Part shown: piece after piece, positions 1-64,000 of the stretch | How positions within the stretch are numbered: position 1 is the stretch's first letter | Layout of the letters: the number at the start of each line of letters is the position of its first letter | Assembly: GCF_019649055.1 (NCBI RefSeq) | Contig: NW_026570282.1 | Span: 372,001-436,000, forward strand | Direction: 5' to 3' | DNA length: 64,000 nt | Source of the DNA: Paramacrobiotus metropolitanus | Lineage: Eukaryota > Tardigrada > Eutardigrada > Parachela > Macrobiotidae | Notes under the pieces: generated by a model | Databases searched by the model: none | What the model was told of the DNA's origin: nothing | What the model saw: the letters and a program-made list of their open reading frames with translations, nothing else | Program-made: the position numbers and the translations under genes

Positions 1-1366
1 TTTTCATTTTGTTTCATTTGTTTTTAATACCATCGCCTAAACTTTTGAATTTTTCTTTGGTTGTGGGATTCTGGAAACCCGCTTCTTCCATTGTCTTTCC
101 TTCTGCTGGGATTGGGATGACTGTGAGCATGAAGGAGTCATTTTGTTACGTATCTGTATTAGTTAACCATGTACGGTAACTAATGCATTTTGTGGTTTTA
201 TCGCGTTGACTGCAGATGTATTATTTACTTGCCTGTGATCACTGTTGTGAACTTCTCCAGTTCTACAAAATTAAAGAGAACCTTCTGTGGAAAATGACTT
301 TTCACAGCGATACCTGAAAATTAGATGGAAAAACATCAAAGCTTGGTGCATGCGAACTGACAATGAATTCGAATACAGTACTTCTATGGCTGCAAGTTCA
401 TGGCTTGTGCAAGTAGTTCTTGCTGTTGCTTGTAACATTATAAAGATCTCGAGAACAGTGCTTCGTTCATTTTTTAAAAATTGTGTTATAATTTATTTAT
501 GCAAGATGTTACTTATACGTAATTCTTGTCTATGAAGTAAGCACCTATTCAGTACTGGACCACTAGTAGTCATTTTTTGCGTGAGACGGACTACAGTAAT
601 GCACATCATTGGACGTAACAAAAGAAGTAAACAGCCTATAATAAAAACGCTTCTGCTATGTTTTCCGTTTCCGGCGCGTTTCCTCTTCAAATCTGGATTT
701 CTCTTCCTCTTTTTTGCGTTGCTCGTACTATATCTACTCTGTATATTCTATACGAAGTGTAGATATACAATAATAGGGCAGTTGAGGGCCACTGCGCGCT
801 GTGCATCCCTGCACACTAAGATGACGAAAATAATTTTTATTTTTAATACGAGTACAATCATACATGAATACCATGTAGTATGTATTTATTAATTACTGAA
901 TTTATTGTCATAAATAATATTGTGCTGATGGAAATTAAATTGATATCGGTATTCGGTACGTAATCAGAAAACGTCGCACATTCAGCAGCTGCCAGTTTGC
1001 CAATACTCTGATCTCTGGAACCTTTTGAATTCGGATCTTATGAAGGCGATCCATAACTCAATGATTGATGATTACACCAGCTGCATGAAAAGACTCTGTT
1101 CAGCTGCTCGAGAATCATTTCTCTTGGCTCTTGCCTATGCTGAAATTTGTTATCTGTACCTGTGTTTGTTTAAAATGTAAACTTCTCGTCAGATTATCTT
1201 CAAGTTTCAAATCCTAATCAATGAATGCATGACTTGTAATTCTGGCACCTGGGAGAAGCAAACTAATAAGTGGATGCATGCTACATGAAGGAGTGCAGTG
1301 ACAATATTGCTGTTTCGTATTGCATTTGAAAATTCGAATCGCAGTTTCGAATTTTACATTGCCACC
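1..1366. other. Upstream spacer with two possible orphan exons
   Basis: No gene can be named here. Two stretches look weakly coding on the plus strand. At 216-317 a segment after a TGCAG acceptor reads MYYLLACDHCCELLQF and continues to a TGA. At 986-1180 a 65-codon open stretch after TTCAG contains LWNLLNSDLMKAIHN and ends in TAA. Either could be the last exon of a gene lying mostly upstream of the window, or 5' untranslated sequence of WDR82. An open run of 65 codons can arise by chance, so neither is called as a gene. Confidence 0.3.
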
Positions 1367-3250
1367 ATGGTGGCTCTCTCCTCGGATCTCATGCGATCGT
1401 TTCGGGTTGCGAAGACGTTCAAAGAAAATCTGGATCGGATTAATCATATGGACATCTCATCAAATGGGCATTATGTGGTTACCAGTTCGCAAGATGAGAG
1501 CATCCAGCTGTACGAAGCTGACAAGGGAGTGTGAGTGATTTCCAGCTTTGCCTTTCTTGCGATTGTCTGGTGATTATTGGGCCCATCATTAATCTCGCAA
1601 CTGTCAGTTTTTTATTGCCCGTGTAGCATTCTATTGTGTTTATTTTTTTAGATCGTTTAAGACGCTGCACAGTAAAAAATACGGCGTGGATTTGATTTCC
1701 TTCACGAGAAACCATAACACAGTCATACACGGCTCTACGAAAGTCGATGGTATGATTTCGTGATATTAACTGCTAGTGTAAATTTCATGATCTCAGCAGT
1801 TGAGGTTGGTCTTGCTTTTTTTCAGATACTCTAAGGCAGCTGAATTTGCATGAAAACAAATATCTGCGATATTTCTTGGGCCATGGTCGAAAGTGAGTAT
1901 AAAAACTATTTGTAGATATTTATTTTCTTGATAAAATAACGGCGAAACTGCGAATTCCAGAAAATAAAATTTCCCCAAACTTTGCTGTATCTCGCAGGGT
2001 TACCAGTTTAAAGATGCACCCCAAGGAGGATATGTTTCTATCCGCATCACAGGATCACACGGTGAGACTGTGGGATCTGCGCTCCTCCAATTCTCAGGGT
2101 TTGTTGCATGTCCCCGGCCGACCGGTGGTCAGTTACGACCCCGAAGGATTGGTATTTGCTGTGGGATTTGAATCGTCGGAAATTAAGATCTACGATGTCA
2201 GGACGTTCGATAAGGTAGATATCCGCAATACCTTTTCTTTTTGTCAGGTGCAGCGGTACTGCAGATTAATAATACTTAGTTCCGCTAATATTGCCGTTTG
2301 TTTTCATTTTTTTACTTTTATTATTGGTGGCATTTGATACTTTTGTTAGTTTTATTTTTGTGTTTTGCTGTTTCTTTTGGTTAGCTGTGGTATGTCGAAT
2401 ACCTATGCAAATTTATGTTGCACTGATCTAGGCCGTCTGCTTTTACATAAGTGTGACTGCGTTAATCTTATTTTTAGATTCGTAATCGTGAGATTTCGCG
2501 TGTTTCTTTTCATACCATTGAGTATGGATGTTGTATGGTCTACGCTCGTAAATGAACCCCTTCGTCGTGCTGTTTATGTTTCCAGAGGCCCCTTTTCATG
2601 GGAACGTTTTTTTCATTTCGTTGTTTATATCAATCGTGATTACAGGGGCCATTTTTATCTTTTCCCGTGTCCCGCATGACGGAAGGCGAATGGACGGATC
2701 TCAAATTTAACCCGGACACGACTCAGATTTTGGTTACCACGAGTGGAAAGAATTCATTTGTTGTTGATGCATTCGTTGGCGGTGTAGTTCACACATTAAC
2801 GGTACATTGCGTTTCCATATTAAACGCTCATATTTCGGATATCTTTAGGATTGGTTTGTTGTGGTATTTTTTTGCGTGATCTTCTGTCTTTGTTTTTATG
2901 GGTGGGATTATGGTTTGTAGGGGTATGCCAATACTCAGATTCAAGGCTTGGAGGGATGCTATTCACCGGATGGGAAATATGTTTTGTTGGGCTCATCCGA
3001 CGGCAAGGTGCACATATGGAGTAGCACAACGGGTGAAAAAGTAGCCACTTTATCATCTGAAGACTGCTCCCCCATAACCTGTCTGAAATTCAATCCCAAA
3101 TATTTATGCTTTGTATCTGCCCACATTCGAACATCCTTTTGGATACCGACTCTTCAAGACAGATCTGGGGACGAGGAGAACACTGCTTCGACCAACCACG
3201 TCGATGCCAAGAGCGGAACACCCGGAAGTGGGAAAACGCCTGTATCTTGA
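1367..3250 (+). CDS. WDR82: WDR82 (Swd2), WD40 subunit of the SET1/COMPASS H3K4 methyltransferase
   Basis: Six exons (1367-1530, 1652-1749, 1826-1892, 1998-2214, 2646-2801, 2921-3250) join in frame to 343 residues. The start has a perfect Kozak context, GCCACCATGG. Recognisable WDR82 segments are LRSFRVAK-like (MRSFRVAKTFKENLDRI), SKKYGVDLI, DHTVRLWDLRSSNSQGL, then PVVSYDPEGLVFAVGF and GKVHIWSSTTGEKVA; the family is normally about 313 residues. WDR82 recruits SETD1 methyltransferases to Ser5-phosphorylated Pol II and also acts in PP1-PNUTS termination complexes; it is nuclear. A candidate AATAAA lies at 3343-3348. The last ~25 residues after the seventh blade (SGDEENTASTNHVDAKSG) are not part of the family core I recall and may be a lineage-specific tail. 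Identity is very likely; exon borders are inferred from GT-AG sites and phase. Confidence 0.93.
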
Positions 3251-4304
3251 CATTATTAACGAAGAGCCTGTGTTTTTATACTGTATGGTATTTGAAGTAG
3301 TTTTATCACTTTTGCATGCTGTTTTGTTATGGGTTTTGAGTTAATAAATTTTTGACAGTGTGGTTTTGCCGGCGTACTTAGTGCTTTGATTATGTCCATA
3401 TGAGTTTGGTTATCTTTAATGCTTTCCCGGTATATTGTTTCTAAACCGATACTATGTTTGTTGTACCACTGTTGGGTATGCCTCAAAGATTTTTGTTTTT
3501 TTTGTTGACTTTATTTATTAGTATTATGACGCTGTACATTGTTGCGGAAACATGTTGTTTTAGCCAAAAAAATAATTCCCTTTCTGAGCATTTGAGTTTT
3601 TACACATTTCACAATGTTGACCAATAAAAAACACGCTATGGTGATAGACTGTGATAGACATGACCAAAAACAATTAATACGGTTTTCAAAATGGGGAAGA
3701 AGTGTTGAAAACTAATAATTATTACCGCAAAGCTTTTCGGCTGATCCAGATTGTGTGATTTTTAATAATTTTATATATGACTGCAGTTTAAAATGCGTGC
3801 TTATTATATTTTGTTCTGTTAGTTTATTGTCGATTTTTTCGCATCACTTGCTGAGTCGTAATAAACTTATAAAAATCAGAACTGATACATGTACGAGTAC
3901 GAGATACTCGTATTAATATTCGTGCAATTTTACGGATACCGTAAACACAAACTCTGCTCAACAGTAAGTAGTACGTTTTAGGTTTTACACTTTACTGTTG
4001 AGTACGTAAACTGTGTAATTATGTTCTACGTTTAGCATGTCAGCAATGCAGCCTACAAGTAGACGGTCGATCCATTTTACATAGTTATCGTTAATACCAT
4101 TACCAGATGTCATCAGTTTTTTTCCATACAGTAATGAATTTCGTTATAATATTGTTTAATAGCTTACTAGAATACTTTTCCTAGCAGACTGGTGTCGTTT
4201 TTCCGTTGTATCCGTAGATTAACAAGCTTATAATTGGACTCGGTTCGCACTGTAATTTCCCATTATAAATCTTTGTACATCGTGTAAGACCTTGGAAGGT
4301 GGAT
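3251..4304. other. Intergenic, WDR82 to FBXO31
   Basis: AT-rich spacer without a convincing ORF. It holds the WDR82 polyadenylation region and, at about 3893-3916, a cluster of the short motif TACGAGTA and its reverse complement that recurs across the window. The FBXO31 promoter should lie at its right end; no TATA box stands out. Confidence 0.5.
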
Positions 4305-6349
4305 ATGGACATCACCTTTCTGGCCGACATCAACCCAACAGAAAGGTTTAACAATGGTGATTTCTTCCTCGATTTACCAGGAGAGATACTGCATCTTTTG
4401 CTCTGCAGTTATGTTGGCCCACAAGCCTGCACGAATCTCAGCGCCTGTAGTTCATCGCTGAGTATGCTGTGCAGCGATGATAAGTTCTGGAGGGATTTCT
4501 GCTGTAAAGAGCTGCATGTCAAACCCAAACAATTGGGCGTTTCTTCGTATTCCGTTGTGCAAGGACAAGCGTCCGATGATGATGTGCTTGTGGGCTCGCA
4601 TCGACTAGCAGCAGCCTCAGCAATCCCCTTCCGATCGCTGTACTCCCAACTAGTGCATCCCTTTCGCGGACTGTTCGGGAAACTACTGGTGTCTTTCACA
4701 TCCGTGTACGGTGATATCTTAACCTTGACGCATGCGAATGGCTTAATCACGGGTGAAGTATGGATGCTGCCGAAAACGATTACGGATCGCATGAAACCGG
4801 TGGTGGATTTTGTGATTTGTTTGGATGGCGAAGGCCGACCGATGGTCATTCATCAGTTCTGCATGGACGGATCTAGTAAAGTGGTCTTGACTGGAAATCC
4901 CCTGCAGAAGTATGTTTATCGGTCCAATTCCACTTTCACGTTTGGTTTCCGGCGGCGTTCCGATACCTCTGGGTAATTTTATGTTGCGGCGGCTGGGCAG
5001 TTTTTTCGCATTTAAGAAAGTATTTGAATTTTTCTTCCGTATCGGATGATGAGTTGCGTGGGTCATTTTCACTACATTGAATTTAATTAGAAATTAAATA
5101 AACCGACCAATCGAAAGATTTTCGCCAGGCAGCTTCAATTCGGCACGGCCGGCAGCTTGTTTTCGCATTCCCGTCATTGTTGCCCGTACATCGTAACTCT
5201 TCCATACTATTTTGTTTTCGCGCACGAAACTTATGCATTTGTAATTGCGCATCGTAACGCATGCATTTGTTTACGTTTGATCAGTAGTGTGCATGTGTGG
5301 ATTGCCCTTACTTAAGGAGTAGTTATATAGATATACTGTAGATGAATTTACACAGCTCACCGTTCTTTCCTTACAGGACCTGGAATAGACTTATCCACCG
5401 GATACGGAAGGATGGAATCTCATATCCAAACGCCAGCAATAACGAGGACGCACCACTGCGGTTGCATCGTTTAGCGCTGGATAAGTTCGCGGATTTCCTG
5501 TTAAGCGTTCAGGCAGTTAATGCATGTTGCCGATATGAATATCATATTCAGAATAATCCTCCACGGCAGATCTTTTCTTCGGGGATTGAATTGCCTTTGG
5601 GATTTTTTAAAGGAACTTACGGGGCACATGGCATTGAATTAATTAAGGTACACGCCGCATTCAGCATAACCTTAGAAATATTACCCAGGTTTTGGGTTAA
5701 ACGCTTGTGTCGCTTTGAGAGTGGTTAAGTGACAGCTTACTCTTGCGATTGGGAAGTTTTTTCGACGTAAAGGTAGTTAGTTACATGATTTTTAATGTTA
5801 TGAACATTTGCAGAAAGCGGGTAGAGCGTAATGTTTTTAAAATATCGATAATTTCCTTTTTTTTGGCTTTAATAATAATAATATTGTTAGATGGAGTACG
5901 CTGAAGACACAAGAAATTTGCGCGGAATCAAGATTACCGGCGATCCTAATGTGCCAGCTGGCAAAATAAGTTTTGAATTTCCCATCGATCATGCCGTGAT
6001 TTTGCCACTGGAGGGCCAACACGATGTGGATTTCTTGGAGTTACTACATCAGACCGGACCATTCCATGCCGTTGACCGCCTTACGGTTGGCAAGCAGGAT
6101 TTTCGATTTCCGATGGGCGTTAGTTTACGAGAAGCCTCTCATGTTAATTTGGTTGGAGATTCCTGCATCTTCCGATTAGTCGGTCATGGCACGATCGCTG
6201 AACATGGTTTCATAAATCCCACAAGTATAATTGCTCATATTGCTGTTTTGAGCCCGGAAAAATTTGTTGTCTTCTGGTTGGGTGGCTATAATTTTGCTTC
6301 TCTGTTTGTAAAAGTTTCCCTTGATGATCGCTTCTGCGAATATATCTGA
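4305..6349 (+). CDS. FBXO31: FBXO31-like F-box protein
   Basis: Three exons (4305-4972, 5377-5647, 5891-6349) give 465 residues. An F-box lies near residues 20-65 (LDLPGEILHLLLCSYVGP, then a Trp-containing FWRDFC). The rest matches the FBXO31 substrate-binding domain: PFRSLYSQLVHPFRGLFGKL, LGFFKGTYGAHGIELIK, GIKITGDPNVPAGK, FPMGVSLRE and GHGTIAEHGFINP. Human FBXO31 is 539 residues; here the insert before the FPMGVS segment is shorter. FBXO31 is a substrate receptor of SCF ubiquitin ligases (cyclin D1, and damaged proteins with C-terminal amides). A GTG lies two codons upstream in frame, but ATG 4305 is the first ATG. The first donor splits a Gly codon (GG|GTAATT) and the acceptor TTACAG restores it, which supports the model. 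Confidence 0.9.
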
Positions 6350-6930
6350 GTTTTTGATAATTATTTCTCCCGTCTACATATTAAACCCTGAAATTTGTCT
6401 CGTCTGCGCTAATTTTTTTACGTTGCACGGACAGCAAAGTATGCGACCTTGCAGGAAAAGTATGCGACTTTGTGTCTGCAGCTTTGCATGCTTCCCGAAT
6501 ACGTACAATACGGTCCGGTTTACACTAACGAACTTCTGGTGCCGTCATAGCAGTGCTGTAATGCAAGTTAAAGATTCTTCTGTGCTATAGAGTTTCAGAC
6601 ATCATATAATAGGTAGAAAAAACAAAAATAAAAATTTAGGGGATACGCGCGGTACAATCGCATTTACCGATTTGCTTTTGTCGTAGTGGAACCGCACGCG
6701 TACTGCATTTACGACGCATTTATGGACTTGAGTCAGCTGCCGGCCGTGCCGCTATGGCGTCAATTTAATTTTTGAAAAAGCAGCAAGCTTTGAAGTTTGG
6801 AGCTTTCTTTGCAGACTTTTTTTGAAGTGTGGTGTAACTTGTAAGCCAAACAAACACTCGTAGAACATATTGACTCGAACTTTTCAAATTTTTTTCTTAA
6901 TCTGGAACTGATGTTTTGCTCCTGTTAACC
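6350..6930. other. Intergenic, FBXO31 to RRP36
   Basis: About 580 bp with no convincing ORF. It includes the FBXO31 3' flank and a GC-richer patch (6640-6770), probably the RRP36 promoter. Confidence 0.4.
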
Positions 6931-7938
6931 ATGAACCGTATCAGTGATGATTTTAAGCCTACTGCCAGTAGGAGAAAAAATGCGCCCATGGAAATGTCTT
7001 CCAAGAAGCCAAATATGCAGCGTTTTCCCAGCGGATCGACAACCGTAAAAAGGCAGCGCTATCGCGACCCACGCTTCGACGAGCGCTGTGGCCAGTTTTC
7101 TGCCAACTCTTTCGAAGACAATTATAAATTTGTATACGATCTTCGGCGGAAAGAGATGGATATGGTAAAAAAACAGCTCAAAATGGAGATGGACCCCGAA
7201 GCTCGCGATAAGCTACAGAACTTACTCGGAAGACAGGTACGAAGTTATAAATATGTGGTGTACTACCGTGTACGAAGTTATAAATATGTGGTGTACTACC
7301 GTAAATCACTGATTCACTATGTGGATGTTCCGGAGTAATAAAAATTTTTTTAAAGAGTTGGTTACTGGTTAGCGTTCAGTTCGCTGGGTACTGTGGTATC
7401 GGAACCTTGTACTTATTCTTGTGCGCTGATTTGTTTCACAGGAAAATCAGGAACGATCTAAAATGCAGAAAAAGAAAGGAAACGTGAAGGAGATGGAAAG
7501 GAAGGAGCTGAACAAAAAGCGCTTAAACGAAGGGAAAAAGCCGTTTTTCATGAAAAAATGTGAGTATATTATAGAATATAAATTATAGTGATTGTAACAG
7601 TAGCAGCAGTACTGTATGGACTTCGTTGGTTTTTCTTTTCGACACGTTTTTCCGTACGGTATGCTTGTGCGAAATTTTTATGTGGTAGGATGTGATCTGT
7701 ACAGCATCATTACTGTAGAAATTTTTGATTTCACTGTCAGTTTATTTTGCTGTTATTGCGACTATTTTAATAAATTTTTTTTCTTCGAATTGCAGCGGAT
7801 AAATCGCTTCTGGATATGGTTGCTCAGTTCGAAGATTTAAAAAAGAAAGGAAAACTGAAATCATACATGGAGAAGAAACGGAAGAAGAACGCCCATTCCG
7901 AATCGAAGCTTCTAGTACAAAAACACGTTTCGCCATAA
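6931..7938 (+). CDS. RRP36: RRP36, 90S pre-ribosome / 18S rRNA processing factor
   Basis: Three exons (6931-7236, 7442-7559, 7796-7938) encode 188 residues. Family hallmarks are visible in order: RQRYRDPRFDERCGQFS (residues ~46-62), a helix FVYDLRRKEMDMVKKQLK, a Lys/Glu-rich coiled region, GKKPFFMKKSDKSLLDMV, and a basic tail MEKKRKKN. RRP36 (yeast Rrp36) works in the nucleolus in early cleavages at A0-A2 that release 18S rRNA. The protein is shorter than human RRP36 (about 259 residues), mainly at the N-terminus. A perfect 33-bp tandem duplication starts exactly at the first 5' splice site and copies the donor (see the separate entry). Without splicing, the frame would read through both copies into a short tail, so intron retention would give a 135-residue variant. 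Confidence 0.9.
7237..7302 (+). repeat. 33-bp perfect tandem duplication at the RRP36 intron 1 donor
   Basis: Two identical 33-bp copies (7237-7269 and 7270-7302), each starting GTACGAAGTT and ending TACTACCGT. Copy 1 begins at the GT of the RRP36 intron 1 donor, so the duplication supplies a second donor-like GTACGAAG 33 bp downstream. As 33 is a multiple of three, use of the second donor would add 11 codons in frame. Confidence 0.9.
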
Positions 7939-8029
7939 AACACAGAGATGATATAAAGGCTTTTTATCTCTGACAAGTGACAACGAAAGAATAACTGTTT
8001 TGAAAGACATGCACAGAATATGCTGCGGA

Positions 8030-11000
8030 TTATTCCGGCTGCCAGTCCTGAATTCGCTTAATTTGTTCCAATAATATCTCATAACTTTCTTGAGCAGCTT
8101 GGATCTGGGATTCAGCGTAATCGATCAGTGCCTGTCGGAATCCCTTGACTTCCGTCTCGTCCAGCCTTTCGATCTGTACAAAGAAAACGATGGAAATACA
8201 TCAGTTATGAAGCTTAACAAATCAAATCTGGTCATGTTGCTGGTAATTTTCCTAAGTGGTATTGCGGAATTGCATGTAGCATAATCGTATTGGAAAACTG
8301 CATATTACGAGTGGAGTTGTCTTCCGTCTGCTCGATCAATGGCTAAAACGGGAATGTACATCCACTCCGCTGGTGGATTTAACAGCTGATACAGTGAACT
8401 TATTAAGTTGTCAATGGATGCTTAAAAGCCCTCCATGACCTCATGGTGCAATTACGTTACATTTATGTGTCGTATAATATCACTTGGCCACTGTAGGAGT
8501 TACCGTACGGTAATTTTATGGAAACAGTAAGGAAAAATTGTATAGCAAGTTTTTTGCTCTTACTAACCTCTTCTTTTCCCGTATTGCTGCACTGATCAAC
8601 CAGTTTCTCCGCTTCCTGCAGAGCCGCGGCAGCCTGCAACATACACAGATGATAAATTTATGTATTCACGTAACTTTTTATCCTCGATGCTGCAACTACA
8701 GGATTAAACGTTATTACAGAATTCTTCTGGACAACTAAACAGTTGCACAACTGGCCAACTGCAGCTTTGTAGCTGGTTAACAACATGCATACTTAACTAA
8801 ATTTATAAAACTGGATTAATGAAATGGGCAATGCAGTGGTGGAAGTACACCATATTCAAAGAAGCTCCGAAACGGTAACCATCTTGAATCTTGCTACAGA
8901 ATAGCCTTGTAGAAATTACAAATAGTTCGTGTGGTTGGTAACTTGGAGTATACAGTTACCGTTACCGTCGGTACTTGACCGTCTACTTGTAAAACTATAA
9001 TATTAATTTGCATAAAATAAAATGCGACTTATCAGGGCGTCAAGAGTATTATTTATGTATAATCACCAAAGGTCGCCAATCTCGCTATATACTTACATGC
9101 GTCTTATGTCGTACACTTTGAATACGAGGACATGTCCATTTATCGTATTTGCAATATTTTACTGGCTGATTCATTTATGGCAGACAGAATCCCAGTTACG
9201 ATACAATATTTACCATAGTTATTGCTCTATCATAACTATACATAGTACCACATATAAACTTTTTTATTACAGCGCCCGTGCACAGCATAAACAATTAAAA
9301 GAGTTAAAGCGCAAAAGCTTCTGGTTAGCACAATAGTTAATAAAAATCCGGAATATCTGTATTGGAACAATTCAAGGAGAACCCGATACGACCAAATCTT
9401 CAACATGATACTATGTCTGATTTCAGCACGAACCCTAGAGTAGAGTAGTATCTACCTCATCGATGTCAGACAAGTCTTTCGGGCAGCAACACCGTCGTAT
9501 TGTAACCCACTCTGACCGTGAAATCATCGGGCGTCAACTGGATAAACGGATCTGCCACACTGTGTCCCTCCGGAGACACCGGCAGCATCGGCACAACGGG
9601 CCGCATGAGCTGCTCAGCAGGCGGTACGAGTGGCGGAAAGCCGACATGTCCCAGTAGGACATCCGTTGTGCTGCGCGGCATATTGGGGAAGTGTACCAGA
9701 AACACCTCACTCCGTGCTAAATACTCCGCCTGCTGCAGCGAGAAACCGGAACTGGACGACGGCGAGAAGCCCATCCGGATCCAGCGGGCCGTGCGGCGCC
9801 GCTGGATGATCTTCTTACAGAACATCACCGTGTAGAAAGCGATAACGAAGATCACGGAGCCCAAGCAGCCACTGGCGATTAAAATATACGAGAATTCCTC
9901 GACATTGTAGCCGAAATAGACGGGCGGTGGACCGCTGTAGCTGTTGATGACACGGTGCGTGAACTGATTTGACCGGCCACCGTATCCCGGCGACACACTG
10001 GTGCTCGACTGCATGATGCGGAAGGCCGTCTTCGGAATGGTGGTTTGAGCAATGTGCTGAACAGTGGTTGTAGTCGCATTGTTCATCAGCCCGTAGAAAT
10101 GTTTAAGAATCGCTGGGGTTGTGAGATTATTCATGGCAATACGGCTGCGGCAGAATGTTTGCCGGTAAAGGTCACCGCTAATAAGATTAATGAAACCCGT
10201 AGTGTGCGCAACGGTCGACAAGTGATAATAGTCGTCAGCAGCCGGAAATATTCTGTCCAGTTCCGCCGGCGCAGATAGTGTTCTTCTGTTGCATGGCGTT
10301 GATGGATGAAAACGCTTCCATTTGCGCGCCGTACATGGCTCTTTTCTTTATACACCAGAAAATCTTTAGTAAGTTTGCATTTCCGGTATATACAAGGGGA
10401 ATAAGACGGGGCAGCGGATAATGAGTTGACTTATGCGCAGATAGCTTTTCATTGATTTTTTCCATGCACTTGTCAGGCTAATGTCAATATGTGTATTTAC
10501 ACGCTCATGTAACGGTCAGAATCAGTGAATATTGGGTTCGGTCTTGGCGGCGCAGTTCTGTCTTCCCGTTAACCACTTCGCGGACGCAGAGGAAAAAAAT
10601 CATTAAAGACTTGGGGAAATTCTAATTGCCATCTCATCTATAATGCGCAAGGATGCAGTACGGAGTGTTAAGCACAAGGCGTCGACGTCTAACAGATGGC
10701 CTTGATGACTGGAAAACAAGCTGTTTCGCCTTCGATCATCATCCTGCCGCCTACACGTATACCGCAGTATTCGCGGCTCTTGAAGATTAAATGCTGGCCC
10801 GCAGTGGAACATTAGCACAAAACGTAGGATCGATTAAAGCGATAGAGACATTTTTGCGTGATCAAATCCCCAGTGGTGAACTGACTAATCAAACTGGCCG
10901 CCGCTTCGCTGCTGCCAATATACATATGCATATCCGTGCACAGCAGCGCACGCATCGCACTTCCGGTTGGGCATAGTGAGACACGTCTCCCAATCAACCG

Positions 11001-14000
11001 GAAGGGACCTTTTGACCTGCTGCTGGCCAGTATCTGCGGCTGGTGCACAACGTACGATAAATGTAAACTCTCAAACCACACGGTATCAAAAAATGCCACA
11101 AGCTGTGCGTGGTGACCTTTCCCAGGACACTAGTGTCACATTAAATTTGCAATAAGCTAACCGTAATAAACATTTTCTATTTATCGCAACTAGAATTACC
11201 GACAACTTTCTAAAGTCTGAAAAACAAAAATATGTCAGCACAAATAACCTCTACGACAAGCAATTTTTCGAAGTACTGTAGACATCTTCGGAGCGCAACA
11301 CGCCGTCTTTAGAACGCATGTTAATTCAGTATACGAGTACTTATGAAGCATGTTTTTATGTACGTTTTCACTTCTAAAATACATTGTCTACGGAACTATA
11401 TAATGGCCTTTTGGAATTCAAAAAACACCCTCCTAAGGACAGTTTTGGATAAAGAAAACATGAACGCTTTTTTTCTCGAATAGTACCGGGCAGTATGTGA
11501 GTTGGCACCAAGCTAGCATTAATTTATTGCTTTGCATAATGTAAATTTTCATTATGTGAAATGACTGCCGAGGCGTTCCATAACGGTAGTTTTAAATTGC
11601 TGCAGGCAAATAATATACCTGCACGTTTGCCTCATCCTTTTTCCCGAAGCACAGGCACGTCATATAAATTGCGGCTTGAAGAATGAATTCATCTCGTCAA
11701 CCGCATGCAAGTGCGCTTTCTGCATGGAAGAATATAGCGGAAGACTTACGTAGGGTCCCTTCTCCCTTCTTCCCGTTTTAGGAAAGTAAAAAGGGACCCA
11801 AAAATAAAACCCATCCCATCCCGCCTGCAGCCGGCAGCGATCGTACGTACACGCTCCGCTGACTGCATCCGTCAAATCGAAGCAGGAATCAATCACTCTT
11901 CTATGGGCCATATTTCGCCCCGCTGCAGTAGGATAGGGAATAAATGCATATCATGGGAAGAAAAACCCCGCTGACTTGTCGCTTTGATTACCATATGGGC
12001 ACGTAAATGCCGTCCCTTACAGCAACCACCCAGTTTCATTTAAAACTTCTCAAGAGTACACTCAACCACTCGATTGCTACCCCTATCATTAGAATGTCTC
12101 CAGCATCGATTAATGCCCAGTACGCTGTCCAACAAGAGTTAGAAAGCATGCAACTCAAACAAAAAACTGAGTACACATTAATATAAGCAAATAATTTCAT
12201 AATAATTTTCATTATTGATCGCCTGTTAACATACTGTATGCTGTTTATAATTCAAAACTATACTGACCTTGAATCCTAAAAATTTATTTAATTAGGAAAA
12301 ACCATAAAAGTTATAAGAATTTACGTTTAATCGTTACGTGGTGTGGAGTGCCTGCTCAAGTTTATTTGTACATACGGACGCCCAAACGTATTCCCGGTTT
12401 GTTTATTGCAACGCACTTAAGTTACGCGTTGCTCTTACCGCTTCTTTCTTTGGGGGCTTGGCTTTTTCCGCTGTCTTTTTCATGCTGTCACATTCCTTTA
12501 GGATTAATGTTCTCTGTTGCATCATATCCTGCCAAATTTTAAAAAACGCCATTAAAAACGGTCCATTAAGGTAGCACAAAAGAGGTGCGCAAATCGTCCT
12601 TATATTGTCAACTCACAAGTGACAGAGCATACTATTCCTATGCCATTTTTAATCGTGGAAGAAAACTGTTGACTGTGATGTACCGTGTACGCATGGTCGT
12701 GATAATAAGTGGTTTTGTAAGTACCTTGAAGGAGTCCATTTGAGCAATATGGTGCTTAAGAAATATTCCCAGAGTCACTTCACCTTTCCAGTAGGCTAAA
12801 TGCCAGCCATACTACAGCAAAGAAATAAAATGTCCACATATTTCAACTTTAGAGGATTCCATTGCACACATAATTTTACATGCTGAAAATTATATTCGTT
12901 ATATTCATGTGTTTACGGAATCGAATCGCAAGTAATCGAGTTAGGAAATGGATTAAACAGGCAAAGTAAGTTATGTCAGTAAGACAAGCACAGCCACAAA
13001 ATCAAATATAGTTAAGTACTGTTTTCGGTAACACAAATACTATCCTCGCTTTTTGTTTCGAAAACACCAAGGTTTGTCTATAAATGATTTGCGGAATTTT
13101 TCGCAGCCGCGCGAGAACTTGGGGATTCCGTGTGAGTTATTACGGTGGTCAAGCGGTAGACAGATTTCGCAATCTGCAGTTACGTTTGTACCTCTTCTTG
13201 CTTGATTGCATCCGATGATAATCCCAACAATCTGTAAGCGAGTGTACAATACATACGTGAAAGATCGATGTCAGGTGAAGTATCACTGTACAGGTATAAA
13301 TAATACGAGTATGTATCTTGAAAAAGCAAAACAGATTATACATTAATTGCGATGCGACTTACTTGCTAACGGGATCCTTCGGATGACCATTACTGTTGAG
13401 CATTTGAGACAATACTGCCATAACAGCGGACAAATCTGCAAGAAACCCGAGTGTCATAATTGCTTGAAGACCGAGCAGTGATAGATTTTATCTATGTCAG
13501 AATTTCTAAGAACAAAATCATCAAATTATAAACTATAACAACGAGAATTACTTACTCTTCTTGCAAATGTTTTGCAGCGTAAAAACCTGCAACATTAAAG
13601 TATCTGTAGGAAGACCGGTAGAGGCAATTTAACGACCGCGGTTTTATGTTAACTGCCAAATTTACAGGCTGCTTTCAACATACAATAAATTGCGACAACA
13701 AAAACGGCACAATCTTTTAAGTTTATAATTTTTGAAGTTATAGTACTAAAAACATTTTTAAGATTATAACATGTTTTAAAGAAAAATCTAAGCACTAAAG
13801 GCTAGAGGATATCTTTATTTCCTCTCTGGTATTAACAAAGTGCGAGATATTATTAATTAATTTATTGTTTACGTTGTAAAAGTCCGCCACAGAGCCGCTG
13901 TACTTCATCAACCACACTTTCCGATTCTGAAAAAATGCATGAGGATCGACATAGTTTGAAGTTTTGATTTCGTCCACTGCTCCTGTCAATCGTTTGGCCA

Positions 14001-15135
14001 AGCTGACTTTGAAATTGGCATATCCTGAGAACTGCAATGCGAACACCGTTAATGGGATCAAACCGGTAAGGTTAATTGCTTATACCACAACAACATATTT
14101 TTGACGTACATCCGACAGAGTGACAAAATCTTCGACGATTTTGCTTTGACTTATTAAAGGATGATTTAGTACTGCATCCAGATATCTGCAATGTACAACA
14201 CCTTTTATTTAAGTATGTTAATTATTTTACGGCCATAATTTTACTATGTTTCGTAGACAAGCGAAAATTCGCGTATATCATCGGTTATTTGTCAAATGAG
14301 CTAATGAAACAGTAAATTTATTCGTCCATGGATTACCTTTGAAACATATTTCTTTCGGCGGCATACTCTCCCATAAAGCGAGCATTATTATCAGATACGG
14401 TTTCGACCAGGGAAATTTCTTTTGTAGATAGCCGGGGTGCCTGATAAGCAAGCAGTTTTATAAGGAAGAACATTATTTTGCGTTTTTTGATTTTGAAGTT
14501 GAAATTGTACGTATAAATGCATAGTATGTTATGTAACATGCGTCTGGCATCACCTAAACCAAAATTTTTGCTATTCTGCTCATACATTTTTTATACTACA
14601 AAACAATCACGTCATAGATATTGGTCTAAGAAACCAGCAAATTTAATTATGACTGACTGTAGTAATACAAGTTACAGACTACGTTAATGCAGTTTATCAG
14701 TTTATAAACTTCACGAAAAAAGAAAGGTTCACAGAAAAGGATAAACCTGTACTAGTTTATAAACATTGCACCTACAATAACTCCTGGCAAATTTTCGGTG
14801 GTGTCATTTCGTAATCGTTTATCCAAGTTGCGGAAATCATCAGGAAAGCGTTTGACGTGCAGTTCTTCCGGTGAACTACCTGGTCTGCCATGCTAAGCAC
14901 ATAAACACCGTTTCCAGCTTGATACTAACCGTAAGCAAACTACATATCTAAAGCAATCTCGCAATTAGCATAAATAAGAACTTACCTTCTGAACGGCTAA
15001 AATAAAGCAAATACTGTCGCCAATTTTTTCCGTTTTATCCGCAATAGTCACAGCAAAAGGGGGCGTGCTGTAGCGAATAGGATGACCATTGCTCTGGAAG
15101 ACAATCTCCGAAGTATCCGCAGTTGATGTTTCCAT
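8030..15135 (-). CDS. PX-BAR sorting nexin (SNX-BAR family)
   Basis: Twelve exons on the minus strand join in frame to 390 residues: 15135-14986, 14892-14776, 14440-14337, 14185-14110, 14031-13837, 13586-13556, 13435-13363, 13231-13192, 12811-12725, 12528-12439, 8633-8568, 8173-8030. The N-terminal ~130 residues look like a PX (phosphoinositide-binding) domain: PPFAVTIADKTEKIGDS, then HVKRFPDDFRNLDKRL, then the closing helix RYLDAVLNHPLISQSKIVEDF typical of sorting nexins. The rest is helical and BAR-like, ending EVKGFRQALIDYAESQIQAA, which resembles the C-termini of SNX5/6 and relatives. SNX-BAR proteins bend endosomal membranes and form retromer-linked sorting tubules. The subfamily is not resolved; the length is close to SNX5/6/32. 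Exon 6 (31 bp) and the GTTAAT donor of exon 5 are the weakest parts. Intron 10 (12438-8634) is 3.8 kb and contains another gene. Confidence 0.78.
9466..10345 (-). CDS. Last exon of a single-pass membrane protein, nested in the sorting-nexin intron
   Basis: A long minus-strand frame runs from about 10345 down to a stop at 9466. The first in-frame ATG (MNNLTTPAIL) is about 10134, but coherent sequence continues upstream (ELDRIFPAADDYYHLSTVAH), so this is probably the 3' exon of a longer gene. It has a Thr-rich, N-glycosylation-prone ectodomain, one hydrophobic segment (YILIASGCLGSVIFVIAFYT) followed by a basic stop-transfer KKIIQRRR, and a cytoplasmic tail with HFPNMPRSTTDV and two PPL/LLP motifs. 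I recognise no family. It lies wholly inside intron 10 of the sorting nexin on the same strand. Candidate upstream exons are listed separately; the splice joining them to this exon is unresolved. Confidence 0.5.
10694..11911 (-). CDS. Candidate 5' exons of the nested membrane-protein gene
   Basis: Three minus-strand segments look coding and share phase. 11911-11750 starts with ATG (MAHRRVIDSCFDLTDAVSG) and ends at a strong GTAAGT donor. 11129-10824 is open for 102 codons (SAMRALLCTDMHMYIG, then SLISQFTTGDLITQKCLYRF). 10778-10694 follows after a possible 45-bp intron containing an in-frame TAA and reads SREYCGIRVGGRMMIEGE. The cysteine content suits an ectodomain. LISQFTTGDL here and INLISGDLYRQ in the downstream exon look alike, which may reflect a repeated module. 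The join to the downstream exon is out of phase in my hands, so at least one border is wrong. Confidence 0.3.
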
Positions 15136-16128
15136 TTTTACGCGCCAGGCAATCTTGGCATATATTCCGCTGTCGACTGAGGACTTCTAGGCCGCAGTAT
15201 AAATTATCATCTGATTAAAATTCCGTTTAACCACCCGAAAATTACACAACAAATGCGGTGCCATAATCAAGCGCGAAACGCTGATGATAGGTAATCTCAG
15301 CACAAAAATTACAAAGCGTCGGATATTGATAAAGTGATACTCTCTGTTTATGATAAAACCGCTGCTCCAAATATTATGGTCCGATCACTTCCGAGCATCA
15401 TGTGTATACATCTTATTTGACGAATGTCAAGTGTTTTCTATTTACACCACTCGACAAAAGGTAACTTGATCTTTCTGCGGTATAACAAACACCGTCGATG
15501 GTTAGCTCGTGTGATAAATGTGTGTGCGGACCATATTATTATCGTTCTACGCACAGCATGCGTTTTGTTGTAAGGTGCAATACGGTTTTCCAGTAGCTCG
15601 TGAAAAATCTCTCTAACGCGAGAAATATGCGGTTTCAATAGGTATAGTGTGGATTCTTGGGCCAGCTTTGTAATGAGGATCTTGATCATTTTGGTACACA
15701 GTCGCTATAATGCCGAAATGTAAAGTCATCACCAAACCGGTTTCTGACCCTGAAAACGATCGGATACAAATACTCTGTAGTTGATCTTACTCTCTGCCCG
15801 TTAATAATGACGTACAGAGAAGCATATGCAGACTGCATTTACACTTTACCACCACAATAAAAGGTACATAAACCGCACAAATTTTGCAGTCTTAATTTAG
15901 ATCACCAATAGAATTAAATACCGGTAAATAAATATCGAGATTCATTCAAGAAGAACAGTATCCCCAATGCAATTACAGGAAAATCTATCAATCTTGAGCT
16001 TATCGTAGTAAATATGAGCAATAAATTTGTGACAATAAATAGTAAGTGCCATAAATTTAGTAGCAGGTAAATAAACTTCCCTGAACTTTAATACTGCAAA
16101 GAAAGAAACAATAAATTAAGGCAGAAAT
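15136..16128. other. Intergenic, sorting nexin to SLC26
   Basis: No recognisable gene. The only open stretch of note is 15689-15438 (minus), which begins with ATG (MIKILITKLAQESTLY) and encodes a basic 83-residue peptide of no known family; it may be chance. Confidence 0.35.
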
Positions 16129-18781
16129 CTAAGCCGGTTCCTCTGATATGGAAGGCCACGAAACCAAAGGCGATGGGGCTTCCATTATCCCTACAGAAAT
16201 ATGCATATCGCTAATTCATAAAACAAATTACAGAAAAAAGTAAGAATTAATTAAACCAATCTCACTTAGCTTTATAGTTTTACAGAGTAAGAATCCTAAT
16301 GCTCACACCTAATTGCGAAGAATATATCTATACTATATGAGCATCAATGTATTATCATGCATACAGCTTCGTACCCGAAACAATGTCGTTCAATTCCGTA
16401 AAGCACATCGTCCATCCCATACTTTCCGTCTCCTTGGCTAAATCTTTCATGTGTACCGCCACCGTATAATCTAAGTCCGTCCAGTGGCTGCCATCCACAA
16501 TAATCTTTCCTCCTTCCTGCTTTTCACAAATATGATCCAGTATCAGTTGACGAACATAACGCATTGCCGGAAAAGTAACACTTCCATATGGCGTGATGAC
16601 CAGTTCATTTTCACATCGATAAACGGACACCGTAGGACGCGCCACCGGGAACAATAGCATGCACACCGAAATAAACATGCCAACCAATACACCGTACTCG
16701 AATCCCATAAATATGCAGCAAAAGAATGTGACGAAATAAGGAAATAAGTCGATTTTGTGGATGCGCCACATATTATCGATTACAGCGCAGTCGAATGTTG
16801 GCACAACAGCACAAATAATAACGGCGCTCACCGAGGCAATCGGGATGAAATGCAGTAACCCAACACCGTAAATTGCCGCTAACACGCCAACGGTTCCTAG
16901 TGACCAAACGTTGATGTAAGAAAATTATGAAATCTTCATGAAATTAGTACGCAAACCTGAAATCAACCCTGAAGCCGGTGTTTTTCCTTTGACCTGATTA
17001 TTTAATTCAGTCTGCGTAGCGCTGGCGGTCAACGGAAGACTGGAAAAGAAGGATCCGATTAAATTGGCCAATCCGACCGCGCGAAACTCGGGAGCGTGCA
17101 CACCATGGCGAGTTACGTGCGAAAGACTTTTAATGACTGCACAGAGCTGGACAATACTGATCAGCGGGATGGCCAGTAAGCTGGGTCCGAATGAATGGAC
17201 AATGTCCACTGCGCTATAATTACCGAACGTAAATCGGGGAGGGCGTATTGGAATAGAACCGGGATTGACTCTGGGTGGAACGGTTATGACATGACAGTGC
17301 TGGCTGATCAGAGCCGCTTGGATTAAAGCAGCAAAGGAAACAGCAATAAGGAATCTACCTACGGAAACCGAACATCATAATTCCACTGTCCATATAAAAA
17401 AACAGGATAAATTTCATTTATGCAATACGCATACCATACGTTTCGGTGGACACATTTCGCAAATTCCAAATTGGACAAAATGACAAATTTTTCATTTCGA
17501 AAGAAAATTTCTCACGTAAAACACAATTCTCGTATTTATCTCCCATTTTTTCGCTTTTAGACGCTTGCTACTGCCGTTTATTCCTTCTACATTTATTTGT
17601 TACAAACTTTAGGGCAGCTAATTTTTATATAAATGATTAAGTACAACACAATGTGTTATCTTCGTATACCAAAATAAGCAACTTCCAAAACTCGGAATGC
17701 GAACTTGTCATACCACTTCCGCCGCACAAACTCCGAGGCCGGTTTTATGAAGAACAATGCCAAAATGATCGTCAAGGTCAGGAGGCCAATTAATAGATCC
17801 CAGTGACTAAATTTCAAATGCCAAATAAAATGCATACCATCACAACCCATATGGCGAGTTATAAAGCAACAAAACAACATTTTGAATACTACGTGTCTCA
17901 CTTGGTCTCCTGGATTTTCACAATGAATTCATAAACCATATTCGGAAAGTCCGTGGCATTAACGGTCAAACCAAATAAACCATGAAGCTGTTGCATGACA
18001 ATGACAATCACCGTTGCTGAAAGGAACGCTTGAGCTACGGGCACCGAAATGAAATCCACCAAAAATCCTGCATAACAAATAAAGCGACCCATGTTGCAAC
18101 AAAAATGCATTTTGCGTAAATCAGGGTCAACATAAAGAAATTTGGCAGCTACAACGTCAAAATATAAAATAAAAGGATTGTACATTACAATACCGAGTCG
18201 AGCGATTCCGATTGTGAAAAGCACCACTCCGTTGTACAGTGTCAGCAGAACTGCAACATCCGCAGCATACTCCGGCGGAAATACTCGGACTTCTTGAGCA
18301 ACCAAAATGGCCAACACCGCGCTGAATCCCAGACAAACGCCCTTCGTTGTGCCAAACAGCACTTGCACAAAACATCCCACAAACGTATACAGAGCATACT
18401 ACAAAATCAGGCATTTAAGAGGGCAGCAGCCATACAACTAAATTTGTTTCCTGCGAATAACCGCTTAGAATTCCAATAGACATATTGCAGCGTGTGCTAA
18501 AATACCTGCAAAGGAACCCTGGAGATACTAGCCGCCGCAAGGCTTACGGGCAGGGATACCAGAGCGCACGTGAATCCGGCCACACAATCCCGATGGAGAA
18601 AGGATAATTTATATCCACAAATCCAGGATACGCACGGCAGAATTCCTTGCAGAAATGTCGACAATGATCGCGGTGGCGTGGGGCAGCTGATTTTTAATGG
18701 GTGAATGCTGTGGTATGCTCCGAATATCTCCACACCATCTTCTCCGTTGTTTGGCACGGAAGGAACGCGCGGTATGCTCAT
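16129..18781 (-). CDS. SLC26 anion transporter, copy A (SLC26A11-like)
   Basis: Seven exons: 18781-18506, 18398-18194, 18067-17902, 17806-17670, 17358-16957, 16896-16375, 16190-16129, giving 589 residues. Family signatures: GAYHSIHPLKI near the N-terminus, LPCVSWICGYKLSFLHRD before the first membrane helix, LGFLVDFISVPVAQAFLSAT, EFRAVGLANLIGSFFSSLP, and a short C-terminal STAS domain with IIVDGSHWTDLDYTVAVHMK. SLC26 proteins exchange sulfate, chloride, bicarbonate or oxalate across membranes; A11 is the closest I can recall because the STAS domain lacks the long intervening sequence. The seven-residue stretch usually PQSIAYA in the first helices reads PVSLAAA here. If the last donor (SG|GTACGA) is not used, the protein ends in TKLYA; the spliced form ends in an acidic tail (SISEEPA). 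Confidence 0.88.
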
Positions 18782-19556
18782 AATCGCGAGTGTTGACTTG
18801 AATGTTGCAATTAAAACGGACCCTTTCTAGTATGGATCATCTACAAGTTTTTCTAACTGTAAAATGAAAACAATTACCATAAAACTGCAATAAGTATTAC
18901 GATATTCTTTGGAATTTGTCAGACATTTGGGTTTTGCCGTTTCTGATCGTGAAGTATCGGGAACTGCAGACTGATGGACCGGACTGCACCAACCGGCTGC
19001 TGACCTGCTCTTGCAGACTGCAGCTGACCATGTTCAGGCTTTATGTTTACTGTTTCTGCTTAAATTTTCCTCGTACGCTGCATGCCGATACTTTATTACC
19101 ATAGAAAGTAAAAGCCTACACTTTTATTTTCTATGATATACTATATCGATATACTATATCGATCTAACACAATGCCTGCCAAAAAATGTATGTTGTTGCA
19201 ACGTCCGAATTTGTTGGAAAAAAGACAAAAATCGACGCTTTTCGATTAGGAAAAGCAAAAATTGTTGCAAAAGTTCGTTCGATCTACCAATGCAAGCAAA
19301 GAGTCGTACGTTCTTCTACTACTCAGTATGGTTATTAAAATGGTACAGTATAGTATAGTGCAGTATTGTTTGCGTTTTTAAAAGCATCGCATCCAAACTG
19401 AAAGCAATGTGGCATTATCATACAGATTGGTGACGTTCTAACGCGCCAAAACATGCAAAAATCAACAATAAAAACTAAAAAAGTCCATATACAAAACAGA
19501 TAAATGTAGAACCACTTTAATTAAACAGAAAAACAGTCAGTATAGACACTTTAGTT
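18782..19556. other. Intergenic between the two SLC26 genes
   Basis: About 775 bp, no gene seen. It contains a short tandem repeat of ATACTATATCGAT around 19137-19163, and the promoter of copy A at its left end. Confidence 0.4.
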
Positions 19557-22500
19557 TCACGGTGTTGATCTTGAAGAAGCCGTCAATGAACTGTCCGATT
19601 CACTCCGCCTGGTTCTTCTGGGTGTCGGCACATCAAAAGTACCTGAGAACAAAATTCATTGGTTAAACTTACTAAAGTAACCAACAAACCGTACAAATTC
19701 TTTAAATCTAGACAATGCTGAAAGTAAAATCTTAGCGCGAACAGCTTAAGCTCACACAGCCTATCAGCACGCACCAGAAACCATTTCGCTCATTTCACTG
19801 AAATTGATCTGCCAACCAAGAAGCTGTATTTCCTTGATCAAATCTTTCATACGAGCAGCCACACTGTAATCCAAATCCGTCCAATGACTTCCATCTAGTA
19901 CGATCTGTCCCGACACTTCGTGTTTGTCAATTTCCGCGATAATTAACTTCCTCAGATACCCCATAGCGGGAAAATTAATATTTCCATACGGCGTAACAAT
20001 CACGTCCTGCCCAGATCGGTAAATGGCAACAGTTGGCCGTGCAATAGGGAAAAGGATCAATGCCACCGAGACAAATATGCCAATTAGCACACCATATTCG
20101 ATTCCCAGCAATATACAGGCACAAAATGTCACGATGTAGGGAAACAAATCTCCTTTCCGGATTTTCCACATCTTATTCAGCACGGACAGATCAACATTTG
20201 GTAACACAGCACAAATGATCACACCAGCCAGAGCCGCTTTTGGTATGTAATGGAGCCAAGGAGTAATAAAAGCTGTCGCTAGTAATGCCAACGCTCCTAA
20301 AACAACATGGTATACTGCACCAACCGCTCCAATTTTATTAACAATAAGAAAAACGTCTCATTTTTTAACGTCTAATTTGTATCGTTTTTCATAGTGTGAC
20401 CGCGAAAGCTCTTTTTGTTATGTTGGTGGCTACTGCCTAATAAACATCAATAAGAAAAACGGGCTCCATAGTTGTATACAAAACTGCTCAACACGCGCAT
20501 TTCCGTAAGTAAAGTGTAAAACACGCTATTTTCACCGAATTTAAATACGGATGAAGTTCCAAGGCTATCTCGCGTACATAGCTTGCAAAGCGGAAATAGC
20601 AAGGTATACTGTAGATAGCGTAATAACTAAGAAAATGATGAAAAAGACAATCGACAGATCTAGTAATCCTCACCTGTTACAATTCCCGCTGCCTGAGTTT
20701 TCACACCACACTGTGCATTAAGAGCGCTTCGCGAGAAACTGGCCGTAACAGGATAACTGCCGAAAAACGACGATATTAAATTGGCTAATCCAACCGCTCT
20801 GAATTCCTGCGTCGAGTTGACGTTATAGCGGTATTCTTGGGCAAACGCTTTGGCAATTAACGCCAGTTCTAATAAGCTGATTAACGGAAAGACTACCAGA
20901 CTGGAGCCCAAGGATTTGAAAGACTGCCAGCTGGTTTGATTGCCAATGTGGAATTCAGGTGGTTCAACAGGCGGCAGTCCCGGTTCAATATCAGTCGGAA
21001 GGGAAATGGCACTGATGCGTTGACTTAAAAGAGCGCCCTCCACAGCACCAGCAGCACAAATTGCAATAGCATATCTTGCTGAAATTAACAGATAAGTTAA
21101 AAAGGTACAGTCACATGTGTCTAACATGTAAGTGCTGCATACCATTGGAGATCAATCGGAGAAAGTGGTAGTTAACTTTATCGTACCACATGGTACGAAC
21201 AAATCCGGGCTTCGGACTAACCCATTTCAAGAGGGTAATCACTACCATCACGGACAATCCCAAAATCAAATCCCAGTAGCTATAAAACAGCAAAGCACCA
21301 AATCTTAAAACGAGACGCTTACAAATCCAAGAAAACAGTACCGCTTTCCGGAAAACGCTTAAAACAATTTTCAGTCGTCATAAAAAATTAGGACTACATG
21401 TTCTAACATTACATACGTACTTGGTCTCTTTGATGTTATTAAAAATTTCGTAAACAAAATCAGGAAATCCACCCGAAGAAAATTTCAATCCCAACAATCC
21501 TTTGAACTGTTCGACAGCAATTATAAGGGATGCTGCCGCAATAAACGCCTTGGCCACGGAAAGTGAAACGAAGTCAACAAAAAAACCTGCAAATCAAAGC
21601 ATCCTCTAAGTACGTACTACCATTATGACTGTGAGAACGTAACTGCGTATTACAAAAACTGAGGATACTTACCAAGTCGTAGTATTCCCATGGCCAACTG
21701 TACACAGCCCGTATAAAACGTAAGCAATACTGCAATCGTAGGTGCTAGCTCCGTCGGATACTGGGAAATTTTCTCCAGTACAAGGAGCGCCATCACAGTA
21801 GTGGGACCAATCGAGACGTCTTTCGACGTTCCCAGAAGTGCATAAATAAATGGTCCCATGAAGGAACTATATAGTCCATACTAAAAAATAAATGCAACCG
21901 TTGTTAATTTCGGTTCAGTTTCCAATATTCCTCATAAACACAGAAATAAAGCAAACGTTCCAAGCATTAGACTAACAATTTCGGAGCACAAAATCATCTG
22001 CTTCATTACAATTACAAATTCCAACCACAGAAATTATTTGCTAACCTGTAGAGGCAAGCCAGCGATGGCCGCGTAAGCAATACTCTGTGGCACGATTGCC
22101 AGACCCACAGTAATGCCAGCAATTAAATCTGCCAGCAGGAAAGACCATTTGTATCGCTGGATCCAGTTTATACAGGGAAGAATCTGTCGAATAATCGACG
22201 AAGGCTGAAGGTTTTCGGATTTGCACTTGCAATGGAAGGGCCGAATACTGTGATAAGCACCATAGATTTTCAATGCATCATCTATCGGCTGCAACAAAAA
22301 AACGATCAGAAGGAAAGATCACAAAAATAGCACTTACTTTTACAAGCAAGATACCGAAACCAACACCACATAACATTTTAAAAGCTCAAACAATACTGTA
22401 CTCAAGGGGTTAGCAGCCCCCTTGAGTACAGTATTGGCTCAAAGTCTCAAACTAACTAAACAGTATGAACAAAGCCATTTTTGAACTTGTTATATATAAC

Positions 22501-22608
22501 TAATATAAGTAAAGCAATTGAGAAATTCGATATCATTGTCAATTCTGTTTTACTTTATACCTGATCTCTTGCTGTAATGTAACGAGCATCTTCCATTGCT
22601 GCTGACAT
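19557..22608 (-). CDS. SLC26 anion transporter, copy B (SLC26A11-like)
   Basis: Eight exons: 22608-22561, 22288-22046, 21880-21673, 21586-21421, 21279-21143, 21078-20674, 20296-19775, 19642-19557, giving 604 residues. The separate first exon encodes MSAAMEDARYITARDQ. The core has the canonical SLC26 PQSIAYA (AIVPQSIAYAAIAGLPLQ), ALLGTSKDVSIGPTTVMALL, FFVDFVSLSVAKAF, EFRAVGLANLISSFFGSYP, and a STAS domain with IVLDGSHWTDLDYSVAARMK. It ends in a basic/Ser-rich tail, TPRRTRRSESDSS. The intact motifs suggest an active transporter. It is a tandem paralogue of copy A with matching intron positions and phases. The second exon follows a TTTTTTTGTTGCAG acceptor, so the apparent start there is not real. 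Confidence 0.9.
22391..22436. repeat. Perfect 19-bp hairpin in intron 1 of SLC26 copy B
   Basis: CAATACTGTACTCAAGGGG at 22391-22409 is exactly reverse-complementary to 22418-22436, with an 8-base loop TTAGCAGC. It lies in the intron between the short first exon and exon 2. The stem is shorter than a typical animal pre-miRNA (about 22 bp plus flanks). Confidence 0.9.
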
Positions 22609-24155
22609 GCTGACGCTTCTTGCTTCCATGTGGGTGTCCAAAGAAATGACCAATAATTTCGATCAAAATGGGTTGCAAATCCGTGAACTACGTAAATAGC
22701 TAGTCTTTCCTATTCCGAGGAGGTTCGTCATGGGCTCAAACTATTACAGTTCTAAGCCTCGCCCAATGCCTTGTCACTTTGGGCAACAGAAAACCACTGG
22801 ATCCCTTTTGAAAAGTCAAAAATGGAAACAAAAGCTGACCAAGCACAGTGCACATAGGCTTGCTCTAGAATCTAGATGCTAGCGTCACCGCCGTCACGCA
22901 CCAGTATCTGTGCTCAAGAAACGTCAGTTTCTCAAGAGGACCATGAACTTCAAAACGTTCCAGATATGATAAACGTGCATGGGCGCACATATCACGGATC
23001 AGCCCGATATCAATGTACGGCGCATTAAAAGATAATCGGTGTAATGATAAGACAATTCACAATTGTCACTGAAAGTTTTAATAGGGTATCAGAATCACAA
23101 CCGATTCAGAAGCACCTTCACAGATTTTAACAGCATGGCTGCCAGACAACATCAGTGATAACACCGTAAAAGAATGAATGTGTAAAAGTGAAAATATTAA
23201 CAGTTAGTTATTAGTATTCAGAGTTATGAGAAAAAACACAATCTGGAAAATGGAGCGACATGAAAATTATGGTTCATCCAGTCAGCAAGAAAAGAACGGA
23301 GCATGACTGCATAATATTGTGATTAGTCAGTCGGGTGTCAGCGGTATATTCCTCACGGCTCGCAGTGACGTCATCGCGAATGCGTGACTGAAGTGAGAAA
23401 CGCGCTACCGCTTATCGAATCGTTTTTGTAACTCTACGCAGGGTGAGTTTTTGGATTCATCGAGATTTTTTTGCAGCGAAGGCTAACCTATAACGCGTGC
23501 ACACATTAACCATAATTATTATTATTTTCCAAAATATGTAATTGAATGTCTTGGTCTGGTGACTCTGGTTGACCCTTGGCGCGTTGCATGTTAAGGACAC
23601 AGATGAGCCAGATTTGAGATTTGGTGGTAGATCAAAATGACCAGAATACAAAAACCTAAGAATACCTAAGAATACCTGTCTGTATTCTGTAAGGACACGT
23701 TTTCTAATCTAAGACTATTTGTTTAATTTAGCTGATATAAAAATACTTATTAATCGTGTGAATTGATAACTGTTCGGTGGTCGGAAGTGATTTTGGGAGC
23801 CTGACCGGCGCGCGATTTGAATTAGCGGTTCACACTTTAGAACTCGTAGGTTACAGCATGAAGCAATGGAAGAAATCCCAGAAAACCGTAACCTTCTTTT
23901 CTAGTGACTTGATAAAGATTAACATTTACAAAATAAAAAACAAAAACAGCGTGGTCTGTCTGATTGTTGAGAGAAATTTTTGATACTACAGCACGGCAGT
24001 GCCTGTCATGCACTGCCGGTACCGCTTAAATACAATGTGTTGTAGGTGTTGTAACTTGTATCGTAGCATTTGTCGTGCACTACCTTTGGATGTGTGCCCT
24101 TACTTACAGTAACTTAATTAGCGTGTTTCAGTATCATTACAATTTACTTCCGTTT
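22609..24155. other. Intergenic, SLC26 copy B to fucosyltransferase
   Basis: About 1.5 kb with no convincing coding sequence. A palindromic CRE-type site TGACGTCA lies at 23366-23373 in a GC-richer patch (23320-23450) that could be a promoter, although the nearest recognised start is 760 bp away (SLC26 copy B, 22608). Confidence 0.4.
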
Positions 24156-27016
24156 TTATTCAGCGTACCACCTCGTGCACTGAGCTTTTTTGGACCACCA
24201 ATCAGAAAGATCTAGTGGGGTCTGTCTAATAAGGGTCCGATTGTGCAGTAATTCACATAATTTACACATATCAACATCAGCCGGATTAATAAAATTATTT
24301 GGCACTTTAGTAACAGCAGAATTGAATCTCCATTCAAAGAGTCTTTGGTACTGTTCAAAATCACCGGTCAGGTTTCGCAGGTATTCCGCCAATTTGGCTG
24401 GGCGCTTAAAATCACCACTGTCAATGAGGGAATTTTTTGGGAACATGGCTGAGTAGTTAGCACCTCCCATAACAATCGGTACTGTTCCAAAATTCAACGC
24501 TCGCATGGGCTTTTCGGTCACATAATCCAGACAATTACTGCAAATAACACCAGAAATCAAAAATGATTGATTAATCAGCAGTTCTTATTATGTATGTCTG
24601 CGAAAACGTTTGTACAATAATATGCTGTTCAGGCTTCCGGCAACCGATATAATCCATGAACGGCAATTATAGTACACAGTAGAATAACAGATGTGCGCAA
24701 CAATCATACTTACAACAACTTTTCGCTGGATTGTTTTATACGGTGCAGTCTTTACCTTGATTACTGCGCATACGACCTAAGAAAATAATAGCACAACTGC
24801 AGTGCTATTTTTTAGTGGAATGCCAACAAATTTGAACTTGTGTTAGAAACTGTTATTTCATTTGTTCGTGACTCGTGAGCACAATGGATGACGAGTTTAT
24901 GCAATTACGCAATATAAACGTACCAACTAATCACTTTTAAGTAATACGTACATGTAAAGGTAAAACACAATCTTGTAATCTTTACGATTGCATGAGTCCG
25001 GAAAAAAATAGTTTTATACGGGTAATACCGGGGGGCTGAACAAAATGGCCGTCTGTTTTGTCATGGTACGCTGGATCCGTCCAACACTGAATTGACTTTA
25101 TCCTAGTTTCATTCGATAGAGCAATGCTTTTAACATAAAAAAGTTAAGTTAAGTCAAAAATTTCCATAAGGCTGAAATTTTTTATGAATTGTTTTGTAAA
25201 ACTGGCTGGGTTTGGATGATGTCCTGGAAGCGAAAATTTGAAATTACCCGTTTCTAAATTAAAAATTCTTGCTATTCAACTAACAACATTAATGTAGCTT
25301 GTTTACTATTTCTGGTAGAGAGGTTGTTTCTCGTTTTTTTACTGTAAGGAACTGCAGTATTCTAGCAACCGTGCTTGGCCAGTGCGCTGAAGAACAGAGA
25401 CTTTGCACGAGTAATTCTCGTGAAACCGGCAAATAAAGTTTTGAGAGCAAATTTCTAACGTTCTACATGTAAAAGCTTACCCGATTCAATTTTGTTTCAG
25501 AAATGTGTCAGCTACATTTTAAAGTTAAATCTGCATTTTTTTGTGCAACCTGTCACGCAGCCAAAAATTGTAACCGAAAATACTCGAAAATACCAAATAA
25601 AAAACCGGCATTTTTCGAAAAAGTCACAATGAGTCTTGACTGCATAACTCGTTCAGCGTATGCAGCATGGCCACAACTTTTTTTCTATTGAAAGAAAACG
25701 TATTTTGCTAAATGAAACAGTTAAAAATATTCAAAAAGTCCGTAAGGGGAAGAAATGGCACAAGATTTTATGTTTTGCGAGCTGGGACACGAAAAATTTG
25801 CAGACAGTTTCATTTGGCATCATTGCAAACGAAAACGGCTTAATTTTTTCAAAAACTTTGTTTTAGGTTTTGTGGCTAATAAAATTCTCTATCGAATGAG
25901 CCTAAACAGTTTACGGTGCGACAAAGGGTCTGCGAAAAACAAACGAAAACAGGAGACGGCCATTTTGTTCAGCCATCCGGTAGAATCACAACTAAATTTG
26001 TAACTTTACATTGCATAGGCGAAAAAGCAGCTTCCCTTTGTTGCTTCCTATAAGTGGTGCAACCAAAGTGCTACGTATGCTGAAATGCCATATGCACTGT
26101 GCTACTAATTTTGCTAACTTTGGATCAGATAATTCTCATACCTGTTTTCAAAGGCTAGGTAAAATTTGTATTTCGCGATGATCTTCTGTTCACATTGTTT
26201 GTCTCCTTTTTGGCACGACGCCTTTCCGCACTTCCCGAAGACATCTACAGGAAAATGCTTCTCCAGTTCGGTAACATAATCCTCTCGGTGGTTTGGCGTA
26301 TGACAGTTGGAAGAGAAAAACACCGACCGGTTAAGCTTTTTCTGGAGGAACTCATTGGCTTTTGACCGGTCCACCCATGACTGCACCGCCCAGTTATCAA
26401 AGTACAATGCCGAAAATATATCCGAATCCAATCGATACGTCCATGTGAGATTGAAAAAGTCACGGAGCGCAGGTTTTTTCAGATCTAGCAGCGTATGCGG
26501 AGGAGATTCCATAAGGAAAAAAACGTACAACTGTTCCGGTGTGCGATGCGGCGGTAGATCATCCTCATGGAAATCCCGGATGTGAAAAATCACAGCAGCA
26601 CTCTGCGACAAGTAGCGCCGGTCATCGGTGGCGAAGCACTTATTCCGACATGCCTCCATCCTGTCATGCAAGTATGGCATATCCTCACCAAAGAATTTTG
26701 TCCAAAACAAAATAATGGGCCGTCCGCTTACATTTGGGGGCGAAGCATCAAAAGCAAAGGAGAAAACGTTGCTGATGCGATTGTCGCTAAACGGCAGCGA
26801 TCCACTTTGTAGATAAAACGCAAATATCAGAAGCGTTATAACAACGATAATCGCTGGTGGACCATAGTAACGACAGTAATAATTATCGTGCCGCTTATGC
26901 ATTGTGGTTTTTGGTTTCGCGGTTAGCGGCTGATAACCGTTGTTGTTTGGCGGTGGATCGTTTTCCGCATCGTCGGTGTCAGACACTTCGATTATGTTCT
27001 CCATATGTATGTCCAT
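24156..27016 (-). CDS. GT10 alpha-1,3-fucosyltransferase, Golgi type II membrane protein
   Basis: Two exons, 27016-26142 and 24537-24156, give 418 residues. A short cytosolic tail is followed by one membrane anchor near residues 50-72 (PPAIIVVITLLIFAFYLQSG), a stem, and a GT10 catalytic domain. Motifs: FHIRDFHEDDLP, FFLMESPPHTLLDL, FNLTWTYRLDSDI, and across the splice junction the donor-binding signature FENSNCLDYVTEKPMRALNF followed by GTVPIVMGGANYSAMFP. These enzymes transfer fucose from GDP-fucose to GlcNAc on N-glycans or Lewis-type antennae. The junction splits the Ser codon (AG|T) inside FENS. The acceptor specificity (core versus antenna) cannot be decided from this sequence. The 1.6-kb intron contains a terminal-inverted-repeat element. 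Confidence 0.9.
25026..25982. mobile_element. 957-bp terminal-inverted-repeat element in the fucosyltransferase intron
   Basis: The ends are 29-bp inverted repeats matching at 27 of 29 positions: 25026-25054 starts TACCGG and runs into GGCTGAACAAAATGGCCGTC; 25954-25982 is its reverse complement with two changes. Weaker inverted similarity continues inward (TTCATTCGATAGAG on the left, CTCATTCGATAGAG on the right after reverse-complementing). No transposase ORF is seen inside, so it is a non-autonomous DNA element or foldback. No clear target duplication was found. Confidence 0.65.
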
Positions 27017-27205
27017 AATATATAGTAGGAGAAATCACTTTTCCCAAGAATGAAAGACTTCAGGATTTTATAGGTATCCATAGCGAAAAACTGAAAATTT
27101 TCAAATAAATCAGAATTCTGAAATCCATGGTAATTTGTTCACAGTTACAGCCGTTCGCATAATCATTTGGGCATCAGTGGATACTGCTTCGGCACCTCAC
27201 CACGG

Positions 27206-27403
27206 TCAGGTGCGGCATCTAATGGCGGTGCTGGCTTCGCACAAGAATTCACCGACTGGGACGTTCCAAAATCCAAAGTCCTTTCGATGGCTATCAGTGT
27301 GCAGCCGTCGCCTGACTTTCCTTCATCGTTCGCAATCTTACCCAGACGATAGCGTCAAAGGTCCACCGACTTCCATCCCCATGAATGAGAGCCCAAAATG
27401 AAC
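27206..27403 (-). pseudogene. Decayed C-type lectin-like domain
   Basis: Reading the minus strand from 27403, three consecutive frames give pieces in the order of a C-type lectin domain: FWALIHGDGSRWTFDA (compare the usual FWIGL..DG..W.W), then after a one-base shift ANDEGKSGDGCTLIAI (compare EPNDEG..GE.C), then after another shift FGFWNVPVGEFLCEAS (compare WNDVPC....FLCE). No single GT-AG intron scheme I tried keeps all three in frame, so at least two frameshifts are needed. I read it as a pseudogene. A tiny-intron gene is a less likely alternative. Confidence 0.5.
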
Positions 27404-27458
27404 TTTACAATTCAAATCAAAAGGCCGCCACAATTATAAGGAAACTGTGGAACCGCAG

Positions 27459-27874
27459 TTAATTAACGTAATACTTATTCACTAGCACTGCAAGCATGTT
27501 TTTCGTAGTATTTGTATTTCGCCTACACAAGCGAAAAACAGTGGCCGTACACTGGAGCTTGCATGGTGCTCGAGATGCCTGGCACAAGCAAACGATTGGT
27601 TTAGTTTGAACTGAAAAATCAGCGATATCGTTAAACATATTTTCAGCTCGATCGATTTACGTACCAATAAAGCACTGGTGGGCATGCTGGAGAGTGCAGC
27701 AACTGTAATGGTAAGTACAGTAGGTGGAGACATCAATTTTGCCGGTTTGAGTATTGCACCACTTCCATAATACCGTATCTGTACGTAAGGAATAACGAAT
27801 GTAGTTTGCAGCGATCTGCTGATCCGCGGTTGCGTGAGATAGCCGATGGGCCAGTGTTTTCAAATTCAACAGTT
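27459..27874 (-). CDS. Two exons of an unidentified Cys-rich gene (possible lectin relative)
   Basis: Exon 27874-27665 follows an ATTAATAG acceptor and reads LNLKTLAHRLSHATADQQIA, later LWKWCNTQTGKIDVSTYC, with a Cys-rich end (YHYSCCTLQHAHQC) and a GTACGT donor. Exon 27610-27459 continues in phase (TKPIVCLCQASRAP) to a TAA. The codon pattern looks coding, but no upstream start exon was found and the family is not recognised. It sits immediately upstream of the C-type lectin relic on the same strand, and its first part (AHRLSHATADQQ) could be the front of a lectin domain. The whole locus may therefore be one decaying gene. Confidence 0.35.
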
Positions 27875-29264
27875 CTATTAATACATATACTCGTTCGTAA
27901 ATCGTATATATATACTTCGATAGAAGTATTAATTTTTATTCGCTCTGATCTGCTTGTTAATGTTTTGTAATGAGTGTATTGCTGCTGCTGGTAGTGACAA
28001 ATGTGGCTGGCAAATTAGTCAAATTAAAAATTTGTATATTTGAAATAGTAATACATATAAAAAAAAATATAAACTGAGATAATGCACCGATTGGTTCAAG
28101 GACAGACCAGAGACTTTCGTTTTGAGAACATTATTATACTGAAGAAATACAGTACTGTAAAGTGTAACACGTTGGCACGGTGCCCTGCTACATATTGACA
28201 TGTACAAATTAACAGAAAGGAATTATTAAAGTGCAGATGCGCTTAATTATATACATATTATAAAGTCGTTGAAATTACACAGTAATTAGCATGTTTATCG
28301 CAAAAAAGAAACATAACGTCTGACTGTACAATATGTCGTTCTTATCGGAAGCAAAATATCCCCCTTCCACTGAAAATGGTAGCTTTTAAATATATAGCCA
28401 TGCTACGGTTTTCGTCCACGTAAGGTCGGTTATGATCAGAAACCGAAAAGCCACAAATAAAAGAAAGTGTCAAGATCTCGGAACAAAAGAGAAAAAACGA
28501 GGACAGTCGAAAAATGCTCTTTATAGACTTTAGGAAGCTTTTTGCAGCAACAATAACTTGTTTGCTATATTTCCAGTTTTTAACATTGAAACACGTTAAT
28601 TTACCTGTACTTTATCGTAAACAGTTGTTTTAACGTTCATGTTTATAGTTCATTGTCACAGTGTTTGAATGATTTTCTGCACCGAGTAACGCCAGAGTGC
28701 CCACGATACTTATACACGTCTAATGTCGAAAACGCTACCGGCAATCAAGACACTTTTCCATTCTTCGGCTATACCGCAGTACAGTTCTATCATTTTTCTA
28801 GTACTGCTCATGATTACTGTATATATTGTATTGTATGAGCAGTATCTAAAGGTACTGTACAATACCACTTCTACAGAATTACCTCTCTGAAGTCTGAACT
28901 ATTCTTAACGCGAAAAGAAGATTGCGTTAATGAATCTGCCGACTTCCATTATTATTTTCACATCATGTAAAGCCCCTTCTCCATCAGCACAATACCGGTA
29001 CCGGTTATCTTGACCGATCAATAAATGCTACATTTGTAAAACCGAAGTTGGCTTCTTTTTACTAACGCCGGCTTATCATTTTGATGATTCCATGGTGTGA
29101 TCTACCAATGGAACATAGCTGTAAAAGAATAGAAGGTATGTTGTTCCTTTCACGCAGGCCCAAAATTTATTGCATTTTAAATTCTTTCGCTTGTGAAAAC
29201 CAAAACGGATCGTCCGTCCATCAATTGTAACGTTGTTGAGATCGCTTCCGATGGAAAACCGCAG
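27875..29264. other. Intergenic, lectin relic to LRR-ZP gene
   Basis: About 1.4 kb, AT-rich, no gene called. A plus-strand stretch at 28653-28838 is open and contains CLNDFLHRVTPECPR but has no neighbours to splice to. The promoter of the LRR-ZP gene is expected near 29100-29200. Confidence 0.35.
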
Positions 29265-32200
29265 ATGGAAACAGCATCGCAGCTCCGATGGCGGTTTTCC
29301 CTACTGTGCGTGACCTTTTTGTTTTGTCTGGCTTTGTACACTCTGGCGGGACCGGTTGGTCCCTATGGTCGCTGTCCGGAAAGTAATCAGTCCCAACAGG
29401 TGAACGACCGTTGCCGATTACGTCGGTTTGTGGCACCGCGCGATAATAACGCGCTCTTACAGTGCGCATCGGCGACATCGTTTGACATACGTGATGCATT
29501 AGTGCGGTATGCTTATCAGAAGTGTCAATTTGTGCTATTTTTGGACATTGTGTCCTTCATCGGCAATGAAACCCTGGATTTAGCGGAAGACACATTTGAC
29601 TCCATTCCAACTATTACCACACATTTGCAGTTGTGGGGATTAACATGGATTATACCGAAAAACTGGAATGAATTAACACCGTTTGTAGTAACGAATATGA
29701 TCAGACAACTACACCTTGTCAACATGAAATTTGTGCCCCCGGATAACACTTTGCCGTTCGATTTATTCAAAGGATTAGATCAGGTACATCATTAACTTCT
29801 CGTAGGTATATAAATTTCATATGCGGCTCTGAACTTATACGAGTACGTAACACATGTGCGAGTTCACGGCTGCAGAAGGTAGTTTAGGTATTTAAATATA
29901 AAATTACAAATACCAGCACATGCAAATCGATGTTATGCAAATCGTTGTAGGTAGATAGGCTACATTCGAATGGGACTCGTTAATTAATTGCAAAAGAGCC
30001 ATAAAATCTTTTCTGCTTTATTTGCTTACTGCTGCTTTATCTGCTGCTTTATTTGTTTCTGCATGATTTATTTTTCGGTAGTTAATATTAATACTGTTAC
30101 ATACTTCATCTGTTTGAGCGTTGTTTCATTTAATTTGCCGCTCAGGCAGATAACAAGATCCGATTTAGAGTTTAGATATGTATAATATTCAAAAGATTTA
30201 TATTGTCGGTTTCGAGCGTGTAAAATGGTAATAGTTCACCATACAAATTCTTTAAAATAGCGTCGACCTGACAGACTTGCAAAAAAGCGTCGGTAATTTT
30301 CCCTTGATATACCCTGTACTTCTATGACTGATCTCTGTAAATACGCAAAGCGCATGAACATATTTATATGCAAATTTGAGCGGCGAATTTGGTGAGGTTA
30401 TAACATCCGCTTTATCGATTTAGGTGGAGCGTGTTGCTATATTTCATACGGAGTTACCCCTTGTCGAAGAAGGGTTTTTTGACGTTCTTCCGAAACTTGG
30501 CTGCCTTAAATTGTTCAACATTTCCATTCCATGTTTATGCTCCATGAAGTGGTTCCATGACTGGATTGTAACTAATCAGTTTACCATGATTTTCAATGGT
30601 GACCCGGTAAGATTCTAATACTTTGAACCTTTGTTGTTTTTGCATATTTTACTTTTCTGTATCCTAATTCGGTGGGCGACCAAATCTGAATGTTACTGAG
30701 CAGTGAACATACCTAAACCGAAACGAAGTACTGTCTCTCGTTCTGGGGTTGGCTCTTGCCGCTTATGATTATAATTTTCTAGATTATTGAATGAAACTGT
30801 ATGTACCATAGGCGCTATACCGCACCGGATAACGTAATCATCTAAATTTAGCGAGCACATTAAATGGGAAGAGGTGTTAATTTTTTCCTTTCTTATGTAA
30901 GGATTGCGGCATTTATAACACCAACTGCTATGGAAATGGTTTGGATGGCGTGTGGATTTTAAGTCCTGATGTGGACACCGAATTAAACAAGTGTACAACA
31001 GCGACGAAACTCTCACCAAAAAGTATCTCCTTGAAACTACGTAATTTTGATAATGGCACCGACGAAGAACTGCAACAAATGCTACAGGACGGTAGCGAAT
31101 TATGGATGGTCAATGGTCAAGCGTCACTACCCAATGGAAGCGCTCCCACTCAGGAAGGTCGCACCATGATTCCACCAGAACGCCGCACTGACATTCAGAC
31201 ACTGGATCCCATCAGTCTGGAGTGCAAACCCGAAGGATTCCGGGTAATGATTCCCTTGCAAACCTCCCCGGTAACGAAAGCGGAATTCTGGAATTTTGGT
31301 AATGTCACCAAGTGCACCAGCGAAGGAAACATGGAGAGCAGTGAACGCATGCTGGTGCTGACGACAAATTACACGTCCTGTGGCACGGTATTGACGGATG
31401 ACGAAGAACGCCTGACCTTTCAGAATGTGATTGTCGTAGAACACCCTGCTGCCGACGACAACAACGATGTGCTAATTGAACGTGTGACCTTTTCCATGAT
31501 ACCGATTGTCTGTGTATTTATGCGCACCGAGCAGTTCTCCTTTCTACAGACATCGGATCTGCAGCCGGCGAATGTCCGCCGCATGAAAGATCCCCTCAGT
31601 GGTGTCAATACGGCCAAAGTGAAGTGAGTCACAGTGTTATTAACTATGCAGTCAAGATGTCGGCGTGTGTGATAATTAAAGTGTGATAACTGTCAACTGT
31701 TATATCCATGAAGCGTGAAGATAAATTAGAGGTTAATATGCGTTTTATTTTTTTCGTAGGATCGAAATCGTCAATGCAGTGGCTTCCGCCCTGAATAACA
31801 TCTTCTCTTTCGATATTTTTGCGGAAGCGATTGCCGATCCGCGATTGTCTCTGATGGTAGAAACCCTCTACGCCACCCCCACAAACAACAGTGCTGATGT
31901 CAAGCGATATGACATTATTGTTGACGGGTGAGAAATTAATGATTTATTTATACGGTTAAAAACCCCTAACCCCTAGGAATTAGCGCAGAGATAAATAATA
32001 GTTTGTATTGACTAGACTATTACCTAGTGCCGAAGAGATTAAAGTTATTTGCTATTGCAAAACAATTTAATTGCTAGACAATCGGTGGTTATTATATGAA
32101 ACATATGGTTTCTCCTGCCGTTAGTTATTTTGTAGGAAACAACGCACTGATTTTTGTGCAAACACTAGCAGTTTAACCCAACTTATTATCGCATAAAATA

Positions 32201-33032
32201 CAGCAAAACCGTTTTGGAAATTTAAGTCGATGTTGATTTTCATAAATCTTGCGATAACATTTAGTAAACTTGCCTTATTAATGTTAATTGGCAAACTGCA
32301 ACCATAAACTTAAATACACAAATATCTGTAGTCTTGTTCTTGTAGTTGGTGAGGGTCCTTTTTAACTATGGTTAATCTGAATCATTTTAATTAGTCTCTA
32401 TTTGCGCAGGTACTCGTATTCTGATATGTAAGCGCAATGGCTTTTGCAAAATAAAAATCATATTAGAGACATCAGGTTACAATTTCCATTCAGAATCGCC
32501 GCACTAGCAGGAAGTCACCAAACGAGTATTTGCAGATTTCTTGGAGCTGCAGTAACTCTAAAACTTATTATGCGCAAAACCACAAACAGCCCACATAACA
32601 ATTTTTCTACGATAACAACAGAGTGAGCCGACAAATAGACTTTTTTATCTATGTTTTTTTAGTTGTCCAAAAGACGGCACACTGCAGTCCACGCCTCTAA
32701 TTGACGGCAAGGTCGGTTTCCGGTTTACGATGACGCCTTTCAAATTCCGCGGCAACGCTACCAACGATGTCTACCTACACGGTCATGCCATTCTGTGCAA
32801 CAACTTCAGTGAGAAATGCGAATTTGATTGCACCTCCAAGGCACAGCCAAGTAAGTACTTTAATTACTAATACACTTATGATGTCAACAATCATTACAAC
32901 TTCGACACGGCGCACCGCCTTTGTTTTGTCTTTTCAGGAATGATGCCGTCTCAACGTTCACTCAATGACATTGATTTCGATGTGGTCAGATACTCGAAGA
33001 CGTCCGTTCTGCGAGCCGCGGAAATGATCTGA
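29265..33032 (+). CDS. Secreted leucine-rich-repeat plus ZP-domain protein
   Basis: Six exons (29265-29783, 30424-30606, 30902-31623, 31760-31927, 32663-32850, 32938-33032) give 624 residues. An N-terminal hydrophobic segment (FSLLCVTFLFCLALYTLAG) is a signal peptide or anchor. Residues ~75-190 look like degenerate leucine-rich repeats ending in a cap with CLCSMKWFHDWI. From ~290 onward is a ZP polymerisation domain: SLECKPEGFRVMIPL, GNVTKCTSEGN, YTSCGTVLTDDEERLTF, PIVCVF, then CPKDGTLQS and ILCNNFSEKCEFDCTSK, with about eight conserved-type cysteines. No C-terminal membrane helix or obvious furin site follows; the chain ends SVLRAAEMI. ZP modules form extracellular filaments in cuticle, tectorial or egg matrices. 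The start is the first ATG (29265); the frame is open 72 bases further 5' from a GTG. Every splice junction preserves phase. Confidence 0.8.
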
Positions 33033-33323
33033 GGAAATTCCCTCAGAAATTCGATGCCAAACTGTTCCTTATGCCAACTGTGATAGATCGTTTTATTCTG
33101 TGATAAGTAAACAAAACATTCATCTCCATACCCGATTTTGTAAGTCGCTACGGAAAACTGAAACACACGCTTTGTAAACAAAATACAATCAATAAACACG
33201 ATCAATAATGGGAACTGAAGTGGCTTAACTGCTTAAGCAAGTTTTGCCGTTCACAAAAAACGAAAGATTTCGATCAAATATCAAAAATCTGTGCCAACTA
33301 CAAACGAGACCAGTCTGGGCAGT

Positions 33324-35094
33324 TCAGTTCGTGGAAATCACATCTTGAGCGTTGTCTGTAACAACATCCATTTCTACCTTCACTTCCTTCGATTCATTAC
33401 TTTCCATCGTTTCATCCGGATTTTCATCCGCCGATTCACTCTCCGCTTTAATGCTGCTGCCTTTCTCGGCGGCTTCCTTGGCACGCCGCTCCGCACGTCT
33501 CTTCAGTGCCCGTTGGCGAGCTTGAACATTTTTCTTCTTCGGCAATCCACCCGGTGGTTCAACTATAATCGTCTTCCAAGCGTCCTTTCCATACTTTTCA
33601 TCATGTTTCGATTTAAACATTGTAATGAAAACACCGCCTGCTGTGCGACGCTTTTCACCATCCTAAAAGTGAAAACTGAATCGTTATTATAAATTACGGG
33701 AAACTCACGCAGAAACAACAGAAGCTATGAACTGGAAATAAAAATATTAAAGTTTTTCGGTTTCGGTACCTTCGTCAACATGCCCCCGTTCTCCTCGATA
33801 GTCTTTGTCAGCTGAAGTAAGGTGCGGGCCTCCGCGTTCCCCAAGTGACTCACAATCTGAGCTGAAAACAAACAAACATCATTAAGCCAAATATTCTACA
33901 ACTTCCCTCTACTTTAATGGATCCCTGAAACAGCTTCCAAATTTAATATATGCGGTTCCTATTTGAGTATTAAAGCGGCATAAGTATCCATAAGTCCAGG
34001 CCCGTCTTCAGGGGGGACGGGCCCCTTTCCTTCGGGAGCGCAAATTTTTAAGACTGGCGCCGACGTGAGAAAATGCGACTGGCGAAGCCCGCACTAAAAT
34101 TTTCACAGAAAAGTGTAGAAAATTGGCTCCTAGAATTTTAGGCCATTTTCCAACTCACGCAGCTGGGGCGAGCCGTGCGCTCCCCCTTCAAAAAAGCTAA
34201 AGACGGGCCTGCGTAAGTCTATAACTGTAACTTTCTGTACGGTTAAGTGTAATAAGTTAGTCTGTACTTATAAGGCACAATAAGGACGTACTGGCATGAA
34301 ACTAATGAATGGGTGGGTAACCGTGGGATAAGCTAACGAATACTAAACATAAAATATGAGGTGCAACTCGGCAGAAGCCCACAACCGCTGACTATGATTA
34401 GGGAATCTACTTTCTGTGGAAATCTGAGCAACTTGATAAGAATAGACTTACTAATTGTCCAGGGATTAAATTTCTCCTTGAGTTGATGAACAGCTTTGCG
34501 GGCGGCCACATCCAGCGTATCTAAATCCTCAATCGGAGAATTCATATCGGGATATGAGGAGAAAAAGTGCGTTTTGGGTGGGCGACGTTTAGCCCTGGGC
34601 ACCTGCACATTTTTGCGCTTCTCGCCCTTCTCCGTCTCGCCGCCGACGCTAGGCTGATCCCCAGCGCCGACTTCGCCACTGGTCGAGGACACGCCGTCCT
34701 CTGCGCATGACTGAACGCTGCTGGTCTGTTGGGATCGAGATCCGCGCTGTCCTGGTCGGCGACCCTTTGGTCCTTTGCGCCCCTTGCGAGCAGGGCCCCC
34801 TGTCGTGTCCGCCGAAGTCGACGGAGCATCCAGATCCATGTACGCGAGTTTACTCGTCTTGTCGTCCGTCGTCACCCTCGATAGGGACGATGTTAGATCT
34901 TCTTCCAGCACGGCGTTTTTCCACACATTTCCCCGTTTACGCTTCTGCACAGTTTTTGGAACAGACTCGGTCGGATTAGTGGAATCACCCAGAGTAACAG
35001 GGGAAGATCCATCGTCGTCGATGTCGCCATCGGAAATCTGGCCATCCTCTGAATCGCTGTCTCCTAATGGCTGGCTTCGTGCCTGGCTGGCCAT
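33324..35094 (-). CDS. PHAX: PHAX, phosphorylated adaptor for snRNA export
   Basis: Three exons (35094-34452, 33861-33770, 33662-33324) give 357 residues. The acidic N-terminus SDSEDGQISDGDIDDDGS matches the human opening (EDGQLSDSDSD), followed by QKRKRGNVWKNAVLEEDL (like NNIWGAVLQEQ). The RNA-binding domain follows: LGNAEARTLLQLTKTIEENG, then KRRTAGGVFITMF (human RRRTPGGVFLNLL), and a basic, acidic-ended tail. PHAX bridges the cap-binding complex on snRNAs to CRM1 and RanGTP for export, and binds snoRNA precursors. Its Lys/Arg-rich middle (GRKGPKGRRPGQRG) is longer than I recall for human. The ATG at 35094 is preferred over an in-frame TTG six bases upstream. Intron 1 carries a hAT-like MITE. 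Confidence 0.88.
33997..34211. mobile_element. 215-bp hAT-like MITE in PHAX intron 1
   Basis: The left end CAGGCCCGTCTT (33997-34008) is the exact reverse complement of the right end AAGACGGGCCTG (34200-34211). Inverted similarity continues inward (GGGAGCGCA on both arms). The flanking eight bases are CATAAGTC on the left and CGTAAGTC on the right, 7 of 8 identical, as expected of a hAT-type 8-bp target duplication. No ORF is present. Confidence 0.75.
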
Positions 35095-37813
35095 GTTCAA
35101 GCCAGTGTCGATTCGTTGGTTAATTCGTAAATCGTCAGCTGAGTGCCCTACTTACGTAGCTTGCTTCATCCAAGCTCTGGACAAGAAAATTTTTTTGTTG
35201 CGAAGAATCTTAACGGATAATTCGGTATAATCTCGTTGTTTACATAAAACGCTCACATGTAAAACGAGTTTTCCATCGAAAGTATGTGAAGCACAAGAAA
35301 GATGGTACAGTAGTAAAAATAATTCTTCCGAAAATTTCAAACCTTTTCCATTCTTTCCCAACCAAACCAAAAGCGTTAATACTACGCGCATTTGAGTCTT
35401 TTTGAAAGCGAGAAGGCAAACTGCCTCCTAAAGGGGCAGCTCCTTACTATCATTTACAATAAAAAAATAAATAATCTACATTTATTTAAGTATAATTAAA
35501 AAAGGTGAACTACTGTACTCGTATAACAGCTATCAGCTACATTGTGTTTTTTTACCCGCCAGAACGATAAATTACATTATCAATCATCAATCTAATTAAT
35601 TTTTATAGATACGCTGTAAATTGTAGATCTAGATTATAGCTCCCGGTGGAGCCGTTCGCGAACGGAGGTCGCATTCCCGGGCTGGATTTCTGTGCAGATA
35701 CGCTGGCGTAGATTTCCGATGCTCGTGCCTTGCCGGTTTTTTGTCGCATCTTCTTGCCCATTTTCGCGATCAGGCGTTAGCTCCCGGCCCGAAGGATCCC
35801 CTAGTTTCGAATGCCAGGGCGGTGAACTGGTGGCTGTATGGTTCCCTGGTAATACGTACTTAGTGACCTTGTCTCGTTCGGCTTACGCTGCCGCTGCCTT
35901 GCAGTTCGCATGGATGTTGCCGCGATGTGCAACAAGCTGCCACTGTATCCACGCACGTAACATCCCAGATGCAGATAGTACTACTTATGGGACACAAATA
36001 TAAATACGCAAACGAAGATAAGCACTTTTTTTCACGTCACAGCCTAAGTTGAGTCATACGGAGGCTTCCAATAAACATCAGCTTATCTTGTAAGACTAAG
36101 CTGTTAACTTTGGGAGCCCCTTTGCGTACCGCCATCATTTAAATTATAAAACGACAACAAATTCATCAAATTGGTTAATCAATACTATTATTTAGAGTAA
36201 ATTGTTAGGGCATATAGAAATGTTAGGAAAACTTCCAAACAAAAGTAAAAAAGATAAATTATAGAAGAGCACGCGATGCGCTTATGCTGTAGTACGAGAA
36301 ATAAGCCACTTATTTGGGTTGTCATTTCAAAAAAACTACTCCCGAGTAGTTTCTTTATTTTGCTTATCATGGGCGGGATATGCAAGTTCTGCATATCTGC
36401 GTCACGCAGTATGGACCAACTGCCGTAAAGGGGAGGTCGCTGTGACGTGAAGAAAAGTGCTTTTCTTGGCTTGCACATTTATATTTGTGTCCCATAACTT
36501 AGTGTCGAATTCACCCTCTTTCCCATGGTCGAATGTGTACGGGCAAATGTTGTACCAGCCATTAGACTTTAGTTTTTTTCTTTTTAGCACTATTTCAGTT
36601 ATAAAAGCATGTTAAATATTTCGAAATCGGAAACGACGTTTTGGTCATAATCGGAAAGATGTTTTATTCACGCGTGTGGGACCTGAACTCTGAAAGTAAA
36701 ACACAAAATTGCCTGTTGCAGAAATCTGCCTTGTGCTTATGCTTTATAAGTTCGTGCTAAAATATTTATATTTATATAAGTACTGTAGTTGTGTCGAAAT
36801 ATACTTAAATGTACGTATCTGTATAATAAACAGACAACTTTATCTGTGGTAGTCGGTCGATTTGTGACTTGTGTATTGAGATTGTTAATACAGATATCGA
36901 CCGCATAAAATAATAGACTAGAAATAACTATGTAAAGTTTGTAGATGGTGTTGTAAAATAAATATTCTGTAATAATATTATACGGTACATATAAATAATT
37001 CGCTCGTGATTTACCACAAGCATTCTGGTGGTAGCTGTGACATTCTGAAAATTTGCAAGGGAAATTACGCAAAATCTTCAGAGATAGAAGTATGCAAAGT
37101 ATTTACTGTAGTAGTACTCAAACTGTCCAGCAATCCAACTCTTACAATTCGCAGCGCATTTTAACAGCGTATAGGGTGGGTAAAATACAGTTATAAGGTT
37201 TCTTCTTACGCTATTTCAGCTTGTGGGTATTTCACTTATCATTATAACTTACATTTTCGACAAACTTGCTGGTCATCAATGCCTGCGATTGACCGGGCAT
37301 TTACCTTTCGTTTTTCTACAAGTAATGGTGGCAGACTTGTGGTTAGTAACTTACTGGTATACGTAAGTGGTAACATGTATATACAGAGTAGTGGCCATAA
37401 TCAGCTGTGCCGGTATGAATTAAATTCGGCGACATTCGCAGTCGCAGCTAGTCGGAAGATCAATTAGCATCCTAATGTTCATCTACCGACTACGAGTGTC
37501 AAAATACATATTGTACCCGTTCATAAACAAAAAGCTGAATAATCGAACTGATGCTAACCCTGCTTGTTCACTACGCGCGCCAAAGTTTAGCGGCACATGC
37601 AATAATATCATTATACGCTGTGGTAGATCGCGGTACTTCAGAATTTGTTAGCTTAATATTTTTGCTTTCATAATTCTTATAAACTCTCAAAGACAGCACA
37701 AAAAATTTCATCAGTGCCCTACTGTACTGTTGATCATACCACACGGTATTATTTAAATATATTCGAAGTCCGTCAAGTTTAACCATAAGACGACCTCTCC
37801 GCTTCTACCCAAT
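35095..37813. other. Intergenic, PHAX to the LysM gene
   Basis: 2.7 kb without a recognised gene. It contains a GC-rich patch (about 35640-35980), the inverted-repeat element at 35983-36499, and AT-rich sequence to 37800. Two small minus-strand ORFs are noted. One is 35761-35603 (MGKKMRQKTGKARASEIYAS, 52 residues, basic). The other is 35391-35152 (79 residues, MRVVLTLLVWLGKNGKG), next to the PHAX start and possibly in its 5' leader. Neither has a known family. Confidence 0.4.
35983..36499. mobile_element. 517-bp element with 61-bp terminal inverted repeats
   Basis: The left arm 35983-36043 (starts ACTTATGGGACACAAATATA, ends CACGTCACAGC) and the right arm 36439-36499 (starts GCTGTGACGTG, ends TTGTGTCCCATAACT) are inverted copies with a few mismatches in the middle. 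The core has no coding capacity I can see but contains a near-perfect palindrome AAACTACTCCCGAGTAGTTT at 36333-36352. It looks like a MITE or foldback element. Confidence 0.7.
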
Positions 37814-39044
37814 ATGGAACAACGACTTGTTGTAGCGCTAATGCTGCTCTTTATGGACATTACGTTCTGTCAACCAGTTCCTGAACCAATGCCCAGATCA
37901 GCGGTGCCAGTGGATGACCCTTCTTTGGAGTCACAAAACGATATGACGGAAACAGACGATCCTTGTTCCGAAAGGCATAACGTCCAACCCGGAGAAACAT
38001 GCAACAATATAGCTGCTTTGCATGGTTTGAAAGTCGACCAGTTGGTGCTTTTGAACCCCGGTTAGTGCTAACTTGTAAATGCTAATAACAGTAAACACCC
38101 GGGCACGCAGTGGAATCAATAGTGGTTCGAGAAGTATTAATTGTGGCCGAAGCTGGCAAATATAATACTTCGTTACTTCCGCTACTAGAGTATCACTTCT
38201 GCCACTAAGTATTACTTCTGTTACAAAGTAGGTATCTACTTTTATTACTTCTGCTACTAAGTAGAGTGCAAGTACGTCGTATGTTGCAGAATCTAGAGTT
38301 AAAACTGCCTTGTATAAATATTCTATACTTATGCGTAATGGAAATTTTAAGTATTGTAATTACGTACGTTAGATGGAAGCACATTTACTCATATTATGCT
38401 AGCGACTACAATAGCCTTTCAGGGGTTTTCGGTGTCTCAATCCAAAATATTTGCAGGAATGGCATGCAGACCGTTCTTCTCCGGCATGAACCTATGCGTA
38501 GACCAAAGTAAGATATTATTACAATACAAAAAATTAGATGGCGCGCAACAGTGCTTGTTTGGATTTAGGGTTAGTCCGAATGATGTTGTGCATGTAAAGT
38601 GCATGCTTGTATCTATGCCGGCAGTATACGCCGGTATTAATATATATACTTATTATGTTACAGTATACAAAACGACTTGAAGCTTTTCTTAATGATTATT
38701 TAGCGTGATGTTTTTTTTTTATTTTTTTTACTGGTATTCACTTTAATAACAAGTAAGTATCACTTGCAAGTACAAACTGACTGTGAGCACCAAAACAAAT
38801 TTAAAACAAAAACAATTCCTATATGCTTTCCTGTTCAAGGATTGATGCTTGTGTTTTTGTGTCTGCTGTTGATCGGCGCCATAAATTTTCTTCAGGAGCA
38901 TTGGACGCAATTATGAGCGATGCAACGAATTCCCAAGGATTTCGGATGTTGAGCAGAGAAGAAATGGATTACAACATAGCCAACGCCGATTCGGCGGCCG
39001 TGCAAGGAGATATCAGCGAAACCGCCGGTTATGGCTACACCTAA
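37814..39044 (+). CDS. Secreted single-LysM-domain protein
   Basis: Three exons (37814-38060, 38457-38507, 38896-39044) give 148 residues. A signal peptide (LVVALMLLFMDITFC) is followed by a short acidic/Pro linker and one LysM domain spanning the first splice junction: ERHNVQPGETCNNIAALHGL, then LVLLNPG|MACRPFFSGMNLCV. The domain has the extracellular, disulfide-type pattern Cys..GETC..NPG..C..LCV seen in fungal and some animal LysM proteins. LysM binds N-acetylglucosamine polymers (chitin, peptidoglycan). The C-terminal ~50 residues (ALDAIMSDATNSQGFRML, then NADSAAVQGDISE) are polar and of unknown function. Secreted single-LysM proteins are uncommon in animals. Intron 1 contains degenerate ACTTCTGCTACTAAGTA-type repeats. 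Confidence 0.75.
38172..38275 (+). repeat. Degenerate short repeats in LysM intron 1
   Basis: About four imperfect copies of a unit like TTACTTCTGCTACTAAGTA (for example ATCACTTCTGCCACTAAGTA and TTACTTCTGCTACTAAGTA) in roughly 100 bp. Confidence 0.6.
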
Positions 39045-39695
39045 TTTACTTACTCGAAAATCATGGCCGACTTTCGACAACCGAGTTGTACTGCAAGTAA
39101 TAGATATTTACAATTTTTGTGTCAGTTGTGTTGTGCAGATGAAGCAATCAATGGACTGGAATTAGAATGTACAGAACGAGAACTTATAATTTTATGTGAT
39201 GTGGGATTTACGGCTCATTTACTGTACTGTATGTACTAATATAAATACTAGCCGGCTTTGGGCCAGCTACGGATCGCTGCTGAAAAAACCACTTCGTTGT
39301 AACCGCCTGGTGCTACTCGAATTCCGTAAAAAATAACACTTGTGATAAATGTTTATCTGAATTTCATGAAATAATCAAGCGGTAATACTCATATGCATAG
39401 TTAATATTAAAATGTAGTGTAAAATTAACGATTTCATTACGTAATCATACAACATACGGCTACTTGCATTGTCGGCATCTGCCTACTCCCGGGTGCATGT
39501 CGCATAGCATATTACATAAATTATTTCATATTTCAAGTTCTAGGGTAGGATAAGAATTTTCAAATTTTCCGATCTGAGGCAGTTCGTCTCATTTCTGCTT
39601 CTTGTGATCGAAAGTTCAAGCCCAAAATTGGATCGTGTATGGCGTTAATGTCCATCTAGAAATATAAAAAGGCAACAGACTAGTAATAATTAAAA
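39045..39695. other. Intergenic, LysM gene to GRWD1
   Basis: About 650 bp, no ORF of note. It should carry the LysM 3' end and the GRWD1 promoter. Confidence 0.4.
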
Positions 39696-41787
39696 ATGAC
39701 GGATGAAGAGATGGAGATTCCGGAACAGTCGGGTGATAAGGACGAAGACGCTGCTATGGAAGCAGCTAACAGCGAGCACACTACTTCCGACGAATCTGAT
39801 GGTGAGGGGGAATCTGGTGACGAGCAGGATTATTCTGATGAAGAAGGCAACGTCGAAGCCGGTGAAGAACAGGAGGAAGGCCCAGCTCGTGTATATCTGC
39901 CTGGTGAGGCTGAAGATGCGGAGAAGAGCGGGGACCTGGTGTGCGATATGGCAGCGTACTCCATGTACCACACTTGTGGAACGCGTAAGTTCTCTTCTAA
40001 AAGTGCATTTTCTTCGATTCCTATTGTTGTAGAGTAATAAGTGGGTTACTCACACACAGTCCTTCCTTGCTTGAGTTTCGACGTTATTCCGGATAATCTG
40101 GGAGAGAACAGAGCAACGTTCCCCGCGACCTGTTATTGTGTAGCCGGCAGCCAAGCGGACCGTGCCAACAAAAATTCCTTACTCGTCATGAAAATGACTA
40201 ATTTAACCGCAACAAAGCCGGATAAAGGCTCTGATGAGGAGAGCGAAGAGGATGAAAGCGATGACGAGGATCTGCCCGAATTGGAGTGTGCACAAATTCG
40301 GCACATTGGTTCTGTCAACAGGTTGAAAGTAAGACTAGAACTGCCATTTTGCAGTATTTTAGTTTTCAGTGTTTTTGGTTTTTCAATTTTTTAAAAATTT
40401 TTCTTCGTTATTTTTTCCGATCTGCTCGTCTATGCTTAGAATTCTTTAGTTGGTTTCCGATTTCTCAAAAAAAAACCTTTTTCTAACATTCTGCTTGAAA
40501 ATTTTTCACTGTTTTGCTGAATTGGTGGGAAGAATGCCAACTGACTGTAGGTTAATGCTGTGTTCGAGCTGAAATAACTTCTGCTTTTTTAAATTAAAAT
40601 ATGAATATGACCATGGGAGTATTCTTAGTTACTGGTAATGAAAAATAAAGTATTATTATTGCAGAGCATTTGGCTACAGTCGAACAAGCTGATCGTCAAA
40701 TTATTGTTGCAGTTCTGCCGAGTGGGCGAAATTCCTTTAGCTGCGACTTTCTCGGAAACAGCAGCAGTACATCTGTGGAATCTGTCCAGCGCACTGAACG
40801 CCGTGGATGATTCCCGTGTAATGAGCACCTTCCAGCAGAACTCACCGAAATATGCGCCCGTGTACACATTTTCCGGCCACAAAACCGAGGGTTATGCGTT
40901 GGCCTGGTCACGCGCCGCAGCCGGTTGTCTGGCGAGCGGTGATGCAGACGGTCGCATTTTTGTCTGGAAGCCTTCCCAGGGAGGACAGTGGCATATTGAT
41001 GCACGGCCATATACTAGCCATTCGTCCTCAGTTGAAGACATTCAGTGGAGTCCCCACGAGCCGAACGTAAGCAGACTGGCTCCGGCTACAGCAATCGTTG
41101 CAGAATTGTAACTGTACATTTCAAACAAGCCATGGCTGTGATAACACGCTCAATTTTTGTACCCTAGTAGGTGGTTTTTCATTTTTAATTCTAGGTGTTT
41201 GCTTCCTGCTCTTCAGACAAAAGTATTAAAATATGGGACGTTAGAGAGAAGCCTAGCGCTGCATGCAAGCTCACAGCAACAGAAGCACACTCGCAGGATG
41301 TTAACGTTATCCATTGGAATCCTACTGATCCATTTCTCGTATCGGGCAGTGACGCTGGGGATATTAAAATATGGGATCTGCGCAGATTTACCGTACGTGT
41401 TTCAAAGCTTGCTAGATTTGTAATGAGCTATTCTGCATGGATTGCTCGGGAGTGCTGTAAACTCTGGTAACAATTTTCCAGACAGAAAATGCTGCTGTGG
41501 CTGTTTTCCGGCATCATCGCGGTCCCATATGCAGCGTTGAATGGCACCCAACTGATTCAACAGTTTTTGCCGCAGCCGGTGAAGATAATCAGTTAACGCA
41601 GTGGGACATCGCTGTGGAGAAAGGAGAAGACGAACCAAAGGAACTCGATGCTGTTCCGCCACAGCTTCTTTTCATACATCAAGGCCAGACTGAAATCAAA
41701 GAGCTTCACTGGCATCCACAAATTCCTGGTGTTGTTCTTAGCAGTGCTCTTAACGGAATAGATGTTTTCAAAACGATTAGCGTGTAA
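39696..41787 (+). CDS. GRWD1: GRWD1, glutamate-rich WD-repeat protein (60S biogenesis, histone binding)
   Basis: Five exons (39696-39984, 40060-40328, 40713-41066, 41195-41392, 41482-41787) give 471 residues. An acidic N-terminus ([16 protein letters not shown]) precedes the WD propeller: [82 protein letters not shown], and the family-specific end [18 protein letters not shown] finishing in FKTISV. All match GRWD1 (yeast Rrb1), which chaperones ribosomal protein L3 and binds histones and CDT1. Exon 3 has a second in-frame acceptor 48 bp earlier (40665) that would insert 16 residues ([16 protein letters not shown]). The downstream site fits the family better. Confidence 0.92.
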
Positions 41788-42070
41788 ATTCTGTTGACGT
41801 AGGCTATCTGCGGAATTGGTTCAAAAATAAAATAAATGTTGGTCTTTATTAAAATGCATCAGATTTTTGTATCACATCGGTGTAGTGTGTGTGATAATTT
41901 CACGCTTGACATTCAACAACCACAGTTTCTAATGAAAGAAACAAGCAAAATAGCACACGAGATTCCAGCCTTTCGAACAAACATACGGTATTACATTTTT
42001 ATATACACAGCTATTCACAAAACAGCTATTCACAAAAAGTTGTGCACCTCAGTCACAGAACAAGATTAAA

Positions 42071-43835
42071 TTAAATCGCACTTCGTTTTTCTTGCTGGTT
42101 ATTGCGCTGAACAGTATCTATCCAATTCATTTGACGTAGACTGATCCTTCCCTCGCGTGTAACCACATTGATTTCAGCAGTTTCCGTTTCACCCGGAGCA
42201 ATTTCCTCTGCAATAACTCGCGATTAATATTTAACAGCAAATTCATAGTCAGCTGGTACATATATTACGGATCGCTCACGCTTAGAATCCATCGATACGT
42301 TCTCCGAGTCCACAGGGTACGGACTTTCTAATTTCAAATCCCCTCGTACAGAACTGTCCAAACCAAGGCGCACGTTGCCCTTAAGGCATTCCACTTTCAG
42401 GTTTCCGGTGCGTGCCACATTGGCCGAAAGATTTCCATGCCCCAGACTCGCACTGAGGTCGCCTTCAATAGAGCCTACCGCAAATAAAATGTCGAGCATT
42501 AATAACAGAAAACCAAATAAACAGTGCGAATGAAACTGAGCAAAATGTACATAAGTTATTCGTGGCAGCAAGTTTGAGTGTCCAACTACTTTTATTAAGA
42601 AGACACACAAACTCTGCCGGCTCTAATTACCAATACTGTTGTCAAGATTTTACAAACCGGTAGAGAATACTCGTACATAATTCCACAAAAACTAGGAAAC
42701 GTTTCACAAGAGCTTCAAATCAAAGTGCCAAAAAAACCGTTATATACTTCACCTATATCAACATTCCCATGAGTGCTCCAAATGTTGACATCTTGTCCTT
42801 GAATATTGTTGGCAGTAATATTGCCGTGCCGGCTGGATAGCTGCACCGTATCACCGTAGATTGCTTTGCAGTTTATCGGTCCTTCAAATGTATCAATTTT
42901 CACCACAGACCCCTGTAATCGGTCTGCCCGGACGAATCCGGCCACGCCCGTTTTAATGGAGACATTCCCTGTAAGGTTACCGGTCACCTCCACTGATCCG
43001 TTATTGGCAAAAATGCTGGCCTTTTTCGTCTTGACTTTATGCAAATGCACGGAACTGTACTCGGACGATATATGACATTCTGTTGGCTCAACACCCGTGA
43101 TTTTTACGTCGGCGTCGCCGTTTGCTGATATATCCAGAGCCAGGTGGTTTGGGATTTGAATAGTGCACCCGCAATATTCTGCATGTTCGCCATTTGTGCA
43201 CGATAAGCTGACTACCCGAGAGTCTGCAGAATTAAATGCACAATATCGAATTAAAAGAGTGCAATCCACAGTCCCGCACCAACTAGTATGTGATGCCGGG
43301 TAGTAGTGGAAATTGGCAACTGCCAACTGTGACAACGCAGCAATACACGTAATATAAATATTATGTACACTTGTACAGTAGGTCCTGCTTAAATTTAATA
43401 ATGTTTAGTGTTGGACAGCTGACGATAACAAATTGTGAGAATTTCACAGCAAGTTAATAAAAGCCGCAACTTATAAATCATGTTATCATGTATCGTGTAC
43501 GTAACGCCATAATATTAGTAAACCCAATGAGTGGGTGTTTAGTAACATTGTGGTAACAATCATTTATTACCATTTCCTTTGGTCGGAATGAAGTCAACTT
43601 GATGCTTTTCAACGAAACATCCACTGCAGTGCGAAACCACCACCCGATCGCTGTCCGGATATTTCGTGTGGTCCAGTGCAACGATTTTTGGAGAACAGTC
43701 CGATACTCTCAGCTGCAGCAATCCGAAGGGTTGAACTGGGAATTCGGTTTGCTTTGATAAAACCTTTTCCGCGATTCGCTCCGGCATACGGCGAGTGGCG
43801 GTGGCTCGCAGGAACATGGCAACCGATTTATGCAT
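42071..43835 (-). CDS. FAM185A: FAM185A-like beta-helix protein (adhesin/DUF4097 fold)
   Basis: Four exons (43835-43571, 43223-42753, 42474-42260, 42205-42071) give 361 residues; human FAM185A is 392. The N-terminus matches human: QPFGLLQLRVSDCSPK and HTKYPDSDRVVVSHCSG. The centre is a repetitive beta-helix with turns such as VHLHKVKTKKASIFANNG, GDTVQLSSRHGNITANNIQG and QDVNIWSTHGNVDIG. The C-terminus has INVVTREGRISLRQMNWID, like the human VSFRRQSWF end. A basic, Arg-rich N-terminus (MFLRATATRRMPER) could be a mitochondrial presequence; the molecular function is unknown. The last intron is very short (54 bp with the borders chosen). An alternative is no splice, with a stop after FAVKY at 42224. 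Confidence 0.82.
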
Positions 43836-44969
43836 GGTTCAGCTGCCGTAGTATGCTGCTAAATGCTAATGCGCCTGTAGCAACTCGTAAGGGATAAGCC
43901 AGAAAGCCGATGGCCGTGCGAGATCAAATGCAACTCAGCATAAGCGGTTGATAGCAGGAATCGCGCCAAACCCAAATAACGAGGTCAGACTATGGCAAGA
44001 TTCTCGGACACAGACAATCGAAGGCTTCGGGCGATGGAACCCAAGTAGCACAACACTAGCAACAGCTGATCAGGCGGTTATCACGCACAGAGCACGAGGG
44101 TGCTATTTGTTGCGCCCCTTCTCAGGCCTTCTGCCCTCCAACTAAGAGTATAATCGTCAGCCGAAGATTTACCGCAGTTTACATCTCTCAAAGGAGGCCG
44201 ACTCACAAGACAAAAAGATGGGATACTGCAAACGATATACAGCACCGTCGTAGGATTTCTAAATAAACATTATTTTTATTTTAAAAAAATCTTAAAATCG
44301 CTCTTCGACCCTGATTCCTGGTCCGGACACATGAAAATTGCTACAGTGATAAGTGATAAGTCAAAAAGCTACGAAATTAACCTGCTGTACCTGCAACTAC
44401 CAACCGCTGGTCCCCGTTGTTTAGTTGGCTATGAGGATACCGACACCCCCCACGGGAGACAGCGGGCTGTAAATAACGAATGTTTGAATTCTTTCTGGAA
44501 CTTCGGACCATTAATGATTAAAAGTGACTTAAAACTGCAAAACTGTTTGATACCTTGATAATCTTTTTAATTTTTATGGTTTCTAGTACTTACCATCCAA
44601 TTGTGACTGTGCCAGTTTTAATCTTTATCTTACGTAATTTTTGTACGAACTTGTATGGAGCACGCGAATACTAAGCAAAGTCAGTATGTGCAAGTAGTCG
44701 AACTGGCGAGATACACCGACGAACTGGGACGAAACTTAAAGCTCAGCTCTTCGCCACTTGCGCAAGTGGCGCTGTTTCTATTCGTTTGCGTTTCTAGAGT
44801 TGTGCTTAATTCAATACCTGGACAGTTCTTTGTGGTTGTTGCAGATTGCAATAGCGGGGATTTGTGGTTGACTTGATTTGAAGGGGCTTGCTGGACTACT
44901 CCGAGAGAAATCTGTGATTCACTGCATTGGCACCTTTGTCAGTGCTTGAATTGACCGCATTCCTTCGTC
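43836..44969. other. Intergenic, FAM185A to YEATS4 (divergent)
   Basis: 1.1 kb between divergent genes. No ORF resembling a known protein; several short open stretches (for example 43948-44145 and 44655-44876) look fortuitous. Promoters of both genes should lie here. Confidence 0.4.
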
Positions 44970-46373
44970 ATGGAAGAATACGGCCCGGATTCCGGTGGTC
45001 GGCAAAAAGTGAGTCATTTGTCGTTTATGTTTATTGAGAATATAAGGTGCTTACTAAAATTTGAAAGGGTTTGAGTGTGCGAGGATCAAACCGTTTTATT
45101 GATTTGCAGAGCCGATAATTCATAATCGTCATGCATTTCAGAATACTGTGATTGTGAAGCCCATTCTAATTGGTTGCAAATCCAAGAAGCTTCCGGCTCC
45201 CATTCCCAATCCATATGCCGGCCAACCGAGTAGCTCGGGTACTTCACCCGCCGGCACCAATGAAAAGGACCACACTCACAACTGGACGCTGTACGTCCGA
45301 CCGTACCATAACGAGGTTAGATTTAAATACTGATTTTAAATCACAATCTCACTGAGTAAGAATTTGAGTGAAGAATTCCTATCCAATTAAATTATTGCAT
45401 GTTAATGGTCTGCAGGATATTTCCGAATGGATAAAGAAAGTCCAGTTTAAGCTGCATGAGACATACCCTAATTCTGTACGAAGTGAGTGAACCTCGTTTA
45501 AATATTCCTCGTTCCAGCTGCGGGCAAATTTGTGCTTCTTATTCACTTGAAATTTGTTACTTTGCTTTGAATAGTCTGTTTTTAGCATGCACATCCACGC
45601 CTTACGAAGTGGAGGAGACTGGCTGGGGAGAATTCGAGGTACAGATCAAATTTTTCTTCATGGATCCCAATGAACGACAGGTGGGTAAAGCGCTTTAGGG
45701 TTAACTAAAATGACAAAATCGTATGCCCCTGGGCCCTGAATATAACTTTCGGCATTTCCTAGTAATTTTTTAACGCGTTAAGTTTTGCAGGTTACCGTGT
45801 GGACCGTAGTGCGATTGTTTAAGAAGGAAACGGATCATCACTTAGTTGAACTTCCGGACGGCACATTAATGTCCGAAGTCTATGACGAATTGGTAAAAAG
45901 GGCAAATTTATATGTCAAGTTGAACTGTTGATGTGCTACGTAGACTGACAGCGATCTTCTAGGTCTTCATGGATCCATCTGTGATGATGATCGATTATCT
46001 CAGTAGGACTAAGATTTGGGGATCCGATTACAAACCGGAAATTAACTGTACGATGCAGAATCGTACTTTGAATAGTCCGCGTAGAGGAATTTTTATTTAA
46101 AATGAATTTGTTCGCGGCTTTGCAGATGACGTAAAGAAACAAGAAACGCTGAAGAGTATAAGAAAAGCGCGTGAGCGTATTACGCCGGAAATACAGGCAT
46201 TGTCCGCGCAATACAAAACCTACAAAAATTCTTACGCCAGTATTGTCGCACTGTTGCGGGGAGAACCACTTCCAAATTTCCGTGGCTTAAGTGCACAGCA
46301 AGTGGAATCGGAGCACGATGGTTCGGTAGCAGCCAGTTCTCAAGAATCTCATGACGCTTTCAATACAGATTAA
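44970..46373 (+). CDS. YEATS4: YEATS4 / GAS41, YEATS-domain reader in TIP60 and SRCAP complexes
   Basis: Seven exons (44970-45008, 45142-45315, 45416-45482, 45586-45680, 45791-45892, 45963-46047, 46126-46373) give 269 residues. The opening [19 protein letters not shown] matches human AEFGPDSGGRVKGVTIVKPI. The YEATS domain continues with [55 protein letters not shown] and [17 protein letters not shown], including the aromatic and Gly-Trp-Gly residues that read acyl-lysine on histones. After [13 protein letters not shown] comes a C-terminal helix rich in Lys/Glu. Human GAS41 is 227 residues; here there is an insert ([14 protein letters not shown]) before the HTHNW block and a longer polar tail ([12 protein letters not shown]). 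It acts in the nucleus, in H2A.Z deposition and H4/H2A acetylation. Confidence 0.93.
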
Positions 46374-47537
46374 TGGCAGGGAGAATGGTTAATATAATCT
46401 GTTTTCGGCGACGGCCGTTTCCCTAAACTCGAGCAACCGAAAAGCAAAATTGTTTTGTTCAGTTGTATTGTTACTACATTAATAGTGATCTACGTTTTTT
46501 TGTATCTGACAGGGGCAAATGCACGCGTAGATTTGGCTTTTGTTAAAGTGTTTGAAATCATCATAAATCATCATAATGTGGATAATGCATGAATAGGTAG
46601 AGTACTTGATTACTTACTACCCAGAAAGAATTATGAAAATTTGTTTGTGTTAGAATAATTATAAGCGCAGCAATTTGATTTGGTAAAGAATACACAGAAC
46701 TGACGATGAGTTGAATCTTGAGAATTAAGCGCTGTCGCAGTATTTTGGTGGCATTTTAGCATACATTTATACGTACTTCTATAGCTAGTAGCTAGTAGCT
46801 ACAGTAGTATAGCGCGTAGAAATACAAACAGTAAGCAGGTACCGGCATACTGCGCGATATTTTTCTATTTGACTGATGTAGTGCTGCGGCATAACAAGCG
46901 AGAGTCAAGCGGGCGGCGGGTTGTTCAACAAACATGCCAAGTTTAACGACCAATGAAGTGGGTTTTCCACGCCTCATAAATATGGCATGCTCAATAATCA
47001 TTGGTGTAACTCGTAAATAGGGCGAAGTGGAGCTTTTTTATCCTGCAAAAATTCGGTGCAACCTGGCAGAGGCAGCTGTTTTTCAGAGATTGTTGTTGAT
47101 CTCTGATTAAAAGTCAAATTTGGCATTCGTTTACATTTTCGTTTTTCAATGTTAATTTAATGTTATTTAAGGATCTGTAGTGGGGTTCATTGGTTATGTG
47201 ACGAAGATTGTGCGAATTCGCTTAAAATCTTTTGATCAGACTTTAGCCAGGTTAGCGCTTATCGCGAGGAAAGCCACTGTGCAATCTTGTAAGTTCCTGT
47301 TCATGATAGTTCATCGCTTCTGTTTAATTACTGCTCGTATGAGTACTTAATTAACTTATACAGTATACACGATTGTGCGATCAAGATTTGTTCCTCTGGA
47401 AATTGGGAGTTGTTGCGTATTTCTACATAGAGAATCGCTGCTTAAAACTGATGAGGTGATAGGTAAACAGTTTTCCTTGTACTTGCAAGCGATTGCCTTT
47501 GCAGATTTACATTGAATAGACAGAATAGTCACACAAA
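46374..47537. other. Intergenic, YEATS4 to the zinc-finger gene
   Basis: 1.16 kb without a convincing gene. It includes a small AGCTAGTAGCTAGTAGCTA repeat at about 46783-46801. Confidence 0.4.
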
Positions 47538-49247
47538 ATGGGACGTCGCTCGAAGGGTGTTTCTGCGGATCCGCCAGGAAATCGTACCCTGCCGACCACC
47601 ACCTTCCAAATCCTACCGCGTCTTGATAACCTGGGCGGTCTGCAGACTGGCGGCCTATCCATGGTAGCGCCCAATCTCGGCCAGTTGATGTTGGGAAAAG
47701 TTCCACTGAATCTCAATCTGAACGATATCACCGCCCAGCTGCGCCAACCCGCTGCGCCCTCCCAAAAGATCCTCCTGCCCAAACTCCCCCAGGGGATCCG
47801 ACCCCCGTCGAAAATCATCCTCCTAAACGGAAAAGACAGCGGCGGCAAGATGAAGGTGCAGATCTTGAACACCTCCCGTACACGCGATGGGTTGACCGAG
47901 GAGGAGCGCAAAAAGAAAATGCTGACGGGAGAGATTAATGTCCCTTCTAGTATTCTACCCAAACCCAATCCGGTGTTGTTGCGTCGTCCCAAAACACTGG
48001 TAATGGCCGATAAGGACGGCAATCTTAGTGTGACCCAGCAGGGTTTTGGTTCCGTGCCTAAAGTGGCGATTCCGCGTTGTAATCCATCACCCAGTAAATC
48101 TCCGGTGTATAGACAACGGCGCATCGTCTCACGCCAGATTGATCACGATACGGACGCCGTGGATGGGTTCGATAGTGAGGATGAAGTGGTAGTGGCCAAC
48201 CAGTCCATGGACGAAACCGAGTGTTTCCTTCCACCCAACGACATTGACATTTCAGAGCCGCAGATGTCAGAGATGCCGAGTACATCGCGAGTATCTTACA
48301 GAGTATCGCCACAGTCCATTGTTATTTCTCCCAATCGACTGTACCCGAGGGCGGAATTCTCCAGTACACTTCTGGGCGGCGTTGGCCAGGTGCTTATTCA
48401 AAATTTATTTCCGGTGGCACCTTCGAGACCACCCAATCCGGATGACTTCCGTCCTCCCAAGCGGCGGAAATTGTTGAAAAAGCCGGAAAAGTTTGATGCA
48501 ATTGAGAAGGATCTGAATTTGGTAAACATACGAGTACATGCACAATCATTTTGTTATAAAATACGACGATATCGCATGGTTGCGCTTTTTGCACAATTTT
48601 GATGGGCTTTCAATAAAAGAATTTTTCAGGATGAATTGAGAAAATACAAGAAGAAAGGCCGACCGAGTTTCCTGAAGAAATCTGCACAGAAACTAATTGA
48701 GGAAATTAAAAATGACTGTTTAGCGGTTGCCTCGGATGGGATAAATTTGAAATGTCTAGCCTGCAATTGTCTGCTGACCAAAGGCGGCTGGGGATATCCG
48801 CGCCAAATTCTCAAACACCTGCAGTGCATTAAATCCCACCAGTCACGGTATGAAATCTGGAAGCACCAGAAGGAGATGGATCCTGGCATGGTCGACAATG
48901 TCATTCCCGAAGTTATTCGCACACGTGGCCGGTACCGCAAAACACCGTTAGATTACATGGCAGAATTTAAAAATCCTTGGTTAAACACATCGTCCGATGG
49001 ACAAACGCTGCGCTGCGAGGCCTGCAATCTGGTGCTGCTGGATATTAATACCAGAGAAGGGAAGATTCAGCGTACGGACGTCTATCGCCATCTTTATTTG
49101 GATCAGACACACGCAAATAACATTAAGTCGGTGGAAACTGAGGGACAAAAGGACACCAGCACCATCGAGATGGAAACTGAAGCACTACCCGATGCTGAAA
49201 GTACTGCGTTATACACAGTACTGTCGAGCGGCCTTTCGGGTGAATAG
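47538..49247 (+). CDS. Nuclear protein with two Cys2His2-like (CGGBP1/BED-type) modules, family unknown
   Basis: Two exons (47538-48521, 48630-49247) give 533 residues. The N-terminal ~330 residues are low-complexity: Pro/Leu-rich (LPKLPQGIRPPSKIILLNG), then acidic/Ser-rich, with a basic patch DFRPPKRRKLLKKPEKF that looks like a nuclear signal, and another, KYKKKGRPSFLKKS, at the start of exon 2. Exon 2 has two similar modules: LKCLACNCLLTKGGWGYPRQ followed by HLQCIKSH, and LRCEACNLVLLDINTREG followed by HLYLDQTH. Each has Cys-x2-Cys and a His pair with a long spacer, as in BED or CGGBP1-type fingers often related to transposase DNA-binding domains. A DNA-binding role is inferred. The gene ends in an acidic Thr/Glu tail. 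Confidence 0.75.
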
Positions 49248-49908
49248 AGGTTTTGCAGATCTGAATTATTTAAGTTTCAGTTTCATAAATCGCTTAGCAA
49301 ATTATTTGGATCTAAATTCTATTGTTGTAATTTCCTCGGACTGCTGTCGCTTTTTCACAAACGGTTTAATTCATTTTCACTATGGTGGAATCGATTAAGC
49401 CAGAGATCGGCTTGTGATTCGTAATTGCTAATTAGTGAAACAACGCAGTGGGGTCATGAAGCCAATCTTGTGAGTCTGTGCAGTGACCCTTACAGAATTT
49501 TGGGGGTTCATTTTTCGTTGCACAAAATTATAAAATAAATTTTTTCGAATTTCACTCAAATAATTAATAAGCAGTAGTGTGGGGTCTGCACTTATATGCC
49601 AAGTTGCCAACTGCTGAGGTACTTCTATGCATCAAATGTAGCTGTTCCAGTAAGGCCAAAACTTTATCACGGACCGCGGGAACTGGGAAACAAAGAACTC
49701 TTCTGAAACGCATAAACAATCCTGCGACCGACAAGCTCGGCAATAAAGTTGCAAAACCTGGAATCACATAGGGAAACATGGCATGATATTAGAAAAATAA
49801 CTACTAAATTTCTCTGGAGATTGCTGACTAAAATTCTGAATGACAAACAAAATTCAGGAAGGCGGGGAAAGCAGCGATATAACGGTTCAGGATAATCGGT
49901 GTCCATCC
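49248..49908. other. Convergent 3' ends, zinc-finger gene and GNPDA
   Basis: About 660 bp between convergent genes. No ORF with recognisable content. Confidence 0.4.
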
Positions 49909-51429
49909 TTATCCTTCCGTTGAGAGCTGCTTGGACAGCGACAGTTCTTCTCCAGGACGATGATCAGCTACCAACTGATTATGGACTACAACAACACAAC
50001 ACATCAATGCCAACGAAAAATGACTTAAAAATACAAGACATCGATGTACCGTGAGAAAGGCCTTTGAAATACTTCACAGTCTTCACACGCAGTTCCATTG
50101 TGGCGTCCTCATCGCATAAACACAAGAAGCATGGATGCATTTGGAACGCGGAAACCGTCCACATGTGATTCACACCTTCTTCGATGGCTTTGTAAAGAGC
50201 GAAGGCTTTATGCGCACCGGTAATCAAAATCAGCACCTGAAGGAGTACAGCATCTAGACCAGCAACTGTCATATCGCTGTTAGACGACAAATTACCTCTC
50301 GAGCATCCATCACAGTGCCTGAAATCACAACCAAGGTAAACACCGAAAACGATTTACCAGCAAAAAAATTATGGCCATAAATACCAAAATGAAATCACTA
50401 TTTAGAAGATCAAATGTAATTCTTACCGACACCAACAGTCAATGCCATCGTCGGCACTTTTTTCAGATCGTTATCGAAGAAACGTGCATTAGCAATGATG
50501 GTCTCCTGCGCTAGTGTCTTCACTCGGGTGCGAGAAACTGCAAAACATCAGACGAAAAGTGCTGATTCGGTAAATATTTCAGAAGACGAAATGCATCATA
50601 CCCAAGCTTGATCCAGGCTCGTTGAAAGCTGCAAATTCATAGATTATACAATTTTCCACAGAAAATACAGAACTTTTTTTCATTACAGAAAATGTGGGAA
50701 AACAAACAGAGAAAAGTAGTTAACGATTACGTATATGATTATACTCATACACTAGCATTTAAAAGGAACACACTGTGACTTATGAATTTTTAAGCTTCTT
50801 AAGCTAAAACTAACCAATATGCCCGTCAGGACCGATTCCCCCAATAAACAGCTCAATGCCTCCTGCCTCCTTGATAGCCATTTCGAAGTGCTCACATTCC
50901 TCAATCAGGTTAGGAGCATTGCCGTTCAGGATATGAGCATTCTGCGGATTGATATCGATATGCTTGAAGAAGTTGTTAAACATGAACGAGTGATAGCTCT
51001 CCGGATGATCGCGAGGTAACCCTAAGAAAATTCCAATAAAAAATACAGCACACAATTTGCTGCTCTGGTAACATAATTATTCTTACACAATCATGCATGT
51101 GACACTTGTGGGACATTATGCAATGAAATTAATGTGGAACCTACCTACGTATTCGTCCATATTGAACGTTTTGACGTATTTGAAGGAAATTGTTCCCTGA
51201 CGGTGAAATTCGATCAGCTTACGGTACATGCCAAGCGGTGTGCTTCCTGCAACAGCATACGGACCGTGTAAAAACGGCCTACAGAAACAAACTCAGATCG
51301 ACAACCTGTCGGAAGACCCAGAGTGAAATATTTGTCCGGACCAGGAGCGAAATCCAAAATACGACGACGAACATACTTGGCTGCCCATTCAGCCACTGCG
51401 TTAACATCATCCAGAATAACTAACCTCAT
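49909..51429 (-). CDS. GNPDA: Glucosamine-6-phosphate deaminase (GNPDA)
   Basis: Eight exons (51429-51306, 51246-51145, 51021-50815, 50628-50602, 50537-50427, 50318-50296, 50236-50050, 49985-49909) give 285 residues; human GNPDA1 has 289. The enzyme converts glucosamine-6-phosphate to fructose-6-phosphate and ammonia in the cytosol. Signatures: [19 protein letters not shown] (phosphate loop), [20 protein letters not shown] with the catalytic Asp, [40 protein letters not shown], and [20 protein letters not shown] with [11 protein letters not shown]. Two micro-exons (27 and 23 bp) are needed and both fit in phase. The donor of exon 2 is the second of two overlapping GTAG sites, since only that one restores YVGLPRD. 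The C-terminal tail ([16 protein letters not shown]) differs from vertebrates. Confidence 0.93.
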
Positions 51430-52580
51430 TTCTAAACTTCAATAGGAAAGAAAATAAACTAATAAACTTGCCAGCAGTTAATGAAATTAAGTTTAAATGA
51501 TTGCAGGCGAAGTAATTTAAATGTTATTTTCAATTTTGATCAAAAGTTTTCGTTTCGCTGCGTGTCAGAAATGCCAGCCAGGGCAGGCTAGCAAGTTACC
51601 AAGTATTAACAGATCAAAAACCACTTATCAAGACTAAGACGTATTAACGGATCAAAAACCACGTAAGTGGGCGCCGTTAGGGGCTTGGCTTTGAGATGCC
51701 TACAGGAAAAAATTACCAGCGTTTTTTTCGTGTGCCGGCAAATACGGATTACATATTTGGTGGCAATACACAATAAATGCCGTGCTGAAATTCGATAAAA
51801 CTGGACATTTTATTAGAGAATTCGCTAAAATAATAGAGTGCTGTATACAAAACGATGCATAAGATATAAGATGATAAATATGAAAATTAACGGAGGTAGG
51901 CGGTAAAATTATGTTCGCTTATGGTAAAAAAATCCCGCGTCGAGCTCGCCAGCATATAAATATAAGATAGATACGAGTACCGGTAGATGATTCGCAACTT
52001 TAATTTAATAATTATTTGAAAAATAGTGCACGATGATACACAGTTTAATGTTGTAAAATTGGCACTGTTCTACATATTACAGTATTGTACCTCCGTGTAA
52101 TTAAGAAAACGTGGCAGGAACTTGATTAAAAGCGCCTGTAGGTGTAAGCGATTCTCACTGCAGACTGTATATCGTGCATTCCAGCTTACTTGGCATGAAA
52201 TTTGTTTTAGGTCGCTTTGGGTTGTCTTTGCGATATCATTTCACAAAACACCATTCGTAATAAGGAAGTGATAGTGAGAACGTTTTAACTATGGTTGGAA
52301 TGATACCACTAATCCACGAATGACAAGACGATTTTTTTAAATTCAAACGCTTGTGATTCAGCTAATTAAAGCGGTTGTGCACGTTGTTAATAGGTCGGTT
52401 CAGCGGCTGATTATTGTTAGCAAAAAACCCACAGTTAGTTATTGCCGTCGATGCGGTTGTCCACTAACCTGTTTTCCAGTATTATTTTATACTAGCTGTG
52501 GACCTGTGGTGAATCTGCATTTTATTTTTTTGTAATAAATGACACTCATCTATTGGTCAAATTGTTTTCTTCCTGAATTG
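51430..52580. other. Intergenic, GNPDA to the serine protease (divergent)
   Basis: 1.15 kb, AT-rich, no gene seen. A short direct repeat, GTATTAACNGATCAAAAACCAC, occurs at about 51602 and again about 42 bp downstream. Confidence 0.4.
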
Positions 52581-55500
52581 ATGCGACAAAAATTCGGCCG
52601 GATGCGGATACATCAACATGCTACCTGTATTTCGTTAATCTTGGGAATTGCGTTTAGCAGTTTTAAAACCGATGCCAAAGTGCCAAATGCACGAGCCGGA
52701 AGGTAAGAAAATCTTCTAGCTTGACGCTTGCACGAATTGCTGCTTATTTCAGTATTTATGTATAACAGTATAATAACACTGCAACAAAATTTGTGTTTAT
52801 GCGACAGGAATAATGAAAACGTGACCAACATCCACAGGACACAGGAGATCTCAAAGCCCTCCAATTCTTCATTAAACTCCTCTTTTATATCCGCTGTCGA
52901 TTCTGTTACTATCATTTCTACAGTCACGCGCCCTTCCACATCCTCTCCCTTTATAACGGAAAGTAGCACGAAGTCACACAACAGCATTTTGTCTTCCACA
53001 TCAAGCAACTATACCTATTTACATAAAGGTAATTCATCTGGCGGTTTGGTTGATTACGGTACGTACACGATACTCGCAAGATTTGTTGGTAGCGAATTTT
53101 GTATGGAGCCCTCGGGGAAATTATATGCATAATATGTGCAGTATAACAAAATCATATCGGATAATAAAAACAACTGTAATAATATTATTTTAATCGAGAC
53201 TTTGTTAACACAGTTTGCGGTACAACCCCGATGCTATGGGAGCGCATAATTGGGGGCTTCACAGCTGCGGTCGGAGAGTTTCCATGGATGGCTTCGCTTC
53301 GCAAGCGCGATAGCTACAACACTTCCATTCATAAATGCGGCGCGACATTGTTACATCCAGAGTAAAAATCATCTCTACTCTGTAGTTCAGAACATTGTTT
53401 TAGATGATTATCAATGTCGGCCTTGTTATTTGCAGATGGATCATCACAGCAGCGCACTGCGCATACAGGTAATAAATAAGTACAGACCAAAGTCCTGCAA
53501 CTGGACATAGAATTACTGTTGTGAATCTAATAACACGAAGCAAGAACAGCTCTAAAATCATTTGCTACTTTTAAAAGTTTAATGCAAAGAAAGCTGATTT
53601 TTTATCTTTATCGGCCACCAGATGCCAACTCCTGTCCGTTAAAAACCTAATAAATAATACTTTCAGTGGAATTATTGAGAATTAAAATGTACCTCTACTT
53701 ACGATTACAGATTTTAGGATCCGGAAGCGCCGGATGGTGATACGGCTCGGAGCACTGGATGTCGATTATGATGACCAGGCCGATGATTCGCTATCGTATG
53801 TCGATGCCAGAGTGGCTTCGGTGAAAATCCATCCAGATTTTGATAGCGTAACGTTTGAGAACGATTTGGCACTGCTGAAACTGAGCGAGCCGGTACGCTT
53901 AGCTCCCAATATTGTGCCAATCTGCCTAGCGCCATTCATGGATTATATTGGCACTTTCGGGATGCTAGCCGGCTGGGGATTGACCAACCCAGGTATTCTT
54001 TAAAATTCAGATATCGCTTATGTGGTCGATCTTACACATTTCTGGCAGTAAAATAGCTTGTTAGCCATATAGAACCTGTGCTACGATACCGAATCTGGAT
54101 TAGCGTTAAAAATCGGCGTCGCACTGCCGCATTTTACATATGTTGTGACCTTTCAAGTAATATTGTGTGATTCAATCACTTTCTTCGAACAAAAATTTAG
54201 TCTTGTTAATCGTTATTTAGTTCTGTTTGCTGAAGTTTATTAAGAGTATTAGTATATCTTAATGCACTGGACGCTCAAGCTTTAAATATTGAGCGGAAAT
54301 TTCAATAAACCTAGGGCACATATTGTAACAGTGGCCTATCTGGCTACTGTTCTAGTGGGGTGGCGATCAGCCTTTACCACGATTAAACGGCTGTTGGTGT
54401 GAAAGGTGGCACGGCCGGCAACGATGCTGGCCGAGGACGCTCTTACAGATGTAACGCAATTACACAGGTGGCTCCGATTGGGATGACGCTAGTTCATCCC
54501 AAGCGGTCAAACGCAACAACGTAACTCAAGGCATGTTTAATGACAAGGGAATCAAGAACACAGCAAGGTTGTAAGCAAGGGTTTCAGCAAGAGGAACAAT
54601 CAAGTAGATGCAAGCTGTAGCAAGCTGAGCACAAGACTGAATTCTAGAAATTCAGGAGAAAGGAAACTAGCCGGTAACGGGGACACAAATTCATAACGCG
54701 ATGGAATGAATCATAACTGGGCGGTCTTATCGTTCGTACAAATACTATCGCTACATCCCTCACGGTAGCGATGAGATATACTTGTCTCATCAAGACAACA
54801 AAACGAAAGACGTAGGAAAACAGGAAAACAAAGCGTTAGGAATTAGTAAACAATAGAACACAATGGTCCGGGATGATCCTTAACGTACGGCGTGGTGGTC
54901 CCTCACGTTGAACTACCACGAGAATCCATCCGGCGATCGGAAGGATCCTACAGTCAGGTTCCGCTGAGAATGTCCGGGATTGGGAAGGGGTCCCTCACGG
55001 TATCCGGAAATTTTCCGCGTTCTTCCGGCGGCGTGGGGAGGGTTTGGGTGTATCGGCAAAATTTAATGTAGCTGTAGGTATGTTTAGCCTGTGCGGGTTG
55101 CTAAACATCATCTGATAGAATGGAGAATTGCTAATATACTCCAGTGTAGAATTAAGACCATCGACTGTAAGTTCGCGTTTAGCCGGTCTGGGCGATAATG
55201 TACTCGGAATCTCTGGATCTGTGTGACGTACAGCCACTGAAGCAAGCGTCTGTGAGGATTGTGCGGTTGCTTCATTGTCCTGTCTGCACTGTGTGGGGGC
55301 ACATAATGTACTCGTACTGTCCGCATTAATATGCGATAATTTTTCCAATAACTGCATTCTGGCTTTTGTTTGCGGTGTAATATTCGTTTCGGAATCAATC
55401 GAGCAATTTGGCACAGTTGAAGTCGTAACATCGTTGACACAGTTGTTAATGTAAGGCGTATGAGGCTGAAACAATTTAGCTGTACCCAGATTTTGGCGTT

Positions 55501-58057
55501 GTTCCGTTAATATTCGTGAACATCGTGCTACGGAAGCATTCACACGATCAGCGTAAAATGTACTTTCAGTGATAGTGTAAAATACGGGAGGGATATACTC
55601 ATGTCCATAAGGACCTCCCTTTTTATACTCGTTCAACCTTTTGCCTTGTTGACTGTTCCAGAAGGAATTTCCCTTCCGCCATACCATCTGTTCTACAAAC
55701 CCATCGTATTGTTTTTGAACGTTGGCCTTAATATCGTCAGGGCAAATACGCGGTATAGTATGCTTGTCATCGCAGCTAAAATTCTTACATTCGCCATACG
55801 AATGGAAAAAATCACAACATTTCGGGCAAAATAATTTTCCGTTATTCAATCTGTAACTGTCGAAATCTATGTATTTCGGATGTACCTTTTTACTTACGTC
55901 GAAAGTTTTGCGATTGTAATATTTCGTGTGGTCACGCTTACGCAAATTACAGCGATATCGCAAAGAATAAGGTTCAGTGCTGCGCGCACTATCGGGCGTG
56001 TAACTGCGGTACGGCTCACGGTAATATGTCCGATCGCTCTCGGACGAGTGATTGCGAATTTCCCGGTAATGTGAACGCTCCTTTTCATTACTGTAAGTAC
56101 TTTCACGCGAGTAGGGACGGTGTTGTGAACGATACCGTTCTGTACGTGCACGGTCACGGTCTGCACTGGGCGACCGGCGCTCTCTGTAATGTTCACTGCG
56201 TAAGTCATTGCGGCGCGGGCTGGATGACCGGCGGTTATCTGAATCGCTGGAATCACAGTAATATTTGTGGCGATGGTTGCGATAATGTTGTGCATTGTCG
56301 GAGGTTGAATTGGGACTGAATGCGCGTCCAGTTTGGTGCGTACGCTCAGTGGCCGCACCTCTTCGCTGTGTATTCCCAAGCATCATGTTCTGTTCTGCAG
56401 CTCTCTTTAACTGGGCGTTAGTATCTGTAATTTTGCAAGCCGGTTGGGGAAGGAATACAGGCTGGACAGCAGACGTTGTTCTTGGGCTGTATATGATTAA
56501 TTTCGGCAGGGAAGACGCGCTGGCAAGCTTATCTTTACAGTGTTATAATATAGACGGCTATGTTAATAAATCTGCTGAGATTCCACTGAACTGTTGGACC
56601 GAGACCAGTAATGTTTTCTCTGAGCTCAGGCAGTCTCTTGTGTACTGCAGGGTGCAGACCAGGACGTTTTGGCGCGAGCAGACCAAGGCGGCACAGTGGC
56701 GCCGGGTGAACAACGTTAATGTAACGGCCAACGAGAGCACAAACAATTAATTTCAACAAATTTTACCAGTTAATGTAAGCGCACGTAATTTTAATATTGT
56801 TACAAAATGATGGCATTAGAACACGTGTTAAAATTAATGTAATCTTCGCGAATGTAAATCTAGTGCAAGAAAACAGCAAAATTTGCAAAAACAGTGTTAA
56901 TATATGCGCACTGGATGTTTTAGATATTAAGACCGAATAAGGCAAAATTCACCGGTTACAAATTGCACAGTCAAAACTCACGAAGGAACCTCCACTGGTT
57001 CTTGTGGGAAGTTGCGATGGTATATAAATCGCTGATATAGGCTGCAGGCGTCCAGGCGGTATGGTTCTTTACAGGAGCGCCATGTAACAGTGGCCTATCT
57101 GGCTACTGTTCTAGTGGGGTGGCGATCAGCCTTTACCACGATTAAACGGCTGTTGGTGTGAAGGTGGCACGGCCGGCAACGATGCTGGCCGAGGACGCTC
57201 TTACAGATGTAACGCAATTACACAGGTGGCTCCGATTGGGATGACGCTAGTTCATCCCAAGCGGTCAAACGCAACAACGTAACTCAAGGCATGTTTAATG
57301 ACAAGGGAATCAAGAACACAGCAAGGTTGTAAGCAAGGGTTTCAGCAAGAGGAACAATCAAGTAGATGCAAGCTGTAGCAAGCTGAGCACAAGACTGAAT
57401 TCTAGAAATTCAGGAGAAAGGAAACTAGCCGGTAACGGGGACACAAATTCATAACGCGATGGAATGAATCATAACTGGGCGGTCTTATCGTTCGTACAAA
57501 TACTATCGCTACAATATCTATACTGACTATATATAATGAATATAAAAAACGTTTTATTTCAAAAAATAATATTTTATTACAGACGATATGGTAGGCAGTT
57601 CTGTGCTCAAAAAGGTATTTTTGCCAATCGTGAATACGACACAGTGTGAGCAGTGGTACGATACTGCTGGCCGCCATCAGATCATACAGTCTGAGTTCCT
57701 TTGCACAGGATACCAATACGGTGGCCGCGACACTTGTCAGGTACGTAGTGATTTGATAACATTTCAGTCTACCATACCTATCAGGGATGCCTTGACTTGC
57801 GAAGAGCTAAAGAAGTTTAACAGGTTCTTTTCCAGGGTGACTCAGGTGGACCTTTAGTAAAAGAGATTCACGGCCGATGGAGCTTGATCGGTGTAATTAG
57901 CTGGGGTATGGGATGCGCTAGGGCCTATCTGCCCGGTGTCAGTACGTTCGTTCCCGTATACCACCAATGGATAGCCGACACAACTGGCGGTAGCGTAACT
58001 TTACCGGATTTTTTTAAGAAATATCAAACCAACTTTACGCTCACTACTTCGAAATAG
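52581..58057 (+). CDS. Secreted trypsin-like serine protease with Ser/Thr-rich pro-region
   Basis: Seven exons (52581-52702, 52808-53028, 53214-53361, 53436-53468, 53718-53992, 57583-57740, 57836-58057) give 392 residues. The signal peptide is in exon 1 ([16 protein letters not shown]). Exon 2 is a Ser/Thr-rich spacer likely to be O-glycosylated. The catalytic domain begins after a linking Cys ([16 protein letters not shown], cleavage expected between Arg and Ile). The triad is His171 in ITAAHCAY, Asp224 in ENDLALLKL and Ser322 in GDSGGPLV. The residue six before the active Ser is Asp (GGRDTCQGDSGG), predicting trypsin-like cleavage after Arg/Lys. Clip-type or other regulatory domains are absent. 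The acceptor of exon 5 is the second of two AGs; the first would put a stop in frame. Intron 5 (3.6 kb) is inflated by an antisense LTR element. Confidence 0.88.
54324..54755 (-). repeat. 3' LTR (in element orientation)
   Basis: 432 bp, near-identical to the copy at 57083-57513. The only difference noticed by eye is one extra A in GTGTGAAAGGTGGC. Confidence 0.92.
54995..56386 (-). CDS. RS-rich, Cys/His-motif protein of the LTR element
   Basis: A single uninterrupted 463-residue ORF inside the LTR element, starting at two adjacent ATGs (56386). Residues ~20-140 are dominated by Arg, Ser, Tyr, Asp and His in RS/RE-type runs ([18 protein letters not shown]), like SR splicing factors. Around residues 186-209 is a Cys/His cluster, [19 protein letters not shown] then SCDDKH, which could bind zinc but does not fit the classical retroviral CCHC spacing. 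Then comes a mixed region ([20 protein letters not shown]) and a Ser/Thr/Pro-rich C-terminus ending in basic [12 protein letters not shown]. The stop overlaps the first of three CGTGAGGGA-like boxes before the LTR. No polymerase motif is present; a Gag-like or RNA-binding role is a guess. Confidence 0.75.
   Translation of the reverse strand: MMLGNTQRRGAATERTHQTGRAFSPNSTSDNAQHYRNHRHKYYCDSSDSDNRRSSSPRRNDLRSEHYRERRSPSADRDRARTERYRSQHRPYSRESTYSNEKERSHYREIRNHSSESDRTYYREPYRSYTPDSARSTEPYSLRYRCNLRKRDHTKYYNRKTFDVSKKVHPKYIDFDSYRLNNGKLFCPKCCDFFHSYGECKNFSCDDKHTIPRICPDDIKANVQKQYDGFVEQMVWRKGNSFWNSQQGKRLNEYKKGGPYGHEYIPPVFYTITESTFYADRVNASVARCSRILTEQRQNLGTAKLFQPHTPYINNCVNDVTTSTVPNCSIDSETNITPQTKARMQLLEKLSHINADSTSTLCAPTQCRQDNEATAQSSQTLASVAVRHTDPEIPSTLSPRPAKRELTVDGLNSTLEYISNSPFYQMMFSNPHRLNIPTATLNFADTPKPSPRRRKNAENFRIP
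57083..57513 (-). repeat. 5' LTR (in element orientation)
   Basis: 431 bp, TG...CA boundaries, followed on the minus strand with no gap by the putative primer-binding site at 57082-57067. The flank after 57513 is ATAT, matching the flank before 54324. Confidence 0.92.
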
Positions 58058-58532
58058 AGCATAACTACATGTATTACGAAAAACGAAGTAAGCGATTAGT
58101 CGAAAGTGGCCCAACAGCACTGCTGCGATTGTTTTGTAATTTGTAACAGCTAGCGCTAGCTAACATTGCTGCGGTTGTTGCATTCACCTTAAAAAAAGTT
58201 CAACTTGAAAGGATTATTTAGAAAACGTTCACCACCTGCATTTTCTGAATAGGAAGTTGGGAACGTATACGAAATTTTGTATGATTTTCAAAATTTGTTG
58301 GATTACATAAGTTGACACAAAGTACACTGAGTTATATTAATGGCAACTGAAGCGAACATGAATACCCACGGGCCACAGTTGAATAAAACAAAAATCTTCC
58401 ACAGCATCAGCCAAAAAAATGGATCGATACGCTATAAACGCTATGAAGAGAATATAACAATTATTACTCGTACATGCAGGAGTATACACAATCTCTGCAA
58501 ATAAATGCAGTGACAGAAATTACATGAATCCA
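58058..58532. other. Convergent 3' ends, protease and SF3B2
   Basis: About 475 bp between convergent genes; no ORF of note. Confidence 0.4.
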
Positions 58533-61500
58533 TTAAAATTTGAATTCCTTGTGTTTCTTCTTGGAGCTATCGCTGGTGGTTTCTTTTTCTTGTTGCTTCT
58601 TCCTTTTGTTTGTCTAAAATTAATAAAATAATCAGCACAGTTATTCATTCATATTGTTCGGCATATCTTCTACATATCGCGTTTCCACTCTACCTGTCGA
58701 GCTGCATGTTCGGCCACCATATCACTGAAATCTTCTTTAGCCAGCTGACTGCGCTCTTCCCGTACACGTTGATCGTATCGCGCTTGGAGCGTTCGTTCGT
58801 CCAAACCTCGCTCCAAATCTAGCGGATCCAGCGCTACCTGAATGCCTTCTCCAGATTTTTTGGCTCCCTATTAAAAAAGGGAAAATCACAATTAAAAAAA
58901 TGCTAACCATAATGCATGCAAAATACTAACGCATTTATCACGATTCTATTCAATTAAATACTTAATCAACCATAAAGAAAAGTAAGCACTGTATAGATCC
59001 TAACATTTCGTAACTTACTCCAGGAAGCTCATAAACATGAGTAGATCCCATAACCGCGCCTCCAATCCGATCGACTTTCTTCTCCGGCAGCACAGTGTAC
59101 AGCTGCTGCACTTCATCGCTAGAAAAAACCGATAAGTTAGCTGAATGCTGGCAAATTCTTTCGCCATACCAAACAATGTGTACTTAGCTGCACACAGCAT
59201 AGCACAATTAATTTTCATAACACATCTTTCAGATAACTTACCCAGCTTCCATTTCCCGTTCAATTTTTCTTTTACGAAGCTCAATAGAGTCCGGCGTTTC
59301 TAATCCTGCTGGAACGGATGAAGCCCCGCCACTAGGCGTGATCAGCCTACAGGAAAAAGCTACGATGACTTTTGTAGTTCAAAACCCATCACCACATAAA
59401 TACTTTCCCTCCGAATAGCAAAAACGGCGACATTCAATAAACCATGAAAGTACATTTCGCTTACCCCTCAAGAGGCGTGGCTAAACCTGACTGATCGGGT
59501 TCAGTGGGGGTTTCTTCCGCGCCGCCCTCTTCCGGCTCGGCCTCTTCGTACTCTCCGACTTCCTCTTCAGCCTCCAGTTCACCCCAAGGGTCTTTTTCTA
59601 CGTCAGCTTCCGAAACAAGCACCTAATGTAAGCGTAACAGAGTTTGATTGATCTAATCTGCAAAAATGTCGGCAGTAGTTTCTCATACTGACCACTCCGG
59701 CGCCCAATGTCCCAAAAACATCACCGTACAGAGGACGACCAGTTTCATCCACAGGTGGTTTGCCCCACCCACCGGCATGATAGCCAAACGTGCATCCTTC
59801 GGGAATGGGAGCATTCAAGCCGGGAATTTTCAGATTCGGATACGATGGTGGCGGACCGTAGCGCTGCATGGCAATCAACCAGGGCGGTGGGTATTTCTGT
59901 GCATTCTGAAATAGAGACAACCAAATAGCTGATAATTTCATCAACGAATTGTGATACTTATATTTTAACTCCGGAAGCAGTCACTACCGATCAGATATTT
60001 CAATAATTCAAAAGTCCCAAAACTGATTTTTGCAGTTGCAAAAAAAAAGAAATATACTCTAAAATTGTTTTGAGAACCCAACAATTTCCCGGATATTTTT
60101 ACCGGGCCAACAGGCATCCCGAGGGCTATCCGAAGATCATCCGTCAGTTCACCAGGTTTCTTGTCCTTCAGTTTTGTTTCAAACTCTTTGCCCTAAAAAA
60201 AACAACGAACAGGAATAGAATTTTTGCAGACTGCGGTCAAGCGTACACTATGACGTACCTCGTAGTACAAATCACCATGATGCGTCATTTTCGGCTTGGT
60301 TTGCCAGCGGAAAAATGCATCGTGCAGTTTCTGGTAATCAATTTCAATTTTTCCCATTTTCGGACGGACCTTCTCCCTCATTTTAGCTTTCAAAGTCTTC
60401 GTGTCCTCTTTTTCCGCTACGGCCTGTCGCATTTCCATAATTCCCGTGCGTTTGATAAATTCCGGCAGACTGAAGGGAGGCTTTTCGAAACCACGTTTTC
60501 CTTGAAGGTATTTGCGCTTAAAGCACCAGTGTCTTGGCACGGAAACAGTGTTCCTTACAGACTAAAACAAGGGATACGTACTGTAGGTGTTATGTGTTAC
60601 CTTATACGTAACCGATTGTACAAATTTTCTCAAATCATTCATTTCAATTAAAGCTAGGCTGTTCCATTGCTGACTGGACGAATGCAACCTCCGTGTGTGT
60701 ATTAGTATCAATTTCCACTACATGTAAAAAACACACCTTCAACCAGACCAGTAGTTTAGGATCACTGGAAGTGACATCGTGCATTTCTACAACATCCGGT
60801 CTAGAGACAGTCTGCTTCAGCTCGGCCACGCTCATACGATTCATTTTCCGCAACTTTCGACGGGACATTTTGGCTTCGTCCTTCTTCTCTTCTTCCTCCT
60901 CGGCTAATTTAGGGACTTTTCGTAACGATACCTTAGCGTCCCCTTCTTCCGATTCCGTAGCGTCTTTATCAACACCGTTCTGAGCAGTCTCCAACTGCAT
61001 CAAGCGATTAAAAGGTAAATTAAGTCGATCATCTCGCCATTTGACCGAATACATAGATTTCTACACTTACACTGAAAGCTTCAAAGACCTTGCAGAAATA
61101 CGCATTAGTGGGATCTTTTGTATCCAGCGCTAGTCTCTCTTCCACGTACCTGAAAAAATAATAAAGAAATAAAAACCCGACGCGGAGTGTATTGGTTAAA
61201 TGGCACCATACTCGATATCCACTCCGTGATCGTCTTCAATTCCCGAATCTCTTGATACGGGTGAATCATCTTTTTTCGTTTTGCGCTGCTGCTGTCGCTT
61301 CTTTTTCTTGTTTCGTCGTCTCTGACGCGCGGCCTGTTGTCAAAAAGATACAGATGTTTCGATTAAAGCAAAGCAAAACCTAAGCCTATTGTACCGAACA
61401 ATATACATTTAACAAATTTCAAAACATTTTAGGAAAAGCGAATTTTCAAGACAACCAACCACTGTAAAGACACTTTCTTTACCTTATCTTTTGCTGATTC

Positions 61501-62281
61501 TTTTGAACTGCTGGGTTCCTCCTCTTCTTGATCCTCCCAGTTACTTTCACTGTCGTCAGCTGTTCCGGTCGCTGCTGCTCGAGGGGCAGATGAATCAGTA
61601 AAGGCTGTAAAAATTCAGATGACAAAATGTATAAATATGATAAACTGGGTATAAGATCATCCCTCACGTACACATATCTTCCTTAACACCCAGCTCCACA
61701 GCACGGTCCTTTTTCAGCTGGAACACGCGATCGAGTACCGCAGGAACCATTCCACGAGACGGCATGGCCCGTCGCGGTTGCATTTGCATGGGGAACGATC
61801 CGTCCGACGGTTGCATCCCCATTCCCGGCGGCCCACTGTGTGCCCCGGGGGGAGGAGGGAAATTGTGCCCCCCAAAACCCCCAGACTGTCCGAAGGGTGT
61901 CAGACCCGGTGGCGGACGCATTCCTGCTGGCATGGGCCCGGGCATCGGAGGTGGTCCCATGCCTGGAGGACGCTGCATGTCCATGGGCATCATCCCCGGC
62001 GGACGTGGGGGAAACATATTGGGGGGAGGGCGCATGGGGGTCATATTGGGTGGTGGGCGCGGCGGCGGATTGAACTGAGGGGGCCCGCCGGGCGGAGGCA
62101 TGCCGAGATTCGGAGGTGGGGCGTTCATTCCTGGCGGGGGCGGCATGGACATGGTGCCCGGGGGGCCGGGTTGCGGGGGCATCCCGGGGGGAGGGGGCCC
62201 GGGCATCCGAGGCATGCTGGGAAAGCCAGGAGGGGGAGGCATCATGCCCATCGGGGGGCCAGGTGGCGGAGGGGCCGACAT
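58533..62281 (-). CDS. SF3B2: SF3B2 (SAP145), U2 snRNP splicing factor 3b subunit 2
   Basis: Thirteen exons (62281-61672, 61604-61483, 61333-61212, 61149-61071, 60994-60737, 60561-60259, 60192-60103, 59905-59693, 59622-59465, 59346-59242, 59118-59019, 58867-58694, 58613-58533) give 804 residues. The N-terminus is a ~190-residue Pro/Gly/Met tract, then VLDRVFQLKKDRAVELGVKE. The conserved core follows: SRRKLRKMNRMSVAELKQ, SRPDVVEMHDVTSSDPKLL, SVPRHWCFKRKYLQGKRG, REKVRPKMGKIEIDYQKLHD, PPPWLIAMQRYGPPPSYPNL, FGYHAGGWGKPPVDETGRP, GLITPSGGASSVPAGLETP, YTVLPEKKVDRIGGAVMGST, KEDFSDMVAEHAARQ, ending KKKHKEFKF. SF3B2 binds SF3B4 and contacts pre-mRNA near the branch site. The N-terminal SAP domain of the human protein is not seen. 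Confidence 0.94.
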
Positions 62282-62881
62282 CGTGGCTTCTGCAGGGATT
62301 GGGAAAGATGGTCGCACTACCGCATAAATTATAACACAAGACTCGATCAGGGATTCAGAGAAGAGAGTGTGTCTTCCCAGCAGATAAGAATCGTATTCAG
62401 AGGAAGAACATACCAAGGTTCCTCAACGCCACGCTCAAAGCGTCACAATGATCTCCCGAAAAGGTAGTTCCAAAACTTACACAGTGAATACTAATCACAC
62501 TTTAAAATGGTAAAACGAACCAGTGCCACAATCTGCACAATTATCGAGGAAGTTATATCTGGATTCTGGAGTAGATCCGATTCCCAGTGTACGAGAACTT
62601 CGCAAACTAGAAAAATAAGATTACTGTATAAGAAAAGTTGAAAACGAAAACTTTTCGCTTTGCCGTTTGCTGCCTTGACGGCAGGCATTTGTGTTTGTTC
62701 CGTAGCTCTGCGCTCTGGCACGACTGTTACGTATAAAGCAACTTGCGTTTACAAGTTTACATAGCGTCCTCGCTGCCTGTTTCAACTGAAAACGTTATTG
62801 GAAACTTCATAAGAATTTTTGTGTGTTAGCGTTAGTATATTTTTCACTGGCTGCATACGCTTACGCGGCAACGTCCTTAAA
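62282..62881. promoter_or_regulatory. Shared divergent promoter region of SF3B2 and MRPL11
   Basis: The two start codons are 600 bp apart and point away from each other. No coding sequence is evident between them. A CCCTGCAG acceptor-like site lies 10 bases before the SF3B2 ATG, so a 5'UTR intron is possible. A bidirectional promoter is inferred from the spacing only. Confidence 0.4.
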
Positions 62882-64000
62882 ATGGTGGTCAAGAAGGCGA
62901 AAGGATACCGAAAGTTGGTTATGAAAGTCATCCATGGCCCGATCATGAAGACCAATATACCAGCAGGTGCCGCTGCACCAGGACCTCCACTAGGGCCGAT
63001 GCTTGGCCAGGTACAGTCCACTTTGAATTTTTCTTGGCTTTTTCGTTTTCTGGTTTCTAGGTATTGTTTATCATATTGCTTGGATGGTTAATTATTCAAT
63101 TCTCTCTGCAGCGTGGGTTAAACATTGCCGTATTTTGCAAAGATTTTAATGAGAAAACCAAAAATATTAAAGAAGGGCTTCCTTTGCCAACAAGAGTGAA
63201 GATAAACGTGAGTGCTGAAAATGGTGTTAGTATTTTTTACGTAGAGGCTGAATCTGTTTACTAAATTTTATGTTACTGAAAATCAGTATTTTGCTGACCA
63301 TAGTTTGTTTGTTGTTTCCCTTTGCAGCCTGATCGTAGTTACGAATTAACCATACATCGACCGACGCAGTCATATTTTATCCGTGCAGCTGCCGGGATTA
63401 ATCGCGGCGCAATGATGGGAAGTGAGTAATGATTAATCCAAATTTTTCAGTGACAAGATTCAACAGTGCATCTAGGAATTTTGATGAATCGTTGTAATAT
63501 AAAAATTGAATAATTAAATTGAAAAGTTGAATAATAAAATTAAATATAAAAATATGCTTATGCTAGAATGACAGGACATTCTGTGCATGGTATTTCTGGT
63601 GATACTGTACGTATGCGGTATGCCATTGAAATGGAGCTTGTGCTGTACAATTGTATACCTGTAGTCGCTTGTGCTGCCGATGTAAATCATGTAACAAATT
63701 GCACTTACTGACTACATTTGTATTCCGCAGCTAAGGAAACCGCGGGTAAAATAACTCTGAAGCACGTCTATGAGATTGCAAAAATTAAAAGCGAAGATCC
63801 TCCACTGGAGAACGTAGATTTAAAAGAGATCTGTGAAGATATTATTGACCAGTGCCGCCGAATGGGTGTGCAAGTTGTTCGGGATCTGGACGCCGAGGAA
63901 TATGGCAGATTCCTGGAAGAACGAAAGATTGTTGTAGCCGCTCAGCTCAAGGAACTTGAGGAAAAGAAACAAGCTAAAATGCTAAGAACAACGAATGCGG
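62882..64000 (+). CDS. MRPL11: MRPL11, mitochondrial ribosomal protein uL11 (3' end outside window)
   Basis: Four exons are visible (62882-63010, 63112-63207, 63328-63421, 63731 to beyond 64000). The sequence follows the uL11 family: [97 protein letters not shown], then [20 protein letters not shown]. uL11 forms the GTPase-associated stalk base of the large mitochondrial subunit with 16S rRNA. The N-terminus is short (about 30 residues before the GPPLGP loop), like human MRPL11. The coiled, Lys/Glu-rich C-terminus runs off the window while still open. Confidence 0.93.

What the first reader, a model, noticed from the sequence alone, without database searches (positions are those of the whole stretch)
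54324..57513. LTR element whose only cargo is an RS-rich protein, with no polymerase
The sequence shows 432/431-bp LTRs with TG...CA ends, an ATAT target duplication, a TGG-starting primer-binding site flush with the 5' LTR, and one intact 463-codon ORF. Known LTR elements carry gag-pol; known non-autonomous ones (TRIM, LARD, TR-GAG) carry nothing or a Gag. A lone SR-like protein with a Cys/His cluster does not match any element class I know, so this may be an undescribed non-autonomous family.
Basis: partly seen in the sequence, partly recalled or inferred. Interest (0 to 1): 0.88.

Follow-up and report, generated by a model that had tools for sequence, protein, structure and literature searches.

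The report
Gag-only jumping element lacking capsid
This is a recently inserted, polymerase-less jumping element whose single protein is not a novel RS-type protein but a piece of the virus-like Gag protein with its shell-forming part deleted; relatives in the same genome suggest that it is copied by enzymes from larger elements that carry matching start and end signals.

Summary
The element is real: minus strand, LTRs 57083-57513 and 54324-54755, ATAT duplication, flush PBS, one 463-codon ORF. The ORF is no foreign RS protein. It is the RS-rich and nucleocapsid part of a Ty3/gypsy-type Gag, with a CX2CX4HX4C knuckle, from which the capsid was deleted. Relatives with LTRs 93-98% identical have Gag-only frames of 817-861 codons that keep the capsid. 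In the same genome 25 loci carry the Gag tail plus a protease match. PBS and PPT lie 8.5-11.3 kb apart in 12 elements, 1.5-3.3 kb in 22, and at no length between. At the end of gag, 21 of 25 protease loci have GGGAAA(A/C) with pol in the -1 frame; 0 of 22 Gag-only copies have it, and 15 of 17 fuse the frames. In 15 of 19 copies the ORF ends in an exact second copy of the 12-nt PPT. Capsid was probably lost at least twice. One capsid-less branch keeps its nucleocapsid under purifying selection (pN/pS 0.20-0.31, 6 of 6 pairs); the window's own branch shows little (start codon lost 4 of 4, frame intact 1 of 4). Verdict: capsid-less derivative of a TR-GAG-like lineage, a new variant of a known kind.

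The parts
54320..54323 (.). target-site duplication ATAT, left
   Evidence: RTAY type, as in all 18 perfect duplications read
54324..54755 (-). 3' LTR (432 bp)
54756..54767 (-). polypurine tract TACCGTGAGGGA next to the 3' LTR
   Evidence: context ATCTCATCGCTACCGTGAGGGATGT exact at 32 places in the genome, reversed control 0
54991..55002 (-). second, exact copy of the 12-nt polypurine tract; the ORF's TGA stop (54995-54997) lies inside it
54995..56386 (-). ORF, 463 codons: capsid-less Gag remnant (RS-rich tail, knuckle, C-terminal extension)
54998..55564 (-). C-terminal extension found in the Gag-only copies (ends ENFRIP); may derive from the protease-RT linker of pol
   Evidence: origin only suggestive, E 0.88-8
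55550..55870 (-). nucleocapsid-type domain FIDFDSYRL...GGPYG...PP
   Evidence: pN/pS 0.13-0.35 in 36 of 36 pairs of nine Gag-only copies
55637..55645 (-). GGC AAA AGG: place where the gag and pol frames are fused; elements with protease mostly have the heptamer GGGAAA(A/C) and a frame change here
55787..55828 (-). zinc-knuckle-like CPKCCDFFHSYGEC (CX2CX4HX4C)
   Evidence: sequence; the four metal-ligand positions are invariant in the 7 rows of alignment A1
55940..56302 (-). RS/RY-rich basic Gag tail
56584..56586 (-). former gag start codon, GTG in place of ATG (4 of 4 window-type copies)
57072..57082 (-). primer-binding site TGGCGCTCCTG, flush with the 5' LTR
   Evidence: GTTACATGGCGCTCCTG exact at 35 places, reversed control 0
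57083..57513 (-). 5' LTR (431 bp)
57514..57517 (.). target-site duplication ATAT, right

Best explanation
A recent insertion of a non-autonomous Ty3/gypsy-type element from a Gag-only (TR-GAG-like) lineage. SHOWN from sequence: (1) the lineage shares the PBS, the PPT (exact or with two mismatches), related LTR ends and RTAY target sites with elements of 8.5-11.3 kb internal length in the same genome, 12 of 12 of which have a protease match; the one read through (C24) encodes Gag, protease, RT, RNase H, integrase and a third ORF. (2) In most of those elements Gag ends just after GGGAAA(A/C) and pol lies in the -1 frame; the Gag-only copies lack the heptamer, have gained one nucleotide that fuses the frames, lack the protease and what follows, and mostly end their ORF inside a duplicate of the PPT. 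(3) The window copy and three sisters then lost about 280 codons including the capsid, and the original ATG. INFERRED: the element's RNA is packaged, reverse transcribed and integrated in trans by proteins of the larger elements through the shared PBS, PPT and ends. For the window copy its own protein is probably not needed.
For: Gag identity: residues 111-384 align to a Gag-protease frame (34.8%, E about 1e-36) and 290-325 to the pol frame of C24. The capsid region of relatives matches Pfam Retrotrans_gag in 4 of 5 (best E 1.4e-4). Pol: protease, RVT_1, RNase H, integrase H2C2 and rve in C24. Spacing of PBS to PPT: 34 pairs, 22 at 1.5-3.3 kb (21 with Gag matches, one with only the third ORF), 12 at 8.46-11.3 kb, none between. 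Heptamer at the gag end in 21 of 25 loci with a protease match, 0 of 22 Gag-only; fused frame in 15 of 17 Gag-only copies. Capsid not found by tblastn at 1e-2 in 4 of 4 window-type copies. C56, a window-type copy, is 99.9% identical but has another duplication (ATAC), so this capsid-less type moved recently. Start codon lost in 4 of 4; frame intact in 1 of 4; window vs C42 pN/pS 1.0.
Against: No large element with an LTR close to the window's was found: the four compared are about 62-70% identical over 262-288 bp, so the exact helper is not identified; only 40 of 253 LTR candidates were scored. The Pfam gag scores that were shown (14.1, 14.4 and 21.7 bits) are below the curated 24.1, the full-length Gag-only ORFs gave no gag match, and profile searches of PDB chains found no capsid. 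Of the 12 large elements six differ from the PPT pattern by two bases and nine end their LTR in GTTGCA, not GTTACA. Single origin of the Gag-only lineage has only 68/73 support on 73 columns. Window vs C403 gives pN/pS 0.57, so weak constraint within the window type is not excluded. There are no expression or transposition data.
Confidence: 0.88

Rival explanations
1. One-step deletion derivative: the window element is simply a recent internal deletion of one autonomous gag-pol element with the same LTR.
For: Shared PBS, PPT and related LTR ends; Gag tail homologous to the large elements.
Against: The four large-element LTRs compared are about 62-70% identical over 262-288 bp. The window ORF carries the fused frame and the C-terminal extension that other Gag-only subfamilies also have, which implies that the polymerase was lost before the capsid (inference).
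Confidence: 0.07
2. Capsid-less Gag as a working protein: the RS-plus-knuckle protein is itself kept by selection, for example to bind and package the element's RNA or to interfere with helper Gag.
For: In the capsid-less subfamily (C291, C32, C57, C21) the nucleocapsid domain has pN/pS 0.20-0.31 in 6 of 6 pairs (Fisher p at most 0.0011), after a capsid deletion whose surroundings are collinear in C291 and 4 of 4 others compared. The window type lost the capsid with other breakpoints, and C38 lost part of it.
Against: For the window type: start codon lost 4 of 4, frame intact 1 of 4, pN/pS 1.0 with C42. In the other capsid-less subfamily C21, C57 and C203 carry stops. Pairwise counts on single copies mix selection on the source copy with later decay.
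Confidence: 0.25
3. A captured host SR-type splicing protein carried as cargo by an LTR element.
For: RS-rich composition; no Pfam hit for the window ORF.
Against: The same RS tail and knuckle lie upstream of protease in other elements of the genome; no RRM reported; the match covers the knuckle domain, which is not of low complexity.
Confidence: 0.02

Closest known systems
CM-gag of Culex pipiens (Bensaadi-Merchermek et al. 1997, Genetica 100:141)
   Same: A repeated mosquito element that, by its title, contains only a gag gene.
   Different: Seen only as an entry in the reference list of PMC3286476; sequence and anatomy not available, so homology is untested.
TR-GAG elements of plants (Chaparro et al. 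2015, seen only as a reference)
   Same: LTRs and one ORF for Gag, no pol; PMC8704663 reports new insertions of one in Arabidopsis and a related potentially autonomous element (passages read).
   Different: Described there in plants. Here the Gag-only ORF is fused through the former frame change and carries an extension, and the window copy has lost the capsid, the core of the GAG domain.
Large Ty3/gypsy-type elements of the same genome, e.g. C24, about 1063265 to beyond 1073000
   Same: PBS, PPT, RTAY 3' flank, RS tail and knuckle; C24's Gag N-terminus is 71% identical to that of the capsid-less copy C291.
   Different: Has protease, RT, RNase H, integrase and a third ORF; LTR diverged; Gag and pol in different frames.
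TRIM and LARD elements
   Same: Non-autonomous LTR elements with PBS and PPT (recalled).
   Different: By definition (recalled) without coding regions; this family carries an ORF conserved across subfamilies.
Non-autonomous LTR elements of Culex quinquefasciatus (PMC3286476, passages read)
   Same: Mosquito non-autonomous LTR elements.
   Different: 38 with tandem repeats and, by the abstract, no coding potential.

Membership tests
LTR retrotransposon | paired LTRs with TG...CA, PBS, PPT, target duplication | tested here: met
Ty3/gypsy type | protease-RT-RNase H-integrase order in a related element with the same PBS and PPT | tested here: met
   C24 pol, PBS and PPT. This order excludes copia type; BEL/Pao has the same order, and its own Pfam families (recalled) are not among the 13 matches, but no RT tree was made
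TR-GAG | no pol between the LTRs | tested here: met
   2,327 bp between PBS and PPT; the window ORF matches the pol query only over its first 48 residues, before the protease
TR-GAG | ORF encodes a Gag capsid domain (window copy) | tested here: not met
   no capsid match by tblastn at 1e-2 in 4 of 4 window-type copies
TR-GAG | ORF encodes a Gag capsid domain (other Gag-only copies) | tested here: met
   found in 11 of 21 Gag-only copies tested, part of it in C38, none in 9; Pfam gag match in 4 of 5 capsid sequences, the score shown below the curated cut-off
TR-GAG | mobilised in trans by an autonomous element | not testable with these tools
   only shared PBS, PPT, related LTR ends and target type are shown
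TRIM / LARD | no coding capacity | tested here: not met
   open frames up to 861 codons; nucleocapsid pN/pS 0.13-0.35 in 36 of 36 pairs
CM-gag | sequence similarity to CM-gag | not tested
   sequence not held

The most novel reading that the evidence does not exclude
A long-lived parasitic Gag lineage that made a permanent version of the frameshifted Gag-Pol junction, then shed the capsid at least twice while keeping the RNA-binding end under selection. If so, a capsid-less Gag is a functional product: an RNA-packaging or interfering protein with which a non-autonomous element competes for the helper's particles.
Probability: 0.22. Interest if true: 0.75.

Novelty: new variant of a known kind. 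Interest (0 to 1): 0.5.

Why it matters
In the papers found here Gag-only elements are described mainly in plants, and why they keep Gag is unsettled. This genome offers Gag-only copies with the capsid, without it and with part of it, next to plausible helpers that share PBS, PPT and target type. It makes testable which part of Gag a non-autonomous element must keep. The fused frame and the duplicated PPT are concrete markers by which other genomes can be searched for the same lineage.

Tried and rejected
Homologous proteins: the 861-residue Gag (P0001) gave no hit at E 0.001 among 7,993 scored candidates; the collection seems to hold few animal proteins (my inference). Pfam on the window ORF: none; on five Gag-only frames plus the window's: only chance-like matches, no gag. 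PDB sequence profiles: three chance-like hits for the capsid profile, one for the whole Gag profile. Structure of the window's knuckle region without alignment: mean pLDDT 37, unusable, so no fold search was made. Origin of the C-terminal extension: of seven hits at E 0.88-9.7 in the autonomous loci, three (C109, C85, C24; the first two are near-copies) place it at the protease-RT linker, 'IPRTxFVQQ' against 'KPRTPYIKS'; left open. Structure downstream of the heptamer: z from -2.5 to 0.9 over six loci against simple shuffles, one (C7) folded at the wrong heptamer, so inconclusive. Primer tRNA: a tRNA-Asn pattern (recalled) did not complete, so the primer is unknown. Considered and rejected: chance ORF, host SR gene, copia type. 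The species is unknown; my guess of a mosquito rests on recall (genome size, gene content) and on no call.

Rows left out: the tree was given 13 of the Gag-only copies and 23 protease-bearing loci, of which C492 and C23 were skipped (motif missing or cut) and C85 and C109 were not given. In one search pairs with C85 were not printed. In one search C94 and C85 were left out of the profile. In one search C94 was given but not found by the motif. In one search, 18 of 52 PBS sites had no partner PPT within 15 kb.

Full report
WHAT IS THERE. The window holds a complete, recent LTR insertion on the minus strand. The two LTRs (431 and 432 bp) differ by one single-nucleotide indel and no substitution, both flanks are ATAT, TGGCGCTCCTG lies flush after the 5' LTR, and TACCGTGAGGGA lies flush before the 3' LTR. 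It sits in what looks like an intron of a trypsin-like serine protease gene, antisense to it: Pfam Trypsin matches plus-strand ORFs on either side, at profile positions 67-131 and 136-177.

COPIES. The LTR gives 40 near-full matches of 94-100% in the 170-Mb genome, the window's two included (40 of 253 candidates scored). Thirteen paired elements were read at their edges: ten have perfect 4-bp duplications, C94 does not, and in C47 and C21 the left flank could not be read. Of ten fetched loci around LTR hits without a listed partner, nine are single LTRs, eight of them with perfect duplications (L027 differs by one base); the tenth (L020) is a damaged element with the PBS and a partial second LTR. 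All 18 perfect duplications are RTAY.

THE PROTEIN IS GAG. Copies with LTRs 93-98% identical to the window's carry one open frame of 817-861 codons (C183, C40, C122, C6, C64). Its middle part matches Pfam Retrotrans_gag in 4 of 5 sequences scanned alone (best E 1.4e-4; the score shown, 21.7, is below the curated 24.1); the whole frames gave no such match. In C85 a homologous protein runs in one frame into an aspartyl protease, with a weak Retrotrans_gag match (14.1 bits) upstream; C85 has lost the heptamer described below. In C24 the next frame holds protease, RT, RNase H and integrase. The window frame aligns from residue 111 to 384 with C85 Gag-protease (34.8%, E about 1e-36; filter and composition correction off, so the RS part is flattered), and the knuckle domain, which is not of low complexity, aligns in all 7 rows of A1 with the Cys, Cys, His, Cys positions invariant. 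CX2CX4HX4C is the spacing of retroviral zinc knuckles (recalled). So the RS stretch is the basic tail of Gag.

WHAT THE WINDOW COPY LOST. tblastn with five capsid sequences on 24 elements finds none in the four window-type copies (window, C56, C42, C403) nor in C291, C32, C21, C94, C57; part in C38; and all or most in 11 other Gag-only copies and in C24, C85 and C109. The original ATG reads GTG in 4 of 4 window-type copies. The frame is intact in the window copy only: C56 has a 1-nt gap, C42 and C403 more. Window against C42: 3 synonymous and 10 nonsynonymous changes, pN/pS 1.0; against C403: 20.5 and 38.5, 0.57. Yet C56 is 99.9% identical with another duplication (ATAC), so the type has moved recently.

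THE LARGE ELEMENTS. GTTACATGGCGCTCCTG occurs 35 times exactly and 52 times with up to one mismatch; the PPT 25-mer 32 times exactly and 45 times with up to two; reversed controls give 0. Of 52 PBS sites 34 pair with a PPT on the same contig and strand within 15 kb: 22 at 1,530-3,270 bp, 12 at 8,456-11,258 bp, none between. Twenty-one of the 22 have Gag matches and one carries only the third ORF; 12 of the 12 have a protease match. In the 12 the 11-nt PBS is exact; nine end the LTR in GTTGCA; the PPT is exact in six and has two mismatches in six. One long element lies on the window's own contig, about 285 kb away (C62:714980-723687). The LTRs of four large elements are related to the window's in part: C62b and C13 about 70% over 288 bp and 86% over the first 42; C24 and C492 about 62% over 262-287 bp; their 3' flanks read ATAT, ATAT, GTAT and ATAT.

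THE FUSED FRAME. In 25 loci with a protease match, GGGAAA(A/C) stands at the end of gag in 21 (C27 has GGGAAAG; C58, C85 and C109 lack it), a stop follows in the gag frame within a few codons in most, and where the fetched stretch shows it pol continues in the -1 frame as GKR...GGPYG. X XXY YYZ heptamers of this form are known -1 frameshift signals (recalled); a downstream structure was not shown. None of 22 Gag-only copies has GGGAAA(A/C) in the stretch searched. Against the protease-bearing elements they have one nucleotide more, and 15 of 17 read through in one frame; in C56 a 1-nt loss brings the stop back and C42 is broken. The Gag-only protein is thus a permanent form of the frameshift junction without the enzymes that follow.

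THE END OF THE ORF. Of 11 intact Gag-only frames (C85 aside, 12 with C94), ten end ENFRIP, C32 ends KNFRIP and C94 ends differently, which makes the twelve. The stop lies in a copy of the 12-nt PPT 231-320 nt upstream of the 3' one. Of 19 Gag-only copies, 15 have the 12-mer exactly at that place, three with one mismatch (C42, C403, C40), and C94 lacks that copy but has another with one mismatch; C291 and C21 have a further internal copy. In C24 the second copy lies inside the third ORF, 264 nt upstream (all). Homology of the 394-bp-LTR subfamily with C24 resumes in this region. A second plus-strand primer is a possible role (inference).

ONE LINEAGE, SEVERAL CAPSID LOSSES. A tree of 34 knuckle domains puts the 13 Gag-only rows on one side of one branch (support 68/73; 72% of 200 bootstrap trees; 73 columns): weak, but the fused frame, the extension and the ENFRIP end agree. 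Capsid loss has different edges in the two capsid-less types: the window frame keeps a stretch like C183 residues 71-130 and resumes near 416; C291 shares residues 2-114 with C24 and resumes near 395 of C183. The C291 deletion is shared: its first 719-720 nt, across the junction, are collinear in C32, C94, C21 and C57 (82-86%). In C291, C32, C57 and C21 the knuckle domain has pN/pS 0.20-0.31 in 6 of 6 pairs, Fisher p at most 0.0011. So in that branch the protein went on being selected after the capsid was gone. Against this, C21, C57 and C203 carry stops, and counts on single copies mix selection on the source with later decay.

HOW IT WORKS. Best reading: the RNA is moved in trans by proteins of large elements with the same PBS and PPT (inferred); for the window type the protein is dispensable (inferred from start loss, broken frames and pN/pS). 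Rivals and what would refute them are in their sections.

KNOWN OR NEW. Gag-only elements are known as TR-GAG in plants (PMC8704663, passages read; Chaparro 2015 seen only as a reference), and a mosquito element 'contains only a gag gene' by its title (CM-gag, 1997, seen only as a reference). Searches of the held open-access library: TR-GAG with non-autonomous and LTR retrotransposon gave 10 papers, whose titles or journals are on plants (listing); TR-GAG with mosquito 0; TR-GAG with animal 3, with plant titles (listing); 'gag only' with insect terms 1, on Drosophila telomere elements (listing); 'non-autonomous LTR retrotransposon' with Anopheles 1 (PMC3286476, passages); two further term sets 1 paper each (listings). 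None listed describes this lineage, which does not show that none is in print. The case is a new variant of a known kind.

Recounted against the calls: LTR copies (38 elsewhere, not 40), duplications (10 of 13 and 8 of 9), PPT copies (15 of 19 exact), distance to the large element on the same contig (285 kb), pN/pS range (0.13-0.35), and the exclusion of BEL type, which was too strong.

Noticed in passing
L059 (G000:C40:1040600-1043300): An element with C24-type LTRs (435/444 bp, 97.7% identical) and 1,530 bp inside whose only recognisable coding sequence is the third ORF, with an in-frame stop; a second kind of non-autonomous derivative.
   Followed up: partly
L049:405-1745 (-): Third ORF of 447 codons in the env position of C24; no Pfam match; function unknown.
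   Followed up: no
window:54991-55002 and 54756-54767: Exact duplicate of the 12-nt PPT, found in C24 within the third ORF and in 15 of 19 Gag-only copies at the ORF end; possible second plus-strand primer.
   Followed up: partly
window:54320-54323, 57514-57517 and L019-L028: All 18 perfect target duplications read, and the 3' flanks of four large elements, are RTAY.
   Followed up: partly
window:53734-57857: The element lies in an apparent intron of a trypsin-like protease gene, antisense.
   Followed up: partly
L052, L080, L081: C38, C10 and C5 form another Gag-only subfamily (LTR 447 bp in C38; 768-codon frame in C38 and C10) with only the C-terminal part of the capsid in C38.
   Followed up: partly
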